From: Geobacteraceae bacterium
Lineage (GTDB): Bacteria; Desulfobacterota; Desulfuromonadia; Geobacterales; Geobacteraceae
Length of the DNA: 64,000 nucleotides
Assembly (NCBI GenBank): GCA_023701365.1
Contig: JAMPXD010000001.1
Coordinates: 1 to 64,000 of the forward strand
Reading direction: 5' to 3'
This document shows, in pieces, positions 1 to 64,000 of the stretch. Position numbers and translations under genes: made by a program. The notes under the pieces were generated by a model. It worked only from the letters and a program-made list of their open reading frames with translations, was not told the origin of the DNA and did not search any database. Each line of letters begins with the position of its first letter. Position 1 is the stretch's first letter.

Positions 1-815
1 GTAAGCTCCAGCGCCATCGGGTGCTCCGGGGCAAGGGACATGAAGGTGGCGCCGTAAAGGGTATCCTGGCGGGTGGTAAAGACCTTGATTCCGGCAAGGC
101 GCCCCTCCACCGGGAAGTCGATCTCGCAGCCGCAGCTCTTGCCGATCCAGTTGCGCTGCATGGTCAGGACCCGCTCCGGCCAGCCGGGGAGCTTATAGGT
201 ATGGTCCAACAGCTCCTCGGCGTAATCCGTTATCCGGAAAAACCACTGGTCCAGCTCCTTCTGCACCACCCCGCTGTCGCAGCGCCAGCAGCAACCCTCC
301 TCCACCTGCTCGTTGGCCAGCACCGTCTCGCAGGTGGGACACCAGTTGACGAACGAGTTCTTCTTGTAGGCCATGCCGTTCTTATACATCTGGAGGAAGA
401 TGAGCTGTTCCCACTGGTAGTACTCCACGCTGCAGGTGGCCAGTTCCCGGTCCCAGTCGTAGGAGAGCCCCATCTTTTTCAGCTGGCCCCGCATGTAGTC
501 GATGTTCTCATAGGTCCATTTGGCCGGATGGCTCTTGTGCTGGATCGCGGCGTTCTCCGCCGGCATCCCGAACGCATCCCACCCCATCGGGTGGAGGACG
601 TTGCACCCCTTCATCCTCTTGAAGCGGGCAATCACGTCGCCGATGGAGTAATTGCGCACGTGCCCCATGTGAATCCGGCCGGACGGATAGGGGAACATCT
701 CCAGCAGATAGTACTTTTCCCTGCCATTATCTTCGGTGGCCCTGAAACTCTTGTTGTCTTCCCAGAATTTCTGCCACTTCTCTTCAACGGTTTTCGGACT
801 ATACTTACCTTCCAC
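1..815 (-). CDS. leuS: Leucyl-tRNA synthetase, N-terminal part (cut by window edge)
   Basis: Charges tRNA-Leu with leucine in the cytoplasm. The visible ~271 residues begin [18 protein letters not shown] and carry the class I HIGH-type motif ([12 protein letters not shown]) and a zinc-type cysteine cluster (CPTC and CCWRC) leading into the editing-domain insertion, as in bacterial LeuRS. The start is a GTG at 815, chosen because GGAGGT lies five bases upstream and the N-terminus matches the family. The C-terminal two thirds, including KMSKS, lie outside the window. It follows the chemosensory operon on the same strand, separated by a heptamer repeat array. Confidence 0.95.
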
Positions 816-841
816 GCACTACCTCCGGATGCTCTCAGAAT

Positions 842-920
842 GTTGAGACCTGAGACTTGGGACCCGAGACTTGAGTCAGGCCAGGAGTCTCAGGTCGCAG
901 GTCCCCAGGTCCCAGGTCAG
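842..920. repeat. Inverted heptamer-repeat array
   Basis: The spacer between a cheY stop and leuS is filled with imperfect 7-bp units of the GAGACTT/GGGACCC type, followed by a reverse-complement run (CAGGTCC, CAGGTCG). The arms can fold into a long imperfect hairpin. It is one of about a dozen similar arrays in the window, each in the gap between two genes. Confidence 0.75.
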
Positions 921-1298
921 CTAGGCGATGTTGAGCAGAGCCCTGGCCACGTCGAGGATCCTGGTCGGCTGGATCGGCTTGGTGATATAGTCGTTGGCCC
1001 CCAGCGCAAGCGCCCGCTCCCGGTCCTCCTGGGCGCCTTCGGTGGTAATCACCACCACCGGCGTATTCTTGTAATTGGCATCGTTGCGCACGAGGCTCAC
1101 CAGCTTCAAGCCGTCCATGATCGGCATGTTTATATCGGTGAAGATCAGATCGAACTTCTCGGCGGCCAGCTTCTTCAAGCCGTCGACGCCGTCGTTCGCC
1201 TCCACAATCCTCACGCCGCGCAGCCTCTTCAGGGCAAAGGAGATGAGCTGTCTCATGGTGGGGGAATCCTCAACTATCAAAACCTTATATTCTGACAT
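921..1298 (-). CDS. CheY-like single-domain response regulator
   Basis: A 125-residue stand-alone receiver domain. The acidic pair E10/D11, phospho-acceptor D55, switch T85 and K107 are all present, so it should accept phosphate from the CheA of the same operon. No output domain is attached. It is the last gene of the chemosensory operon, with GGAGG ten bases before the ATG. It could be the response output or a phosphate sink for the system; the sequence does not decide between them. Confidence 0.93.
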   Translation of the reverse strand: MSEYKVLIVEDSPTMRQLISFALKRLRGVRIVEANDGVDGLKKLAAEKFDLIFTDINMPIMDGLKLVSLVRNDANYKNTPVVVITTEGAQEDRERALALGANDYITKPIQPTRILDVARALLNIA

Positions 1299-1326
1299 CT
1301 CAGTTTGTCCTCCGAAAGGTTAATGA

Positions 1327-2151
1327 CTATCTGGTCAACAGATCAAGAAATCCCTGAATGGTTGAAAGCTTGCGCTCGGAGTCGGAATAGAGCCTGGAGC
1401 TGAAAACCGCGGTTGCCGCATGACCGGCGAGCAGCGTAAAGAGCTCGTAATCCACATCGGCAAACTGGGTCTTTTGTACCAGCAGCTTGTAAATCACCAG
1501 CACGCCGATGACATGTTCCTTGATCTGCAGGGGGATGCAGACCATCGGCTTCAGCAGATCCGGCACATCCGCGCCTGCATCCTCGCTGAAGTGGCTCTCC
1601 CCGGTCTTTGCCACCTGGCCGATTATGCCGCTGCCGAATTTCACCGAGGGGATATCCTCCCGGGCTATACCCTCGGTGGCGACCGCCTGCAGTTCGTTGG
1701 TCTTTTCGTCGAGCAGCATGATGGCAAACTCTTCGGCGCCGATCAGGTTGATGATGATCTCGGTGATTATCTGCAGCACCTCTTTGAAATCGAGGGTGGA
1801 ATGGAGCTGGTAGCTGGCGATGTAGAGATTGGCCAGGTTATTGTTCTCCTGTTCGATCTCCACGTAGCGGGCGGCGAAATCCTGGTTTTCCTGTTCCACA
1901 TGGCGGATCCGGGCGAGGATTTCCTCCTTTTCCCGCTCCAGTTCCGCAATGCGCTGGAGCAGCAGGCGGTTCTCATCGGTATCCTCCACATCCCGGGCGA
2001 TGCTCTGCTGGGACTTCTCCAGCTCGATGATCCGGTAGCGGAGCCGCTCGTTCTCCTTCATCAGCTCCTGGGTGAACTCGGCCCCCTTCTTGAAGACCTG
2101 GAGAAACTCCTCCCCCCTGCTGGAAATCCCTTTTTCTTCGTCAGTTGACAT
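1327..2151 (-). CDS. Coiled-coil and GAF domain protein
   Basis: A 274-residue protein. Residues ~25-110 are a long charged heptad-rich coiled coil (repeated E-L-E-R-E-K-E type segments), and ~125-255 form a GAF domain of the sensory/cNMP-binding type. There is no kinase, GGDEF or transmembrane segment. Lying between cheB and cheY, it is probably a soluble sensor or scaffold for the chemosensory complex and may replace part of the role of a receptor. The ligand cannot be predicted. AGGAG lies before the ATG. Confidence 0.8.
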   Translation of the reverse strand: MSTDEEKGISSRGEEFLQVFKKGAEFTQELMKENERLRYRIIELEKSQQSIARDVEDTDENRLLLQRIAELEREKEEILARIRHVEQENQDFAARYVEIEQENNNLANLYIASYQLHSTLDFKEVLQIITEIIINLIGAEEFAIMLLDEKTNELQAVATEGIAREDIPSVKFGSGIIGQVAKTGESHFSEDAGADVPDLLKPMVCIPLQIKEHVIGVLVIYKLLVQKTQFADVDYELFTLLAGHAATAVFSSRLYSDSERKLSTIQGFLDLLTR

Positions 2152-2244
2152 ATATGCTCCTATTCTTCATCACGGTTGTGCTCGCCTATCCAAATAGTGC
2201 GGAAGAGCGCCTCCGCACGTCAGTCTTCTGCTCCGTCACCGGTG

Positions 2245-3327
2245 TCACTCGAAATCGGGAACCAGACCGCAGCGCACGATGATCTCCCGCGCCATCCGGT
2301 CAAGGGGAACCACCTTGTCCACCAGCCCGGTGGCTATCGCCTCACGGGGCATGCCGAAAACGACCGCCGATTCCTCGGATTCAGCCAGCACTTCGCCGGC
2401 TGCCCCCTTTACAGCCCTGACCCCCTTGCTCCCGTCATTCCCCATCCCGGTAAGAACGACCGCCAGCAACCGTGCCCCGTAAATGGCCGCCAGCGAAGCG
2501 AGCATGACGTCCACCGAAGGGACGTACCTGTCCTCGGGGGAGGGCTGCACCACCCTGGCCACCACATCGCCGGCTGACTGCTGGAAGATCAGGTTCCGGC
2601 CGCCGGGGGCGATCAGCGCCTTCCCCGGCAGCAACAGATCGCCATCCTTCGCCTCCTTCACCTCAAAAAGGGATGACCGGTTCAGCCGCTCGGCAAAGGC
2701 CCTGGTAAAGCCGGGCGGCATATGCTGGGAGACTGCGACGGCAAAGGGGGACTCCCCCGGCAGGGAGGACAATATCCCCTGCAGCGCCGGCGGACCGCCG
2801 GTGGAAGCGCCGATGGCCACAACCTGGATCGGCGACTTGCCGCTGGCAGCAGGGGTGGCCATGACCGGCTTCTTTTTTTTCCTGCCCGGTTCAGGGGAAA
2901 GCAGCGGTTCCCGCTTCAGGATCCGGTCCATCTTGAGGTTGAAGACGCTCCGCACCTTTTCCTGCAGGTCCCCGGTTATCTTCAGGAGCTCGTCGGAGAT
3001 ACGGCTGGTCGGCTTGGCGATGAAATCGACCGCGCCGAGCTCAAGAGCCTTGAAGACCCGCTCATCCTCGCTCTTGGCGCTGATGATGATGACCGGGGTC
3101 GGACAGGAATTCATGACGATCCGCAGCAGGGTAAAGCCGTCCATGCGGGGCATTTCCAGATCGAGGGTGACCAGGTCGGGCTTCAGATCGATAATCTTGC
3201 GGATCCCCTCCTCGCCGTCGGCGGCATATCCCACGACCTGGACATTCTCAACACCCTCCAGCATCTTGGTAATGGTGCGCCGGTTGTAGGCCGAATCATC
3301 GATCACCACCACCCGTATCTTCCTCAC
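2245..3327 (-). CDS. cheB: Chemotaxis protein-glutamate methylesterase CheB
   Basis: Removes methyl groups from receptor glutamates and deamidates glutamines. The ~360-residue product has an N-terminal receiver (D10/D11, acceptor D56) and a C-terminal esterase domain with the catalytic Ser in [10 protein letters not shown], His in SQHMPPGF and Asp in [10 protein letters not shown] start it at a GTG (3327) with GGAGG six bases upstream; the open frame runs further, but that extension is only an overlap with cheR. The GTGA overlap with the cheR stop implies translational coupling. Confidence 0.95.
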
Positions 3328-4196
3328 AGGAGACCTCCCGTGGCAAGGGGTCTTTGATACACCATGTCGTTCTTCAGGTGCTTGAGGGCAAAGGCGGTGG
3401 AAATATTCATGAGCGATTCCGAATGGCCGAGGAGGAGATAACCCCCCTCGTGGAGCATCCGGTAAAAAGTCTCGATCACCCTTTTCTTGGCGCTCTGGTC
3501 GAAATAGATGATGACATTGCGGCAGAAGATCACATCCATCCTTCCCAGCAGGGCCAGGCGGTTCTGGTCGAACAGGTTCAGGTGGCTGATGGTCACGAGC
3601 TCCCGCACCTCGTCGTTCACCCGGAAACCACCTTCCTGTTCCTGAAAAAAACGCCTGATGTAGCGCTCTTCCGTGGTCCGGAAGGAAGACTTGCCGTACA
3701 CCGCCTTGCGCGACTGCTGGAGGACCCTCTGGCTGATGTCGGTCCCGATTATCTCCACCCGCCACCCCTGAAAGCAGCCCATTTCCATGATCAGCATGGC
3801 GATGGTGTAGGGCTCCTCCCCGGTGGAGCAGCCGGCGCTCCAGATCCTGAGCGATTTTTCGCCCCGCAGCTCCTTCGCCGCCTTCAGCTCGGGGAGGATC
3901 TCCTCGGTCAGCGCCCTCAACTGGAACGCTTCCCGGAAAAAATAGGTCTCGTTGGTGGTCAGGACGTCCATCAGATCGGACAGTTCCTGGTCCTTTTTTC
4001 TGTCGTACTTCAGAAAGTGGTGGTAGTCCCTGAAGCCCTGCAACTGATGGAGCGGCAGCCTCCTGGCGAGCCGTTTTTCCAGGAGGTACCTGGTATCGCT
4101 GTCGAAGAAGAGGCCGCAATGGCTGTAAATGATGTCCCGGATCAGGCGGAACTCTTCTTCGCTCATCTGTATTTCCGGTTCGGAAAAATACATCAC
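3324..4196 (-). CDS. cheR: Chemotaxis protein methyltransferase CheR
   Basis: S-adenosylmethionine-dependent methyltransferase acting on receptor glutamates. The 290 residues show the N-terminal helical domain with [10 protein letters not shown], the SAM-binding [20 protein letters not shown] and the [19 protein letters not shown] segments typical of CheR. No C-terminal TPR is present. The start is GTG at 4196, overlapping the previous stop, or ATG at 4193. The CheR/CheB pair implies that a methylated receptor exists elsewhere in the genome, since none is in this window. Confidence 0.95.
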
Positions 4197-6208
4197 CGCA
4201 GCCTATCCATTATGTCAGCTATCGTTTCCTTGACCAGATCGTCGGACTCGGTCTCAAGCGCGGAGCGCAGGCGGGGGAGCGAGCCGGCCCCCCTCTGCTC
4301 GGCCATGGCATTGATGAAAGTGCGCCGCACGTCCCAATGGGGATGGGCCAGGAGCTGCTCCCCGTATGCGTCGATCCAGTCATCTCCGTCACGGGCAAGG
4401 ATCCCGATGGCAGCCTTGACCACCTCTTCATCACAGTTTTCCAGCCCCTTCCGGACGATCCCCGGGACCGCGTCACCGCCGATCTCCGCCACTGCCTCCA
4501 GGGCGGAAATAAGCTCAAGCCCTGCCGAGCTCTCAAGCACCCCGACAATCGCCGGCAGCGCCCTGTCGCTCCCCACCCTGCCGAGGCTCTTGAGCGCCGC
4601 GCATTTCACCCAGGTATCTTCATCGTTCAGGGCCAGAAGCAGCGGCTCAAGGACGGCGTCTCCGCCGATATCACCGAGTGCGGCGGCGGTGGCGCTCCGG
4701 ACATCGACATCCTCATCGGCGAGCGCCATGACCAGATGGGGAACGGCGGCGGACGTTTTCAGCTCCGCCAGGGAAGCGACCGCCGCCTTGCGCACCATGG
4801 CGTCCTCATCCTTGATCAGGAGGGAGAGCTTCTCTGCGTCGCCCAGGGCGGCAAACAGAATGGCGGCAAAGCGGCGCTGTTCGGCGGGCTTGGCGCCGGT
4901 GAGCTCGAGAGCTACCCGGAGCACCGCCCCCCTGTCAACTTCGGCCAGCCGGGAGAGTGCTTCGACAGCCCCCTCCCGCACAGCGGGCTCCCCGTCCTCC
5001 AACAGCCGGACGACATCGTCGATGAGAGCGGACAGCCCTGTCTTGCCGGCGGCCAGCACCGAGACCTTGCGCAGCATGGGGGTCTCGCCGCGCATCCCTT
5101 CGCGCAGAAGCGCTGCACACCCGCCGTAGCAGAGCTCGCCGCACACGTAGGCGATAAAGCAGCGCTCTTCCTCATCGGCAGTGGGAAAGGCGCTGAGCAG
5201 GGAAGCAGTGCCCGCTTCCCCCATGTTCCGGAAGGCGAGCAGGCAGTGCTTGCGCAGCCTCTCCTCGCGGCAGCCGTGCAGAAGCCGGGCAACTGCCCGC
5301 TCGTCGCCGATGAGCCCGAGGATCTTCACGATCGCCTCTTTCAGCCCCCTGTCGTGCCCCTCCATCGAGGCAAGGAGCCCATCCACGAAGGGGGAGCCGG
5401 CCAGTTCCCTGAGCCCCGCGTCCGCCAGCCGGGCGGCAAGGTCGGCGGGGAGGCGCTCCCGCACCTTGACCAGGGCGCACGCAGCCGACTCACGGGCGTT
5501 CCTGACTCTTTCCTTGAGACCCTCGATCAGCAACGGCACCGCTTCAGCACCGCCGATGGCGCCGAGACAATCGAACACCGCTTTTTTCAGGAGGTTTTCA
5601 CCGGCCAGGGGAGCAACAAGATCGAGCGGCACCGGCCTGCCAATCCTGCTCAGCGCCTCGAGAACGGTAAAGCGCAACCACACATCATTTATTGCCAGGC
5701 TCCGAACGAGGTGCGGAACCGCCTGGGGATCGGCGATCTTGCCGAGGTTCTCCGCCGCCGCTGCGCTCACGTTCGGGTCAGGATCGTCGAGCGCCTTTAT
5801 CAGCAGGGGAACGGCAGCGGCAGCACCGACTGTCCCGAGGATGTCGATGACAAATTTACGGACGTCATGATCGGCATCGTTGATGTGCCGGGAAAGGGTC
5901 GGCACAGCCAGGGCTCCCAGCCTTTCCAGTGCCTCGACCGCCGAGTTGCGCAGCCCGGCGTTATCGTGGGCGGCCAGCATGGCGACCAGGGTCTCCATGA
6001 CCTCCCCCCCTACCGCGCCCGCCAGCAGGGCCTCGACCGCCTCCTTGCGGACCCGCCAGCTCCCGTCCCCCATGGCAGTGAACAGGCTGCCCTGCACGTC
6101 CGCCAGGGGATAGGCTGCCAGCCCGACCACGGCAAGTCTGCGCGTCTCTTCGTCAGGAGACCGGAGTTGCCCGGCCAGTATCTCTCTCTTGTCCACTATC
6201 ATCTCCAT
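4193..6208 (-). CDS. HEAT-repeat protein in chemosensory operon
   Basis: About 670 residues made almost entirely of ~31-residue HEAT/PBS-lyase-like helical repeats (recurring patterns such as [20 protein letters not shown] and [14 protein letters not shown]). No catalytic domain, signal peptide or membrane segment is seen. Such solenoids usually bind protein partners. The frame is open upstream to 6289, but I prefer a start near 6208 (ATG) or 6196 (GTG after GGAG), because the longer form overlaps the upstream gene by 32 bases. It lies between the zinc-ribbon receiver protein and cheR, so a scaffold role in the signalling array is likely. Confidence 0.8.
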
Positions 6209-6257
6209 CGGTTGCGCAACAGCGTCGGAGCGGTCACAGGAGGTGACCCTGCTTTCG

Positions 6258-7232
6258 TCACAGGCCGAATTCCCGCCTTTTCTTGGCAAGGAGCTCCTCG
6301 AAGGCGTCCTCCAGGTAGGAGGTCACCTCCCGTATCTCCTCTGCTACCCGGCGCAGGTAGAGTGCCCTCCCCTCCCGGATGTCGTCAGCCAGGAGCTCGT
6401 AGAAAGTACCGCTGCGCACCCCCTCCTCCACCTTCGCCTGATTGTAGAGGATGATATCGGAAACGATGATCCGGGCAAGCCGTTTCGCCTTCTTGTGGGC
6501 CTCTGGGAGCTCCGGCGCGGCCGGGGCCGGCGCAGCCGAGGTTTCCTGCTCTTCAGACCGCTTCAGCTCCTCGCGGACAGCCTCCTGGGCGGCGAGCTCC
6601 CGCATGGAAGGCCACTCAGGCGCGGCCTGCCCCTCCTCTTCGGCCGGCTGCTTCTCCTCCGGCGGCGCCTCGACCGGTTTCTGCCCGGAAACCAGCCGGT
6701 AGATCATGGCTGCCAGCGAATCGGGGATGTGGTGCTTTTCGATGTATTCGTCGGCCCCGTAGAGGGAATTGGGCAACCGCTTATATCTCGTCTTGTCATA
6801 GATGGAGGCGATGAGAATCAGCCGGACCGACGAGAGGGCCGGATTTTTCCTGACCGCCTCGCACACCTCGAATCCGTACATGGAGGGTAGCGCCACATCG
6901 AGCAGCACCACATCCGGCTTTTGCTGCTCGATTGCCGTCAGCGCGGCCCTGCCGTCGTTATAGGAAAACAGGTCAAAAGGCTCCGTTGCCAAAACCTTTT
7001 GCACCGCACTGCAGAATGCCGGACTCTCGTTTGCCACAACCACCCTGATTCTGTCGGCGGCCGGCGGGACGGCGGGGCTGGGCAGCGCCACGGGGGGAGG
7101 CGGTGGCGCCCCCTTCCGGACAACCCTGAAAATGGTGCGGCATTTGCTGCAGCGGAGCTTAACCCCGTCGGTTCCCACCTTTTGTTCATCAAAACTGAAT
7201 TTTGTCTTGCAGGAGGGACAGGCGATCAGCAT
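6258..7232 (-). CDS. Zinc-ribbon and receiver-domain protein
   Basis: A 324-residue protein. An N-terminal zinc ribbon (C5, C8, C28, C31; MJ0042/zinc_ribbon_5 type) is followed by a proline-rich linker, a receiver domain (~residues 60-180), a charged Ala/Glu/Pro-rich linker and a helical C-terminal segment (~245-320). In the receiver the usual acidic pair is reduced (VVANES), but the acceptor Asp in VVLLDVALPS remains, so phosphorylation is possible but may be atypical. AAAGGA lies before the ATG. The zinc ribbon suggests a protein- or nucleic-acid-binding output. Confidence 0.8.
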   Translation of the reverse strand: MLIACPSCKTKFSFDEQKVGTDGVKLRCSKCRTIFRVVRKGAPPPPPVALPSPAVPPAADRIRVVVANESPAFCSAVQKVLATEPFDLFSYNDGRAALTAIEQQKPDVVLLDVALPSMYGFEVCEAVRKNPALSSVRLILIASIYDKTRYKRLPNSLYGADEYIEKHHIPDSLAAMIYRLVSGQKPVEAPPEEKQPAEEEGQAAPEWPSMRELAAQEAVREELKRSEEQETSAAPAPAAPELPEAHKKAKRLARIIVSDIILYNQAKVEEGVRSGTFYELLADDIREGRALYLRRVAEEIREVTSYLEDAFEELLAKKRREFGL

Positions 7233-7262
7233 AACAATCCTTTCATGGCAGTGGCGATAAAC

Positions 7263-7739
7263 TTAATTCCGGGTCACATCCATGCGGTTCAACTCGTCCG
7301 ATTCGCGATCGGAGAGAATCCTGTCAAGGTTCAGGAGCATGACCATGGCATCCCCGGCAAGGCAGACCCCCACCAGATATTCCGCGCCGACGCCGCCGGC
7401 CACCCGGGGGGGTTGCTTTATATCCCTGACAGGGACGGAGATGACTTCGGTGACCTCGTCAACGACCAGTCCCAGCACCTGACTCCCGACCTTGACGATC
7501 AGGAGCCTGGTATCCCGGTTGTGGGGAGCAACGGGGAGATCAAACCTCTTGCGCAGGTCTACTACCGGGATGACAGTGCCGCGCAGGTTCAGCACCCCCT
7601 CCACGAAGCCGGGGGACTTGGGGAGGTTCGCCAGCTTTTGCAGCCTGATAATCTCTTTGATGCGCATGATGTCGGCCGCGTACAAATCTTCACCGAGCCG
7701 AAAACAGGCAATCTGAATTTCATGGATATCCGTGGTCAT
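7263..7739 (-). CDS. cheW: CheW coupling protein
   Basis: A 158-residue single CheW domain (IQIACFRLGEDLYAADIM near the N-terminus, then NLRGTVIPVVDLRKRF and VVDEVTEVI), which would link receptors to the CheA P5 domain. I chose the ATG at 7739, preceded by AAGGGG, rather than the TTG just upstream. It is the second CheW in this operon; the other carries a long N-terminal extension. Two different CheW proteins in one operon suggest two coupling surfaces or two receptor classes. Confidence 0.92.
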   Translation of the reverse strand: MTTDIHEIQIACFRLGEDLYAADIMRIKEIIRLQKLANLPKSPGFVEGVLNLRGTVIPVVDLRKRFDLPVAPHNRDTRLLIVKVGSQVLGLVVDEVTEVISVPVRDIKQPPRVAGGVGAEYLVGVCLAGDAMVMLLNLDRILSDRESDELNRMDVTRN

Positions 7740-7754
7740 CAAAGCCCCTTGTCT

Positions 7755-8126
7755 CTACCTGGAGAGAAGTTCCTGGATGGTGTCCAGGACCTTCGACGAT
7801 TTGAAAGGCTTGGTGATGTAGGCATCGCTGCCTACCTGCTGGCCGCGCGCGAAGTCCTGGCTGTTCTTCTTGGCCGTCAGCATCACCACCGGGATGTGAC
7901 GGGTGTCCGGATTCTCCTTGATCTGCCGGCAGACCTCGAAACCGTCCATCTCGGGGAGCATGATGTCGAGAATCACCAGATCGGGCCTGTTCAAGCGAAC
8001 CTCCTCCAGTGCGGCCCTGCCGTCCATGACCCCGGTGACGTTGTACCCCTTCGAGGAGAGGAGGATGCTCTCCAGCTTCAACAAGCTCTCTTCATCTTCC
8101 ACGATAAGTATCTTGTTCTTCGCCAT
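7755..8126 (-). CDS. Single-domain response regulator
   Basis: A 123-residue CheY/PilH-like receiver with E10/D11, acceptor D54 in LVILDIMLP, and the conserved VVMLTAK and TKPF segments. The start at ATG 8126 (MAKNKILIVEDEES) is supported by AAAGGGG six bases upstream; the frame is open a little further. It lies between the two cheW genes and is probably an alternative phosphate acceptor of CheA, but a role as motor regulator cannot be assumed because no motor genes are nearby. Confidence 0.9.
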   Translation of the reverse strand: MAKNKILIVEDEESLLKLESILLSSKGYNVTGVMDGRAALEEVRLNRPDLVILDIMLPEMDGFEVCRQIKENPDTRHIPVVMLTAKKNSQDFARGQQVGSDAYITKPFKSSKVLDTIQELLSR

Positions 8127-8146
8127 AGCAAACCCCTTTCGCTGGA

Positions 8147-8908
8147 TCAACCGAGGGTCAGATCGAGGATCTTCTCCTGATTGAGCAATATCAGCATCTG
8201 CCCGTCAAACCGCCCTATGCCGCCGACAAAGTCCCGGTCGATGCCGTCAAGCACTGCCGGCGGCTTTTCAATGGTCGCCGCGGCGATCCGCACGACCTGG
8301 ATCACCTCGTCCACCAGTATCCCGAAAAACTCCTCGCCCCTTTTCAGGACGACTATCCGTTCCTTCGCCGATTTTTCGGCGCCGGGGAGCCCCAACCTGA
8401 GCCGCATGTTGAAGACAGGAATGATGATGCCGCGCAGCGAAAGGACTCCGGAAACGAATGCGGGGGCACGGGGGACCTCGGTGACCGCGCGCGGCTTGAT
8501 GATCTCCTTGATCTCCATGATGTTGATGGCGTAAATCTCGGAAGAAACCCTGAAGCAGAGAAACTCCCGGAACTCTTCGTTCCCCGCCTCGGCGGCCGCA
8601 GCGGCGTCCGCAAACGCCACCTCGTCGGCAAGAGCTGTTTCCCGGCCGGCCAGCAGAACCGCCAGGGGATCGAATACCGCCGGCGCCTCCCCACCGGCCC
8701 TGACAGGTCCGGCTACAGGCTCCTCCAGCGGAGGGGCGAAGCCGGACCACGGGTCGGCCGGAGGCGCAACCGGTGCAACCGGCGCGACCAGTTGCACAGG
8801 CGCCAGATCCTCTTCGACCGGCTCGGCTTCCCGAGAAAGGACGACGGGACGGCCGAGGTCCGCTTTCTTATCCTGCTGCGCCTTTTTTCGGAGTTCCGCC
8901 AGATTCAT
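8147..8908 (-). CDS. cheW: CheW-domain protein with long N-terminal extension
   Basis: A 253-residue protein. Residues ~115-250 form a CheW domain (EFLCFRVSSEIYAINIMEIK, LSLRGIIIPVFNMR, LVDEVIQVV). The first ~110 residues are low-complexity Ala/Pro/Val/Glu-rich sequence, probably an unfolded linker. The final codons overlap the possible upstream extension of the next gene. Extended CheW proteins of this type could reach between array components. GAGGACGAAGG precedes the ATG. Confidence 0.88.
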   Translation of the reverse strand: MNLAELRKKAQQDKKADLGRPVVLSREAEPVEEDLAPVQLVAPVAPVAPPADPWSGFAPPLEEPVAGPVRAGGEAPAVFDPLAVLLAGRETALADEVAFADAAAAAEAGNEEFREFLCFRVSSEIYAINIMEIKEIIKPRAVTEVPRAPAFVSGVLSLRGIIIPVFNMRLRLGLPGAEKSAKERIVVLKRGEEFFGILVDEVIQVVRIAAATIEKPPAVLDGIDRDFVGGIGRFDGQMLILLNQEKILDLTLG

Positions 8909-8926
8909 GGGTAACCTTCGTCCTCG

Positions 8927-9727
8927 TTAGATGGAGAGCTCATCCTTCAACCCTTCGATGATGGCCCCGTCAATCCATGCCGCCTCCCTGCCGAACCCTT
9001 CCAGCAGGGCGTTGGTGGCTATGATATTGATCCTGCGGGGGACCCCGCCGGAAAGCTCGAAGATCCCCTGAACCGCGTCGGGAGAAAAAAGACCGGCGCT
9101 CCCCCCTGCCACCTCCATCCTGAAGTCGAGATACTCCAGGGTTTCCTCCGGGTCGAGCGGGCTCAGGTGATAGTTGATGGCTATCCGCTGCCGGAACGGC
9201 TCATAGACGGGAGCTGCGAGAATCTTGCGCAGCTCCGGCTGCCCCATGATGATCATGCTCAGAAGATTGCGGTCATCGAGCTGAAAATTGGTGAGCAGCC
9301 TGATCTCTTCGAAAATCTCCCGGCCAGGCACCAGCTGCGCCTCGTCAATGACGAACACCGGGCAGCAATCCTCCTGGTGAAAACGGTAGAGCGCCTCGGT
9401 AATCTCCCGCAGCAGCTCATCCTTGCCGCTGGCAGGTGTTGTCACCTGGAGCCCCCTGGCAACCCCGCGCAGAAACTCCATGACGTTCAGCCGCGGGTTG
9501 AAGATGAAGCTGAAATGATAGCCGTCCCCCATGGAATCCATGAGCGCCCGGGAAATGGTGGTCTTGCCGCAGCCGATCTCGCCGGTCAGCAGGGCGATCT
9601 CGCGCTCCTCGATCACGTACTGCAGGCGCGCCAGTGCCTCCTGGTGCCCCCTGCTCAGATAGAGGAAACGGGGGTCAGGGGTCTTGCTGAACGGTTTTTC
9701 CCGCAGGCCGTAGAATTCTTTGTACAT
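8927..9727 (-). CDS. ExeA/GspA-type AAA ATPase
   Basis: A 266-residue P-loop ATPase of the ExeA/TniB/MSHA-MshM family. The N-terminus YKEFYGLREKPFSKTPDPRF is diagnostic, followed by Walker A GEIGCGKTT (~residues 50-58), Walker B CPVFVIDEAQ and a C-terminal AAA lid. The peptidoglycan-binding and membrane segments of full-length ExeA are absent, so this is a soluble ATPase. Its place between cheA and cheW is unusual for chemosensory operons and may mean ATP-driven assembly or disassembly of the array or of an envelope machine. Confidence 0.85.
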   Translation of the reverse strand: MYKEFYGLREKPFSKTPDPRFLYLSRGHQEALARLQYVIEEREIALLTGEIGCGKTTISRALMDSMGDGYHFSFIFNPRLNVMEFLRGVARGLQVTTPASGKDELLREITEALYRFHQEDCCPVFVIDEAQLVPGREIFEEIRLLTNFQLDDRNLLSMIIMGQPELRKILAAPVYEPFRQRIAINYHLSPLDPEETLEYLDFRMEVAGGSAGLFSPDAVQGIFELSGGVPRRINIIATNALLEGFGREAAWIDGAIIEGLKDELSI

Positions 9728-9750
9728 GTGTTAATCTCGTTCGGCGTGCA

Positions 9751-9790
9751 AGGTTCAGGTTCAGGTTTAGTGCGATATTACCTTAACCTG
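9751..9790. repeat. Short GGTTCA-type repeat with inverted copy
   Basis: The spacer between cheA and the ExeA-like gene holds AGGTTCAGGTTCAGGTTT and, about 15 bases on, the inverted CCTTAACCTG. It resembles the intercistronic heptamer arrays but is shorter and nearer to a 6-bp period. Confidence 0.45.
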
Positions 9791-9821
9791 TGGGCGAAGC
9801 GGACGAAAACCTCAAGCTGGT

Positions 9822-11837
9822 TCATCCGTTGCCCCTGGTGGCCTCGTTGATGATCCCCCCCACGTCCAGGACGAGGATGGTCCGCTGGTCCCCCAGGTCT
9901 GCAGCCCCCGAAATCCCCCTGAACCCCTTGAAGGTCTCCCCGATCGACTTGATCACGATGTCCTGCTGGCCGAGCAGATCGTCCACTGCTATGCCGAGCC
10001 GCTTTTCGGCGACCCCCACCACCACCGCATAAAAAGAGTCACCCGTATCCGCAGTGCCGTCCAGTTCGAAGAAGCTCCCCAGCCGCAACAGCGGCAGGGT
10101 GGCATGGCGGAGCTGGATCACCTCTTTCCGTTCCACCGTGAGAACGTCCCTGCGCTCCACCATGATGGTCTCCTGCACCGAGGTGATTGGGATCGCGTAG
10201 GTCCGTCCGGCTGAGGCGATGATCAATGCCTTGATGATGGCGAGGGTGATCGGCAGGGTTATGGTGACGCGGCAGCCCGCCCCCGCCCTGGTCTCGATAT
10301 CCACCATCCCGGAAACCGCGGCGATGTTGTTCTTTACCACGTCCATCCCGACGCCCCGGCCGGAAATCTCGCTCACCTTGTCGCTGGTGGAGAAACCGGG
10401 GAGAAAGAGAAAATCGAGGGCGTCCCGGTCGGAAACCGCGTCGACGTTCGCGACCAGCCCCTTCTCCAGCGCCTTGCGCTTCACCTTGGCCAGGTCGATC
10501 CCCCTGCCGTCGTCCTCCACCTCGATGACGACGTGGTTCCCCTTCTGGAAGGAGGAGAGCCTGATCGTCCCCTTCTCCTCCTTCCCATGCAGGAGCCGCT
10601 CCTCCGGGGTCTCGATGCCGTGGTCGATGGCGTTCCTGATGATGTGCATCATCGGATCGGAGATATCCTCGATGATCAGCTTGTCCAGCTCGGTGTCGGC
10701 GCCGAACATCTTCAGCTCGACCTTTTTCCCCTGTTCCCGGGAAATCTTCCGGACGATCCGGGACATCTTCTCGAACAGCTGTCCGACCGGGATCATCCGG
10801 ATCTCCATGACCCCTTTCTGCAGATCGGTCAGCTTCCTCTCCAGCCCCTTGGCCGCCTTGGAAAGCTCAAGGGAGAGGGTGGAGAAGCCGTCACGCCTCA
10901 TCCGGAGCGTAAGGTCGGCGATGGTCGAATGGCAGAGGACCAGTTCGCCGACGATGTTCATCAACTCGTCAAGCTTCGCTATATCGACCCGCACCGTCTG
11001 ACTGAAGCTTTTGGCGGTCAGCGCGGTATCCTCGCCGGCCGCCGGCAGGGACTCCGCCGGCTCGGGAACGGCCGGCCGGCCAGCCGTGTCGAGCCGGGTA
11101 ACGGCGACGTTCTCCCCTTCCACCATGGCGGCTACTTCCACGACATCCTTGTCGGAGCCGTACAGGATCTCGAAATCTATGCAGAGGCCGAGCCCCCCCC
11201 CCGAACTCGGCAGGGTGCTGATCACCTCCCCCTCCCTCTTCAGGATATCGGTGAGCTCCCCCAGGTCCTGGTCGAAGGTGGCGAGATTGAACGAGGCGCG
11301 GATCGAATAAATCCCCCGCCCCCTCTTGGCATTCTCCAGAAGCCGGTGCTCTTCGTACTCGGTCAGGGTGTTGAGCACCTTGGCGGGGAGCCCGAGCCTG
11401 GCCAGCGGTGAAGAGAGGTCGGTTATCCGGGCCGCGGCGCTGCAGGAATTTATCCGGGCCACCGCCTGGGCGACCGTCTGCGCCTCGGCTGTCTCCTTCC
11501 CCGCACCCCTCACGAGGTTTCCCATCAGGTCCATGGAGTCGAAGAGCACACCCATGGTCCCCTGGTCGAGGGAGACCCGGCCGAGACGGAGCGAATCGAG
11601 GAGGTTTTCCAGGTTGTGGGCCAGCTCGGCGATCTCCGCAAAGCCGAACATCCCGGCGAGCCCCTTGAGGGAGTGGGCGCCGCGGAAAACGGAGTTGACA
11701 AGCTCCGGTCTGCAATCCCCGCTCTCGGCGCAGTCACTGAGGCCGACCAGATCGAGGCTCAGTTGATCGATGATTTCCTCAGCCTCCGCCAGAAAGTCCG
11801 CGACGGCTTTACCCAGTTTGTCATTGGCATCGGTCAT
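9822..11837 (-). CDS. cheA: Chemotaxis histidine kinase CheA
   Basis: Autophosphorylating kinase that passes phosphate to the CheY and CheB receivers. The 671 residues contain an HPt (P1) domain with phospho-His H55 in FRGAHSLKG, a P2-like linker region, the P3 dimerisation helix (LDELMNIVGELVL), a HATPase domain with the N-box IIRNAIDHGIE and G-box EVEDDGRGID, and a C-terminal CheW-like P5 domain. ATG 11837 gives the family N-terminus MTDANDKLG; the frame is open 15 codons further. A run of ten G (11193-11202) encodes Gly codons in frame near residue 213, between P1 and P3. Confidence 0.95.
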   Translation of the reverse strand: MTDANDKLGKAVADFLAEAEEIIDQLSLDLVGLSDCAESGDCRPELVNSVFRGAHSLKGLAGMFGFAEIAELAHNLENLLDSLRLGRVSLDQGTMGVLFDSMDLMGNLVRGAGKETAEAQTVAQAVARINSCSAAARITDLSSPLARLGLPAKVLNTLTEYEEHRLLENAKRGRGIYSIRASFNLATFDQDLGELTDILKREGEVISTLPSSGGGLGLCIDFEILYGSDKDVVEVAAMVEGENVAVTRLDTAGRPAVPEPAESLPAAGEDTALTAKSFSQTVRVDIAKLDELMNIVGELVLCHSTIADLTLRMRRDGFSTLSLELSKAAKGLERKLTDLQKGVMEIRMIPVGQLFEKMSRIVRKISREQGKKVELKMFGADTELDKLIIEDISDPMMHIIRNAIDHGIETPEERLLHGKEEKGTIRLSSFQKGNHVVIEVEDDGRGIDLAKVKRKALEKGLVANVDAVSDRDALDFLFLPGFSTSDKVSEISGRGVGMDVVKNNIAAVSGMVDIETRAGAGCRVTITLPITLAIIKALIIASAGRTYAIPITSVQETIMVERRDVLTVERKEVIQLRHATLPLLRLGSFFELDGTADTGDSFYAVVVGVAEKRLGIAVDDLLGQQDIVIKSIGETFKGFRGISGAADLGDQRTILVLDVGGIINEATRGNG

Positions 11838-11861
11838 GAAAAATCTCACGGTGTGTCGATT

Positions 11862-11917
11862 TAGGCTAAGGGCTCGCGGCAAAGGGCAAAAGGGAAAACC
11901 TTAGCCCTTGGCCTCGC
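11862..11917. repeat. Inverted heptamer-repeat array (GGGCAAA type)
   Basis: Spacer between a cheY stop and the cheA start. It contains GGCTAAGGGCTCGCGG, AAAGGGCAAAAGGG and the inverted CCTTAGCCCTTGG, which can pair. The unit is the same GGGCAAA family as the array at 26478-26580. Confidence 0.65.
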
Positions 11918-11919
11918 AA

Positions 11920-12285
11920 TTATCCGAGATATTTCCGGATCAGCTCCTGCAGCTTCACGGGATGGAACGGCTTAACCAGGTATTCGTTGGCGCCGAGCGC
12001 CAGTCCCTTTTCCATGTCCTTTTCGCTCCCCTCGGTGGAAATGATGAAGAGGGGGATGGACTGGTAATTGGGGTTGTTCCTGACGTAGCTGATCAACTCC
12101 AGGCCGTTGATGTCGGGCATATTGATGTCGGTGATGATCAGGGCTACATTTTCCCGGGGGAGGAGACGCAATGCCTCGAAACCGCTCCCCGCCTCCACAA
12201 TCTCATATCCGTCCATGGCCTCGATGGTCGAGACCAGGAGAGACCGCATGGTCGCAGAATCTTCGGTGATCAGTATCTTTTTCAC
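11920..12285 (-). CDS. cheY: CheY-like response regulator
   Basis: A 121-residue receiver domain with E8/D9, phospho-acceptor D53 in LIITDINMPD, switch serine in FIISTEGS and Lys in LVKPFHP. It starts at GTG 12285 with GGAGGAAAC immediately upstream, and this start overlaps the stop of the preceding gene by four bases (GTGA). It lies directly upstream of cheA and is the best candidate for the dedicated CheY of this system. Confidence 0.93.
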   Translation of the reverse strand: MKKILITEDSATMRSLLVSTIEAMDGYEIVEAGSGFEALRLLPRENVALIITDINMPDINGLELISYVRNNPNYQSIPLFIISTEGSEKDMEKGLALGANEYLVKPFHPVKLQELIRKYLG

Positions 12286-13981
12286 GTTTCCTCCGAAAAA
12301 CTTCTTTCCTTCAGGCGACGCACCAGCAGGGCCTTCTCCATGGCCAGCCCCGCCTGGGAAAGAAATATTTCCAGCGCATCGGTGTCGCCGACGGGGGCTG
12401 TCCCGGGGAGGTTGTCGCCGTATAAAACGGCAACCACCTTCCCCTCGCTGATGATCGGGCCGAGGAAGACCTCGGCCGGGGCGCTTCCCCCCAGCTGGGA
12501 AAGGAGATAGCGGTTCCAGCCACTGTCATCCGGCTTCATCTTGACCGGTAGCTGGGATTCGATCACCCGGCGGAACAGGGAATCCTCACCCCGGGGTATC
12601 CGCAGGTTCCGCACCGATGAATCGGCAACTCCTTCACAGGCATCGATGCCGAACTGCCCCAGGCCGACTATCTCGTCCCGCTTGACCAGGAAGACAACCG
12701 CACGGTTCATGAACTCGGAGGCAAACCGGAGCACCAGGAGAATGATCCCCCCCCCAGCGCCGGTTCGTACAGCTCCTCGATCATCCCCCTGAGGAGAGAG
12801 ATGCCGGTGCTCTGCTGCGCGGGAGCGGCAGCCGGCGCCGGCTCCTCCCCCATCTCCAGGCGGAGTTCGTCGCCGATGTTGACCTTGTCGCTCCACTCCG
12901 ACGGGACTTCGCCGGATTCAATCCTCGCCAGCTGCTCCAGCAGCCTGTCGGCAAAGGAACCGAGGGAGGCGGGATCGCCGATTTCCACCCTGCGGGGCTT
13001 CATGATGAAGGCGAACCCAAGCCTGCGCACCTTCCGCTCGGCATCGCTGTTGTGGCAGTCCGCCATTGCCAGGGCCGGCAGGTCGGGGAAATTGTTGTGG
13101 ATCAACTCGAGCAGCTCCACCCCGCCGAGCACGCCGGAGCCGTCCATCCGCGGCATGATCAGATCTACCAGCACGGTCGGCCGGCGGCCGTCACGGTAGA
13201 GGGTGTCGATCCTGATCAGGGTCTCTTCGCTCTTTTTGCAGGCGGCAACGTGGTAGCCGCCTCCCTCCAGAAGGCGAACCAAAGCCGCTCGGGCAGTTGC
13301 ATCATCGTCCACCATCACCAGCAGCCGCTTTTCCTCGCCGGGAGGGGGAGAAACGGCGGCCGGTGGCGGGGTCTCGGCGAGATGGAAGGCGAAATCGTCG
13401 ATTTCATCAGGGGGGGGCGGCGGCGAACCGGTGGCAGCATCGCCGGCTTCGGCGGATTCGCCGCGGTGCCGCATCTCGTCGATGATCCTCGACCCTTCCA
13501 TGGCCAGGAACTGGGGGTTGAGACCCTGGTCCAGCATGAACTGCAACGGGTCCATCCGGATGGAGTCGCTCACCTCCACGCTTTCCTGCAGCTCGAAGTC
13601 GAAGGTCCCCTCCGACCAGGCGAACAGGGAATAGACCACATTTTCGATCTGCTCGCGGACCACCTCTTCGATGACGCTGTCGGCAATGCCGAAACTGGTG
13701 ATCAGGATCGTCCCGAGCCGCTCCCCGAACCCGCCCTGCTCCTGGAAGGCGAGCGCCTTCTTCAGGGTGCCGACGTCGAGGATACCCTTCTGGATCAGCA
13801 CCTCCCCCAGGTTCTGCTGGAACGTGCTGGAAGTGGCGCGCACAACCTGGCCCTGGCGGAACACCACCCTACCCTCGCGCCCCCTGCTATGAAGCGCGAG
13901 TATCCCGGATTTGCGGCTGAGGCTGACTATCTGCAGGATCTCGCCGAGGCCGAGGTCTTCCAAGTTTCCGACAAGGCTCAT
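12282..13981 (-). pseudogene. DUF4388-receiver-GAF-like gene split by a frameshift at a G9 tract
   Basis: First gene of the operon. The N-terminal frame (13981 to 12707, 424 codons) encodes a DUF4388 domain (MSLVGNLEDLGLGEILQIVS, ~1-110), a linker and a receiver (MVDDDATARAA, acceptor in VLVDLIMPRMDG), then ends shortly after a run of nine G (12747-12755) in EPALGGG. The next frame continues without a break as IILLVLRFASEFMNRAVVF and encodes a ~150-residue GAF-like domain to 12282. One inserted G or two deleted G would restore a ~566-residue protein. This may be a phase-off allele, a real inactivation or a sequencing error. Confidence 0.85.
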
Positions 13982-14027
13982 ATCACCTGAACTCTATGCT
14001 GTCCGTTATGGGTGAAAATAGTTGCTG

Positions 14028-14056
14028 ATAATAAACCATCCGCGCTGCCAAGTAAA
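14028..14056 (-). promoter_or_regulatory. Candidate sigma-70 promoter of the chemosensory operon
   Basis: On the minus strand, TTTACT (14056-14051) and TATTAT (14033-14028) are separated by 17 bases, about 47 bases before the ATG of the first operon gene. It lies just after the der stop codon, so der transcripts could also read in. Confidence 0.55.
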
Positions 14057-14061
14057 GCAAT

Positions 14062-15387
14062 TTACGCCCCTTTTCCCCGCTCTTTGCCCTTAAAAAAGAG
14101 ACGTAGCGGGGTCCCGGTAAAACCGAAGGCTTCGCGGAGTTTGTTGGCGAGGTAGCGCTCGTAGGAGAAATGGATCCCCTCCGGCCTGTTGCTGAATACC
14201 ACGAAGGTCGGCGGCCTGGTCCCCACCTGGGTCGCGTAGTAGAGCTTGACCGGCCTCCCCTGGAACATCGGGGGCTGATGGCTTTCCACGGCATCGGCAA
14301 AGACCCTGTTGAGCTCGGCCGTCTGCACCCGTTTGCTGTACTGGGCCATGACCTTGTCCACTTCGGTGATGATCTGGCCGGTCCGCTGCCCCGACAGGGC
14401 CGAGACGAACAGGACCGGGGCAAAGGGGAGGTATTTGAACTCCATCCTGATCCTCTCCACGAACTTGCCGACGGTGGCGTTGTCCTTGCTGAGGGTGTCC
14501 CACTTGTTGACCACGAAGATGCAGGCGCGCCCCGCCTCATAGGCATAGCCGGCTATCTTGGTGTCCTGCTCGGTCACCCCCTCCTCGGCGTTCAGGACGA
14601 TCAGCACCACGTCGGCCCGCTCGATGCTGCGCAGCGCATCCACCACGCTGTACTTCTCGATCTTCTGGGTGGTCTTCCCCTTGCGCCTGATCCCCGCCGT
14701 GTCGATCAGCAGATAGGCCTTGCGGTTGCAGGTAAACGGGGTGTCGATCGAGTCCCGGGTGGTGCCGGGAGTGGGGTTGGCCACCACCCTTTCATAGCCG
14801 AGCAGCCGGTTGACCAGGGACGACTTCCCCACGTTGGGGCGACCGACCACCGCAATCCTGGTCACCTCCTCGTCCTCACCGGCGACGCCCCCTCTGGGAA
14901 GCGCCTTTACCACCTCATCCATCAGGTCGCCGACGCCGCGGTTATGTTCGGCGGAAACGGCGAACAGGTTGTCGACCCCGAGGCCGTAGAAGTCGCCGAT
15001 CCCCAGCTCCTGCCGGTCCCCCTCGATCTTGTTGATGATGTAGAAGACCGGCTTGTCCACCCGGCGGAGCATCTCCGCCACTTCCCGGTCGGCCGGGGTC
15101 AGGCCGTCCCTGCCGTCCATGACGAACAGGATCACGTCCGCCTCCTCGATGGCGAGCTGGGACTGTTCCCGCATCTGCTGCAACAGCCGGTCGCTCGTCT
15201 CCGGCTCGAAACCGCCGGTGTCGATCAGGATGAAGGGGACATCGAACCGGTCAACGTTGCCGTAGTTCCGGTCCCTGGTCACCCCGGGCTGGTCATCGAC
15301 CATCGCCTTGCGCCGGCCGTAAATCCTGTTGAAAAGGGTCGATTTCCCCACATTGGGGCGCCCCACTATTGCTACGATCGGTTTCAT
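14062..15387 (-). CDS. der: Ribosome-associated GTPase Der (EngA)
   Basis: Double GTPase needed for 50S subunit assembly. The 441 residues contain two Era-like G domains, each with its own P-loop ([14 protein letters not shown] near residue 8 and [14 protein letters not shown] near 183), G3 DTGG/DTAG and G4 NKIE/NKWD, followed by a KH-like C-terminal domain. The length is typical. AAGGAGATTC precedes the ATG. It follows era on the same strand, the usual arrangement in Geobacter. Confidence 0.97.
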
Positions 15388-15404
15388 GAATCTCCTTGTA
15401 AATC

Positions 15405-15496
15405 CGTGCTGCGTGCTGCGCTAGGCCGTCGGATCAGACAGATCATTCGGCTCGGTCCGATCCGACTGATCCGACGCGGCCTCGCGCAGCACGGCC
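15405..15496. repeat. Inverted heptamer-repeat hairpin between era and der
   Basis: Left arm GTGCTGCGTGCTGCG then GTCGGATCAGACAGATC; right arm CGATCCGACTGATCCGAC then GCGCAGCACGG. Both arms are built of 7-bp units (GTGCTGC; ATCCGAC) and are mutually complementary, giving a long interrupted hairpin that fills the whole spacer. Confidence 0.75.
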
Positions 15497-16393
15497 TTAC
15501 TCATACCCCAGCTCCTTCAGCATCCGGCGGTTTTCGCTCCAATCCTTGCGCACCCGGACGAACAACTCCAGGAAGACCTTCGCGTCCAGGAGATGCTCGA
15601 TCTCCCGGCGCGCCTGGATGCCGATTTTTTTCAGCATCTCACCCTTTCTGCCGATCACGATCCCCTTCTGGGAGTCCCGCTCCACGTTGATCGCCGCGGC
15701 GATCGAGATCAGGCTGCCGTCCGGCCGTTCCTTGAAGCTTTCCACCTCGACCGCCACCGAATAGGGGACCTCGTCGCGGGTGAGGCGGAACACCTTCTCC
15801 CGGATTATCTCCGCCACCAGGAACCGTTCGGGGAGATCGGTCAGGATTTCGTCCGGGAAATAGAGGGGCCCCTCCGGGAGGTAGCCTGATACCGACGCCA
15901 CGACCCGCTCCACGCCGTCGCCGCTCAGGGCGGAAACGGGGATGATCTCCCGGAACGGATAGAGCCGCGCATACTGGCCGATGCTCTTCAGGAGGTGCTC
16001 CTTCGGCACCAGGTCGATCTTGTTGATCACCAGGATGACCGGGGTCTTCACCCCGGCCAGCAGCTCAAGGATCAGCGACTCCTGGCCCCCGGCCGGGGCA
16101 TCGGCCTCCACCAGGAACAGGATGACGTCCACCTCCCTGATCGATGCCAGGGCCTCATCCACCATGTATCTGTTGAGCATCGACTTGGCCCGGTGGATGC
16201 CGGGGGTGTCGATGAAGACAATCTGCGCCCCGGGGATGTTGTGAATCCCCTTGATCCGGTTGCGGGTGGTCTGGGGCTTATCCGAGGTGATGACGATCTT
16301 TTCCCCCATGATGCTGTTCAGGAGTGTCGATTTCCCCACGTTGGGGCGGCCGATGATCGAGACGAAGCCGGAGCGGAACGGTTCAGCAGACAT
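15497..16393 (-). CDS. era: GTPase Era
   Basis: Essential GTPase that binds 16S rRNA during 30S maturation. The 298 residues show G1 [12 protein letters not shown] (~residue 15), G3 DTPGIH, G4 NKIDLV, and a C-terminal KH domain with [11 protein letters not shown]. Length and order are canonical. It lies three bases after a radical SAM gene and downstream of rnc, the common rnc-era linkage. Confidence 0.97.
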
Positions 16394-16396
16394 ATA

Positions 16397-17458
16397 TTAG
16401 TGTCCTCCAGAATAATTCAAGTCAAGCAGGCTGCCGCTTCTTTCGAAATGTTCGGCCGAAACGCGCAGCTCCAGGGGGGAGAGGCGGGGATCGGCCCTGA
16501 TCGCGGCGACCTCGATCCACCGCTCCCGGGAAAGGCGGATGAGGTTCTCGCGCCGCTGCCCCACCAGATCGGAAAGCCGCGGCGGGGCACAGAAGAGGGT
16601 GACCGGTCGCTCGGGGGGGGAACCGGCGGTCAGAAGAGAGATGAGGTCGAAAAAGAGCTCCCCCTCCACCAACTGGCGGAAAGCAGGATGCCAGGGGCCG
16701 GCGACCACGGCGGCGCCGGCCCGGAGCTCGTCGGTAGCCTGGAGCCCGATCCGGACCACCGGCACGGAAGCGCGCAGGGCATCAAGGAGCATGACCTTGC
16801 AGAGCGCCACCGCCTCCCGGAGTGGCAGGGGGGTATAATCTCCCCCTTGGTACATGGCCTCCAGCTCAGTGCCGGCAAGCACCAGGGTCGGGTAGATCCG
16901 GAGAAAGTCGGGCCTGAGCGCCAGGGTGCGGCGAAGCGTGGCCAGGGCCGCCTCGGGAGTATCGCCGGGGAGGCCCGGCATCAGCTGGGCACCCACCCGG
17001 AATCCCGCATCGGCGAGGAGCCGGCAGGCGTTTTCCCCGTCGCGGGCTGTATGGCCCCGTCCGGCGCGGGCGAGGACGGCGTCGTCCAGCGACTGGATCC
17101 CCAGCTCCACGGTCCGAACCCCCATCTCCCCGAGGAATTCGACGGTGCGGCTATCGACCGCGTCGGGGCGAGTCGACACCCGCACCGAGGCGATTTCCCC
17201 CGTTTCCAGCAGGGGCTGAAGCGGCCCGAGGAGCCGTTCCTGGAGATATTTGGGGAGGCTGGTGAAGGTCCCGCCGAAAAAAGCCGCCTCCAGGCTCCTC
17301 CCCCCCCCTGAATCCCGGTATGCGGCTATGCGCGCCAGCATCCCGGCGGGAGTGGGAATATCCTCCGCTGCGCCGGAGATCTTCACCTGGTCGCAGAAGA
17401 CGCATCGATGGGGGCATCCCTGGTGGGCTATGAAGAAAGGGACAATGAGAGGCTTCAT
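16397..17458 (-). CDS. Radical SAM protein (Elp3-like core)
   Basis: A 353-residue radical SAM enzyme. The [4Fe-4S] motif CPHRCVFC lies near residues 15-22 (CX3CX2C), followed by GGTFTSLP, a GIQSLDD segment and an AQLMPGLPGDTPE segment, as in the Elp3/HemN-like radical SAM families. The C-terminal acetyltransferase domain of Elp3 is absent, so the substrate is unknown. Its ATG overlaps the rnc stop (ATGA), so it is co-translated with RNase III. A role in RNA or cofactor modification is possible but not shown. Confidence 0.8.
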   Translation of the reverse strand: MKPLIVPFFIAHQGCPHRCVFCDQVKISGAAEDIPTPAGMLARIAAYRDSGGGRSLEAAFFGGTFTSLPKYLQERLLGPLQPLLETGEIASVRVSTRPDAVDSRTVEFLGEMGVRTVELGIQSLDDAVLARAGRGHTARDGENACRLLADAGFRVGAQLMPGLPGDTPEAALATLRRTLALRPDFLRIYPTLVLAGTELEAMYQGGDYTPLPLREAVALCKVMLLDALRASVPVVRIGLQATDELRAGAAVVAGPWHPAFRQLVEGELFFDLISLLTAGSPPERPVTLFCAPPRLSDLVGQRRENLIRLSRERWIEVAAIRADPRLSPLELRVSAEHFERSGSLLDLNYSGGH

Positions 17459-18192
17459 GAAGCTCCGGCCGGCGACTTCGCCCTGAGGCGGTCCAGCCCG
17501 GCCCTGGCGGCCGCCTGCTCCGCCTCCTTCTTGGTCTTGCCCGAGCCCTCTCCGAAAGAGTCCGCCCCGACGAATGCCTCGACGGTAAAGAGCCGCTCAT
17601 GGTCGGGCCCCGAAGGCTCCCGATGGACGTAGCGCGGCACGGTCCCGAAGAGCGACTGGGCCAACTCCTGGAACTCGGTCTTGCAGTCCCTGGCGACCGA
17701 AACGGCTGCCCCCCCCGCCAGCAGCGGCCCGAAATGGGACTCCACCAGGCGCCGCGCCGGCAGGGCGCCGCCGTCCAGGAAGACCGCGGCCAACAGGGCC
17801 TCGTAGGCGTCGGCCAGGAGCGACCGCTTCTCCCTGCCGCCGCTTTTTTCCTCGCCGCGCCCCAGCCTCAGATACCTTCCCAGATCGATCCGGCGGGCGA
17901 GCTCCGCCAGGTTTTCCTCCCCCACCAGGGACGCCCTGATCCTGGTCAGCTCCCCCTCGCGGCTCGCGGGAAAGCGCTCCAGGAGAAGATGGCTCAGGAA
18001 GAAATCGAGCACCGCATCGCCGAAGAATTCGAGCCGCTCGTTGTCCTTGCCCCCCTGCTCCCCCGCTTCGTTGAGAAAGGAGCGGTGGCTCAACGCCTCG
18101 ACCAGCAGTCGCCGGTCGCTGAAGCGGTAATCCATGGTGCTCTCAAGCTCCGCAAGCATGTCGTTGTTTTCGCTATCCATGGTTATAGGCAT
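17455..18192 (-). CDS. rnc: Ribonuclease III
   Basis: Cuts double-stranded RNA, including the rRNA precursor. The 245 residues carry the signature NERLEFFGDAVLDFF with catalytic acidic residues (~residues 50-64), the second-site DAYEALLAAVFLDGG, and a C-terminal dsRNA-binding domain (CKTEFQELAQ to SGKTKKEAEQ). The ATG at 18192 follows AAAGGGCGC. It is the first gene of the rnc-radicalSAM-era-der run and has its own promoter. Confidence 0.96.
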   Translation of the reverse strand: MPITMDSENNDMLAELESTMDYRFSDRRLLVEALSHRSFLNEAGEQGGKDNERLEFFGDAVLDFFLSHLLLERFPASREGELTRIRASLVGEENLAELARRIDLGRYLRLGRGEEKSGGREKRSLLADAYEALLAAVFLDGGALPARRLVESHFGPLLAGGAAVSVARDCKTEFQELAQSLFGTVPRYVHREPSGPDHERLFTVEAFVGADSFGEGSGKTKKEAEQAAARAGLDRLRAKSPAGAS

Positions 18193-18244
18193 GCGCCCTT
18201 TAATCGGAGACTATGCGCCCTGTGATTTGAAACAATATCCCGGC

Positions 18245-18273
18245 AGTATAGCGAAACATATTGATTTTATCAA
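18245..18273 (-). promoter_or_regulatory. Sigma-70 promoter for rnc
   Basis: On the minus strand TTGATA (18273-18268) and TATACT (18250-18245) are separated by exactly 17 bases, ~50 bases before the rnc start. The region is locally AT-rich. Confidence 0.75.
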
Positions 18274-18303
18274 TAGATATGGGGGGTCGGGGGGATAATT
18301 GTC

Positions 18304-18332
18304 TTGATTAATTACCGCCCCTCTCCTATAAT
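18304..18332 (+). promoter_or_regulatory. Sigma-70 promoter for tmk
   Basis: TTGATT (18304-18309), 17-base spacer, TATAAT (18327-18332). Transcription should begin near 18339, immediately before the large inverted repeat of the tmk leader. It is divergent from the rnc promoter. Confidence 0.8.
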
Positions 18333-18343
18333 TCTTTTTTTAT

Positions 18344-18467
18344 GCAGAACGCCACATTTGAGCGCTACCTGCGTTGGCGCGGCTTCGGCTCCCTCGACGT
18401 ACCAATCTGTACGCCTCGGTCGCCTCTTCCTTGCCGCCTTGGTATCATCTCAAATCTGACGTTCTGC
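18344..18467 (+). repeat. Long inverted repeat in the tmk leader
   Basis: Arms 18344-18362 (GCAGAACGCCACATTTGAG) and 18449-18467 (CTCAAATCTGACGTTCTGC) are complementary at 17 of 19 positions. Inside lies a smaller inverted repeat GACGTAC-CAATCT-GTACGCC. The whole element starts within about five bases of the predicted transcription start, so it would form the 5' leader of tmk mRNA. It could be a dispersed repeat (MITE or REP-like) or a structured leader RNA; no known riboswitch was recognised. Confidence 0.7.
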
Positions 18468-18489
18468 CAAGCAGCAAGGAGCGCCCTGC

Positions 18490-19131
18490 ATGGCCTGTTT
18501 CATCACATTCGAAGGGATCGAGGGGTGCGGCAAAACCACCCAGTTGAGGCTTCTGGCCGATAACCTCAGGTCCGGCGGCCTTCAAGTGACCGTGACGCGG
18601 GAACCGGGGGGATGCCCGATCGCCGACCGGGTGCGGGAGATCCTCCTCGATGCGGCGAACAGCGCCATGACCCCCATGACGGAGCTCCTCCTCTACGCCG
18701 CGGCGCGCAGCCAGCATGTTGCCGAGGTCGTCGCCCCGGCCCTTGCCGCGGGGGAGATCGTGCTGTGCGACCGCTTCACCGACGCCACCATAGCCTACCA
18801 GGGGTACGGCAGGGAGCTCGACCGGGGGGTGATCGCGGAGCTTAACCGCCTCGCCACCGGCGGCGTCCGCCCCGACCTCACCCTGCTGGTCGACTGTCCG
18901 GTCGAGATCGGCCTCGGGCGCGCCATGGCGCGAATCAACAACTCCCCGGGCGCCCGTGAGGAACGCTTCGAGCTGGAATCGCTCCAGTTCCACCAGCGGG
19001 TGCGGCAAGGCTATCTCGCGCTGGCGGAGCAGGAGCCGGGCCGCTTCATCGTCATCAACGGCGCCGGGAGCGTCGAGGCGACGGCAGCAGCCATCGTCGC
19101 CGCCGTTCTCCCGAGGCTGCCGAAGGGGTAA
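18490..19131 (+). CDS. tmk: Thymidylate kinase
   Basis: Phosphorylates dTMP to dTDP. The 213 residues contain P-loop GIEGCGKTTQ (~residues 9-18), the DR(F/Y) motif CDRFTDATIAYQGYG and a LID region. AAGGAG lies eight bases before the ATG. It is the first gene of a plus-strand run (tmk, holB, ricT, metG). Confidence 0.96.
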   Translation: MACFITFEGIEGCGKTTQLRLLADNLRSGGLQVTVTREPGGCPIADRVREILLDAANSAMTPMTELLLYAAARSQHVAEVVAPALAAGEIVLCDRFTDATIAYQGYGRELDRGVIAELNRLATGGVRPDLTLLVDCPVEIGLGRAMARINNSPGAREERFELESLQFHQRVRQGYLALAEQEPGRFIVINGAGSVEATAAAIVAAVLPRLPKG

Positions 19132-19135
19132 CCGG

Positions 19136-20098
19136 ATGCCATACGGGGAGATACTCGGCCAGGAGCACAGCCTCACGGTCCTCAGGCGCTCGCTGGCCAC
19201 CGGAAAGACGGCGCACGCCTACCTGTTCGAAGGGATAGAGGGGTGCGGCAAGAAGAAAACAGCCCTCGCCTTCATCGAGGCGCTGTTCTGCGGCCGGGAC
19301 GAAGGGTGCGGCAGCTGCCCCTCCTGCCGCAAGATCGCCCGGCTCCAGCACCCCGACCTCCATCTGGTCGAACCGGACGGAGACTTCATCAAGATCGACC
19401 AGGTCAGGCAACTCCAGCGGGAATTGTCCTTCCGCCCCTTCGAGGCGCCGCGCAAGGCATGCGTCATCGACGAAGCGGACCGGCTCAACCCGGCGGCCGG
19501 CAACGCCCTCCTGAAAACCCTGGAGGAGCCGCCCGGGAGCGCGCTGATCATCCTGGTAACGGCAAAGCCGGGCGCAATGCTCCCCACCATCCTCTCCCGC
19601 TGCCAACGGCTCCATTTCCCGGCGCTGCCGGAGCAGACCGTGGAGGAATTGCTGGTGAACACAGGGTGCGCCCCGGAGACCGCCAGGATAGCCGCATCCC
19701 TGGCTGGAGGGAGCCTGAAAAAGGCGCTCGAGATCAGCGCCGACGAGGCGCTGGCCGGTCGGAAAGAGCTGCTGGAGCGGATCGGCGCCCTTTCGACCCG
19801 CGACATAGCGCCCCTCTTCGCAGCCGCCGAGGAACTGGCGGGGGACAAGGAAAAGGCCCTGGAAATCCTCGATCTCCTGACCACCTACCTGCGCGACATC
19901 CTCCTCAGACAGGGGGGGAGTACCGAGGTGGTCAACGGCGACCTGCTTTCCCTGATCGAGCGGAACGCCGCCCGCTTCTCGCTGGAAGAAGTGATGGAGC
20001 GGATCGGCCGGGTGTTCGAGGCCCGCTCCGCGCTCCAGCGCAACGTCAATCCGCGGCTCGCCCTGGAAGTGCTCTTCATGCGGCTGGCGGACCAATAA
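19136..20098 (+). CDS. holB: DNA polymerase III delta' subunit
   Basis: Clamp-loader subunit. The ~320 residues begin MPYGEILGQEHSLTVL, with a P-loop-like GIEGCGKKKTA, a four-Cys zinc module (CGRDEGCGSCPSC), the DEADRLNPAAGNALLK segment and the SRC motif (ILSRCQRL). The frame is open upstream, but the true start is the ATG at 19136, four bases after the tmk stop. The tmk-holB pairing is widespread in bacteria. Confidence 0.93.
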   Translation: MPYGEILGQEHSLTVLRRSLATGKTAHAYLFEGIEGCGKKKTALAFIEALFCGRDEGCGSCPSCRKIARLQHPDLHLVEPDGDFIKIDQVRQLQRELSFRPFEAPRKACVIDEADRLNPAAGNALLKTLEEPPGSALIILVTAKPGAMLPTILSRCQRLHFPALPEQTVEELLVNTGCAPETARIAASLAGGSLKKALEISADEALAGRKELLERIGALSTRDIAPLFAAAEELAGDKEKALEILDLLTTYLRDILLRQGGSTEVVNGDLLSLIERNAARFSLEEVMERIGRVFEARSALQRNVNPRLALEVLFMRLADQ

Positions 20099-20135
<37 letters not shown>

Positions 20136-20157
20136 TTTCAGTCCCCTGGAGGATATT

Positions 20158-21150
20158 TTGACAATACGGATAGCAAAGGTGCAGTTTCACACCGCCGGCA
20201 AGCTGTACGATTTCAACGCCGGCGCCCTTGAGCTGAAGCAGGGGGACAAGGTAATCGTCGAGACCGAGCGGGGGAGAAGCATCGCCACCGTGGTAGTCGC
20301 CCCCGTTGAATTCCCCAAGGAGCTCGCCCAGGAGGGGATGAAATCAATCATGAGGAAGGCCTACCCCGAGGACCTGGAAGCCGCCACCCGTAACGCCGCC
20401 AAGGAGAAGGAGGCATACGACTTCTGCCTGGCCAGGCTCAAGGAGCGGGGGATGGCGATGAAGCTGGTCAAGGTGGAATATCTCTACGACGGGAGCAAGG
20501 CGATCTTCTATTTCACCGCGGACGGCCGGGTCGATTTCCGGGAGCTGGTCAAAGACCTTGCCCATACCTTCCATACCCGGATCGAGATGCGCCAGATCGG
20601 GGTGCGGGACGAGGCAAAGATGGTGGGGGGGATCGGCATCTGCGGCAGGGAGCTCTGCTGCTCCTCGTTTCTGCGCGAATTCGAGCCGGTGTCGGTGAAA
20701 ATGGCCAAGGAACAGAACCTGGCGCTGAACCCGGTCAAGATCTCCGGACAGTGCGGCAGGCTCCTCTGCTGCCTCGGCTATGAATTCGAGACCTACTGCA
20801 CCCTCAGGAAGTGCCTCCCCAAGTGCGGCAAGGTGGTCCAGGCGGGCAAAGTCAAGGGGGAGGTGGTAAAGCTCGACCTCCTCGGCGGGACGGTCACCAT
20901 AAAAACCGACAGCGAAGGGGAGGTCGTCCTCAAGGGAGACGACATCAAACCGGAGAACATTTCCGACCGGGTCAAGAAGCCGCTGAAGGAGAATGAAAAA
21001 GCCCCGGAAGCGGAACCGCGCAGGGAAACCAGGGAATCGCCCCCCCGCGGGAGCGGCAAAGGCCGCCGGGAACGCCCACGGGAAGGACGGGACAAGGAGA
21101 AGAAGCCGTCCCGCCCCGGCAATTCCGGGGGAAATGACAAGAGCAAATAA
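20158..21150 (+). CDS. ricT: PSP1-domain protein RicT (YaaT-like)
   Basis: A 330-residue PSP1 family protein. It shows the typical Cys-rich core (GGIGICGRELCCSSFLREF and GQCGRLLCCLGYE), which in Bacillus RicT binds Fe-S clusters in the Ric complex that affects RNase Y and phosphorelay. The last ~60 residues are a Lys/Arg/Glu-rich tail (~270-330). The start is TTG at 20158, five bases after GGAGG; the longer open frame is only the shadow of holB. The order holB-ricT-metG is common in many bacteria. Confidence 0.9.
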   Translation: MTIRIAKVQFHTAGKLYDFNAGALELKQGDKVIVETERGRSIATVVVAPVEFPKELAQEGMKSIMRKAYPEDLEAATRNAAKEKEAYDFCLARLKERGMAMKLVKVEYLYDGSKAIFYFTADGRVDFRELVKDLAHTFHTRIEMRQIGVRDEAKMVGGIGICGRELCCSSFLREFEPVSVKMAKEQNLALNPVKISGQCGRLLCCLGYEFETYCTLRKCLPKCGKVVQAGKVKGEVVKLDLLGGTVTIKTDSEGEVVLKGDDIKPENISDRVKKPLKENEKAPEAEPRRETRESPPRGSGKGRRERPREGRDKEKKPSRPGNSGGNDKSK

Positions 21151-21194
21151 CAGCTATCTCCGTGATCATAGTTCCGTTTCTGAAAGGAGAGACG

Positions 21195-22724
21195 ATGAGC
21201 CGCACCTATTACGTCACCACCCCCATCTACTATGTTAACGACGTCCCTCATATAGGCCATGCCTACACCACCCTGGCCGCCGACGTGCTGGCCCGCTACA
21301 AGCGGCTCAAGGGGCACGAGGTGTTCTTCCTGACCGGCACCGACGAGCATGGCCAGAAGGTGGAAAAGGCCGCCAATGCCGCGGGAGAGACCCCCCTGGA
21401 GCTGGCCGACCGGGTCGTCAAGCGCTTTCAGGCGCTCTGGGAGAAGCTCGACATCTCCTACTCCGATTTCATCCGCACCACCCAGGAGCGGCACAAGAAA
21501 GGGGTCAGCCAGTTCTTCAGCCAGGTCCTGGATAAAGGGGACATCTACCTGGGTGAATACGAAGACTGGTACTGCACCCCCTGCGAGACCTTCTGGACCG
21601 AGACCCAGCTGATCGACTACAAGTGCCCGGACTGCAACCGCCCCACCGAGAAGCTGAAGGAGGAGTCCTACTTCTTCCGGATGAGCAAGTATCAGGAGCG
21701 GCTGCTGGCGCACATCGAGGCCAACCCGGAATTCATCCAGCCCAAGAGCAAGCGCAACGAGATCCTCTCCTTCGTCAGGGAGGGGCTGCGCGACCTCTCC
21801 GTCTCCCGCACCTCGTTCCGCTGGGGGATCCCGGTGCCGGGAAACGACCGGCACATCATCTACGTCTGGTTCGACGCCCTGACCAACTACATCACGGCGC
21901 TCGGCTACCCGGACGAGGGGGGTAACTTCGGCAAATTCTGGCCGGTGGACGTCCACCTGATCGGCAAGGACATCCTCCGCTTCCACGCCGTCTACTGGCC
22001 CACCTTCCTGATGGCCGCGGGGTTGCCGCTGCCGCAGAAGGTCTTTGCCCACGGCTGGTGGACCGTGGAGGGGCAGAAGATGAGCAAGAGCCTGCAGAAC
22101 GTGGTCGAGCCCAACATGCTGATCGACAAATACGGGGTGGACGCGGTCCGCTACTTCCTGCTGCGGGAGGTGCCGTTCGGCCTGGACGGCGACTTCTCCC
22201 ACACGGCCCTGGTGCACCGGATCAACTCGGACCTGGCGAACGACCTGGGGAACCTCCTGAACCGCTCCACCGCCATGATCAACAAGTACTTCGACGGGAT
22301 CGTCCAGGAGCCGGCGGCTGAAAACGACATCGACCGGGCCTTCCGCGAAAGGACCTGCGACATGGTTCGCCAGGTAGAGGCCCACATGGACGAGCTCGCC
22401 TTCAGCAAGGCGCTTCAGGCCATCTGGGAAGTGGTCTCGGCGGGGAACAAGTACATCGACGAGACCGCCCCCTGGACCCTGGCGAAAGACCCGGCTCTGA
22501 AACCGCGGCTCGCCACCGTCATGTACCAGATGCTGGAGTCGCAGCGGGTCGTCTACTGCATCCTCTCCTCGTTCATGCCGCGGACCGCGGCCAAGGGGCT
22601 CGGCTATCTCGGCTGGGAAGGTGAGGCGACCGAAGCGGGGCTTGCCTGGGGGGGACTCGCGACAGGGACCCGGATCACCAAGGCGGAGCCGCTCTTCCCG
22701 CGGATCGAGGAGCAGGGGGAGTGA
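21195..22724 (+). CDS. metG: Methionyl-tRNA synthetase
   Basis: Charges tRNA-Met. The 509 residues contain HIGH-type PHIGHAYT, a four-Cys zinc knuckle (C127, C130, C144, C147), the KMSKS loop near residues 295-299 and the anticodon-binding helical domain. The C-terminal EMAP-like tRNA-binding domain found in E. coli MetRS is absent. Start MSRTYYVTTP at 21195 with AAAGGAGAG upstream; an upstream ATG in frame lacks this support. A strong terminator follows. Confidence 0.96.
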   Translation: MSRTYYVTTPIYYVNDVPHIGHAYTTLAADVLARYKRLKGHEVFFLTGTDEHGQKVEKAANAAGETPLELADRVVKRFQALWEKLDISYSDFIRTTQERHKKGVSQFFSQVLDKGDIYLGEYEDWYCTPCETFWTETQLIDYKCPDCNRPTEKLKEESYFFRMSKYQERLLAHIEANPEFIQPKSKRNEILSFVREGLRDLSVSRTSFRWGIPVPGNDRHIIYVWFDALTNYITALGYPDEGGNFGKFWPVDVHLIGKDILRFHAVYWPTFLMAAGLPLPQKVFAHGWWTVEGQKMSKSLQNVVEPNMLIDKYGVDAVRYFLLREVPFGLDGDFSHTALVHRINSDLANDLGNLLNRSTAMINKYFDGIVQEPAAENDIDRAFRERTCDMVRQVEAHMDELAFSKALQAIWEVVSAGNKYIDETAPWTLAKDPALKPRLATVMYQMLESQRVVYCILSSFMPRTAAKGLGYLGWEGEATEAGLAWGGLATGTRITKAEPLFPRIEEQGE

Positions 22725-22750
22725 ATTCTCTCAGCGGTTCGAAAAGCTAC

Positions 22751-22782
22751 AAAAAGGGGCGCCGCTAGGCGCCCCTTTTTTT
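22751..22782. terminator. Bidirectional rho-independent terminator
   Basis: AAAAA, perfect stem GGGGCGCC / GGCGCCCC with a four-base loop, then TTTTTTT. It lies between the convergent metG and YdcF-like genes and works for both by symmetry. Confidence 0.93.
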
Positions 22783-22797
22783 CGCAAATAGTCCCTC

Positions 22798-23403
22798 CTA
22801 TAAGCTTCCGATCGCCCCCGGCCGCAGCTCCCCCGGGGCGAACAGGAAGAACAACCTGAACAGGCAGTACTTGTAGAACTCGCTGAAGAGCAGCCGGAAG
22901 CTGCCGCCGTGGCTCCACCACTCCTCCTTCAGGTTTCTGGTGTCGACCGGATGGGGATAGATGGCGATGTCCTTGGGGAGGGTGTTGCGGAAGAGCAGGA
23001 CTGCCCGCTTCATGTGGTAGCGGGAGGTTATCAGCTTTATGGAGCTCACCTCCTTATTCAGGATCAGGTCCCGGGCATAGAGGGCGTTCTCCAGCGTGTT
23101 GCGGGAAACCTTTTCCAGAAAGACCCCCTCGCCCCCCCTCTCGCCGGTTCGCTCTCTGTACAGGTCGCCCTTGCGCACTGCGGGATCGACCCCGATCAGG
23201 AAGAGGTAGCGGGCCTGCTGCTCCCGGTAGAGTCTGACCCCCCCTTCGACCCGCCCCCGGCCGCCGGCCAGGACCACTATGGCGTCTGTCTTCACGTTCC
23301 GCTGGCTCACGGAAAAGGTCTTGTAGGCAAAATCGATGAAGAGAACGGCCAGCGCCAGCAGGATAATCACCGCCAGCGAAAAAAGCCCCTTGACTATAGA
23401 CAT
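22798..23403 (-). CDS. YdcF/ElyC-family (DUF218) membrane-anchored protein
   Basis: A 201-residue protein with one N-terminal transmembrane segment (~residues 5-25) and a DUF218 domain (DAIVVLAGGRGRVEGGVRLY, SRNTLENALYARDLI, ITSRYHMKRA). The family includes SanA and ElyC, linked to envelope integrity and peptidoglycan or polysaccharide metabolism, but no reaction is established for this subgroup. It is monocistronic, convergent with metG and divergent from rpmB. Confidence 0.82.
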   Translation of the reverse strand: MSIVKGLFSLAVIILLALAVLFIDFAYKTFSVSQRNVKTDAIVVLAGGRGRVEGGVRLYREQQARYLFLIGVDPAVRKGDLYRERTGERGGEGVFLEKVSRNTLENALYARDLILNKEVSSIKLITSRYHMKRAVLLFRNTLPKDIAIYPHPVDTRNLKEEWWSHGGSFRLLFSEFYKYCLFRLFFLFAPGELRPGAIGSL

Positions 23404-23432
23404 TGTTCCAGTTCAACCCCTTAAATTATTTC

Positions 23433-23461
23433 TTGCACGACGGGTTTCATTATGCTATAAA
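23433..23461 (+). promoter_or_regulatory. Sigma-70 promoter for rpmB
   Basis: TTGCAC (23433-23438), 17-base spacer, TATAAA (23456-23461), about 30 bases before the rpmB ribosome-binding site (AGGAGG). Confidence 0.82.
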
Positions 23462-23495
23462 TTAATGCTTCAAACAGCTTAGGAGGGTTAACTGT

Positions 23496-23687
23496 ATGTC
23501 CAAGATATGTGAAATATGCGGCAAAGGCCCGAGCTTCGGGAACAACGTGAGCCATGCCAACAATAAAACCAGAAGGACTTGGCACCCGAATCTCCAGAAG
23601 ATCAAGGCCATCAGGAACGGCAGCGTCATGAGCATCAAGGTCTGCACCCGCTGCATCCGCTCCGGTCACGTCGTCAAAGCGATTTAA
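23496..23687 (+). CDS. rpmB: 50S ribosomal protein L28
   Basis: A 63-residue ribosomal protein of the large subunit. It is the zinc-ribbon (C+) form, with C5/C8 and C50/C53. AGGAGG lies eight bases upstream of ATG. It is monocistronic here and not linked to rpmG, with its own promoter and terminator. Confidence 0.97.
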
Positions 23688-23694
23688 AGGCAGT

Positions 23695-23833
23695 TTTGAG
23701 TTCTTAGTTCTGAGTTTTTAGTTAAGAATCGAAAAACTCCAATTCCAGGGAAAGCCGCGTTGCTTTGCAATTGCGGCTTTTTTGCCTTTGTTCCGTGAAC
23801 AACTCAAAACTTATAACTCAAAACTCATAACTG
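23695..23833. repeat. Inverted heptamer arrays flanking the rpmB terminator
   Basis: Left arm 23695-23726 is built of GTTCTTA/GTTCTGA/GTTTTTA units; right arm 23801-23831 of AACTCAA/AACTTAT/AACTCAT units, the reverse complement family. Between them lies the terminator stem. The arrangement would let the arms pair around the terminator hairpin. Confidence 0.78.
23751..23784 (+). terminator. Rho-independent terminator of rpmB
   Basis: Stem AAAGCCGC / GCGGCTTT with a ~14-base loop (itself partly self-complementary, TTGC/GCAA), followed by TTTT. It lies between the convergent rpmB and ridA genes. Confidence 0.8.
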
Positions 23834-24217
23834 TCATGGCGCCAGCGCGATGACCTCGATCTCCACCCTGGCCCCCCTTGGCAGCCCCTTCACCTCGACG
23901 GTGGACCGGGCCGGCGGCTCACCCGGAAACCTCTCCCCGTAGACCTCGTTGACCACCGCGAAATCCGCCAGGTCGGTGAGATAGATGGTGCTCTTCACCA
24001 CATCCCCGCAGGTCAGCCCCGCCGCCGCAAGTACAGCGGCGATGTTCTCCATCACCCGCTCGGTCTGCTCCCTGATGTCGGCGCCCCGCAGCTCGCCGGT
24101 CACAGGGTCGAGCGGGATCTGCCCGGAACAGAAGAGGAAGCCGCCGGCCTTCACCCCCTGGGAATAGGGTCCGATCGCCTTGGGCGCCTTATCAGTCGTG
24201 ATTATCTCTTTTGACAT
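23834..24217 (-). CDS. ridA: RidA family reactive imine deaminase
   Basis: A 127-residue YjgF/YER057c/UK114 protein, which hydrolyses reactive 2-aminoacrylate and related imines released by PLP enzymes. It begins MSKEIITTDKAPKAIGPYSQG and retains FCSGQIPLDP, the catalytic Arg region (PPARSTVEV) and the final ARVEIEVIA. AGGAGG precedes the ATG. It lies downstream of the (p)ppGpp synthetase gene, separated by an inverted heptamer array. Confidence 0.94.
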   Translation of the reverse strand: MSKEIITTDKAPKAIGPYSQGVKAGGFLFCSGQIPLDPVTGELRGADIREQTERVMENIAAVLAAAGLTCGDVVKSTIYLTDLADFAVVNEVYGERFPGEPPARSTVEVKGLPRGARVEIEVIALAP

Positions 24218-24229
24218 AGCGACCTCCTG

Positions 24230-24322
24230 TCATATTGCAAATTGCAAAGTGAAAAGTGCAAAGTGTAAAATTTGAGTTTTTCCAATTTGCGTTTTGCAAT
24301 TTGCACTTTGAATTTTGCATTT
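24230..24322. repeat. Inverted heptamer array (GCAAATT/GCAAAGT type)
   Basis: Units ATTGCAA, AGTGCAA and AGTGAAA on the left and TTGCAAT, TTGCACT and TTGAATT on the right form two complementary arms around an AT-rich centre. It fills the spacer between the rsh stop and ridA start. Confidence 0.78.
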
Positions 24323-24325
24323 CTC

Positions 24326-26476
24326 TCACCCCTTCAGCCGCTCCACCCTGATGACCCCCTCCACCTTCATGATATTGTTCAGCACCTTATTGAGGTGGTT
24401 GAGGTCGGTCACTTCTACCTCGAAGGTGTTGATCCCGCGCTTGTCAACGGTGCTCTGGACGCTCGCCTTGGAGATGTTGGCCTCGCAGTTGGTGATCGCC
24501 TGGGTGATGTTGGCGAGAATCCCCTTCTGGTCGTGGCAGTGAACCCGAATGTTGACCGGCAGGGCCGATTTCCTGGTGGTATTCCAGGCGATCTCGATGC
24601 GCCTCTCCGGGTCGCTCTCCAGGGCGAGCGCGCAGTCCGCCGTATGGACGGTCACCCCGCGGCCGCGGGTGATGAAGCCAACGATGTCGTCCCCCGGCAC
24701 CGGGTTGCAGCACTTGCCGAAACGGACCAGCACATCATCGACCCCGTTGATCTGGATGGCGCTGGGAGATTTGCGGATCAGCTTTTCGATAACCTTGCCG
24801 ACCCGGGTTTCCTTCCGCTCCTGGCGCTCTTCCAGCTTCTCAGCGGGGACCAGCTTGCCGATGATCTGGTTGCAGGAGAGCTTGCCGTATCCTACCGCCG
24901 CCATCAGGTCGTCTTCACCGACAAAGCCGAACTCGACGGCCACCCTCCGCATCTCGCCGCTCTTCTGCAGCTTGCCGTAATTGAGGGAATAGCGCCGGAA
25001 CTCCTTGTCGGCAATCTCGCGGCCGAGAGAGATGCTCCTGATCCGCTCCTCGGTCTTGATCCAGGCCCGAATCCTGTTGCGCGCCCGGGAGCTCCTGACG
25101 ATCTTCAGCCAGTCCTTGCTCGGGGTATGGTGGGGCGAGGTGATCACCTCGACGATATCACCGGTGCGCAGCTCGTGCTTGAGGGGAACCAGCTTGCCGT
25201 TCACCTTGGCGCCGACGCAGCGGTGCCCCACGTCGGAATGGACGCTGTAGGCGAAGTCGATCGGGGTGGACCCCTTGGGGAAGGCCTTCACGTCCCCCTT
25301 CGGGGTAAAGACATAGACTTCCTCCGGGAACAGCTCCACCTTGACGGTGTCCATGAACTCCTTGGAATCCTGCAGCTCCTTCTGCCATTCCAGGAGCTGG
25401 CGGAGCCAAGCGAACCGCTTCACGTCCTTTTCGTCGTACCCCTTCCCCTCCTTGTACTTCCAGTGGGCCGCGATGCCGGCCTCGGCAACCCGGTGCATCT
25501 CCCCGGTCCTGATCTGCACCTCCATCCGCTCCCCGAACGGGCCGATCACCGTGGTATGGAGCGACTGGTACATGTTCCCCTTGGGCATGGCGATGTAATC
25601 CTTGAACCGCCCGGGGATCGGCTTCCAGGTGGAATGGATGATGCCTAGCACCTCGTAGCATGCCCGGATGTCCTCGACCATGACCCGGATGGCGATCAGA
25701 TCGTAGATCTGGTCGATGTCGACGCTGCGGCTCTCCATCTTCCGGTAGATGGAGTAGAGGTGCTTGCTCCGGCCCGAGACCTCCCCCCTGATGTCATGCT
25801 CGGTGAGCTTCTGGGCGATGATCTTGCGGACCTCCGCCACATCGGCTTCGCGCTCCTTCTTCTTCTTGGTCACCTTGGAGGCGAGGTCGTAATAGAGCTG
25901 GGAGTCGAGATAGCGAAAAGACAGATCCTCCAGCTCGCTCTTGATCCAGGAAATGCCCAGACGGTTGGCGATGGGGGCGTAGATGTCGAGGGTCTCCTTG
26001 GCGATGCTCCGCTGCTTCGGTTCCGGCTGGTACTGGAGGGTCCGCATGTTGTGGAGCCGGTCCGCCAGCTTGACGAGAATGACCCGGATGTCGTGGGACA
26101 TGGCCAGCAGCATCTTGCGGAAGTTCTCCGCCTGGCTCTCCTCCTTGGTCTTGAAGTGGATCTTGCCGATCTTGGTGACGCCGTCCACCAGGTTGGCAAC
26201 TTCCGTGCCGAAGATCTGCTCCAGTTCCTCGTGGGTGGCCAGGGTGTCCTCCACCGTATCGTGGAGCAGGCCGGTGACCACAGTTGCCACGTCGAGCCTG
26301 AGTTCTGCCAGGATCCCCGCCACCTCCATCGGATGGACCAGGTAAGGCTCCCCGGAGAGACGGGTCTGTCCCTGGTGGACCTTGGCGCAGAAGACGTACG
26401 CCTTCCGAATCAAATCCAGGTCAGCTGACGGATTATAGGAGGAAACCTTGTCGAGGATGTCGTTTAATCGGATCAT
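24326..26476 (-). CDS. Bifunctional (p)ppGpp synthetase/hydrolase (RelA/SpoT, Rsh)
   Basis: Makes and degrades the stringent-response alarmone. The ~716 residues contain an intact HD hydrolase (H48, HD at 72-73, ED at 76-77), the RelA/SpoT nucleotidyltransferase domain (~230-350), a TGS domain (VYVFTPKGDVKAFPKGSTPI), the CC/ZFD region (RFGKCCNPVPGD) and a C-terminal ACT domain. Both catalytic halves look functional. I start it at MIRLNDILDK (26476); the longer frame to 26545 is translated heptamer repeat. It lies downstream of rpoZ and gmk, the usual gmk-rpoZ-spoT order. Confidence 0.95.
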   Translation of the reverse strand: MIRLNDILDKVSSYNPSADLDLIRKAYVFCAKVHQGQTRLSGEPYLVHPMEVAGILAELRLDVATVVTGLLHDTVEDTLATHEELEQIFGTEVANLVDGVTKIGKIHFKTKEESQAENFRKMLLAMSHDIRVILVKLADRLHNMRTLQYQPEPKQRSIAKETLDIYAPIANRLGISWIKSELEDLSFRYLDSQLYYDLASKVTKKKKEREADVAEVRKIIAQKLTEHDIRGEVSGRSKHLYSIYRKMESRSVDIDQIYDLIAIRVMVEDIRACYEVLGIIHSTWKPIPGRFKDYIAMPKGNMYQSLHTTVIGPFGERMEVQIRTGEMHRVAEAGIAAHWKYKEGKGYDEKDVKRFAWLRQLLEWQKELQDSKEFMDTVKVELFPEEVYVFTPKGDVKAFPKGSTPIDFAYSVHSDVGHRCVGAKVNGKLVPLKHELRTGDIVEVITSPHHTPSKDWLKIVRSSRARNRIRAWIKTEERIRSISLGREIADKEFRRYSLNYGKLQKSGEMRRVAVEFGFVGEDDLMAAVGYGKLSCNQIIGKLVPAEKLEERQERKETRVGKVIEKLIRKSPSAIQINGVDDVLVRFGKCCNPVPGDDIVGFITRGRGVTVHTADCALALESDPERRIEIAWNTTRKSALPVNIRVHCHDQKGILANITQAITNCEANISKASVQSTVDKRGINTFEVEVTDLNHLNKVLNNIMKVEGVIRVERLKG

Positions 26477-26477
26477 A

Positions 26478-26580
26478 TGTCGAAACCGGCAAAGGGCAAA
26501 GGGCAAAGGGCAAGAGGGGAAAGCATCAGCCTTGGTCTGCCTCACCTTTTGCCTTTAGCCCTTTGCCCTTTGCCTAATGC
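26478..26580. repeat. Inverted heptamer array (GGGCAAA type)
   Basis: Three copies of GGGCAAA-type units (AAAGGGCAAAGGGCAAAG) and, ~40 bases on, the inverted CCCTTTGCCCTTTGCC. It lies between rpoZ and the Rsh start. The array is open in the Rsh frame and can mislead start calling. Confidence 0.82.
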
Positions 26581-26583
26581 AGA

Positions 26584-26619
26584 CAAAAAAAGGGCGGAAG
26601 CGCACTGGCTTCAGCCCCT
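26584..26619 (-). terminator. Rho-independent terminator downstream of rpoZ
   Basis: On the minus strand, a GGGGCTGAAGC / GCTTCCGCCC stem with a short loop is followed by TTTTTTT, 12 bases past the rpoZ stop. It should reduce read-through into the Rsh gene. Confidence 0.7.
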
Positions 26620-26631
26620 GTAACCCGATAA

Positions 26632-26841
26632 TTAGCGGCTTTTTCGCGATGACATGTCAAAATTGACCTTGCCCTTCGCAATTTCACGCAAAGAGAGCAC
26701 CACGTTCTTATTATCCGACTTGTTCTCGATCAGCGGCTTGGCCCCCTTGTAGAGCTGTTTGACCCTTTTCGCCGCCAGCATGACCAGGAGGAATCTGTTA
26801 TCAACCTTTTCCAGACAATCTTCAACGGTAACCCTTGCCAT
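26632..26841 (-). CDS. rpoZ: RNA polymerase omega subunit
   Basis: A 69-residue omega subunit ([20 protein letters not shown], then [19 protein letters not shown]), which helps assemble RNA polymerase and, with beta', forms a (p)ppGpp site. Its length is typical of short delta-proteobacterial omegas. It follows gmk at a short distance and is followed by a terminator. Confidence 0.96.
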
Positions 26842-26874
26842 ATATACTCCTTTCAGTCTACCCTTCAGCCTTAT

Positions 26875-27483
26875 TTATATTTCAAATTTATCCGCTACCG
26901 ACGCCAGCACCCTGGCAGTCTTGCACCCCTCGGCGACGATCACCGCCTTGAGCTGTTCCACTGCCCTGCTGAAGACATCGTTTACTATGATGTAATCGTA
27001 CCAGCGGGATTCCCTGATCTCCGTGGCTGCGCACTCGATACGGCGGGCGATCACCTCGGCGCTGTCGGAGTTGCGAAAGTCGAGCCTGCGGCGGAGCTCG
27101 TTGAAGTCCGGCGGAAGGATGAAGATGAACACCCCGCCGGAGTAGCGTTCCTTCAACTGGCGCGCCCCCTGACAGTCGATGTCGAGGATGACGTCAACGC
27201 CGCTTGAGCGGAACTCCTCCAGGGTCCTGAGCGCCGTGCCGTACAGGTTGCCGTGGACTTCCGCCCATTCGGCGAATTCATCCGCCGCAACCATTCGCTG
27301 GAACTCCTCGCGCGGGACGAAGAAGTAGTCGCGGCCGTACACTTCACCGGGCCGTTCCTGGCGGGTGGTGTAGCTCACAGAATGCCGCAAAGACGGGAAG
27401 ATGTCAATTACTTCCTTGCAGAGCGTGGTCTTGCCGGCCCCGGACGGCGCGGAGATGATATAGAGTATGCCTTCCCGTTTCAT
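26875..27483 (-). CDS. gmk: Guanylate kinase
   Basis: Phosphorylates GMP to GDP. The 202 residues show P-loop SAPSGAGKTTL (~residues 11-21), the GMP-binding YTTRQERPGEVYGRDYFFV segment and DIDCQGARQLK. Start ATG at 27483 is preceded by GGGG. It is clustered with the YicC gene upstream and rpoZ downstream, as in many bacteria. Confidence 0.96.
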   Translation of the reverse strand: MKREGILYIISAPSGAGKTTLCKEVIDIFPSLRHSVSYTTRQERPGEVYGRDYFFVPREEFQRMVAADEFAEWAEVHGNLYGTALRTLEEFRSSGVDVILDIDCQGARQLKERYSGGVFIFILPPDFNELRRRLDFRNSDSAEVIARRIECAATEIRESRWYDYIIVNDVFSRAVEQLKAVIVAEGCKTARVLASVADKFEI

Positions 27484-27484
27484 G

Positions 27485-27567
27485 TGAACCCCGGTGACTG
27501 GGGACTGGGGATTGGGGACGGGCGCAGGGATTTATCCCCGGTCGCTGGCCCCTGGTCCCTGGTCCCG
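27485..27567. repeat. Inverted heptamer array (ACTGGGG type)
   Basis: Left arm GACTGGGGACTGGGG then ATTGGGG; right arm CCCCTGGTCCCTGGTCCC. The units have a 7-base period and are mutually complementary. It fills the spacer between the YicC gene stop and gmk. Confidence 0.78.
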
Positions 27568-27568
27568 A

Positions 27569-28447
27569 TTATTCGATGTTCTGTATCTGCTCGCGGATCT
27601 TTTCCAGCTCCGCCTTCAGCTGGACCACGCAGGAGGCGATCTCGGCATCATTGGCCTTGGAGCCGACGGTGTTCACCTCCCGGTTCAGCTCCTGGAGGAG
27701 GAAGTCGAGCTTTCTCCCAACCGGCTCCTCCAGCAGGAGGGTTTCATCGAACTGCCGCAGGTGGCTGGCAAACCTGACCAGTTCCTCCGTTATGTCGCAG
27801 CGGTCGGCCATGAAGGCGATCTCCTGGGCCAGCCGCCCCTCGTCCACGCCACTATCACCAGCCAGTTGCTCCACCCTTTCCTTCAGCCTTCTGCCGGCCT
27901 CCGCCACCACCTGGGGGGCACGCTCCGCCACCCGCCCAATCAGCAAGGAGAGCGTTTCCCGCCTCCCCTTCAGGTCCTCCATGAGCTCCGTCCCTTCCCG
28001 CAGCCGCATGGCGTCAAGGCCGGCGACAGCCGCTTCGACGGCGGCCAGGAGCTCCTCGCGGAGCGACTCCGCCATCTCCTCGCCCCCCCCAGCGCCCAGA
28101 ACATCCCGCTGGGAAGCGATCAGCGGCAGGGTTATCGGGTCATGCATCCCCAGCGCCTCCTTCATCCGGGAAAACGCCTCATGATAGGCCCTGGCAAGCT
28201 GCAGGTTGACCACCGGCAGGGCTCCCGCGCCGGCAACCCCTTCCTGCTGGACGAAAACCTCGATCTTCCCCCGCTTCAGCCGCCCGGCCACGCATTTGCG
28301 CACCTCGTTTTCAAACGCCATCAGGGGGCGGGGGAGCTTGACGTAGATCTCGCCGTAGCGGTGGTTCACCGACCGTATCTCGGCGATTATCCGCCCTCCG
28401 GCCAGCGCGGCCTCGGCCTTGCCGTAACCGGTCATACTCTTGATCAT
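27569..28447 (-). CDS. YicC/YloC family endoribonuclease
   Basis: A 292-residue protein with the YicC N-terminal domain (MIKSMTGYGKAEA, RSVNHRYGEIYVKLPR) and the C-terminal DUF1732 domain (RKLDFLLQELNREVNTVGSK). E. coli YicC is reported to be an endoribonuclease that affects small RNAs. AAAGGAG precedes the ATG. It lies upstream of gmk, a conserved linkage. Confidence 0.92.
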   Translation of the reverse strand: MIKSMTGYGKAEAALAGGRIIAEIRSVNHRYGEIYVKLPRPLMAFENEVRKCVAGRLKRGKIEVFVQQEGVAGAGALPVVNLQLARAYHEAFSRMKEALGMHDPITLPLIASQRDVLGAGGGEEMAESLREELLAAVEAAVAGLDAMRLREGTELMEDLKGRRETLSLLIGRVAERAPQVVAEAGRRLKERVEQLAGDSGVDEGRLAQEIAFMADRCDITEELVRFASHLRQFDETLLLEEPVGRKLDFLLQELNREVNTVGSKANDAEIASCVVQLKAELEKIREQIQNIE

Positions 28448-28452
28448 TGAAG

Positions 28453-28537
28453 CTCCTTTTGAATTCGGAGTGCGGAATGCGGAACGCGGAATGAAGAAGC
28501 CTTGAATTCCGCACTCCGAATTCCGTATTCCGCATTA
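28453..28537. repeat. Inverted heptamer array (GCGGAAT/TGCGGAG type)
   Basis: Left arm GGAGTGCGGAATGCGG, then AACGCGGAAT; right arm GAATTCCGCACTCCG, then AATTCCGTATTCCGC. The arms are strongly complementary with an ~11-base loop. It fills the gap between hldE and the YicC gene. The same unit family occurs at 54456-54540. Confidence 0.82.
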
Positions 28538-30004
28538 CTAGCTGTACCTTTCCAGGATTTTCTCAATAATACCGGTGGTCGATTTGCCGTCCACGAACTC
28601 GACCAGCTCCAGCCGGCCGCCGTACGACTCCACCAGATCCTTCCCCACTACCCCTTCCGGCGCATAGTCCCCCCCCTTGACGAGGACCTGCGGCCGCAGG
28701 GCCTCGATGAGCTGCAGAGGGGTGTCCTCGTCGAAGATTACCACATAATCGACGCAATCCAAGGCGGCCAGAAGGTGGGAACGCTCCTCCTCACCGATCA
28801 GGGGTCGCTTGTCCCCCTTGAGGCGCCGCACCGAAGCGTCGCTGTTGAGACCCAGGACCAGCAAGTCGCCGAAAGAACGGGCCTTCTGGAGGTACTTCAC
28901 GTGGCCGGCGTGGAGGAGATCGAAACAGCCGTTGGTGAAAACCACCCGTTTCCCCTGCTCTTTTTCCTCGGCGATGACCGCAGCGAGGACGTCCCGGTTC
29001 TTGATCTTGGCGTCGCTGTCCCGGTGGCCGCGTCCCACCTCGGCGATGATCTCGGCCGGGGTGACGGTCGAGGTCCCGAGCTTGCCGACCGCTATCCCGC
29101 CAGCCACGTTGGCAAGCCGGGCGGCCTCCTCGAAGCTGTGGCCGCAGGCAAGAACAAGCCCAATGAGGGCGAGCACCGTATCGCCGGCGCCGGTGACGTC
29201 ATAGACCTCACGGGCAAAGGTGGGAATATGGACGGTGCGGCCGGAGGCCTCGAAGAGGGACATCCCCTGCTCACTCCTGGTGACGAGAAGCGCCGCAAGC
29301 CCCCCCTCGCGGAGAAGGGTATCGGCCGCATTCGCGAGGCTCTCATCGCTGTCGATCCTCACCCCGGTGGCGATCTCCGCTTCCTTCCTGTTGGGGGTGA
29401 GGATCGTCGCCCCCCGGTACTTGCGGTAATCACTCCCCTTCGGGTCGATCACCACCGGTATCCCGAGCCTGCGGCCGGCATCGATAATCGCGGCGAGGAC
29501 CCCTTCCGTCAGGACCCCCTTGAGGTAGTCGGAAACCATGATGACCTGGTAACCGTTCGCCCGCTCGGCGAGGAAGGCGGCGATTTTCTCCTCGAATTCG
29601 CGGCTGAGCGGCTCCCTGCTCTCCCGGTCGATCCGGACTATCTGCTGGTGGGCCGCCACGACCCTGGTCTTTTTGCTGGTCCTGCGCATCGGGTCCTCGA
29701 AGACCCCCGCCACGTCCACACCTTTGCCGCTGAAGGCATGCTGCAGGATGGTGCCGTTGTCATCCGCACCGATCACGCTCAACACCGTCACCCCGCACCC
29801 CAGGGCCACCAGGTTGTTCGCCACGTTCCCGGCGCCGCCGAGCCGCAGTTCCTCCCTGACCACGTCGACCACCTGCACCGGCGCCTCGGGGGAGATCCGC
29901 TCCGCCCGCCCCCACAGATATTCATCGAGCATCAGGTCGCCTACCACCAGCACCCTGATATCCCGTGCCTTCGCGAAGAGAGATTCCACGTCCTTGCGTT
30001 GCAT
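28538..30004 (-). CDS. hldE: Bifunctional heptose-7-phosphate kinase / heptose-1-phosphate adenylyltransferase
   Basis: Makes ADP-D-glycero-D-manno-heptose for the LPS inner core. The ~488 residues comprise an N-terminal PfkB-type kinase domain (VVGDLMLDEYLWGR; VYDVTGAGDTVLA near the active site) and a C-terminal nucleotidyltransferase domain with FTNGCFDLLHAGHVKYL. Both domains look complete. Start MQRKDVESL at 30004; the 19-codon upstream extension is heptamer-array sequence. It lies downstream of waaC. Confidence 0.95.
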   Translation of the reverse strand: MQRKDVESLFAKARDIRVLVVGDLMLDEYLWGRAERISPEAPVQVVDVVREELRLGGAGNVANNLVALGCGVTVLSVIGADDNGTILQHAFSGKGVDVAGVFEDPMRRTSKKTRVVAAHQQIVRIDRESREPLSREFEEKIAAFLAERANGYQVIMVSDYLKGVLTEGVLAAIIDAGRRLGIPVVIDPKGSDYRKYRGATILTPNRKEAEIATGVRIDSDESLANAADTLLREGGLAALLVTRSEQGMSLFEASGRTVHIPTFAREVYDVTGAGDTVLALIGLVLACGHSFEEAARLANVAGGIAVGKLGTSTVTPAEIIAEVGRGHRDSDAKIKNRDVLAAVIAEEKEQGKRVVFTNGCFDLLHAGHVKYLQKARSFGDLLVLGLNSDASVRRLKGDKRPLIGEEERSHLLAALDCVDYVVIFDEDTPLQLIEALRPQVLVKGGDYAPEGVVGKDLVESYGGRLELVEFVDGKSTTGIIEKILERYS

Positions 30005-30009
30005 GAACA

Positions 30010-30048
30010 AGCCCCGTTTCAAGTTTCGAGTTTCGAATTCAAGGTTTG
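30010..30048. repeat. Tandem heptamer array (GTTTCGA type)
   Basis: GTTTCAA, GTTTCGA, GTTTCGA, then ATTCAAG, between the waaC stop and hldE start. TTCGAATT gives a short internal palindrome, but no long second arm is seen. Confidence 0.6.
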
Positions 30049-30067
30049 ACCAAGCCGGCACCCCTGT

Positions 30068-31108
30068 TCAGGGGAAGAGTCTGGATACCGCCGCCAGCAG
30101 ATCCTCAACCCTGATGCTCCGCCGGCACTCGTCATCCCTGTCACAGCGGGTAATGAAACAGCTGGTGCAGTGGAGGGGAGACTGGACGACGACATGCCTT
30201 TTCCCGCGGGGGCCGCTCCGCCTGCCGTCCGAAGCACGGTAAAAGGAGACGGTAGGGGTGCCGACCGCCGCTGCCAGGTGAACCGGCCCGGTGTCTCCAC
30301 CCACCACGAGATCAACCTTCTTCAGGAGTGCCGCAAACCCTTTCAGGGGGAAGCGGTCGATGACCCGCACACCGTTCCCGATGGCCGAGGCAATGGCCAT
30401 GGCTTCCCCTTTTTCCGCTTCATTTCCCCATGACAAGAGAATCGACGATTCCGGGTATTTGTCAAGCAGGGCCTTCCCCAGCGCCACCCACCCCCCTTCA
30501 TGCCAGAGCTTGGTGGGCCAGGTAGTCCCGCAGTGGAAAAGGAACGCCAGCCCGTCGTTCAGCGTTGACAGCAGGACATCCGCGGCGGCATCGTCAGCAG
30601 GGGAGGTGGCGATGTCGGTCGCCAGCTCCATCTCCCTGAAATCTCGGCCGAACGGCACGCTCACCAGCCGGAGACACTGATCGCTAACGTGGTAATCCTG
30701 GCGGCGGACCGGTATCTGCCGCGTGGTGAAGGCGAGATTGACCGATTCCTGCAGCCATTCCCGGGCAAAGCCTATCCTGTCGTCCGCACCGCTCAGCCAG
30801 CAGACCAGGCCGCTCTTCAGGTTCCCCTGGATATCGAGGACAAGATCATGGCTCCGCTCCCGCAGTGCCCTTTTCAAGGCGCCGATCTCCCTCAGGGTAG
30901 CGCCGGCCAGGGGGTTTTTCCGCCAGACCTTGGTGCGCACCTTGTAAATGCGGCTGATCAGCGAGTTTCCCTCCAGCACCTCCAGGAACGGCTCCTCCAC
31001 CACCCAGTCGATCTCGATGCCGGGAGAAACCGTATGAAGATAGGCGAGCACCGGCAGGGCATGGATGATATCGCCGAGGGCGCTCATTTTTACGATCAGG
31101 ACCCGCAC
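30068..31108 (-). CDS. waaC: Lipopolysaccharide heptosyltransferase I type (GT family 9)
   Basis: Transfers heptose from the ADP-sugar onto Kdo2-lipid A or the growing core. The ~346 residues begin VRVLIVKMSALGDIIHALP (GT9/WaaC hallmark) and carry GGDTGPVHLAAAVGTPTVSFY in the C-terminal half, plus the family's late Cys pair (HCTSC). The GTG at 31108 with AAGGAG upstream is preferred over a longer frame. It is adjacent to hldE. WaaC versus another GT9 member is an assignment by resemblance. Confidence 0.85.
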   Translation of the reverse strand: MRVLIVKMSALGDIIHALPVLAYLHTVSPGIEIDWVVEEPFLEVLEGNSLISRIYKVRTKVWRKNPLAGATLREIGALKRALRERSHDLVLDIQGNLKSGLVCWLSGADDRIGFAREWLQESVNLAFTTRQIPVRRQDYHVSDQCLRLVSVPFGRDFREMELATDIATSPADDAAADVLLSTLNDGLAFLFHCGTTWPTKLWHEGGWVALGKALLDKYPESSILLSWGNEAEKGEAMAIASAIGNGVRVIDRFPLKGFAALLKKVDLVVGGDTGPVHLAAAVGTPTVSFYRASDGRRSGPRGKRHVVVQSPLHCTSCFITRCDRDDECRRSIRVEDLLAAVSRLFP

Positions 31109-31178
31109 GACCGGCTCTCCTTTTCCCCGGGCATTACTAAAGTAGAAGAACATCCTCTGCGGCAATCTTGATGACGGC

Positions 31179-32201
31179 TTACCGCTCCCCCCAGCGGACC
31201 AGCGTCGCCCCCCATGAATACCCGACCCCGAAGCCGACCAGCATCACCAGGTCCCCCGAGCGCATCCTCCCCTCGGCCAGGGCGTCGGCCATGGCGATCG
31301 GTATCGTCGAAGAGACGGTGTTGCCATACTCCTTGAACGAGACATAGAACTTTTCCGCAGGAATTTTCATCTTCCGCTGCAGGTGCTCCAGCATGAAGCG
31401 GTTCGCCTGGTGGAAAACGAAGAGATCGATGTCGGCAAGGGTCTTCTCCGCACGGGTAAGGAGAGAGTGAACCGATTTGGGCACCGATTCGAGGGTAAAC
31501 CTGAAGATCTCCGCGCCATTCATGTAGAGGTTTTGCCGGGTACGCATGTTTCCCTGGTCATCCACTTCCGGCAGCTGGCCGGCGCAGTGGGGCTGGCGGA
31601 ATCCTCCCATCGGCACGATGAGGTTTGCCGCTCCCCGGCCGTCGGTGCCGTAGACAAAAGGACCGATGGCAGGAGTCGCGCAACCGTCGTCGCCGCGGAT
31701 CAGGGTCGCCGCTCCGGCGTCGCCGAAGAGGGTCCGGACGCTCTTGTCCCCCGGATGAATGAACTTGCTGTAGGTCTCGGCGGTGAGGAGAAGGACATTC
31801 CGTGCCTGACCCGCCTCGACCAGCGCCGTGGCAAGGCCAAGGCCGTAGACGTAGCCCGAGCAGCCGAGGTTGAAATCGATGGCGCCGATGGCGTTCGGCA
31901 GGCCGAGGCGGCTCTGGAGGAGACAGGCCGTGGTCGGGAGAAAGTAGTCGGGACTCTGGGTGCAGAAGAGGAGGTAATCGATCTCGTCGCGCCGGACGTC
32001 GCCCCTGCTGAACAGTTTCTCCGCCGCCGCAACGGCGAGATCCGATGAGCATTCACCCTCGGCGGCGATACGGCGGCAGGCGATTCCGGTCTTCTCCTCT
32101 ATCTTCTCGACACTCCAGTCAGGGAATTCAGAGGCAAGCTGATCATTGGTGAGGAGATTTTCCGGCAGATGATATTCGATCGCCGCAATTGTCGCATGCA
32201 T
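31179..32201 (-). CDS. KAS III-like 3-oxoacyl-ACP synthase (first copy)
   Basis: A 340-residue FabH-family condensing enzyme with the full Cys-His-Asn triad: C114 in NLGCSGYVYG, His in FHQANRFMLEHL and Asn in EYGNTVSSTIP. KAS III condenses an acyl-CoA with malonyl-ACP to give a 3-oxoacyl-ACP. It is the last gene of a cassette with an ACP, a second KAS III, an SDR reductase and two acyltransferases inside an LPS locus, so I infer that it makes a short acyl substituent rather than membrane fatty acids. AGGAGACGAT precedes the ATG. Confidence 0.88.
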   Translation of the reverse strand: MHATIAAIEYHLPENLLTNDQLASEFPDWSVEKIEEKTGIACRRIAAEGECSSDLAVAAAEKLFSRGDVRRDEIDYLLFCTQSPDYFLPTTACLLQSRLGLPNAIGAIDFNLGCSGYVYGLGLATALVEAGQARNVLLLTAETYSKFIHPGDKSVRTLFGDAGAATLIRGDDGCATPAIGPFVYGTDGRGAANLIVPMGGFRQPHCAGQLPEVDDQGNMRTRQNLYMNGAEIFRFTLESVPKSVHSLLTRAEKTLADIDLFVFHQANRFMLEHLQRKMKIPAEKFYVSFKEYGNTVSSTIPIAMADALAEGRMRSGDLVMLVGFGVGYSWGATLVRWGER

Positions 32202-32212
32202 ATCGTCTCCTC

Positions 32213-32860
32213 TCAGAATCCCGCGATCTTCATTCCGGGGATGCCGAAAAATGTCGAGCCAGCGGGGATGTCGCCGGAAACTACCGTCCGGGCACCGATC
32301 CGGGCGCCAGGCCCTACGGTTGATCCGGGTGCAATGATGGCATGGCTGCCAAGAAACGCCCCCTCGCCGATAACGGCACCCTCGCCGACGGAAGAGAAGC
32401 CGCTGATCGTCGCCCCCTCCCCCACTACTGCATCAGCGCCGATGGCTGTGGAGCCGAGGATGGTGACAAACGAGCCGATCCGGGCTCCCGGACTGATGAC
32501 AACATCGGTGGCAACGATGCAGCCGGCACCGACTCGGGCGGTAGGGGAAACGATGGCACAGGGATGGACAATGCTGGTAAAGCGCGCACCCCGCTGCACC
32601 AGTGTCCGACACAGCGTCAGCTTCCCCGCCGGATCACCTATGGCGCAGACAATGAACTCTTTCCCGGTGAAGCTGAAATCGAGGGAATCGCAGAAGATGG
32701 GAAAGCCGACTTCATAACCGTCGAGAGCGGAAGGGATTGAATTGAGGAAGCCCCTTAACTGCCACCCCCTCTTTTCAACAGGAATTTCATGTGCCCAGCT
32801 GAGGAGTTCACGACCAAGGCCGCCGGCGCCGACTATGTACAGGTCAGGTAGCTGCGCCAT
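32213..32860 (-). CDS. NeuD/PglD-like left-handed beta-helix acyltransferase, catalytic His lacking
   Basis: A 215-residue protein. An N-terminal Rossmann-like domain (PDLYIVGAGGLGREL) is followed by hexapeptide repeats (~90-205), as in sugar N-acyltransferases NeuD and PglD. Where the family has an HD pair (AHDVVVG in the neighbouring paralogue), this protein reads GADAVVG, so the usual general-base His is missing. It may be inactive, act as a partner subunit of the neighbour, or use another mechanism. It lies three bases after the paralogue gene. Confidence 0.82.
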   Translation of the reverse strand: MAQLPDLYIVGAGGLGRELLSWAHEIPVEKRGWQLRGFLNSIPSALDGYEVGFPIFCDSLDFSFTGKEFIVCAIGDPAGKLTLCRTLVQRGARFTSIVHPCAIVSPTARVGAGCIVATDVVISPGARIGSFVTILGSTAIGADAVVGEGATISGFSSVGEGAVIGEGAFLGSHAIIAPGSTVGPGARIGARTVVSGDIPAGSTFFGIPGMKIAGF

Positions 32861-32863
32861 CGC

Positions 32864-33517
32864 TCACACCGCCGCGACTGAGGAATCGGTCACTTTTCGC
32901 GCCGGGACTCCCCAGACGGTGGTTCCGGGGGGGACGTCGCGCACGACCACGCTCCCCGCCCCGACACGGCCGTAGTCACCGACCCGGAGATGGGGGAGAA
33001 TGACCACGTGCGGCTGCAGGAGAACGCCTTCGCCAATACGGACGTAGCCGGTAACATCGCAATGGGTGCCGATGGTGGAGCCGGCCCCCACCACAACATC
33101 GTGGGCGAGACCGGTAAAGGAATGAACGGTGACGAACTCGTGGAGGACGACATCGCCGGTGAGTTCCGTCTTGGGGGAAAGGATGCAGCCTTCGCCGATG
33201 ATGTTGCGCCGCGGGCGCCCCGTGTAGGGGTACGTGAAGCCCCGGAACCTTCCTCCCCGCTCCCTGATCCCCCGGCAAATGGAGAGCTTGTCGGCCGGTT
33301 CCAGCAAGGCGCACAGGAATGAATCGTTCTCCTGGGGCAGATACTCCCGGGCGGCCCCCAGGCAGGGGAGGCCGACGGGCGCCGTGGAGCCGTCGCCACT
33401 GCCGGTGTCAAGGTACCCCTTCAGGGTAGTCTCCGGAGGGAGACCGACGTCGACCACCCATTCGAGAAGCTCCCGCGCAAAAGCCCCCCCGCCGACGAAA
33501 ATCAGGTTGGTAGTCAT
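32864..33517 (-). CDS. NeuD/PglD-like sugar N-acyltransferase
   Basis: A 217-residue protein: N-terminal nucleotide-sugar-binding domain (NLIFVGGGAFARELLEWVVD), then a left-handed beta-helix of hexapeptide repeats ending VWGVPARKV. The active-site His of the family is retained in GLAHDVVVG. Such enzymes acylate the amino group of UDP- or dTDP-linked amino sugars. Its ATG overlaps the SDR stop (ATGA). In this cassette the acyl donor may be a 3-hydroxyacyl-ACP rather than acetyl-CoA; that is inference. Confidence 0.85.
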   Translation of the reverse strand: MTTNLIFVGGGAFARELLEWVVDVGLPPETTLKGYLDTGSGDGSTAPVGLPCLGAAREYLPQENDSFLCALLEPADKLSICRGIRERGGRFRGFTYPYTGRPRRNIIGEGCILSPKTELTGDVVLHEFVTVHSFTGLAHDVVVGAGSTIGTHCDVTGYVRIGEGVLLQPHVVILPHLRVGDYGRVGAGSVVVRDVPPGTTVWGVPARKVTDSSVAAV

Positions 33518-34278
33518 GCTGCCCCGGCGGAACAGCCACCGTCGACGACGATGGTGGTCCCGGTAATCCAGCGCCCGGTCTTATTCCCCAGAAGAAAGGC
33601 CGCCGCGTAGGCGATATCGCGGGCCTCCCCCAGCCCCAGCGGGTAGGCCGCCTCCATCCGGGCCGCCTGCTCGGGAGTGACTATCTGGAACCACCGCTCC
33701 GCCATCTCCGTGCGCACCAGCCCGGGAAGGAGGGCATTGACGCGGATGTCTTCCCGGGCCAGCTCCAGCGCCATGCAACGGCAGGCGGCTTCCAGCCCCG
33801 CCTTGCTGGCCGCGTAGGCGATCTGCCCCGGCTGCCCGATCCTGGAAGCGACGGAGGAGATGAAGACGATGCTCCCCGGAGTCCGGCAAACGCCTTTCTG
33901 GCGGTATCCCTTGGCCAGGCCTACAGCCGATTTCAGGTTGATGTCGAGCGTCTCCTGGAGCTGCGGCTCGGTAATGAAGCGGAGCGGCGTGGTGGCCTGC
34001 ATCCCGGCGCTGTGAACGATGCCGTCCAGCGGACCGCTCTCCGCCGCAACCCTTTTCAGCCAGGACGGTATCGCCCCCATCTCCGCCAGGTTGACCACCT
34101 CGATCCGGGCCGGTTGCGCCAGCATGTCGGCGGTTCTCTGCAGCTCTTCCTCCTTGCGCCCGGCGAGGACCAGCGTCGCGCCGAGTTCGTCGAGAACTAC
34201 CGCCGTTTCCCTGCCGATGCCGGAGGAGGCGCCGGTTACCAGGAAGGTGCAACCGGCAAGGTCCATCGGTCCCTTCAT
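33514..34278 (-). CDS. Short-chain dehydrogenase/reductase (FabG-like)
   Basis: A 254-residue SDR with the NADP-binding TGASSGIGRETA (~residues 15-26), catalytic Ser in VFISSVASR and YAASK. It has the size and layout of 3-oxoacyl-ACP reductase FabG. Coupled by ATGA overlaps to the second KAS III gene upstream and the NeuD-like gene downstream, it probably reduces the 3-oxoacyl product to 3-hydroxyacyl. A sugar oxidoreductase role is an alternative. Confidence 0.85.
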   Translation of the reverse strand: MKGPMDLAGCTFLVTGASSGIGRETAVVLDELGATLVLAGRKEEELQRTADMLAQPARIEVVNLAEMGAIPSWLKRVAAESGPLDGIVHSAGMQATTPLRFITEPQLQETLDINLKSAVGLAKGYRQKGVCRTPGSIVFISSVASRIGQPGQIAYAASKAGLEAACRCMALELAREDIRVNALLPGLVRTEMAERWFQIVTPEQAARMEAAYPLGLGEARDIAYAAAFLLGNKTGRWITGTTIVVDGGCSAGAA

Positions 34279-35363
34279 AATGGAGCCTCTTTGCCGATTT
34301 GGTCGCTGCCGAGAAAAACCATTTCCGGCATGACCATGTCGCCGGCGTTGCAGGTAAGAGAGCCCCAGGAGTAGCCGACACCGAATCCCGCCATGAGGAG
34401 GTTCATCCTGCCGCGAGAAAGCTGCTCCCGCAGGCAGTGGGTCATGGTCATCGGAATCGATGCCGAGCTGGTGTTCCCGTATTCGCCGAGGCTCAAGGGG
34501 ACCTTGTCCGCGGGAATCTTCATCCGCTTCGACAGGTATTCCAGGATGAACTTGTTAGCCTGGTGCATGACGGCGGCATCGATGGTTTCGACCGTATTCC
34601 CCGAGGCCTCCAGCACCTGCCGCACCATCTTCGGAACCTCCGCCAGGGTGAAGGCGAAAATCTCCGCGCCGTCCATGAAGAGTTCCTCTTCGTTGCGGCG
34701 GTTACCGTTCTTGTCTTCGTGGCGCACCCGGGTCGAATCGTCCGACGGTTTCCGGCACCCTCCGGCCGGGATTATCAGGTTCCGCTCCCCCCTGCCGTCA
34801 GTGCCGAGGATGAAGGTGAATTCCCCCCCTTCCTCCGTCGCTTCCACGATGGTTGCCGAACCAGCGTCGCCGAACAGCATGTTGACCGAGCGGTCCTCCT
34901 CGGACACCTTGGTGGAGGTGTCACCCGCCATGAGCAGGACCCGCCGCATCCCTCCGCCGGAGATGAGGGCGCCAGCCAGCCAGAGCCCGTAGACATACCC
35001 CGAGCAGCCGAGATTGACGTCGAAGGCGGCACACCCGGTGGAAAGCCCCAACCGTTTCTGGAACAGGCCAGCGGTGAACGGCACGTAATAATCGGAACTC
35101 TGGGTGATGAAGATGACCGCGTCGATGGAGTCGCGGCCCCATTCACCCTCGGCAAAGAGACTTTCAGCGGCGGCGACGCAGAGATCTGAGGCGCACATGC
35201 CGGGCGGGGCGAGATAGCGTTTCCGCACCCCGGTGCTATCCGAGATCTTGGTCACCTCCTCCTCCCCGTACCGGCCAAAAAACTCGGAGGGGAGCCGCAC
35301 GGTGTCGGGTACCGCGCAGGCAACCCCTGCGATACGTATGCCGGAAATCCTCGCAAGCGCCAT
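34275..35363 (-). CDS. KAS III-like 3-oxoacyl-ACP synthase (second copy)
   Basis: A ~362-residue FabH-family enzyme with C120 in NLGCSGYVYG, His in MHQANKFILEYL and Asn in EYGNTSSASIP. It is a paralogue of the enzyme at 31179-32201 but clearly divergent, so the two probably differ in starter or extension specificity or form a heteromer. I use the ATG at 35363 (MALARISGIRI) because upstream sequence belongs to the ACP gene in another frame. It lies seven bases after the ACP stop. Confidence 0.88.
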   Translation of the reverse strand: MALARISGIRIAGVACAVPDTVRLPSEFFGRYGEEEVTKISDSTGVRKRYLAPPGMCASDLCVAAAESLFAEGEWGRDSIDAVIFITQSSDYYVPFTAGLFQKRLGLSTGCAAFDVNLGCSGYVYGLWLAGALISGGGMRRVLLMAGDTSTKVSEEDRSVNMLFGDAGSATIVEATEEGGEFTFILGTDGRGERNLIIPAGGCRKPSDDSTRVRHEDKNGNRRNEEELFMDGAEIFAFTLAEVPKMVRQVLEASGNTVETIDAAVMHQANKFILEYLSKRMKIPADKVPLSLGEYGNTSSASIPMTMTHCLREQLSRGRMNLLMAGFGVGYSWGSLTCNAGDMVMPEMVFLGSDQIGKEAPL

Positions 35364-35370
35364 AACCCGG

Positions 35371-35604
35371 TTACCCCTCGATCCCTGACCCGACAATCCG
35401 CACCAGGTCCTCAACCGTCTTGCTATCCGCAATATCCTTCGGCGACGGGGTAAAGCCGAAATTCTCATCGACCAGGGCGATGAACGCCACCACCGCCAGA
35501 GAATCCCACTGTTTGATATCACCCAACTCGCTTTCGCCCGTGAGCGTGCCCGCCTCAACTTCCACCAGATTCTCGATCTCGGCAATAAATTCTTTTCTTG
35601 TCAC
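35371..35604 (-). CDS. Acyl carrier protein
   Basis: A 77-residue acidic carrier protein with the phosphopantetheine Ser S35 in QWDSLAVVAF, in place of the DSL motif context of housekeeping AcpP (GADSLD). It starts at GTG with AAAGGAG upstream. It is the first gene of the KAS III/SDR/acyltransferase cassette and presumably carries its acyl intermediates. A promoter lies upstream. Confidence 0.9.
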   Translation of the reverse strand: MTRKEFIAEIENLVEVEAGTLTGESELGDIKQWDSLAVVAFIALVDENFGFTPSPKDIADSKTVEDLVRIVGSGIEG

Positions 35605-35680
35605 TTTGTTCTCCTTTGGACAGGAATTTGGCTTTTTTCAGATGACTAAATTCACCCAACGTCAACTTCCCAAGTAAGTT

Positions 35681-35710
35681 TATATAGCACCCCGAATCAG
35701 CCGTTGTCAA
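35681..35710 (-). promoter_or_regulatory. Sigma-70 promoter of the ACP/KAS III cassette
   Basis: Minus strand: TTGACA (35710-35705), 18-base spacer, TATATA (35686-35681), ~75 bases before the ACP start. It resembles the two operator-bearing promoters at 39467 and 40710 in spacing and partly in spacer sequence, but lacks their palindrome. Confidence 0.7.
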
Positions 35711-35745
35711 AGAATTTGTTACGGTGCCGCCCCCCGGGAAAAGGG

Positions 35746-36708
35746 TCAAGGAACGCTCTGACGCCCGGGCATCGGTGCAGCAATGGACATGATGTCGGCG
35801 TTGAGAAGGGTGCTGAACTTAATGGCACCGGCACGGTTCAGATGATCGTTGTCGAAGAAGTGGTCACGGGTGAACCTGTCGTCCCGCAAGTAGTTCAGGT
35901 ACCGCACTCCGTAGCGGCGGGACAGCTCCGCCAGTTCCCTGGTCATCGTGGCGTAGCTGGTCGGGTCAAGATGCGCATGATAGGTGGCATTGACCGGCAT
36001 CGTCACCAGAACGGGGGTAACCCCCTTTTTCTGCAACAGCTCGATGGCAGCGGCGAGATAGCCGGAGTTACGCCGGATGTTGGCTCGCGCCATCCCCCCC
36101 TGGTGGAACGCCACCCGCTTTTTCCCTGATTCAGCCGAGATGTCCCCTGCTGAAATGCCATCTTTGGGGTACCAGCCGTCGGCCCCGATATGCTCCGCCA
36201 CCCGGAAATTCTTCAGGAGGAACCTGCGGCTCTCCCGGTAGCCGTAGAGGGAGATGAAACAGTACCGGCGCAGAGCCAGGGGTGAGTATCGGCGCTCCAC
36301 CTCATCCGGCAGGGGGATTCCGTAGAAACGCTGGTAGAAGAATGAGCGCCAGTCTTCCACCGTGGGGGAGAGCGACGATTCCAGGGAAAAGTATGAGACC
36401 GGCAGCACCACGACCCGGAGAGATTTCAGCCTCTCCAGCTCCCGCTGGAGAATGGCGAAATCGTAAAAGAGCGATTGGCTGGAGTTGGCCATGTTATAGG
36501 CCTTCAGGTCGAAACGGCCCGGGTCGATGCCATGGTAGGCGTGGGAGGAGCCGAGGACGAGTAGCTGGACATCTCCACTCCCGGCGTGCAGCTGCGCCAT
36601 CTTTACCGTGTAACTGTTGGGAATCCGCCTCAGCCGGCATTCGGAGTACCCCGCCAGGAGGAGGAACGGCAGGAGGAGGGCGATCGTTTTCAGTGCAAGT
36701 TTTCCCAT
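35746..36708 (-). CDS. SGNH-fold hydrolase-like secreted/anchored protein (AlgJ/DltD-type partner)
   Basis: A 320-residue protein with an N-terminal hydrophobic segment (~residues 5-22; signal or anchor). It shows SGNH-like blocks: LVLGSSHAYHGID (block I, Ser) and FFDNDHLNRAGA (block V, Asp/His). The overall layout resembles DltD/AlgJ/PatB-type partners that accept an acyl group from an MBOAT protein outside the membrane. It lies immediately downstream of an MBOAT gene, which supports that role. The polymer target is unknown. Confidence 0.72.
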   Translation of the reverse strand: MGKLALKTIALLLPFLLLAGYSECRLRRIPNSYTVKMAQLHAGSGDVQLLVLGSSHAYHGIDPGRFDLKAYNMANSSQSLFYDFAILQRELERLKSLRVVVLPVSYFSLESSLSPTVEDWRSFFYQRFYGIPLPDEVERRYSPLALRRYCFISLYGYRESRRFLLKNFRVAEHIGADGWYPKDGISAGDISAESGKKRVAFHQGGMARANIRRNSGYLAAAIELLQKKGVTPVLVTMPVNATYHAHLDPTSYATMTRELAELSRRYGVRYLNYLRDDRFTRDHFFDNDHLNRAGAIKFSTLLNADIMSIAAPMPGRQSVP

Positions 36709-36733
36709 GGAACCGGTGGCGCTTCCTTTCCCT

Positions 36734-38191
36734 TCAGAACTGGAAGTAGATGAACTTGGTCGTATCGTCGAAGACCCCGTAGAAGAGGATTGCCGTCAGT
36801 GCAGCATAGTAAGCCAGCCACCGCACCGGTGCCGGCCGCTGCGCCAGAGGCAGCCGTCTACCCGCCTGGTCGAGGAGCATGAGGGCCGCCACCGCTACCG
36901 CCGCCACGATGAGATTGTGGGTCCCCTGGCCGAGGCAAACCAGCTCCCGGAACCCATCCCTGCCGACAACGGCACGGAGCTGGCCGGGGATGTTCCTGAA
37001 CAGGTTTTCCACCACATGGACGGCATCCCGCAGGGAAGCCGCGCGAAAGAAGATCCATGAAAAGCAGACCAGGTGAAAGGTGACGAAGGTCTGCCAGCAG
37101 CGGGCGAGCCGGGTCCCGGCAATCCCCAGTCGGGCGTGGATTTTCTTCTGCAGCGGCTTGTACATGACCGACGCCGCAAGATAGAGGCCATGGAGGAGCC
37201 CCCAGGCGATGAAGGTCCAGGCTGCTCCGTGCCAGATGCCCGAGACCAGGAAGGTCACCAGGAGCGCTCCTGCGGTGCCGAGGCTCTTGCCACTGCGCCA
37301 GTAGAGCTGCAGCGGCCGGAAAATGTAATCGAGTATCCAGCGGGAGAAGGAGATATGCCAGCGCCGCCAGAAGTCAGCCACCGATGTGGCCAGGTACGGC
37401 TTGTTGAAGTTCTGCGTCAGGCTGATATTGAATATTCGGGCGGAGCCGAGCGCCATGTCGGTATAGCCGGAAAAATCGAAGTAGATCTGGATCGCGTAGA
37501 GATAGGTGGCAATGATGAGGGGGATGCCGCTATAGGCGTCGACATTGCCGTAGACCTGATTGACGAAGGGCGCCAGCCGGTCCGCCACCACCACCTTCTT
37601 CAGCAAGCCCCAGGCAAAGAGGAGAAGTCCGGAGCGGACGTTGTCGTAGTCGAACGCGTACTCCTGCTTCAACTGGGGGAGGATGTCACCGGGCCGCTCA
37701 ATCGGACCCTGGAGGAGCTTCGGGAAGAAGGCCAGGTAGAGCGCGAAGTAGCCCGGATGCCGCTCCGGTTCATCGATCTCCAGGAGGATATTGGCAAGAT
37801 AGGAGATCGCCTGAAAAACGTAATAGGAAACGCCGACCGATACCAGCAGCCCCCCCGGCTTCCATGCCGTCCCGATAACAAGGTTCAGGTTTTCGGCGAT
37901 GAAGGGAACGTACTTCATTCCTGCCAGCAGGAAAATGTTGGCAACTACCCCTCCCCAGAAAAAAAGCCTCTTGACTGCGAGGCCGGGGGTGCGGTAGATG
38001 GCGATTCCGGCCCCGTAAGTCACCGCCGTCACCAGCGCCAGTGCCGCCAGCAGGTAAGGGGTCCCCAATGCCAGGTAAAAGAGGATGCTCGCGGTGAGCA
38101 GGATGATCCACCGCTCCCGGGGGAACAGGTAATGGTGGAGGAGAAAGACAACGGGAAGGAACAGGAAATACGAAAGGGAGTGAAACGTCAT
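36734..38191 (-). CDS. MBOAT family membrane O-acyltransferase
   Basis: A 485-residue polytopic membrane protein with about 10-12 hydrophobic segments. It contains the MBOAT signature (DFWRRWHISFSRWI and the catalytic His in VSGIWHGAAWTFIAWGLLHG). It is of the AlgI/DltB/PatA type, which passes acyl groups, usually acetyl, across the inner membrane for O-acylation of polysaccharides. Paired with the SGNH-like gene 25 bases downstream, it probably decorates the surface polysaccharide made by this locus. Confidence 0.93.
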   Translation of the reverse strand: MTFHSLSYFLFLPVVFLLHHYLFPRERWIILLTASILFYLALGTPYLLAALALVTAVTYGAGIAIYRTPGLAVKRLFFWGGVVANIFLLAGMKYVPFIAENLNLVIGTAWKPGGLLVSVGVSYYVFQAISYLANILLEIDEPERHPGYFALYLAFFPKLLQGPIERPGDILPQLKQEYAFDYDNVRSGLLLFAWGLLKKVVVADRLAPFVNQVYGNVDAYSGIPLIIATYLYAIQIYFDFSGYTDMALGSARIFNISLTQNFNKPYLATSVADFWRRWHISFSRWILDYIFRPLQLYWRSGKSLGTAGALLVTFLVSGIWHGAAWTFIAWGLLHGLYLAASVMYKPLQKKIHARLGIAGTRLARCWQTFVTFHLVCFSWIFFRAASLRDAVHVVENLFRNIPGQLRAVVGRDGFRELVCLGQGTHNLIVAAVAVAALMLLDQAGRRLPLAQRPAPVRWLAYYAALTAILFYGVFDDTTKFIYFQF

Positions 38192-38364
38192 TGGGGGTTT
38201 CCGATATCTGCGCGCAAAATATCACCGGTGCGGGGGCTCCTGACTATCCCTTCTTCCGCCGTGCCCGGGAAAACAGCTTCCGACCGAGGGTGACCGCACC
38301 AATCCCTGGACCGCCCCGGCCGGCAACGGTATCACCGCGCCGGGCCGGGAAGGCCTTCCGGAGA
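38192..38364. other. 173-base spacer without a supported gene
   Basis: Between the methyltransferase stop and the MBOAT start. I find no ORF with family resemblance, repeat or terminator. A short minus-strand frame ending KLFSRARRKKG is open across it, but it begins inside the methyltransferase gene and has no identifiable start. Confidence 0.5.
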
Positions 38365-39435
38365 TTATCGTCTCTTCCGAGCTATGAGGAGGCAACTGTC
38401 AGGGGAGGTCGTCCGCCGGATCTCCTGCAACTGGAGTCCGGCCCCCCGCAGCAGCGACTCGAACTCGCCCCGGGTGCGCCCCTTGCCGCCGGTCAGAAAC
38501 ATCCGTTCCAGGTCTTGCAGCTTCAGCACGCGGTCCGCCCCATTGCTGTCATCCAGCACCCCCTCGACGATGATCAGCACGCTCTCGTCGGTCATGGCCG
38601 CACTGATGTTGCCGAGGATCTTGGGGACTTCGGTGTCGGACCAGTCGTGGAGCACGTGCTTGATCATGTACACGTCGGCGCCGGCGGGAACGCTTTCCAG
38701 GAAACTCCCCCCCGCGAACGTGCAGCGATCGGAGAGGTTGGAACGGCTGAGCCGTTCGCCGACAGGTCCCTCCATGTAGGGGAGGTCCACGATGGTGCCG
38801 CGCAGATGCGGGTTGGCCAGCAGGACCGCCGAGATCAGGCTCGCCCGTCCCCCCCCCACGTCGACCACGGACCGATAGGGGGTAAAATCGAAGGCGCCGG
38901 CAACGGCCTCGCATTGGGTGTCAGTGACGGAACTCATGAAATCGACGAACAGCTTGAGGGTCTCGGGGGCGATCTTGGTGTGCTTCCAGGCCGGCTCGCC
39001 ATGCGCCAGCTCGTAGCCGGTCCGCCCGGACCGCATCATTTCCAGCATCTGCCCTGCGGCGGGATAATACTGTTCGCCCCAGATCAACACATAGTAGCGG
39101 AGCCAGGACGACCGCTCCGTTACCAACGGCTCGGACAGCGGCGTGAGACGGTAGCGGCCGGACTCGTCGCGAGCGAACACCTCCCAGCTGGCAAGCGCCC
39201 GCATGATCTGCTGCAGGTGGGCTTCTCCGGCGCCGGTCAACCGGGCCAGCTCAGCCACACTCTTCGGCCCGCTCGCCAGGTGATCGACGATGCCGAATTT
39301 TGTCGCCACGAAGACCGCCTGTCCCGCCCATGCCATGTTCAAGATTGTGAACAGATCGACCGGCGCCGACGCCGGAGCCGGCCCGTGCAACAGACATTTC
39401 CAACTCTGCTTGATGCGTTTGCTGAATTTTGACAC
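38365..39435 (-). CDS. SAM-dependent O-methyltransferase (COMT/AdoMet_MTA type)
   Basis: A 356-residue protein with an N-terminal winged-helix dimerisation domain (~residues 25-110) and a C-terminal methyltransferase domain: VVDVGGGRASL for SAM binding and KHVLHDWSD with the catalytic His typical of small-molecule O-methyltransferases such as O-demethylpuromycin or caffeate methyltransferases. Start GTG 39435 after GGAGGAGAAC. In this locus it may methylate a sugar or its acyl decoration. It has its own operator-bearing promoter, shared in sequence with the next gene upstream. Confidence 0.85.
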   Translation of the reverse strand: MSKFSKRIKQSWKCLLHGPAPASAPVDLFTILNMAWAGQAVFVATKFGIVDHLASGPKSVAELARLTGAGEAHLQQIMRALASWEVFARDESGRYRLTPLSEPLVTERSSWLRYYVLIWGEQYYPAAGQMLEMMRSGRTGYELAHGEPAWKHTKIAPETLKLFVDFMSSVTDTQCEAVAGAFDFTPYRSVVDVGGGRASLISAVLLANPHLRGTIVDLPYMEGPVGERLSRSNLSDRCTFAGGSFLESVPAGADVYMIKHVLHDWSDTEVPKILGNISAAMTDESVLIIVEGVLDDSNGADRVLKLQDLERMFLTGGKGRTRGEFESLLRGAGLQLQEIRRTTSPDSCLLIARKRR

Positions 39436-39466
39436 GTTCTCCTCCGTAATTAACTGTGCTTTTTAG

Positions 39467-39503
39467 CGGAGTGACTGTATCACTCCGGCCAAGCCACTGT
39501 GAA
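39467..39503 (-). promoter_or_regulatory. Promoter with perfect palindromic operator, methyltransferase gene
   Basis: Minus strand: TTCACA (39503-39498), 18-base spacer, TACAGT (39479-39474). A perfect inverted repeat, CGGAGTGA-N5-TCACTCCG (39467-39487), overlaps the -10 box, which is a classic repressor position. About 30 of 37 bases match the promoter at 40710-40747. Confidence 0.7.
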
Positions 39504-39513
39504 AAACGATTTT

Positions 39514-40623
39514 CTATCCCCCTGCTTCCGGGTAGTAATCAAACTGCCTTGAATAAAACCTCTTTTGATTATCCATGAATTTGTCGTAGCCATACAGACT
39601 GTTTATCTTCTGCATATTTTCATCGATGATTTTCATATATCCATCTTCATCCGCTTCCAGCCTTCTGATATCATTGACAATATTATCAAGGAGATCGTCA
39701 TAGCTTGGATAGATATTGCCCATTTCCAGAAAAGACTCATCCGGAAAGAAATTCTCGTTATACACGGCAAAGCCCAAACTATTGACCACGACAGCGTTTA
39801 TTAAATAGCCGTCAAATCCCTCGCCGAAGGTAAGAGAAAACTTGGATTTTGTAGCAAGCAACATATATTCGGCAAAAGTCATGTTTTTCACGGTGACCAA
39901 TTTATAATCCGGCAACCTGCTTTCAAGCAATTGAATCACCTTGTTTCTGCAGTCCCTCTTATCCGGAGACAAAACTATGACTTTTTCCTTGTCCGCAAAT
40001 TTAAAGACGGGATATACACTTAAATCTATGAAAACTGAAAAATGATGCGTTGGCATCCGGAATTTATTGCAGATCTCTTGGTTGCAATAACTGTCATGAG
40101 CCGTTGTCTGGGTTATCCTGTCGGATAATTTCTTCAAGGAAGCGAGTTTTTCTGCAGCTGGCATCAACTCGATATTCTGATTCAGAATATTTATGCTGAC
40201 TTCATCGATATTGGCAAACAACTCTTTTCCTTCGTCTGTCAAACTGTCATGAAACCTGTCCGAAAGAAGCTCAGGCACATGAACTATGATTTTCTTCAGG
40301 TTATCGAATTTGGAGAGCTGGCTAAACCTGTAGACCGTTTCCTTGCTCAAAAAAAACTTGTTCTTGAAATATGTCCTGAACCCGGGATAAGTAACTATGA
40401 TTACCTCGGAGCCATGAACCTCCCTGATCTCTCTTGCCGCTGTCGCCAGAGAGAAAATGGACATGACCCCCCCTGAAATTCTGTTCTTTTCAGGGACGAC
40501 GAAAACGATCAGATTTTCGGCACTCTTATCTATCTTGGTGAATTCTTTGTTCTGCAGGTAGTAGCAATACAGTAACTGCACTGCCCCGATCGGGTGCGAT
40601 AAGACATATTTCAACAGTTTCAT
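39514..40623 (-). CDS. Unrecognised protein, AT-rich gene in the polysaccharide locus
   Basis: A ~369-residue protein (start MKLLKYVLSHP, 40623) of no family I can name with confidence. Base composition is clearly more AT-rich than that of its neighbours and its codons use more A/T third positions, which suggests recent transfer. It has no signal peptide. Segments such as NLIVFVVPEKNRISGGVMSI and LTFGEGFDGYLINAVV recall GT-B glycosyltransferases (donor-site EGFDGYLINA-like loop), so a glycosyltransferase is the best guess. It has its own operator-type promoter. Confidence 0.7.
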   Translation of the reverse strand: MKLLKYVLSHPIGAVQLLYCYYLQNKEFTKIDKSAENLIVFVVPEKNRISGGVMSIFSLATAAREIREVHGSEVIIVTYPGFRTYFKNKFFLSKETVYRFSQLSKFDNLKKIIVHVPELLSDRFHDSLTDEGKELFANIDEVSINILNQNIELMPAAEKLASLKKLSDRITQTTAHDSYCNQEICNKFRMPTHHFSVFIDLSVYPVFKFADKEKVIVLSPDKRDCRNKVIQLLESRLPDYKLVTVKNMTFAEYMLLATKSKFSLTFGEGFDGYLINAVVVNSLGFAVYNENFFPDESFLEMGNIYPSYDDLLDNIVNDIRRLEADEDGYMKIIDENMQKINSLYGYDKFMDNQKRFYSRQFDYYPEAGG

Positions 40624-40709
40624 GGCCACAAATCCTCGATAGACGGTCTTGCCTCTTGCGAAACGATGCCAAACCCGGAGATGACCCATTTCTCAAGGTT
40701 GCCGCGGGG

Positions 40710-40743
40710 GGTGACTATATCACCACGGCCAACCCGCTGTCAA
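40710..40743 (-). promoter_or_regulatory. Promoter with palindromic operator, AT-rich gene
   Basis: Minus strand: TTGACA (40743-40738), 18-base spacer, TATAGT (40719-40714). The palindrome GGTGA-N5-TCACC (40710-40724) covers the -10 box. The spacer (GCGGGTTGGCCGTGGTGA) is nearly that of the promoter at 39467, so the two genes are probably regulated together. Confidence 0.72.
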
Positions 40744-40771
40744 AAAATTTCATGGGGATTCCGGACAGGGC

Positions 40772-40791
40772 CTCGTCATACGACCAGGGAG
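40772..40791. repeat. 20-bp direct repeat flanking a GT9 gene (copy 1)
   Basis: CTCGTCATACGACCAGGGAG matches CTCATCATACGACCAAGGAG at 41963-41982 in 18 of 20 bases. The second copy includes the ribosome-binding site of the DUF6165 gene; this one precedes no gene on the plus strand. The pair brackets the GT9 gene. Confidence 0.55.
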
Positions 40792-40816
40792 GGTAATCGC
40801 GAGCATCCGTTGCTTA

Positions 40817-41878
40817 TTATGCCGCCAGACCGCCGCAATGATTGGGGACTTCCGCCGCTGCACCGCTCCTCTTGGCGGAGTGCTCCGCCAGGATCGACCG
40901 GACTGCGCTGTAGACCTCGTCGACCGTTATGGTGTCCATGCACTCCCGGAAAGGGGTGTGGCCGCAAGACTTGTGGGAACCACAGGGAACACAGGGGAGC
41001 GAGCGGTTCCGGACAAGCACGTGCCCCGGCCCGACCGGACCGCTGCGAGCCGGGTCCATGGAGCCGAACAGAGCCACGACCCTGGTTCCCACGGCCGCCG
41101 CCACGTGCATGGGACCGGTGTCGCCGGTCACCAGCAGGCAGGACTTCCGGAGCAGGGCCGCCAGCTGCGGCAGGGTGCAGCCGGCTGCCAGCAGCGGCCG
41201 TTTTGCCATGGCCGCCGCAATTTTCTCGACGAGCTCCCGCTCGTCATGGCTCCCGACGATGACTACCGCCGCCCCCGCCGCCATGAGACGGTCACCCAAC
41301 TGGGCAAACCGCTCCGCAGGCCAGCACTTCACCTGGCTGCTCGTCCCCGGATTGAAGGCGACAAGCGGCACGTTCCCGAGCCCGGATTGCCGGATGAAGG
41401 CATCGGCGTACGCCTCGTCCTCACCCTTTACCGGGAAATCAAGGCGCATCTCCACGGATGAAGGATCGATACCGAGAGGCTGGAGGGTCTCCAGGTGGTT
41501 GGTCACCGCATGGATCATCCGCCCTTTGGCCTTCTGGTAGACGAGGCAGCGGGCCGGAAAAGCGGCCGAGAGGAGGAGCCATCCCTTGAGGTTGCTGCGC
41601 TGATAGTTGATCACCAGGTCGAAGCGCTCCCGGCGCAGTTCCAGCCACAGGCGCAGGAAGGCGGCCGGCCGGCGGTGCGCGCCGCGCTGGTCGTAGATAA
41701 CGACCCGGTCCAGGAGGGGATTGGCTGCAAACATCGATGCCGTCACTGGCGAACCGAGCACCAGCGTGATGGCCGCGGCCGGCCAGCGCTCCTTCAGTGC
41801 CCGGATCACCGGGGTCAGGTGGAGGAGGTCGCCTATGGCCCCCGGCTTGAATATGAGTATCCTTGCATAGCCTGTCAT
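40817..41878 (-). CDS. Glycosyltransferase family 9 (heptosyltransferase-like)
   Basis: A ~353-residue GT9 protein beginning MTGYARILIFKPGAIGDLLHLTP, with VTGDTGPMHVAAAVGTRVVALFG in the nucleotide-binding half and a late Cys-rich stretch (CVPCGSHKSCG) as in other GT9 core transferases. ATG 41878 follows AAGGA. It is the second of three GT9 genes in this locus and probably adds a core heptose or a related sugar. WaaF/WaaQ subtype cannot be fixed. Confidence 0.88.
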   Translation of the reverse strand: MTGYARILIFKPGAIGDLLHLTPVIRALKERWPAAAITLVLGSPVTASMFAANPLLDRVVIYDQRGAHRRPAAFLRLWLELRRERFDLVINYQRSNLKGWLLLSAAFPARCLVYQKAKGRMIHAVTNHLETLQPLGIDPSSVEMRLDFPVKGEDEAYADAFIRQSGLGNVPLVAFNPGTSSQVKCWPAERFAQLGDRLMAAGAAVVIVGSHDERELVEKIAAAMAKRPLLAAGCTLPQLAALLRKSCLLVTGDTGPMHVAAAVGTRVVALFGSMDPARSGPVGPGHVLVRNRSLPCVPCGSHKSCGHTPFRECMDTITVDEVYSAVRSILAEHSAKRSGAAAEVPNHCGGLAA

Positions 41879-41887
41879 AACAAATCC

Positions 41888-41916
41888 TTGCAGAAAACCG
41901 GGGCAGGCCCTATAAT
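41888..41916 (+). promoter_or_regulatory. Sigma-70 promoter for the DUF6165 gene
   Basis: TTGCAG (41888-41893), 17-base spacer, TATAAT (41911-41916). A GC-rich inverted repeat (CCGGTTGCCGCC / GGCGGCCGG, 41930-41957) follows in the leader. Confidence 0.8.
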
Positions 41917-41962
41917 GCCCGCGCATCCGGTTGCCGCCCCTTGCGGTGGCGGCCGGTTAATG

Positions 41963-41982
41963 CTCATCATACGACCAAGGAG
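41963..41982. repeat. 20-bp direct repeat flanking a GT9 gene (copy 2)
   Basis: Includes AAGGAG, the ribosome-binding site of the DUF6165 gene. See the copy at 40772-40791. Confidence 0.55.
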
Positions 41983-41987
41983 CTTCC

Positions 41988-42374
41988 ATGCTGGTATCTG
42001 CGCCCATTTCCGTCGGTGAACTGCTCGACAAGATCACCATCCTCGAAATCAAACTGAGCCATATCACGGACCCTGCAAAACTGGCAAATGTCGCCCGGGA
42101 ACTGGAGGTGCTCAGCGCCGAACGGGACCGTTTTCTCGCCATTACCGACGCCATGGGCGCGGTGATTGCCGACCTCAAAGCGGTTAACGAAAGTCTCTGG
42201 CAGATCGAGGACGATATCCGCGATTGCGAACGGCGCCAGGATTTCGGCGAGACCTTCATTGCCCTGGCCCGCGCCGTCTATCGCACCAATGACCGGCGCG
42301 CCGCGCTCAAGCGGACCCTCAACGAGCTCACCAACTCTTCATTGGTGGAGGAAAAATCCTACCAGGACTACTGA
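41988..42374 (+). CDS. DUF6165 family protein
   Basis: A 128-residue helical protein: MLVSAPISVGELLDKITILEIK, then VNESLWQIEDDIRDCE and VYRTNDRRAALKRTLNEL. I recognise the pattern as DUF6165, a family of unknown function often found near glycosyltransferases. No membrane segment or catalytic motif is visible. It is the only plus-strand gene in the LPS locus and has its own good promoter, so it is regulated apart from its neighbours. AAGGAG precedes the ATG. Confidence 0.85.
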   Translation: MLVSAPISVGELLDKITILEIKLSHITDPAKLANVARELEVLSAERDRFLAITDAMGAVIADLKAVNESLWQIEDDIRDCERRQDFGETFIALARAVYRTNDRRAALKRTLNELTNSSLVEEKSYQDY

Positions 42375-42473
42375 TGCACAATCCATGAAGCGTCAGTAAT
42401 TACCTTGAACCATTAATTAATCTCGTATTTATCGTGATTCAAGAGTCACAGGGTAGCAGTCAACCGAAAGCTA

Positions 42474-43679
42474 TCACCGCGCGCCCAGCCGTTCGCTGAT
42501 CTCTGCCCCATGGGCGACGGCCGTCCGGATTATCCGGCAGATGGTGGCAATGTCGCTGTCGCTGACGGCGGTGCCGGTGGGAAGCACCAGCACCCGCCCG
42601 GCCAGCTGCTCGGTTGCCGGCAGCAGCAGGCGGGCATGGGGGAAGTAGGAGGCATAGGGCTCCATCCTATGGCAGCCCGGGTAGAAATAACGCCGCGCCA
42701 GGACATTTTCACCATGCAGGATTTCCATGAGCAGGTCGCGGCTGATACGGCTCACCTCCTCATCGATCTCCAGGACCAGGTACTGAAAATTGTTCCGCTC
42801 CCTCTCGTCGTAGCTTATCACCCCCACCCCCGGCAGACCGCTCAGCTCCTCCCGGTACAGCAGGTAATTGCGGCGATTGACGGCAATGAACTGGTCCAGG
42901 CTCTCCAGCGAGGAGAGCCCCATGGCCGCCGACACCTCCGTCATCTTGCCGTTGGTGCCGAGATAGACCACCCTGTCATACCCGGCAAACCCGAAGTTTT
43001 TCATCAGCCTGATCTTTGCGGCCAGCTCGTCGTTGTTGGTGGCCACCGCCCCCCCTTCGAAGGTATTGAAGAACTTGGTGGCATGGAAGCTGAAGACTTC
43101 CGCGTCTCCGAACCCGCCGATTGCCTCTCCCCGGTGCGAACAGCCGAAGGCGTGGGCCGCGTCGAACAGGAGTTTCAGCCCGCGCCGACGGGCAATTTCC
43201 GTCAATGGTTCAACCGCGCAGGGCCTCCCCCAGACGTGCACCCCGATGATCCCGGTGGTGCGCGGCGTGATCAGTTCCTCGACCCGGCGCGGATCCATGT
43301 TGTGGGTGAGGGGGTCGATGTCGCAAAAAACCGGCGTGATCTCCTGCCATTGCAGTGAATGGGGGGTGGCGATGAAGGTGAAGGACGGCACGATCACCTC
43401 ACCCGCCAGCCCTAGCGCCCGGATGGTGATCTCCAGGGCGATGGTGGCATTGCACATGGTGATGCAGTGCCGAACGCCCGCCAGCTCGGCAAGCCTGCTC
43501 TCGAATTCCTGGGCGTAGCGGCCTTCATTGGTCAACCAGCGCCGGTCAAGGATGTCGCCGATCCGCTCCATGAAACTGTCGCGGTTGCCGATGTTGGGGC
43601 GGCCGACATAGAGTTTTTCGGGAAACGCCGGCTTGCCGGTGAAGATCGCCAATGTGTCGATGGTTTCAGCTCTGCTCAT
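42474..43679 (-). CDS. DegT/DnrJ/EryC1 sugar aminotransferase (VioA-like)
   Basis: A 401-residue PLP-dependent aminotransferase of the sugar type. It has the glycine/aspartate pocket (LLFDAAHAFGC) and the PLP-lysine segment SFHATKFFNTFEGGAV, a wording typical of VioA/DesI-like enzymes that aminate dTDP-4-keto-6-deoxyglucose at C4. A 4-amino sugar so formed would be the acceptor for the NeuD-like acyltransferases of the locus. The 4,6-dehydratase needed upstream is not in this window. Subtype assignment is inference. Confidence 0.87.
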   Translation of the reverse strand: MSRAETIDTLAIFTGKPAFPEKLYVGRPNIGNRDSFMERIGDILDRRWLTNEGRYAQEFESRLAELAGVRHCITMCNATIALEITIRALGLAGEVIVPSFTFIATPHSLQWQEITPVFCDIDPLTHNMDPRRVEELITPRTTGIIGVHVWGRPCAVEPLTEIARRRGLKLLFDAAHAFGCSHRGEAIGGFGDAEVFSFHATKFFNTFEGGAVATNNDELAAKIRLMKNFGFAGYDRVVYLGTNGKMTEVSAAMGLSSLESLDQFIAVNRRNYLLYREELSGLPGVGVISYDERERNNFQYLVLEIDEEVSRISRDLLMEILHGENVLARRYFYPGCHRMEPYASYFPHARLLLPATEQLAGRVLVLPTGTAVSDSDIATICRIIRTAVAHGAEISERLGAR

Positions 43680-43703
43680 GGTATCTGACCCTTTTCGCCT
43701 AAC

Positions 43704-43787
43704 TTACTTGGTTTCCCTCTTGAGGACGATGCCGGGGTCATCGAAGACCTGGCGGAAAATTTCGGTGAGCGTTTCCATGGTCGTCAT
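43704..43787 (-). pseudogene. Truncated acyl carrier protein gene (27 codons)
   Basis: Two bases (43788 and beyond) after the ligase stop, with GGAG seven bases upstream, an ORF encodes MTTMETLTEIFRQVFDDP then GIVLKRETK and stops. This is the helix I region of an acyl carrier protein (compare typical METLTEIFREVFDDPxI...). The DSL serine and the rest of the domain are missing; the aminotransferase gene follows 25 bases later. I read it as the stump of a carrier-protein gene that was once cotranslated with the acyl-AMP ligase. Confidence 0.7.
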
Positions 43788-43788
43788 G

Positions 43789-45459
43789 TCATATCTCCAG
43801 TGTTGAAATGTCGCCGGCGTCCTGGCCGAGGTAGCCGGCCTTCAGGACCCGGCGCATGATCTTGCCGCTCTTGTTCTTCGGGATCGCGCCGGTGAAGACG
43901 ATCTCCTGCGGAGTGGCGATGGATGAGAGCCTGTTGCTGACGTGCAGTCTGATCTTCAGTTCCAGCTCCCGGGAAGGGGAGAACTGCCGGTGGAGGGCGA
44001 CAAAGGCCACCACCTTCTCGAAGAGGAGCTCGTCCGGCGCGCCGATGACCCCCGATTCCGCCACCTCCGGGATCTCCAGCAGGGCGCTCTCGATCTCGAA
44101 GGGGCTGATGAGGTGCCCCGCAGTGTTGATGACGTCATCACTGCGGCCGAGGAACCAGAAGTAGCCGTCCTCGTCCCGGTAGGCGGTGTCACCGGAAAAA
44201 TAGTTGCCGCCGCGGAACTTCTGCCGGTAGACCGCCTCGTTGTTCAGGTAGCCGGCGAACATGGAGGGCCACCCCGCCTTGACGCAGAGGTTCCCCTGCT
44301 CCCCGTCCGGCAGGGGGGTGCCGTCGTCGCCGATGATGGCGGCCTCGATCCCGGCAACCGGTTTCCCCATGGAGCCGGGGCGGACCTCCAGGCCGGGGCG
44401 GTTGGCGATCATGATCGCCCCGGTTTCGGTCTGGAACCAGGTATCATGGATCTCCCTGCCGAGGGTGCGGCGCGCCCAGTGGATCACCTCCGGATTGAGG
44501 GGCTCGCCGACGCTGAAGATCTGCTTGAGGCGGTCGAGGCGAAACCGCCCGAAGAGTTCCCGATCCTCCCTGAGGAGCATCCTGAGCGCGGTCGGCGCGG
44601 TGTACCAGACGGTCACCCCCTCCTCCTCCAGCACCCTGAACCAATGCTCCGCATTGTAGCCGCCGCCGAAGTGGATCTGGGTTACGCCAAGGCTCCAGGG
44701 ACCGATGATCCCGTAGGAGGTGCCGGTGACCCACCCCTGGTCGGCGGTGCACCAGTAGGTCTCGTTCGCGCCGAGGCCGAGGATCTCCCGCGCTGTCTGG
44801 TGCTGATGGAGGACGCTGCGGTGGAGATGCTGCACCCCCTTCGGCTTGCCGGTGGAGCCGGAGGTGTAGTGGAGGACCGACGGCGTCTCGGCCGGGGTAA
44901 AGGGGGCGGTGAACTCTGCGCTCGCCTCCCGCATCAACTGGCGGTAGCTCAGGACGTCGGCCGACTGGTGCTCGTCGATGTCCACCACGATGATGTGGCG
45001 GAGGCAAGGGAGCTGGTCGCGGACCCGGGCAATCTTGCGAACCAGCCCCTTCTTGGTGACGACCCCCCTGGCCCGTGAGTCGCCGAGCCGGTCGAGGAGT
45101 GCCTCCTCGCCAAAGTTGGAAAAAAGGGTGCCTGCCACCACGGTGAGCTTGAGGGCGCCGAGGAAGGCGAAGAACTGTTCGGGCATCTTGGGGAGAAAGG
45201 TGAAGAAGACATCCCCCCTCCCGTAACCGAGCGATTGGAGCACATTGGCGAAGCGGCTGCTCTCGTCATCCAGGTCGCGGAAGGTATAGTCGGCCCTCTC
45301 CATGGCGGGCGAAACCCAGCGCATGGCGACCTTCTCCCCCCTCCCCTGCTCGCACTGCCGGCGGGTGCAGATATGGCCTATGTTGAACTGACCGTCGTCG
45401 ATAAGGTCGGACACGCCGTCCCCCCCTCCTGGTGGCATCGTAATCGCCTCATCTACCAT
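43789..45459 (-). CDS. Acyl-AMP ligase (acetyl-CoA synthetase-like, ANL superfamily)
   Basis: A 556-residue adenylating enzyme. It has the P-loop-like LHYTSGSTGKPKGV, the A5-type DTWFQTETG, the A7-type YFSGDTAYRDEDGYFWFLGR and the catalytic Lys in IPKNKSGKIMRR. The overall sequence is closest in style to acetyl/acyl-CoA synthetases but lacks the long N-terminus of AcsA. The truncated ACP gene directly downstream suggests that its natural acceptor was a carrier protein rather than CoA. It lies within the glycosyltransferase run. Confidence 0.87.
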   Translation of the reverse strand: MVDEAITMPPGGGDGVSDLIDDGQFNIGHICTRRQCEQGRGEKVAMRWVSPAMERADYTFRDLDDESSRFANVLQSLGYGRGDVFFTFLPKMPEQFFAFLGALKLTVVAGTLFSNFGEEALLDRLGDSRARGVVTKKGLVRKIARVRDQLPCLRHIIVVDIDEHQSADVLSYRQLMREASAEFTAPFTPAETPSVLHYTSGSTGKPKGVQHLHRSVLHQHQTAREILGLGANETYWCTADQGWVTGTSYGIIGPWSLGVTQIHFGGGYNAEHWFRVLEEEGVTVWYTAPTALRMLLREDRELFGRFRLDRLKQIFSVGEPLNPEVIHWARRTLGREIHDTWFQTETGAIMIANRPGLEVRPGSMGKPVAGIEAAIIGDDGTPLPDGEQGNLCVKAGWPSMFAGYLNNEAVYRQKFRGGNYFSGDTAYRDEDGYFWFLGRSDDVINTAGHLISPFEIESALLEIPEVAESGVIGAPDELLFEKVVAFVALHRQFSPSRELELKIRLHVSNRLSSIATPQEIVFTGAIPKNKSGKIMRRVLKAGYLGQDAGDISTLEI

Positions 45460-46390
45460 GTTTGGCCGTCCGCTGCAGAATGTCCTTGTCCCCCAGCCGG
45501 AGATGGGGGAGTGCCGCCCGGCGCAGCCGCTGCACCTCGCCGAACCGCTTCAGGGCGTCGCCGAAGGCTGCGTAGTAAGTGAAATCGCACCAGAGGAAGC
45601 TGACCGCCAGCCGCAGGAAAGTATGGAACAGATTGCGGGCGACAAAGGGGGGATCGGTGAGGTTGATCCAGTGGAACAGGAACCGGTTGCGGAAATAGAT
45701 CCTGCGCTTCTGCCGTTTCCGCGTCCTGCCGATGGAGGCGCTCGAATAGTGGTACACTCCCCCGCCCGGCTCGTAGACGCTGCGCCACCCCCGCTTCCAG
45801 GCCCGGTAGGAGATGTCCACGTCCTCGAACAGGTAGGGGGTGTAGATCTCGCTGAAGCCGCCGAGAGCCCGGAACTTCCCCATGTCGTACGCCACGCAGG
45901 CGCCGATGGCATACAGGTTCTCCCGCTCTCCCCCTGATTCGTCGAGCGCCGCAAAGCTCCCCTTGAGAAACCCCTTGCCGTAGAGGGCGGTCACGACCCC
46001 CTGGTTCCGGCCTTCCCGCTCAACCAGGATATTGGGGGTAACCGCGAACACCGTCGGGTCGGCGAAGTGGCTCAGAAGCGGGGCGACGAAGCCGGGGGTG
46101 GCGCGGACGTCGTTGTTGATGCAGAGGCAGACAGGATAACGCGTTGCCAGCATCCCGGCATTGCAGCTCCTGGAAAAGCCCATGTTCACCCGATTGACCA
46201 GCACCCTTACCCGGGGGAGCGTGGCGAGGAAGGCGCGGCTCCCGTCCGTGCTGCAGTCGTCCACCACGACGAGCTCGTACTCCCCCCCCCAGCTCTCCAG
46301 GGCGTCGATGACCGAGGGGAGATTTTCCCGGAGGAGCCCCTCGCCGTTGTAGGTGGGGATTACCACGCTGATGCCGTCGTTATATGCCAT
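45449..46390 (-). CDS. Glycosyltransferase family 2
   Basis: A ~313-residue GT-A transferase starting ISVVIPTYNGEGLLRENL, with VVDDCSTDGS and the metal-binding-like CINNDVRATPGF. The mid-region GGFSEIYTPYLFEDVDISYRA is the usual acceptor-site motif of rhamnosyl/N-acetylglucosaminyl transferases. I choose ATG 46390, six bases after AGAGGATG. Its end overlaps the ligase start by 11 bases, so the two are coupled. Confidence 0.88.
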   Translation of the reverse strand: MAYNDGISVVIPTYNGEGLLRENLPSVIDALESWGGEYELVVVDDCSTDGSRAFLATLPRVRVLVNRVNMGFSRSCNAGMLATRYPVCLCINNDVRATPGFVAPLLSHFADPTVFAVTPNILVEREGRNQGVVTALYGKGFLKGSFAALDESGGERENLYAIGACVAYDMGKFRALGGFSEIYTPYLFEDVDISYRAWKRGWRSVYEPGGGVYHYSSASIGRTRKRQKRRIYFRNRFLFHWINLTDPPFVARNLFHTFLRLAVSFLWCDFTYYAAFGDALKRFGEVQRLRRAALPHLRLGDKDILQRTAKHGR

Positions 46391-46471
46391 GATCATCCTC
46401 TGCCGCAATCCGGACCTGCCGCCAGAGAGCGGCCCGGTTACCGCTACCACCATAAGATGCCGGAAGTGGCG

Positions 46472-47260
46472 TCAATCCGGAAAGCGCATCAGCTTGCGCT
46501 GGATTTCGTACAGCTTTACATATTTGAGAAAGACGCAGTGGGCCTCCATGACCGCAATGACGAAACCGGGGAGGCCGTCGAGGAACCCGCCCCGGACCAG
46601 GTAGCGGTGGAGGAAGGCGTAGAAGGGGCGCAGGGTGAAATGGATGATGGTGGCCCGCCGTCCCGAGCGGCTGTGGTCGATGGCGGTCAGGGTCGAATAG
46701 GAGTTCTTGGTGGCGGCAAAGTGGGCCATGTCCCGGTAGATGAAGTGGTGCAGGTCCCCCTTGAGGCTCGCCAGGCGGCCGGGGACCTGGATCTTGTCGT
46801 GGGGGGCATACCCCCCCCACCAGCAGCGGTCCTTCCGATAGAGCCTGATGTTGCGGTCTGGATACCAGCCGGAATGGTTGATCCAGCGCCGCATGAACCA
46901 GTGGCGGCGCGGCATGTCGTAGGCGTCGTAGCTGCTGTTCTCCAGGTCGAGGGCGAGGATTTCGTCCCTGAGCTCCGGGGTGACCCGTTCGTCGGCGTCC
47001 ACGTGGAGCACCCAGAGGTTGGCCGCCTGATCGGTGGCGAACTGGCTCTGGGCGATATGCCCGGCCCACGGCCGGATGATGACCCGGTCGGTGAATTCCC
47101 GGGCGATCGCCACCGTGCCGTCGCTGCTGCAGGAGTCGACGACGATGAGCTCGTCGGCCCAGGCAAGGCTCTCCAGGCACTCCCGGATGTTGCTCTCCTC
47201 GTTGAAGGTCCGGACCACCGCCGATATTCTGGTGCGATTCTCTCTTTTCAGGGACATCAT
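46472..47260 (-). CDS. Glycosyltransferase family 2, WaaE/KdtX-like
   Basis: A 262-residue GT2 protein: ISAVVRTFNEESNIRECLES, LIVVDSCSSDGT and VLHVDADERVTPEL (DxD-type). The WaaE-type pattern RHWFMRRWINHSGWYPD is that of LPS core beta-1,4-glucosyltransferases. Its start overlaps the waaF-like stop (ATGATG), so translation is coupled. Confidence 0.87.
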   Translation of the reverse strand: MMSLKRENRTRISAVVRTFNEESNIRECLESLAWADELIVVDSCSSDGTVAIAREFTDRVIIRPWAGHIAQSQFATDQAANLWVLHVDADERVTPELRDEILALDLENSSYDAYDMPRRHWFMRRWINHSGWYPDRNIRLYRKDRCWWGGYAPHDKIQVPGRLASLKGDLHHFIYRDMAHFAATKNSYSTLTAIDHSRSGRRATIIHFTLRPFYAFLHRYLVRGGFLDGLPGFVIAVMEAHCVFLKYVKLYEIQRKLMRFPD

Positions 47261-48327
47261 CTGCGCGCCACCTCACCGAGGAGGGTCTGGCATTCCCGCA
47301 AAACGTCATCCACCGAGATCGCCTCGATGCAGGCCGGTTTCATCCGCGGGGAGGGGTCGCACTCGGTGAAGAATTTCTGCCGGCAGGGTGAACAGGAAAA
47401 GGCGCGGTAGATCACCCTGGCGTTCTTACCCCAGGGACCGAAGCGGGTCGGCGAAGAAGGGCCGAACAGGGCGATGGTCGGGGTACCCGATGCCGCCGCC
47501 ATATGCATGTTGCTGCTGTCGTTGCCGACAAAGAGCGCGCATTTCCTGAGCACCGCCATATGGACCTTGATGGAAGAGCGGCCGACCAGATCGATGGTAT
47601 CTGCGGGAAAGAGATCCCGGCATGCCTGAAACGCCTCCCGGTCCCCGCCGCCGCCGAGAACGACCGGGCAGAAACCGTAGCTGGCATGGAGAGCAGTTGC
47701 TACCCGGGCAAAATCTTCCAGGGGCCAGCTCCTCCCCCCGGTCGAGGAGAAGGGATGGATCGCCAGCAGTCTTGCGCCGGCGGCCGGCGCGATCAGCTGC
47801 TCCGCCTCCAGCATTTCATCAGCCGTGAGCCACGATTCGAGATGATCATCGACCACCGGAATTCCGTCGACCTTGAGGACTTCCAGGAAATTCTCCACTT
47901 CGTGCCGGTCATGACGGTAGGGGAGCCGCCTGGTCAGGAGAAAGCCGCGCCCTTCCGTGTCGAAGCCGATCCGCTCCCTGGCCGAAGCAAGAAAGGCCAT
48001 CAGGGCGCTCGACAGAGAGCGCTTCAACACGTAGGCCTTGTCAAAGCGCCTGGCACGCAGATCCCTGATGAAGGCGAGCTTGGCACGCAACGTCCGGTGC
48101 GTCCCCCGGCAGCCGGCATGAATGGTAACCGGGTCCCAGAATATCAGTTCATCCACGTAAGGAATGCCGTTGATCACTTCGGTGGAACCCGGGGCCACCA
48201 CCCAGGCAATGTATGAGTCAGGTTCTGCATGGCGCAGGTTCCTCAGGAAGGGGACCGTCAGAATGGTATCCCCGATGAAGCGGTACCTGAGCACCAGAAT
48301 CCTCTTTTTTGCCTTGTCAATCTCCAT
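47257..48327 (-). CDS. waaF: Heptosyltransferase II type (GT family 9)
   Basis: A ~356-residue GT9 protein (ILVLRYRFIGDTILTVPFLRNL; VGNDSSNMHMAAASGTPTIALFG; late CSPCRQKFFTEC). GGAG seven bases before ATG 48327 (MEIDKAKK) decides the start, which lies inside the last codons of the Trm112-like gene. It probably adds the second core heptose, but GT9 subtypes are hard to tell apart by eye. Confidence 0.83.
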   Translation of the reverse strand: MEIDKAKKRILVLRYRFIGDTILTVPFLRNLRHAEPDSYIAWVVAPGSTEVINGIPYVDELIFWDPVTIHAGCRGTHRTLRAKLAFIRDLRARRFDKAYVLKRSLSSALMAFLASARERIGFDTEGRGFLLTRRLPYRHDRHEVENFLEVLKVDGIPVVDDHLESWLTADEMLEAEQLIAPAAGARLLAIHPFSSTGGRSWPLEDFARVATALHASYGFCPVVLGGGGDREAFQACRDLFPADTIDLVGRSSIKVHMAVLRKCALFVGNDSSNMHMAAASGTPTIALFGPSSPTRFGPWGKNARVIYRAFSCSPCRQKFFTECDPSPRMKPACIEAISVDDVLRECQTLLGEVARR

Positions 48328-48493
48328 CCAGTTTCTCCGCTTCCTCAATGAGCATGACCGGTATCCCGTCCCGGATCGGATATTTCAGGCCGCATCTAGC
48401 GCAGAGCAGGGCCGATTCGTCTTCCAGGGGCGTAACCCCCTCCTTGCAGCCGGGGCAGACGAGAATTTGCAGCAGTTGTTCCGATAGTGCCAT
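48317..48493 (-). CDS. Trm112 family (UPF0434) zinc protein
   Basis: A 58-residue protein beginning MALSEQLLQILVCPGCKEGV, with two CxxC pairs (CPGC, CARC) and the ending GLKYPIRDGIPVMLIEEA, which is the bacterial Trm112/YcaR signature. YcaR-like proteins are common between lpxK and kdsB in LPS operons. Its last 11 bases overlap the next gene. Function in bacteria is unclear; the yeast relative activates methyltransferases. Confidence 0.93.
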   Translation of the reverse strand: MALSEQLLQILVCPGCKEGVTPLEDESALLCARCGLKYPIRDGIPVMLIEEAEKLDGD

Positions 48494-48508
48494 ATCCTGC
48501 CACCTTTT

Positions 48509-49576
48509 TCAAAGAAGTTTGTCGAGAAGGGCCACCAGGTGCCCCGGGTCCGCCACCCACATCTCGAGGGGCACGGCATAGCCGTTCCCCAGCCGCTCCC
48601 GATAAGGTCCGAGCTTGACCCCGTCCTTTTCGGTGGTAATCAGGTAGTCTGCCCCGCACGCCGCCGCGGCGGCAAGGATGGCGGCCACCTCACCCTCCCC
48701 GTAGCGGCAATGGTCCGGGAAAGGGAGGGTGGCGGCAAGGGAGAGCCCCTCCTCCGCCAGGTCATGGAAAAAGGGGGCGGGATCGGCGATGCCCGCGAAT
48801 GCCAACCCGCGCAAACCTTTGAGATCGGCGAAGGGGCGCACCGCGCCCCCGGCAAGGGAGGTCAGCCCCACCAGATGATGAAACGCCCGACAGGCGGGCT
48901 TGCCCGGAAAATGGGCCGGCTCTCCCTCGCCGCTGCAGCGGGTATAGATGATCAGGTCGGCCCGCTCCGCCGCCGACCGCGGTTCCCGCAGCAGGCCCGC
49001 CGGCAGGGTCCGGCCGTTGCCGAAGGGGCGGCTGCTGTCCAGGAGGAGGATGTTCAGGTCCCTCATGAGCCGCAGGTGCTGGAAGCCGTCGTCGAGAATG
49101 AAGACATCAGGGGCGAGCCGCTCCATGGCCAGCAGACCGGCCCGGTAACGGTCGGCGCCGACCACCACGGCGAGCCCCGGAACGGTGGCTGCCAGGAGAC
49201 AGGGCTCGTCACCCGCCTCCCCGGGGGTGAGAAAAAGGGTCGTGCCGTCCGAGACGATCCCCTCTCCGCGCAATGTCCCGCCATAGCCGCGGGAGAGGAG
49301 CGTCACCCGTTTCCCCCTGGCAATGAAGTACTGCGCCAGCATGGCGGCAGCCGGGGTCTTGCCGGTGCCGCCGACCGTCAGGTTGCCCACCGAGATGACC
49401 GGCCGCGGCAGGCGGTGCGACCGGAGCAGTCCCGCCGCATAGGCTGCGGCCCGCAGGCGCAGAGCAAGCGAGTACGGGAACGACAGGAGCGCCAGGAGGA
49501 GCAGTAACAGCCGGTCGCAAGGTCCGCGCCGTTTTCCGTCCCAGATCTCCCGGAAATATCGTTCAGCCTTTGCCAT
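48509..49576 (-). CDS. lpxK: Tetraacyldisaccharide 4'-kinase
   Basis: Phosphorylates the 4' position of the lipid A precursor at the inner membrane. The ~355 residues carry the P-loop [18 protein letters not shown] (~residues 50-67) and [14 protein letters not shown], with a hydrophobic N-terminal helix ([16 protein letters not shown]). ATG 49576 follows GAGGTGTTG. It lies downstream of waaA. Confidence 0.95.
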
Positions 49577-49577
49577 C

Positions 49578-49645
49578 AACACCTCGCAGCGACCAGTGAC
49601 CAGTGACCAGTGACCAGTGACCAGCGGCTAGCGGCTAGCGGCCAG
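49578..49645. repeat. Tandem heptamer array reaching into the waaA 3' end
   Basis: Four AGTGACC units, then AGCGGCT, AGCGGCT, AGCGGCC, AGCGGCC. On the coding strand the CTGGCCG/CTAGCCG units encode the last residues and the TAG stop of waaA, so the array is partly translated. Only one orientation is present. Confidence 0.85.
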
Positions 49646-50933
49646 CGGCCAGCAGCTTCTCGACGACTTGCAGGTGGAGGGCGGTCGAGCCGCTGTTTTC
49701 CTCCATCAGCCGCGCCCCGCTCGCCCCCATGGCATGGCGCCGCGTCTCGTCTTTCAGGAGCTCTTCGAGGGCAGCGGCCAGCTCCGCCCCATCCCGCACC
49801 TGGAGGCCGCCGCCGCAGGAGAGAATGAGGGCCGCCGCCTCCCGGAAGTTGCTCATGTGGGGGCCGAACAGGACCGGCACCCGCAACGATGCCGGCTCCA
49901 GGACATTGTGGCCGCCGGTCGGCACCAGGCTCCCGCCGACGAAGACCAGCTCGGAAACGTCATAGAAGCGCAGCAGCTCGCCGACGGTATCGACCAGGAG
50001 CGCCTCTCCCGGGCGGAACAGGGCGGTGCGGCCGGCGAGCTGTGAGCGCAGGGTGAACGGTATCCCCGCCCGCCGCAAGAGCTCCGCCACCTGGGGAACC
50101 CGCTCGGGATGTCGCGGCGCCAGGACCAGCAGGAGCTCCAGCCCCCTGGCGAGGAGCAGCCGATAGGCGGAGATGGCCGCTTCCTCTTCCCCCTGGTGGG
50201 TGCTGCCGGCGGTAAAGACCGGTACGTCCGGGGGGATACGGAAGCCGTTCCGCAGCTCCGCCTTGCCGGCCGCCGAGGAAGGAGCAACTGCCAGGTCGTA
50301 CTTGAGGTTCCTGGCGACCTCAACCCGGTCGGGAGGCGCCCCGATGGCGACGATGCGCCGGGCGTCCTCTTCGGTCTGCATGCAGAACCGGGCAAAGTCG
50401 CCGAGGATCACGGCAAAAAACCGGCGCAGGCAGAGATAGCGGCCGAAGGAGCGGTCGGAGATGCGGCCGTTCACCAGCACCGCCGGAACCCCCATCTCAC
50501 GCGCGCTGCGGAGGAAGTTCGGCCAGATCTCGGTCTCCACAACCAGGATGAGGGATGGGCGGATGCGGCCGAGGAGCCTCCTGACGGCAAACCGGTAATC
50601 GAACGGGAAATAGATGCAGAGGTCGGCCTCGGGGAGCGTCCGGGCAATGCTCCTCCCGGTTTCCGTGCCGTTGGAGAGGACGATCTTGCTGTCGGGAAAC
50701 CTTTCCTTCAGTGCCTTGAGGAGGGGCCTCACGGCAATGGTCTCCCCCACCGAGACGGCATGGACAAGAATCGGCCGTTGCCCGCCCAGCAGCGCCAGGT
50801 CGCCCGGCGCAATGGCGCCGAAGCGCTCGGCAAAGGCCGCCGGCCTGTTCCTCCGGACTGACCGGAAGAAATGATAGGCGAGCACCAGAGGGAGAGCCAG
50901 CCAAAGGGCTATATCGTAAACAAGATGGATCAT
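49635..50933 (-). CDS. waaA: 3-deoxy-D-manno-octulosonic acid (Kdo) transferase
   Basis: Adds Kdo to lipid IVA. The 432 residues have an N-terminal membrane anchor (~residues 3-20) and the GT30 pattern (ILVHAVSVGETIAVRPLLKAL; VLVNGRISDRSF; GGSLVPTGGHNVLEPA). The number of Kdo residues added cannot be read from sequence. Start overlaps the acyltransferase stop by four bases. Its last codons lie in the heptamer array. Confidence 0.95.
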   Translation of the reverse strand: MIHLVYDIALWLALPLVLAYHFFRSVRRNRPAAFAERFGAIAPGDLALLGGQRPILVHAVSVGETIAVRPLLKALKERFPDSKIVLSNGTETGRSIARTLPEADLCIYFPFDYRFAVRRLLGRIRPSLILVVETEIWPNFLRSAREMGVPAVLVNGRISDRSFGRYLCLRRFFAVILGDFARFCMQTEEDARRIVAIGAPPDRVEVARNLKYDLAVAPSSAAGKAELRNGFRIPPDVPVFTAGSTHQGEEEAAISAYRLLLARGLELLLVLAPRHPERVPQVAELLRRAGIPFTLRSQLAGRTALFRPGEALLVDTVGELLRFYDVSELVFVGGSLVPTGGHNVLEPASLRVPVLFGPHMSNFREAAALILSCGGGLQVRDGAELAAALEELLKDETRRHAMGASGARLMEENSGSTALHLQVVEKLLAAGR

Positions 50934-51592
50934 GAGCGGAAATAGCTGTCGGCCCGGGCCGTGGTCTCCCGCAGTGCCTGTTCGATGCGCAGACGAAAAG
51001 CCTCGATATCCTCACCTTCCCGGTAGTAGAGCGGCTCACCCCAGACAAAGCCCCCCCGGGAAAACGGATGGGGGAGCATGAACCGGTCCCAGCTGGCGAA
51101 GCGCGTGGCGCGGGAGCAGGAGAAGGCAACGGGGACGACCGCCCTGCCGGTCAGGCGGGCCAGCCTGGCTACCCCCGGCTTCACCGTTTCGGCGGGCCCC
51201 CGCGGACCGTCCGGGGTGATCCCCAGGTCGCGGTTGTCCCGGGCCAGCTGCACCATCTCCAGAAAGGCCTTCTTTCCCCCCTTCGAGGAAGAGCCGCGTA
51301 CCACGCCGATACCGAAGCGCTTCACGACATTGGCGATGATCTCCCCGTCACCATGGGTGCTGATCAGGCAGTGGGCGCCCCTTCCGCTGTAGGCGAAAGG
51401 GACCGGCAGGAGCCTGCCGTGCCAGGATACGATGATCGTCCCTTCGCCCCGGTCGTGAAAAGCCCGGGGGATGTCGCCGCCGATTGTCCGCATCCGGATG
51501 GTGGCGAACAATGCCCGGATCAGCAGATAGAGCAGTTTCGGCAGGATACCGCCGGCGAGGCGGTTTTTCAACCCCTTCAGGTACTCTTTCAT
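50930..51592 (-). CDS. DUF374 lysophospholipid acyltransferase family protein
   Basis: A ~220-residue DUF374 protein: an N-terminal hydrophobic stretch (~15-30), SWHGRLLPVPFAY (His-containing block), VVRGSSSKGGKKAFLEM and GITPDGPRGPAETVKPGV. The position between waaA and msbA is that of a late lipid A acyltransferase, and no LpxL/LpxM homologue is in the window, so it may add the secondary acyl chains; this is inference from context. The ATG at 51592 overlaps the msbA stop by one base. Confidence 0.87.
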   Translation of the reverse strand: MKEYLKGLKNRLAGGILPKLLYLLIRALFATIRMRTIGGDIPRAFHDRGEGTIIVSWHGRLLPVPFAYSGRGAHCLISTHGDGEIIANVVKRFGIGVVRGSSSKGGKKAFLEMVQLARDNRDLGITPDGPRGPAETVKPGVARLARLTGRAVVPVAFSCSRATRFASWDRFMLPHPFSRGGFVWGEPLYYREGEDIEAFRLRIEQALRETTARADSYFRS

Positions 51593-53310
51593 CAAAGCTG
51601 GAACTGCATGTCGTAAAGTTTCCTGTAGAGGCCACCCTCCGCCAGCAACTGGTCATGACGGCCGGTGCCGGCGATCGCCCCGTTCTCCAGCACCACAATC
51701 CGGTCGGCATGGAGAATGGTCGAGAGGCGGTGGGCGATGACGAAGGTGGTCCGGTTGGCCATCAGGTTGTTCAGCGCCCTCTGCACCATCTGCTCGCTTT
51801 CCGAATCGAGGGCGCTGGTTGCCTCGTCGAGGATGAGAATAGGCGCATCCTTGAGGATCGCCCGGGCGATGCAGATCCGCTGCCGCTGGCCGCCGGAGAG
51901 TCGCACCCCACGGTCGCCGATGCCGGTCCCGTAGCCGTCCGGCATCTCCAGGATGAAATCGTGGGCAAAGGCGGCCCGCGCGGCCGCCTCCACCTCGGCA
52001 TCGGAGGCATCGGGCTTGCCGTAGCGGATGTTGTTGGCGATGGTATCGTTGAAGAGGAAGGTCTCCTGGTCCACCAGGGCAATCTGGGCCATCAGGTCCC
52101 GCAGGGCAAGCTGGCGGACCTCCACGCCATCGATCAGCACAGCCCCCTCGGTGGCGTCGTAGAAGCGGGGGATGAGGGAGACCAGGGTTGTCTTGCCGGC
52201 CCCGGACGGGCCGACGAAGGCCACCAGCTCTCCCCGCTCCGCCTTGAGGTTGATGTTGCTCAGGACAAGCTCATCCTGGTAGCGAAACGACACGTTGCGG
52301 AACTCCACCCCCCCCCGGGCGCGCGACAGCGCCACCGGGGCAGGGGGCTCGACGATCTCGGGAACCTCGGCGATCGCCTCGAAGACCCGCTCGGCGGCCC
52401 CGAGGGAGCGCTGGAGGTTGTTGTAGAGGTTGTTGAGCTTCTTGACCGGGTTGTAGAGCAGGACCATGGCGGCAACGAACGAGAGGAGGTTCTCCGGCTT
52501 CAGGGTACCGCTCCGCACCATGGAGAGCCCCGCCCAGAAGACGCCGGCAACGCCCAGGGAGGTCAGCAGCTCCATCACCGGCACCGAGATCCCCTCGTAC
52601 TTGATCCCCTTCCGGACAAAATGGTAGAACTCGCGGTTGGCAGCGGCGAACTTGCCGGCTTCCCGCTCCTCGAGGCCGAAGGCCTTGAGCACCTTGATCC
52701 CGGCATAGCTCTCCTGGAGGATGCTCGTCAGGTCCCCCATCCGCCCCTGACTCTCACGGGCCACGTTCTTGATCCGCCGCCCGATTTTCTGGGCCGGATA
52801 GATGGTGGCAGGGAGGACAAAGAAGGCGATGATGGCCAGCTTCCAGTTGAGGTAAAAGATCACGCCGAGGAGAAACAGGGCGCCGAAGCCGTCGCGGAAA
52901 AAGCCGGTGATGACCACCGCCACCCCTTCCTGCATCATGCTCACGTCGTTCAGCACCCGCGACATCAGTCCCCCGACCTGGTGGCGATTGAAATAACCGA
53001 GCCCGAGCCTGATATTGCGGCGGTAGAGCTCGTTGCGGATGTCCTGGATGGCGAGCTGCCCTGCGGTCCTGATGAAGTAGTCGTTGACATAGCGGCCGAG
53101 TCCGCGGACGAGGAAGATGGCGACAATCCCCAGCGGCAGCCAGGTGAGGATCTGCCAGTTGCTCTGCTCGAACAGTTGCTTGACGAGCCGTCCCGACAGG
53201 TAGGCGAAGACGCCATCCATGCCGCCGACGGTAAGGGAGGCCAGGGCGGCGACAACTATCCGCGGCCAGTAGGGGCGGCTGTAGGCGATAAGACGGAGGA
53301 ACGTGTTCAT
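51592..53310 (-). CDS. msbA: Lipid A export ABC transporter MsbA
   Basis: Flips lipid A-core across the inner membrane. The 572-residue half-transporter has six predicted transmembrane segments in its N-terminal half and one ABC domain with Walker A GPSGAGKTTLV, signature LSGGQRQRICIARA and Walker B ILILDEATSALDSES. It is coupled to lpxB by an ATGA overlap, and followed by the DUF374 and waaA genes, which supports MsbA rather than another exporter. Confidence 0.93.
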   Translation of the reverse strand: MNTFLRLIAYSRPYWPRIVVAALASLTVGGMDGVFAYLSGRLVKQLFEQSNWQILTWLPLGIVAIFLVRGLGRYVNDYFIRTAGQLAIQDIRNELYRRNIRLGLGYFNRHQVGGLMSRVLNDVSMMQEGVAVVITGFFRDGFGALFLLGVIFYLNWKLAIIAFFVLPATIYPAQKIGRRIKNVARESQGRMGDLTSILQESYAGIKVLKAFGLEEREAGKFAAANREFYHFVRKGIKYEGISVPVMELLTSLGVAGVFWAGLSMVRSGTLKPENLLSFVAAMVLLYNPVKKLNNLYNNLQRSLGAAERVFEAIAEVPEIVEPPAPVALSRARGGVEFRNVSFRYQDELVLSNINLKAERGELVAFVGPSGAGKTTLVSLIPRFYDATEGAVLIDGVEVRQLALRDLMAQIALVDQETFLFNDTIANNIRYGKPDASDAEVEAAARAAFAHDFILEMPDGYGTGIGDRGVRLSGGQRQRICIARAILKDAPILILDEATSALDSESEQMVQRALNNLMANRTTFVIAHRLSTILHADRIVVLENGAIAGTGRHDQLLAEGGLYRKLYDMQFQL

Positions 53311-54455
53311 TCTGTGCGGCCTTTATGGAGCATGGCGAGGGCCAGTTCGGCCACCCGTGTCGAGCAGCCCCCCTCCCCCAGTTTCTCTCTGACTGTGTGC
53401 AGGCTGGTCTTGATGGCTGCGGCCCGGCCGGCATCGGTCAGCATGCTGGCGATCTCGGCCGCGATCCGTGCCGGCTCCGCGTCGTGCTGGATCAGCTCCG
53501 GAACCACCCGCTCGCCCGCCACGATGTTGCAGATGCCGATATGGTCCACCCTGATGAGGCGCCTGCCGACCTCATAGGTGAAGGGGGAAACCCGGTAGAT
53601 GATCACCATCGGCACCCCCATCAGGGCGATTTCCAGGGTCACCGTCCCCGACACGGTGATGATGGCGTCACAGACCTGCATGACGTCGTAGCCCCGCCCT
53701 TCCACGACCTTTATTTCCAGGCCTGCGGCAGCGAGACAGGGATCGAGGTCCGACCTGGTAAGGCTGGAGGCGAGCGGCAGGATGAACTGCAGGTCGGGGA
53801 AGCGCTCCTTCAGGAGCTTTGCCGAATCCAGGATGGTCGGCAGGAGACTCTTGATCTCCCCCCGGCGGCTGCCGGGAAAGAGGCCGACCGTGCGCCGGCC
53901 GGGATCGAGGCCGAAGCTCGCCTGGGCCGAGGCCCGATCCCCGGTGGGGCGGACCACATCCACCAGGGGGTGACCGACAAAGGTGACCGGCACCCCCTCC
54001 CTCTCGTAAAAGGGGAGCTCAAAAGGGAAGACCACCGCCATCCGGTCCACCACCCGGCCGATCTTCTTCACCCGCCCCACCCGCCATGCCCAGACCTGGG
54101 GGCTGATGTAGTAGAGGACCTTCACCCCCGCCTTTCTGGCCAGCCTGGCGATCCGCAGGTTGAAATCGGGGTAGTCGATCAGGATCAGGAGGTCCGGCGG
54201 TTCCGAGGTGATGATCTTCTTCAGGGTGAGATAGGCGTGGCTGATGACGTTGAAATGGGCGATCACCTCCACCAGACCGACCACGGCCATCTGCGAGGCG
54301 TCCACCAGGGTCTCGACACCCGCCTCCCGCATCCGCGGGCCGCCGATGCCGAAGAAGGATACTGAGGGATCGAGCCTCGTGGCCTCTTTAACCAGGTTGG
54401 CACCGTGGAGGTCCCCCGAGGCCTCGCCGGCAACGATCATGATACGTTTTTGCAA
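53307..54455 (-). CDS. lpxB: Lipid-A-disaccharide synthase
   Basis: Joins two acylated (di)aminoglucosyl units to make the lipid A disaccharide. The ~382 residues begin IMIVAGEASGDLHGANLVK and carry the GT19 segments (GLFPGSRRGEIKSLLP; SGTVTLEIALMGVPMVI). I use the TTG at 54455 (LQKRIMIVAG), which gives the family length; an ATG at 54440 is the alternative. Neither has a clear Shine-Dalgarno, and the open frame further upstream is only translated heptamer repeat. Confidence 0.93.
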   Translation of the reverse strand: MQKRIMIVAGEASGDLHGANLVKEATRLDPSVSFFGIGGPRMREAGVETLVDASQMAVVGLVEVIAHFNVISHAYLTLKKIITSEPPDLLILIDYPDFNLRIARLARKAGVKVLYYISPQVWAWRVGRVKKIGRVVDRMAVVFPFELPFYEREGVPVTFVGHPLVDVVRPTGDRASAQASFGLDPGRRTVGLFPGSRRGEIKSLLPTILDSAKLLKERFPDLQFILPLASSLTRSDLDPCLAAAGLEIKVVEGRGYDVMQVCDAIITVSGTVTLEIALMGVPMVIIYRVSPFTYEVGRRLIRVDHIGICNIVAGERVVPELIQHDAEPARIAAEIASMLTDAGRAAAIKTSLHTVREKLGEGGCSTRVAELALAMLHKGRTE

Positions 54456-54540
54456 ATGCGGAGTGCGGAGTGCGGAGTGTCGAATTGAACCCTCTCCCCC
54501 GCATTCCGCATTCCGCATTCCGCATTCCGCACTTGTCACT
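54456..54540. repeat. Inverted heptamer array (TGCGGAG/CATTCCG type)
   Basis: Left arm TGCGGAGTGCGGAGTG; right arm four CATTCCG units. The arms are complementary (GCGGAAT family) with a loop of ~25 bases. It fills the spacer between gnnB and lpxB and shares its unit with the array at 28453-28537. Confidence 0.85.
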
Positions 54541-55629
54541 CTAGACGCTCTTTATGACCGCTACTACCTCCCGCACCTGCGCCTCGGTCATCTCCGGGAA
54601 GACCGGGAGCGACATGCAGCGGGCCGCCGTCTCCTCGGCAACCGGCAGGGAGACCCCCTGATAGGCGGCGGCAAACACCTCCTGGCGGTGCAGCGGGATC
54701 GGATAGTAGATGGCCGAGGCGATGCCGGCGGCGGTGAGTGCCGCCATGATCGCGTCGCGACGGTCGGTCAGCACCGTGTACTGGTGGTAGACATGGACCC
54801 CCTTGCCGTCCTCGTACGGGGGAGTCACCACGCTCCCCTGCAGGAGCTCGGAGTAGAGATGGGCAACACGGCGGCGCCCCTCGCTGTAAGCCCCGATCCT
54901 CTTCAGCTTGACCCGCAGGATCACCGCCTGGATCTCGTCGAGGCGGCTGTTGTAGCCGATCACCGAGTGGTGGTAGCGGACCTTGCTGCCATGGTTGCGC
55001 AATACCTTCAGCTGCTCCGCCAGCTCTTCGGAATTGGTGGTCACCATGCCGCCGTCGCCGTAACAGCCGAGGTTCTTGCTCGGGAAAAAGCTGAAGCAGC
55101 CGGCGGCGCCGATCGCGCCGGTCATCCGGGGGCCAGTGGCCGCGCCGAACGACTGGGCGCAGTCCTCGATCAGGAGCAGGCCGTGTTTCTTGCAGATCGC
55201 CTCGATCGGCGCCATGTCGGCCGGCTGGCCGAACAGGTGAACCGGCAGGACGGCCCGGGTGCGCGGGGTGATGGCCGCCTCGATCCCGGCCGGGTCGATG
55301 TTGAAGGTGCGCGGGTCGATGTCGGTGAAGACCGGGGTGGCCCCCACGTAACGGATCGCCTCGGCGGTGGCGATGAAGGTGAAGGGTGAGGTGATCACCT
55401 CGTCCCCCTCCCCTATCCCGGCCGCAGCCAGGGCCAGGTGGAGCGCATCGGTGCCGGAGGCAACCGCCACTGCGTGCTTCACCCCGAGACAGGCGGCCGC
55501 CTCGTTTTCAAAGGCGCTCACATTGGGGCCGAGGATGAACTGGGTCTTCTCCAGCGCCTCCAGAACCCCCCTGTCAATCTCCTCCTTGATCTGGTGGTAC
55601 TGAATCTTCAGGTCAACCATTGGAATCAT
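54541..55629 (-). CDS. gnnB: UDP-sugar 3-aminotransferase GnnB-like
   Basis: A ~362-residue DegT/DnrJ/EryC1 PLP enzyme (MVDLKIQYHQIKEEID start; LLIEDCAQSFGA; PLP-Lys in FFPSKNLGCYGDGG). GnnB aminates UDP-3-keto-GlcNAc to UDP-GlcNAc3N. The assignment rests on its place beside a Gfo/Idh dehydrogenase between lpxA and lpxB, the same order as gnnA-gnnB in Acidithiobacillus ferrooxidans. ATG 55629 with GAGGTG upstream. A generic sugar aminotransferase acting elsewhere is possible but less likely here. Confidence 0.85.
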   Translation of the reverse strand: MIPMVDLKIQYHQIKEEIDRGVLEALEKTQFILGPNVSAFENEAAACLGVKHAVAVASGTDALHLALAAAGIGEGDEVITSPFTFIATAEAIRYVGATPVFTDIDPRTFNIDPAGIEAAITPRTRAVLPVHLFGQPADMAPIEAICKKHGLLLIEDCAQSFGAATGPRMTGAIGAAGCFSFFPSKNLGCYGDGGMVTTNSEELAEQLKVLRNHGSKVRYHHSVIGYNSRLDEIQAVILRVKLKRIGAYSEGRRRVAHLYSELLQGSVVTPPYEDGKGVHVYHQYTVLTDRRDAIMAALTAAGIASAIYYPIPLHRQEVFAAAYQGVSLPVAEETAARCMSLPVFPEMTEAQVREVVAVIKSV

Positions 55630-55660
55630 GCGTAACACCTCACTTGTAAATACGTTATCT

Positions 55661-55709
55661 GTAGGGGCGCATGGCATGCGCCCAAAGGGCGAACGCCGTT
55701 CGCCCCTAC
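55661..55709. repeat. Palindromic GTAGGGGCG element 1
   Basis: GTAGGGGCG at one end and CGCCCCTAC at the other, with two inner GC-rich palindromes (GCATGGCATGCGCCC and GGGCGAACGCCGTTCGCCC). The CTA at 55706-55708 is the gnnA stop codon (TAG), supplied by the element end. Confidence 0.88.
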
Positions 55710-56644
55710 AGTTTCTTGTTGATCATCAGCGCCGTCTCCAGCGCCCGCCTGCCGTCTTCGCCGGTCACCACCGGCGGCCTGCCGGTCACTATGGCATCGA
55801 GGAAAGACTCAATCTCGCTCTTCAGGGCATCCCCCGGCTCGAAGCTTTTCTCCTCCATCTTGACATTGGGGACCCCCGGAAACATCTCCCCTTCCCCCTT
55901 GCGGAACTGGGCCAGCTTCTTGTTCTGGAAATCGACGGAGATGTAGGAGTCGGCCTGAAAGATCCTCATCCGCCGCTCGCTCTTGAGGCTTATCCGGCTC
56001 GCCGTGACATTTGCCACGCAGCCGTTCGCGAAGAGGATCCGGGCGTTGGCGATATCCTCCTCGTCGGTGAAGACCGGCGTGCCGATGGAGTTGATCTGCT
56101 TGATCGGCGACTTTACCATGTTCTGGATGATGTCGATGTCGTGGATCATCAGATCGAGCACCACGTTGACGTCGGTTCCCCGCGGCTTGAACGGGGCGAT
56201 CCGGATCGATTCGATGAAACCGGGCTTGGTGAGGAGGCCGTCGAGGGCAATGACCACCGGATTGAACCGCTCCAGGTGGCCCACCTGGAATACCGCGCCC
56301 CGCTCCCGGGCAATCCTGATCAGTTCGTCCGCCTCGGCCAGGGTAGTGGTAATCGGCTTCTCCAGCAGGACATGGACCCCCCTTTCGAGAAACGCCCGCG
56401 CCACCTCGAAATGATACTGGGTCGGCACCACGATGCTGACGGCGTCCACCTCATCGAGGATCTGCCGGTAATCGGCAACCCCCCTCGTCCCCAATTTGGC
56501 GGCGAGTTCGTCTGCCCGCTGCCGGTCGCTGTCGACCACCGCCACCAGCTCGGCATTGGTCAGCTGGGCATATTTCTCGGCATGGAACTGCCCCAGATAA
56601 CCGACACCCACAACTGCGGTCCTGAGCTTTTTCATCAACGGCAT
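55706..56644 (-). CDS. gnnA: Gfo/Idh/MocA dehydrogenase, UDP-GlcNAc 3-dehydrogenase GnnA-like
   Basis: A 312-residue NAD-dependent sugar dehydrogenase: Rossmann [14 protein letters not shown] near the N-terminus and the catalytic EKP motif in [14 protein letters not shown]. GnnA oxidises C3 of UDP-GlcNAc for the following GnnB transamination. The position next to gnnB and directly after lpxA gives the assignment. I start it at ATG 56644, which has AAGGGG upstream and overlaps the lpxA end. Its TAG stop lies in a palindromic repeat. Confidence 0.86.
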
Positions 56645-57405
56645 ATTCCCCTTTCCGATTTTTCGATAAATTCGATGAAACGCGCCAACTCCGGGAGCAT
56701 GGGGATCTCGTTCCTGATCCTTTCCAGCGCATCGGCAATCCGCAGCTTGGAGAAGGCCAGGATCTTATAGGCCTTCTTGAGTGACCTGATGGTCTCCTCG
56801 GGAAAGCCCCGGCGGCGCAGCCCCACCATATTGAGTCCGCGCAGCCTGGCGCGGTCGCCGGTGGCGATGGTATAAGGGGGGACATCCTGGCCCACCATGG
56901 CGCCACCACCGACCATGGTGTAAGCGCCGATAGTGACGAACTGGTGAACGGCGGTAAGCCCGCCGAGAATGGCGTAATCCTCGACCCGCACATGACCGGC
57001 CAGGGTCGCGCCATTGGCCATCACCACGTTGTTGCCGATATGACAGTCATGGGCCGCGTGGCAGTATGCCATGAACAGGTTGCCGTCGCCGATGGTGGTT
57101 TCGCCGTCGCCGGTCACGGTGCCTGGATGGATGGTGACGAACTCCCGGAAGATGTTACTGTTGCCGATCCTCAGCCAGGTCTCCTCTCCCTTGTACTTCA
57201 GGTCCTGGGGGACCCCTCCGACCGAGGCGAGATGGAATATCTGGTTGTCCTCGCCGATCTCGGTCCAGCCGTCGATCACCGCATGGGCGCCGATCTTGGT
57301 GCCGCGTCCGATGCGCACATGTGCGCCGATCACCGCGTAGGGACCGACCTCCACATTGCTGGCCAATTGCGCGTCAGGGTGGATGACGGCGGTGGGATGG
57401 ATCAT
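56635..57405 (-). CDS. lpxA: UDP-(N-acetyl)glucosamine O/N-acyltransferase LpxA
   Basis: First step of lipid A synthesis: moves a 3-hydroxyacyl chain from ACP to position 3 of the UDP-sugar. The 256 residues form a left-handed beta-helix with the active-site His in [16 protein letters not shown] (about residue 120-125) and the C-terminal helical domain. With gnnA/gnnB adjacent, its natural acceptor is probably UDP-GlcNAc3N, giving an amide instead of an ester; acceptor selectivity cannot be read by eye. GGAG lies six bases before ATG 57405. Confidence 0.95.
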
Positions 57406-57420
57406 GGTCACTCCGTGACA

Positions 57421-57477
57421 GTAGGGGCGATCCTTGTGATCGCCCTTTCAGCGGGCGAATACAAGATTCGCCCCTAC
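57421..57477. repeat. Palindromic GTAGGGGCG element 2
   Basis: GTAGGGGCGATCCTTGTGAT, CGCCC, then GGGCGAATACAAGATTCGCC with a CCTAC end. It begins eight bases past the fabZ stop and ends 15 bases before lpxA. Confidence 0.88.
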
Positions 57478-57484
57478 AACCGCG

Positions 57485-57919
57485 CTATTTATCCGCGAAG
57501 GTCGCCTTCAGCTCGGCCTCGGTCGCCAGCTTGCCGTCGACGAAGACCTTGCCGTTGAAACACCAGATATTGCGGCGGTTCGAGATGGCCTCCATCTCGA
57601 TGCGGAGCTGGTCGCCCGGCATGACCGGCCGACGGAACTTGGCATTGTCGATGGCAACGAAGTAGCAGACCTTCTGGCGGATGTCGTCGTTGGAGGCGAG
57701 ATAGGCGAGGATTCCTCCCACCTGGGCCATCGCCTCGATCTGAAGGACCCCGGGCATCACCGGATGGCCGGGGAAATGCCCCGGGAAAAAGGGCTCGTTG
57801 ATGGTGACGTTCTTGATCCCGACGATCTTTTTTCCCGGCTCATGCTCCACGACCCGGTCAACCAGGAGGAACGGGTAGCGGTGGGGGAGGATCTTCATGA
57901 TCTCGTTGATGTCAAGCAT
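57485..57919 (-). CDS. fabZ: 3-hydroxyacyl-ACP dehydratase FabZ
   Basis: Dehydrates 3-hydroxyacyl-ACP in fatty acid synthesis and competes with LpxA/LpxD for the same pool. The 144 residues show the hot-dog fold pattern ([18 protein letters not shown]) and the catalytic helix [19 protein letters not shown]. The lpxD-fabZ-lpxA order is the conserved one. Confidence 0.96.
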
Positions 57920-57948
57920 GGTGGCTCCTTATCGCATTGAATGGTTAT

Positions 57949-58050
57949 GTAGGGGCGAGGCATGCCTCGCCCGTTTTGCGGCTTTGCAGACGGAGTGCGG
58001 CGCATCCAGCCGCCGCAGCTGCTTTGGCGGAGGAGGCTGTCTCGCCCCTA
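57949..58050. repeat. Palindromic GTAGGGGCG element 3 (with insert)
   Basis: GTAGGGGCGAGGCATGCCTC at one end and GTCTCGCCCCTA at the other. The centre (~58 bases) differs from the other two copies and has its own GCGGC-rich palindromic stretch. The CTA at 58048-58050 is the lpxD stop codon (TAG). Confidence 0.8.
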
Positions 58051-59085
58051 ACATTTTCCGGCGAGTTTCTCCTCCAGTTCCTGCACCTTCTTCTCCAGCG
58101 CGCTTACCGTCCTGCGCAGCTCGGGAAGCGTCTGAAAGACCGCCGATGCCCTGAGCCACTCCCGGTGGGAGAAGGCCGGTATGCCGCTCACCATCTGGCC
58201 GGCCGGGATACTGTGGGTGATCCCCGACTTTGCCCCCACCATGACGTTGTCGCCGACCTCCAGGTGGCCGGCGACCCCGACCTGCCCCGCCAGGGTCACA
58301 TGCTCCCCCACCTTGACGCTGCCGGCAATTCCCACCTGGGATACGATCATGCAGTTCGCGCCGATCACGCAGTTGTGGGCGATCTGCGCCAGGTTGTCGA
58401 TCTTGGTGCCGCGCCCGATCCGGGTGACTTCGAGGGCGGCCCGGTCGATGGCCGCATTGGCGCCGATCTCCACATCATCCTCGATCACCACGATGCCGAT
58501 CTGGGGGATCTTGTACCACGCCGCGCCGTCCGGCGCATAGCCGAAGCCGTCGCTGCCGATCACGGCGCCGCTGTGGACGATGACCCGGCTGCCGATGCGG
58601 CACCGCTCGCGCACGGTGACGTTGGCGTGAAGGGTGACGTCGTCCCCCAGCTCCACCCCCTCGTAAAGGACGACGCCCGGATGGAGGGTCACTCTCTCCC
58701 CGAGCTTCACGCCGTCTCCGACGAATGCCCCGGGATAGACCGCGACCTCCCTTCCCATCGTCACGTTGCTCCCGATGCGCGCCCCTTCCATCACCCCGCG
58801 GGACCGGTACGGCCGGGAGGTGAACAGGGTAAGGAGCTTGGCGAAGGCGAGATAGGGGTTTTTCACCTCGATGCCGTCTTTGCCGCAGGGGTCGGCCCCC
58901 GGCGGAAGGACCACCGCCGTTGCCCCGGTGGTCGCCACCTTGGCGGCGTACCTGGGGTTGGCAAGGAAGGTGATCTCCCCCGCCTTGGCGTCGTCCAGGC
59001 CGGCGAGCCCCCGGATCAGGGTCTCCCCGTCGCCGATTACCGTGCCGCCGAGATACCCGGCCAGCTCTTTAAGAGTCTTTCCCAC
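58048..59085 (-). CDS. lpxD: UDP-3-O/N-acylglucosamine N-acyltransferase LpxD
   Basis: Adds the second 3-hydroxyacyl chain at position 2. The 345 residues have the N-terminal uridine-binding domain (~1-100), a beta-helix of hexapeptide repeats with the active-site His in [13 protein letters not shown] (~residue 240) and a C-terminal helix. It starts at GTG 59085 after AGGAG. Its stop codon is provided by the adjacent palindromic repeat. Confidence 0.95.
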
Positions 59086-59095
59086 GCTGATCTCC

Positions 59096-59153
59096 TGGAA
59101 AAATCTGTTCGATGTTCGCTGCTCAACATAAACCTCGAACCTCGAACCTCGAA
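59096..59153. repeat. Heptamer array (ACCTCGA type) with a partial inverted arm
   Basis: Three copies of ACCTCGA follow an inverted GTTCGATGTTCG about 20 bases earlier. It fills the spacer between the ompH stop and the lpxD start; the unit is kin to GAACATC at 20099. Confidence 0.75.
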
Positions 59154-59675
59154 CTATTTTTTCTTGGCCTCGTTGAACACCTTCAGGATCTCGTCGGTCA
59201 CGTCGGCCTTCTCGTCCAGGTAGATCATGCTGTCGTTCTTGACGAAGATGAAAGAATAGCCGTTGTTCTTGCCGTACTCCTGGATGGTCTTGACGATCTC
59301 TTCAACGATCTGGTTGGTCAGTTCGTCGTTCTTCGCCTGGAGGTCTTCCTGGGCATCCTTGAGAAAGCGCTGGTATTCCTTCAGCTTCTGCTGGTAGTCC
59401 TTCTCCTTGGCGCCCCGCGCGGATTCGGAAAGGAGGACGCTCTGCTTCTCCAGCTCCCCCTTCAGCTTTTTCAGCTCCTCCTCCCGGCTGTTCTTCTCCG
59501 CCTCGTACTTGTTTCCCTTGGCTGCAAGCTGTTCCTTGGCCTGCTTGCCGGCATCAGACAGGATCAGGACCTTCTGGATGTCCACGGAACCGAGTTTCAC
59601 CCCGTCGGCGCCGAAGGCGGCCGGGGCAAGGGCAAGGGAGAGTGCGAGGGCAAATGCGGTGATAATCCTTTTCAT
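59154..59675 (-). CDS. OmpH/Skp family periplasmic chaperone
   Basis: A 173-residue protein with a signal peptide (~residues 1-22, cleaving after AFG) and a long Lys/Glu/Gln-rich coiled coil (~50-130), as in Skp, which holds unfolded outer-membrane proteins on their way to BamA. It lies 27 bases after bamA, the conserved bamA-skp-lpxD order. AAGGAG precedes the ATG. Confidence 0.93.
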
Positions 59676-59702
59676 CTGGTTTCTCCTTAGAAAAAAGATA
59701 TG

Positions 59703-62063
59703 TTAGAAAAAGCTCCCTATCGAGAATTCCAGTTTTCCGCTGGCACTGTCTATACCGGAGCGCGGATTGAGGGGGATGCCGTACTCCAGCCGCAGCGGCC
59801 CGATCGGGGAAAACCAGCGGATGCCGGCGCCGTAGCTCGCCTGCATGCTCGTCGAGAAAATCCTGTCAAAGCCATCATAGGCGTTGCCGATGTCGAAGAA
59901 CGCCACCCCCTTGAGCCCCACCTCCTTCAGGAGCGGAAAGGTGAACTCGGCGTTGAAATACGCTTCAGTGTCCCCGCCGGTGAAGGCCCTGTTGACGGAG
60001 GCGCTAGTGACCCCAAGTAGAGTGGACACGGGGGCAGGACTGCTGACATTGGGGCCGACCTCCCTGCTGCGGTAGCCGCGGAGGGTATTGATCCCCCCCA
60101 GATAGAACCGCTCGTCGATCGGTACTTCCTTGCCGAGCCCATCGACGTAGCCCAGCTCGCCATGAAGGGAAAAGACCGTCCCCCATATAACCGGGAAATA
60201 GGCCCTGGTATTGCCGATAAAGCGGAGGAAGCGGTTGGTCCCGCCGAGGCCGGCGAATTCAACGGAGAGGCCGTTGACCATCCCCTTCGTGGGATCGAGG
60301 CGGTAGTCGGTGGTGTTTCGGGAGAGACTGGCGCTGATGGAGCTCGTGGTCGAGGTCTCTTCGGGCTGGGTCTCCAGACCCAGGGCAATGCTCTGCTGCA
60401 GGGCATCCGATATGTCGAAAATCTTCTTGTCTTCATAGCGGTAGACCCACAAGGTGCTCAAGGTCTCGGACAGGGGGTAGCCCGCCTTGATGTCGCCGCC
60501 GGTGACGCGCTTGCTGTAATCGGTGTAATCCCGCTCGGTGCGATAGATATCCGCCCCCAGGGTCCATCTGGTGTCCATGAAATAGTTGTCGGTCAGCCCC
60601 ACGTTATAGGTCTGCGTCTTTCCCCCCAGGGAAGCTGCGGCGTTGGCCTTGAGCCCCAGGCCGAGGAAATTCGCCTGCTGCACCGAACCCTGACCGATCA
60701 AGCCGTCCAGCGAGCTGTAGCCGGCGCCGATGCTGAAGGTGCCGGTCGGCTTCTCCTTCACCTCCACGTTGACGTTCAGCTTGTTGGCGGCGCTCCCCTT
60801 GGCGGTGGAAATGTTCGCCTCCTCGAAGAATCCGAGGTTCATCAGGTTCTGCTTGCTCTTTTTCAGGGGGGTCGTGCCGTACAGCCCTCCCTCGTCAAGC
60901 CGCATCTCCCGCCGCACCACCTTGTCGCGGGTCTTGGTGTTGCCGCTGATGTTGATCCGGTCGATGTGGACCTTCTCCCCCTTTTCGAAGTCGAAGGTGA
61001 TGTTGATGGTTTTCTTTTCGGGATCGGCCTGGGAAAGGGGGGAGACGTTGGCAAAGGCGTATCCCATGTCGCCATATAGATCAGTCAGGGTAAAAATGTC
61101 CCCCCGCAGAACCCCCCTGCTGAAGACTTCGCCGGTCTTCAGCTTCACCTTCTTGGCAAGCTCCTCCCTGTCCACCAGGAGATCGCCCTTGAAATCGAGG
61201 GAACCGGTCCTGAACTGGTCCCCCTCGGTAATGCCGATGGTGACCAGCAGGCCGCTCTTGTCCTCCAGGAGCTCCACCTTCGGCTCCCCCACCTTGACGT
61301 TGACATAGCCGTTGTTGTAATAGAGATCGGCGACCAGGGCCACATCGTTCTTCAGCACCTCTTCCTTGTAGGTGCCGCCGCCGGTGAGCCAGGAGAGGAA
61401 CCACTTCTCGCCGGTCTCCATCTCCTTCTTCAGTTTCCTGTCAGAGAAGGCCCTGTTACCTTCAAACCTTATTCTCTTGATGAGGACCTTTTCCCCTTCG
61501 CTGATCTTGAGCAGCACCCTGAGCTCCGTCTCGGAGCGCTTTTCCGTGGCTGCATCCACCTCCGCCAGGTAATACCCATCGTCGCTGTACAGCTTCTTGA
61601 CCTTCTTGACCCCGCTGGTCAGTTCCTTGGCGGAAAAGACCGCGCCCGGCTTCAGGGCGAAGGCCTCCCTGATCTTGTCGGCGGAGATCTCCTTGTTGCC
61701 GTCGATCCTGACTTCCCGGACGATCGGTTTCTCCACGACCGTATAGATCAGGACCACACCCTTGTCGCTCTTTTCCGTCTCGGCCTTGACGTCCTGGAAG
61801 TAGCCGAGTTTGTAGATGGCGCGGATATCGCTGTCCACCTGCTCGATGGCAAGCGGTTCCCCCGCCTTGAGCTTTACCGCATTCAGGATGACGACGGATT
61901 CTATCCTCCGGTTCCCCTTGACGATCAGCTCGGCGATCTTCTCTTCCCCGGCGCAGGCGACACCGTTGGAAAGAAGGGCAAACAACGCCGCAATCACTAT
62001 TCCTCGCAATATGTGGAGCAAATATCCCCCCGAAGGTACCATAAACGTTGCCAGCTGATTCAC
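59703..62063 (-). CDS. bamA: Outer membrane protein assembly factor BamA
   Basis: Core of the BAM complex. The ~786 residues comprise a signal peptide (hydrophobic segment ~18-38), five POTRA domains (~43-420; the first begins [15 protein letters not shown]) and a C-terminal 16-strand beta-barrel ending in an aromatic residue (SIGSFF). The barrel motif VRGY-like segment [14 protein letters not shown] is present. Start GTG 62063 overlaps the lolD stop (GTGA); an ATG at 62042 would give a shorter signal peptide. Confidence 0.96.
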
Positions 62064-62731
62064 TCGATTCTTCCGTCCACCATCCTGATGATCTTCCCCA
62101 TGCCGGCAGCCAGCCTTTCGTTGTGGGTGACGATCATCAGGGTGATCCCTTTGCGCTGGTGGATCTCTGCCAGCAGGTCGTGCACCCCGTCGCTCGTCTT
62201 CATGTCCAGGTTGCCGGTCGGCTCATCGGCGAGGAGAAGCTGGGGCGACAGGACCAGCGCCCGGGCAATGGCTACCCGCTGCTGCTCGCCGCCGGAGAGT
62301 TCCCCCGGCCTGTGGGTCAGGCGGTGCGAGAGCCCCACGTCCCGCAGAAGGTCGGAGGCCATGGCTTCGGCCTCGCTCCTCCGGATGCCGGCAATCAGCG
62401 CGGGCATCATGGCGTTCTCCAGCGCGGAAAATTCCGGCAGCAGGTGGTGGAACTGGAAGACGAAGCCGATGGTTCGGTTCCTGAATGCCGCCAGGGCCGC
62501 ATCGCTGCGGCGAAAGACCTCCTCGCCGTTGAACAGCAGACTGCCGGAACTGGGGCGGTCGAGGGTCCCCAGGATATGGAGCAGGGTGCTCTTCCCCGCT
62601 CCGGAGGCGCCGACCAGGGCGATCGTCTCCCCCGCCGCCACCTGCAGGTTGATCCCCCGCAGCACCTCCACCTTCCCTGCCCTGGTGCCGAACGATTTGG
62701 AGAGGTCGATCACCTCCAGCAGGTTACTCAT
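62060..62731 (-). CDS. lolD: Lipoprotein-releasing ABC transporter ATP-binding protein
   Basis: A 223-residue ABC ATPase that powers extraction of lipoproteins from the inner membrane. It has Walker [13 protein letters not shown], signature [14 protein letters not shown] and Walker [13 protein letters not shown], and the MacB/LolD-type N-terminus ([18 protein letters not shown]). It overlaps the permease gene by eight bases. Confidence 0.94.
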
Positions 62732-63998
62732 AGCGCAGTGCCTCCGCCGGGGCCATCCTCGACGCCTGCCAGGCCGGGTAGAGGGTCGCCACGAAGGAGA
62801 TCAGAACGGCGGTGACGGAGATCAGCAGCACATCGGCGGGCACCACCTGGGAGGGAAAGCGCTCCAGGTAGTAGATGTCCTTGCTGAACAGCTCGAACCC
62901 GGTCAGCCGCTGGATCAGCCGGACGATATTTTCCAGGTTCAGGGCGATCAGGAGCCCCCCGAGCACCCCGGCCGCGGTTCCGACTATGCCGATGATCAGC
63001 CCTTCCAGGACGAAGATCCGCATGATGCTCCTGCCGGTGGCCCCCATCGATTTCAGGATGGCGATATCCTTGGTCTTCTCCATGACCACCATGAACAGGG
63101 TGGAGGCGATGCCGAACGCGGCCACCAGCACGATCAGGGTCAGGATGATGAACATCACCATTTTTTCCGTCTTGAGCGCAAACAGGATGTTCTTGTTCAT
63201 CTGCATCCAGTCACGGGCGTAAAGGGGGAAGCCGAGCTCCCGGTTGATCTGGCGGGAGAGTTCATCGGTCTTGTAGACGTCCTCGACCTTGAGCTGGATG
63301 CCGGTCACCGTGTCGTCGAGGCCGAGAAAGGACTGGGCCTCGGCGAGCGATACGTACGCCAGGGTTGTATCGTATTCGAACATGCCGGTATTGAACAGAC
63401 CCACCACCCTGAACTGCTTCAGTTTCGGGATCATCCCGAGGGGGGTTATGTTCCCCAGGGGGGAGATGACGTTGACCTGGTCCCCCACGTACAGGTTGAG
63501 GTTTTTCGCCAGTTCCTTGCCGATGATGAGGCCGGGACGGGGAGGCTCGGCGCCGCTCAGGGGGGCAGAAGCCTGCGGGTCCAGGTCGGTCAGTTTCCCC
63601 TCGATCAGGGACTTATGCAGGTTGGTGACCAGCGGGTCGCTCTTGGTATCGATCCCGCGCAGCACCACGCCGGAAACGTTCTTCCCCGAGGAGAGCATCA
63701 CCTGGTTGTAGATGAAGGGGGTAGCCGCGACCACCCCCTTGAATGCCTTCAGCCTGTCGATCAGGGGGTCGTAGTCGTCGATCCCGCCGGTCGACTTGAG
63801 CACCACGATGTGGGCATTGGTGCCGAGGATCTTTTCCTTCAGGTCCTCCTCGAAGCCGGTCATCACTGCCAGGACTACGATCAGGGCCATCACCCCCAGC
63901 GCCACGCCGGCGGTGGAGATGAGGGTGATGATGGAGATGAAGGCTGACTTGCGCCTGACCTTCAGATAGCGCAGTCCGATGAAGAGTTCGTAAGGCAT
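62724..63998 (-). CDS. lolC: Lipoprotein-releasing ABC transporter permease LolC/LolE
   Basis: A 424-residue inner-membrane permease with an N-terminal transmembrane helix (~20-45), a large periplasmic domain (~50-260) and three C-terminal transmembrane helices (FtsX type). N-terminus [20 protein letters not shown] is typical. A single permease gene is seen, so it may act as a homodimer (LolF-like). The start codon lies only two bases from the window edge, so its upstream region is not visible. Confidence 0.92.
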
Positions 63999-64000
63999 CT

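Follow-up and report, generated by a model that had tools for sequence, protein, structure and literature searches.

In Geobacter the closest described counterparts of the locus studied here are two accounts of chemosensory genes. The Geobacter beta-group che cluster was defined by Tran et al. 2008, as stated in the part of that paper drawn on here (PMC2577667). For the esn cluster of G. sulfurreducens, the part used of Chan et al. 2017 gives the order GSU2222-2221-2220 as esnC, ATPase and esnB, and reports that mutants lacking esnB or esnC grow less well on electrodes (PMC5585712). A 17-year evolution study of G. sulfurreducens reported no mutations in Esn genes (PMC13194489). Precedents for real switches at a G/C run are bvgS and the Campylobacter genes, for which strains or cultures were observed with differing tract lengths (PMC1891110, PMC8355987). 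With the terms that we used, a literature search turned up nothing relevant to phase variation in Geobacter.

We analysed a stretch of 64,000 nucleotides (the window) from a draft genome of a Geobacteraceae bacterium (283 contigs, 90% complete). Table 1 lists the features of its chemosensory operon. The order der, split gene, cheY, cheA, ATPase, cheW, receiver, cheW is conserved in Geobacteraceae, and the operon contains cheA, cheW, cheB and cheR (the last two named by eye) without an mcp gene. It is thus the known Geobacter beta-group che cluster and, going by gene order only, probably the cluster called esn in G. sulfurreducens. The split gene would then, again by its place in the order, be equivalent to GSU2223-2224. 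The operon resembles the beta-group/esn cluster, as far as the parts drawn on of both accounts describe it (PMC2577667, PMC5585712), in having cheW, ATPase and cheA in the same order, cheR and cheB, no receptor gene in the cluster and a host in the Geobacteraceae. It differs in that the split gene is part of the operon here and is absent from those parts of the published accounts (PMC2577667, PMC5585712).

Table 1. Features of the chemosensory operon and its upstream neighbour, with positions in the window
Feature	Position	Strand	Basis
der (EngA) GTPase, upstream neighbour conserved in relatives	14062..15387	-	ORF; neighbour comparison
Split gene, upstream frame: DUF4388 + receiver	12707..13981	-	ORF, 424 aa; Pfam
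G9 tract coding conserved Leu-Gly-Gly-Gly; one G short of open frame	12747..12755	-	sequence
Split gene, downstream frame: GAF-fold domain, C-terminal 154 residues	12282..12746	-	sequence comparison; Pfam; AlphaFold/Foldseek on orthologue
cheY-like receiver	11920..12285	-	Pfam E=1.8e-26
G10 tract in cheA, residues SSGGGLGL, variable linker	11193..11202	-	sequence; in frame
cheA (Hpt, H-kinase_dim, HATPase, CheW)	9822..11837	-	Pfam
AAA_22 ATPase, position corresponds to GSU2221 in esn cluster	8927..9727	-	Pfam; order from the part used of PMC5585712
cheW 1	8147..8908	-	Pfam
Stand-alone receiver	7755..8150	-	ORF; neighbour comparison
cheW 2	7263..7742	-	Pfam
Zinc ribbon + receiver protein	6258..7232	-	Pfam
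HEAT-repeat protein	4193..6289	-	Pfam
cheR-like methyltransferase	3324..4196	-	named by eye from sequence
cheB-like receiver + methylesterase, start approximate	2245..3330	-	named by eye from sequence

The sequence-only reading had proposed that the first gene of the operon is split at a tract of nine Gs. We confirmed this: the tract lies on the minus strand (C9 on the plus strand) at exactly the expected positions and the two frames meet there. In the upstream frame DUF4388 covers residues 5-170 (Pfam E=2.7e-29) and the receiver residues 222-329 (Pfam Response_reg, E=8e-8), and the frame runs into a stop 12 out-of-frame residues past the tract. The downstream frame, which contains an internal ATG, is open from the tract to a stop at 12282-12284. 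This stop overlaps the GTG start of cheY at 12285, and cheY has a strong ribosome-binding site of its own (GGAGG). One G more or two Gs fewer at the tract would be needed to restore the full frame. Compared with its own genome, the joined sequence of 566 residues aligned as two segments (residues 1-413 and 408-566) that meet at the tract. A codon-usage model trained on seed genes showed a clear frame jump at the same place with a gain of 13.5 nats. This was the strongest frameshift signal past the filter in the 404 kb of the genome that we surveyed, and the next one (10.6) was an ordinary gene end. Judged from the sequence, the DUF4388-receiver frame and the GAF frame are the halves of one protein of ~566 residues.

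The downstream domain had been described as GAF-like, which held for the fold and less so for the profile score, as Pfam GAF_2 reached 21.4 bits, under the curated cut-off of 28.6. In an AlphaFold model of the C-terminal part of an orthologue (pLDDT 85) the best PDB matches found with Foldseek were GAF domains, with E-values down to 5.6e-8. The Gly-Gly-Gly of the tract sits between the first and the second GAF helix of this model, so that a truncated product would be without the whole GAF core.

In relatives the gene is generally one uninterrupted ORF of about 556-592 aa in which the domains follow each other in the same order, which bears out the claim of one ~566-residue protein. All 80 of the 80 orthologous loci, taken from other GTDB genomes, are in frame across the tract site. 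Orthologues that are also two separate genes had been named beforehand as a refutation; no relative carries two genes split here, in a comparison set in which the own genus is represented by one genome, and the one-gene reading stands. The one clear exception to single-ORF orthologues among the family relatives was found in G033 (L031, C7). We rejected it as a second case: the indel in this draft genome lies outside any homopolymer, ~70 codons further on at about residue 484. A few family members of the gene also lack the receiver; one orthologue of 394 aa (G004:C67:65536-66678) has the DUF4388 and GAF parts without a receiver between them.

The peptide L-G-G-G-I-I-L-L is conserved in most relatives with mixed Gly codons. 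The longest G run at the site is always in frame; its length ranges from 2-9 within the family to 1-9 across the wider set, mostly 2-6. We looked for a conserved long repeat at the tract site among the orthologues of relatives and found none. When identity in the C-terminal part is divided by that in the N-terminal part, the split gene gives 1.07 and other pairs give 1.03 +/- 0.10. The C-terminal part is thus as conserved as in intact orthologues, which indicates that the break is either young or not real. A genuine two-gene arrangement or a settled pseudogene in this lineage would agree with the two open frames and the internal ATG of the second, but we regard it as extremely improbable given this conservation and the complete lack of relatives with two genes split at the tract site. 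It is also very unlikely that the split is real and harmless because some full-length protein is made by RNA-polymerase slippage on the G9 or by a -1 ribosomal shift on G-GGG-GGG. By inspection such a -1 shift would yield exactly the conserved LGGGIILL peptide; however, relatives have plain in-frame codons here, no programmed slippery site is conserved, and neither the run nor the sequence downstream showed unusual RNA structure (z = -0.15).

The genome-wide counts of G and C runs come from pattern searches and from the 404 kb of sequence; tracts of at least 10 were listed in full. GGG makes up 37% of the Gly codons in the genome. In 341 kb of coding sequence there were 89 runs of seven Gs, 32 of eight, 14 of nine and 3 of ten, where shuffling of synonymous codons predicts 54, 18, 6 and 1.7, respectively. 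Coding G runs of 7-10 therefore exceed the expectation by a factor of about 1.7 to 2.3, and the lengths that could switch do not stand out. The genome has 35 ten-G words, a usual number within the family. Among the 31 G/C tracts of at least 10 in the whole genome, 24 are in frame inside genes, 5 are intergenic or unclear and 2 break a gene, giving 2 broken tracts out of 26 in genes. The tracts in frame include those in valS, dnaK, ffh (eleven Gs), mreB, topA, nuoF, ispE, pgi and sucD (names by eye from translations). We thus observed no concentration of long tracts in non-essential surface or regulatory genes, as many are found in housekeeping genes, and as a class they do not resemble typical contingency loci. 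For the shorter class, the matches listed contain at least 38 other in-gene G9 tracts that keep the frame and no broken one. Breakage rises with tract length, which fits both biological slippage and errors in sequencing or assembly.

The two broken long tracts are a run of eleven Gs (G000 C17:990-1000, L044/L045) in a GAF-HisKA-HATPase histidine kinase, with HisKA upstream and HATPase downstream in another frame, and a C10 run (G000 C221:140-149, L229) in pilQ (AMIN, STN, Secretin_N) near a contig end. Four other candidate shifts at G tracts, in C47, C63, C80 and at mraZ-rsmH, were dismissed as ordinary gene junctions once the sequence had been read. Two further observations concern other kinds of break: a frameshift, with no homopolymer, that falls in the dimerisation motif of a histidine kinase (G000 C200:38439, L201), and a rhodanese-like frame that passes into cysteine-desulfurase-like sequence in another frame (G000 C82:46757, L198), possibly a remnant or a misassembly. 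The long tracts of two relatives were read as a control. In G009 no gene was broken. G007, an isolate with about 219x coverage, has a single clear break, where a run of ten Gs interrupts a carboxylase-like gene (L278, C11:174496). Such breaks hence also occur in the assembly of a pure culture.

The break in the split gene is, in our view, probably an incidental shortfall of one base, either a consensus error or a recent slip that was not under selection. Apart from the G9 tract the filtered survey gave hardly any frameshift. The assembly is therefore not generally error-prone, which tilts the evidence somewhat towards a real mutation, and an error, if it is one, would be confined to the longest runs. 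Another observation concerns the type of gene: the three broken genes (split gene, histidine kinase and pilQ) all belong to signalling or the cell surface, while most intact tracts lie in genes with housekeeping roles. This hints at real mutations that are tolerated, as blind error would have no such preference, though with three genes it decides nothing. We put the chance that the consensus of this draft genome is wrong at the run at somewhat less than even; sequencing error had already been named as a real alternative in the sequence-only reading. A replication slip that arose recently and without selection in the cells sampled is a possible but less probable cause.

The comparisons above show a single gene, a conserved peptide, a young break and a tract that is not conserved, whereas the cause of the shortfall and any functional effect are what we infer. 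One gene encoding a DUF4388-receiver-GAF protein heads this conserved Geobacteraceae chemosensory operon. This lineage has CTG followed by three GGG codons for the conserved Leu-Gly-Gly-Gly, from which one expects a G10 run; in the sequence it is one G short and the frame is lost. If the shortfall is real, the product would be a protein of 424 residues that keeps DUF4388 and the receiver and loses the whole GAF core, and cheY and cheA would still have their own start sites.

The sequence-only reading had suggested instead that slippage at the tract switches the full-length protein. Reversible slippage would then turn the GAF-bearing protein, and with it the chemosensory pathway, on and off. 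Several observations agree with this. A change of one base in tract length moves the split gene in or out of frame, the downstream frame is unspoiled and the break young, and there are two more broken tracts, in the histidine kinase and pilQ. G9-G10 is within the switching range of Campylobacter (PMC8355987), and the C6/C7 tract of bvgS is a precedent in a sensor kinase gene (PMC1891110). Against it, the repeat is conserved neither in the split gene nor in cheA, and none of the 80 orthologous loci shows an off state at the tract site. Tracts of similar length are in frame in valS, dnaK, ffh, mreB, topA and nuoF, where frequent switching would be costly. The genome also has MutS and MutL genes, whereas C. 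jejuni is without mismatch repair (PMC8355987); together with the long runs in essential genes this argues against frequent slippage. In P. acnes, another species whose tracts are mostly G/C, differences in length tracked the clades and accumulated slowly (PMC4746626). With long G tracts common, at about twice the shuffle expectation, in frame in essential genes and in a genome with mismatch repair, the proposed switch was not upheld. Phase variation is not supported by positive evidence beyond the run itself, and we consider it unlikely.

A wider version of the proposal made the whole chemosensory system phase variable through a second tract. The G10 tract in cheA was confirmed at exactly the positions proposed and is in frame, but it is not conserved: relatives have G runs of 2-9 at this position. 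With the repeat conserved in neither gene we could not maintain this claim. It is likewise very unlikely that in this species a small number of long G/C runs, located in genes for signalling or the cell surface (split gene, histidine kinase and pilQ), slip often enough to give mixed populations with and without esn-type chemosensory input. An incidental one-base shortfall is still the reading that we prefer.

If a switch were nevertheless true, it would extend tract-based phase variation to metal reducers of the Geobacter type, and to a system linked with growth on electrodes. As a caution, GC-rich genomes heavy in GGG are expected to show an occasional frame break at a G run, and such a break alone is no evidence of a switch. 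Compared with known tract systems, the locus is similar to bvgS of Bordetella pertussis (PMC1891110) in that a frame is lost at a G/C run within a signalling gene. For bvgS, however, both lengths were found in strains and mixed cultures together with a phenotype, whereas here there is one length in one draft genome. With the poly-G contingency genes of Campylobacter (PMC8355987) it shares intragenic G runs of similar length. The tracts of C. jejuni are hypermutable in the absence of mismatch repair (PMC8355987), in contrast to this genome, where repair genes are present and the tracts are spread across housekeeping genes. The study of Propionibacterium acnes (PMC4746626) demonstrated real variation with 90 genomes and Sanger checks, compared to one genome here, and is like the present case in that the tracts are mostly G/C, some of them shift frames and sequencing error is a stated concern.
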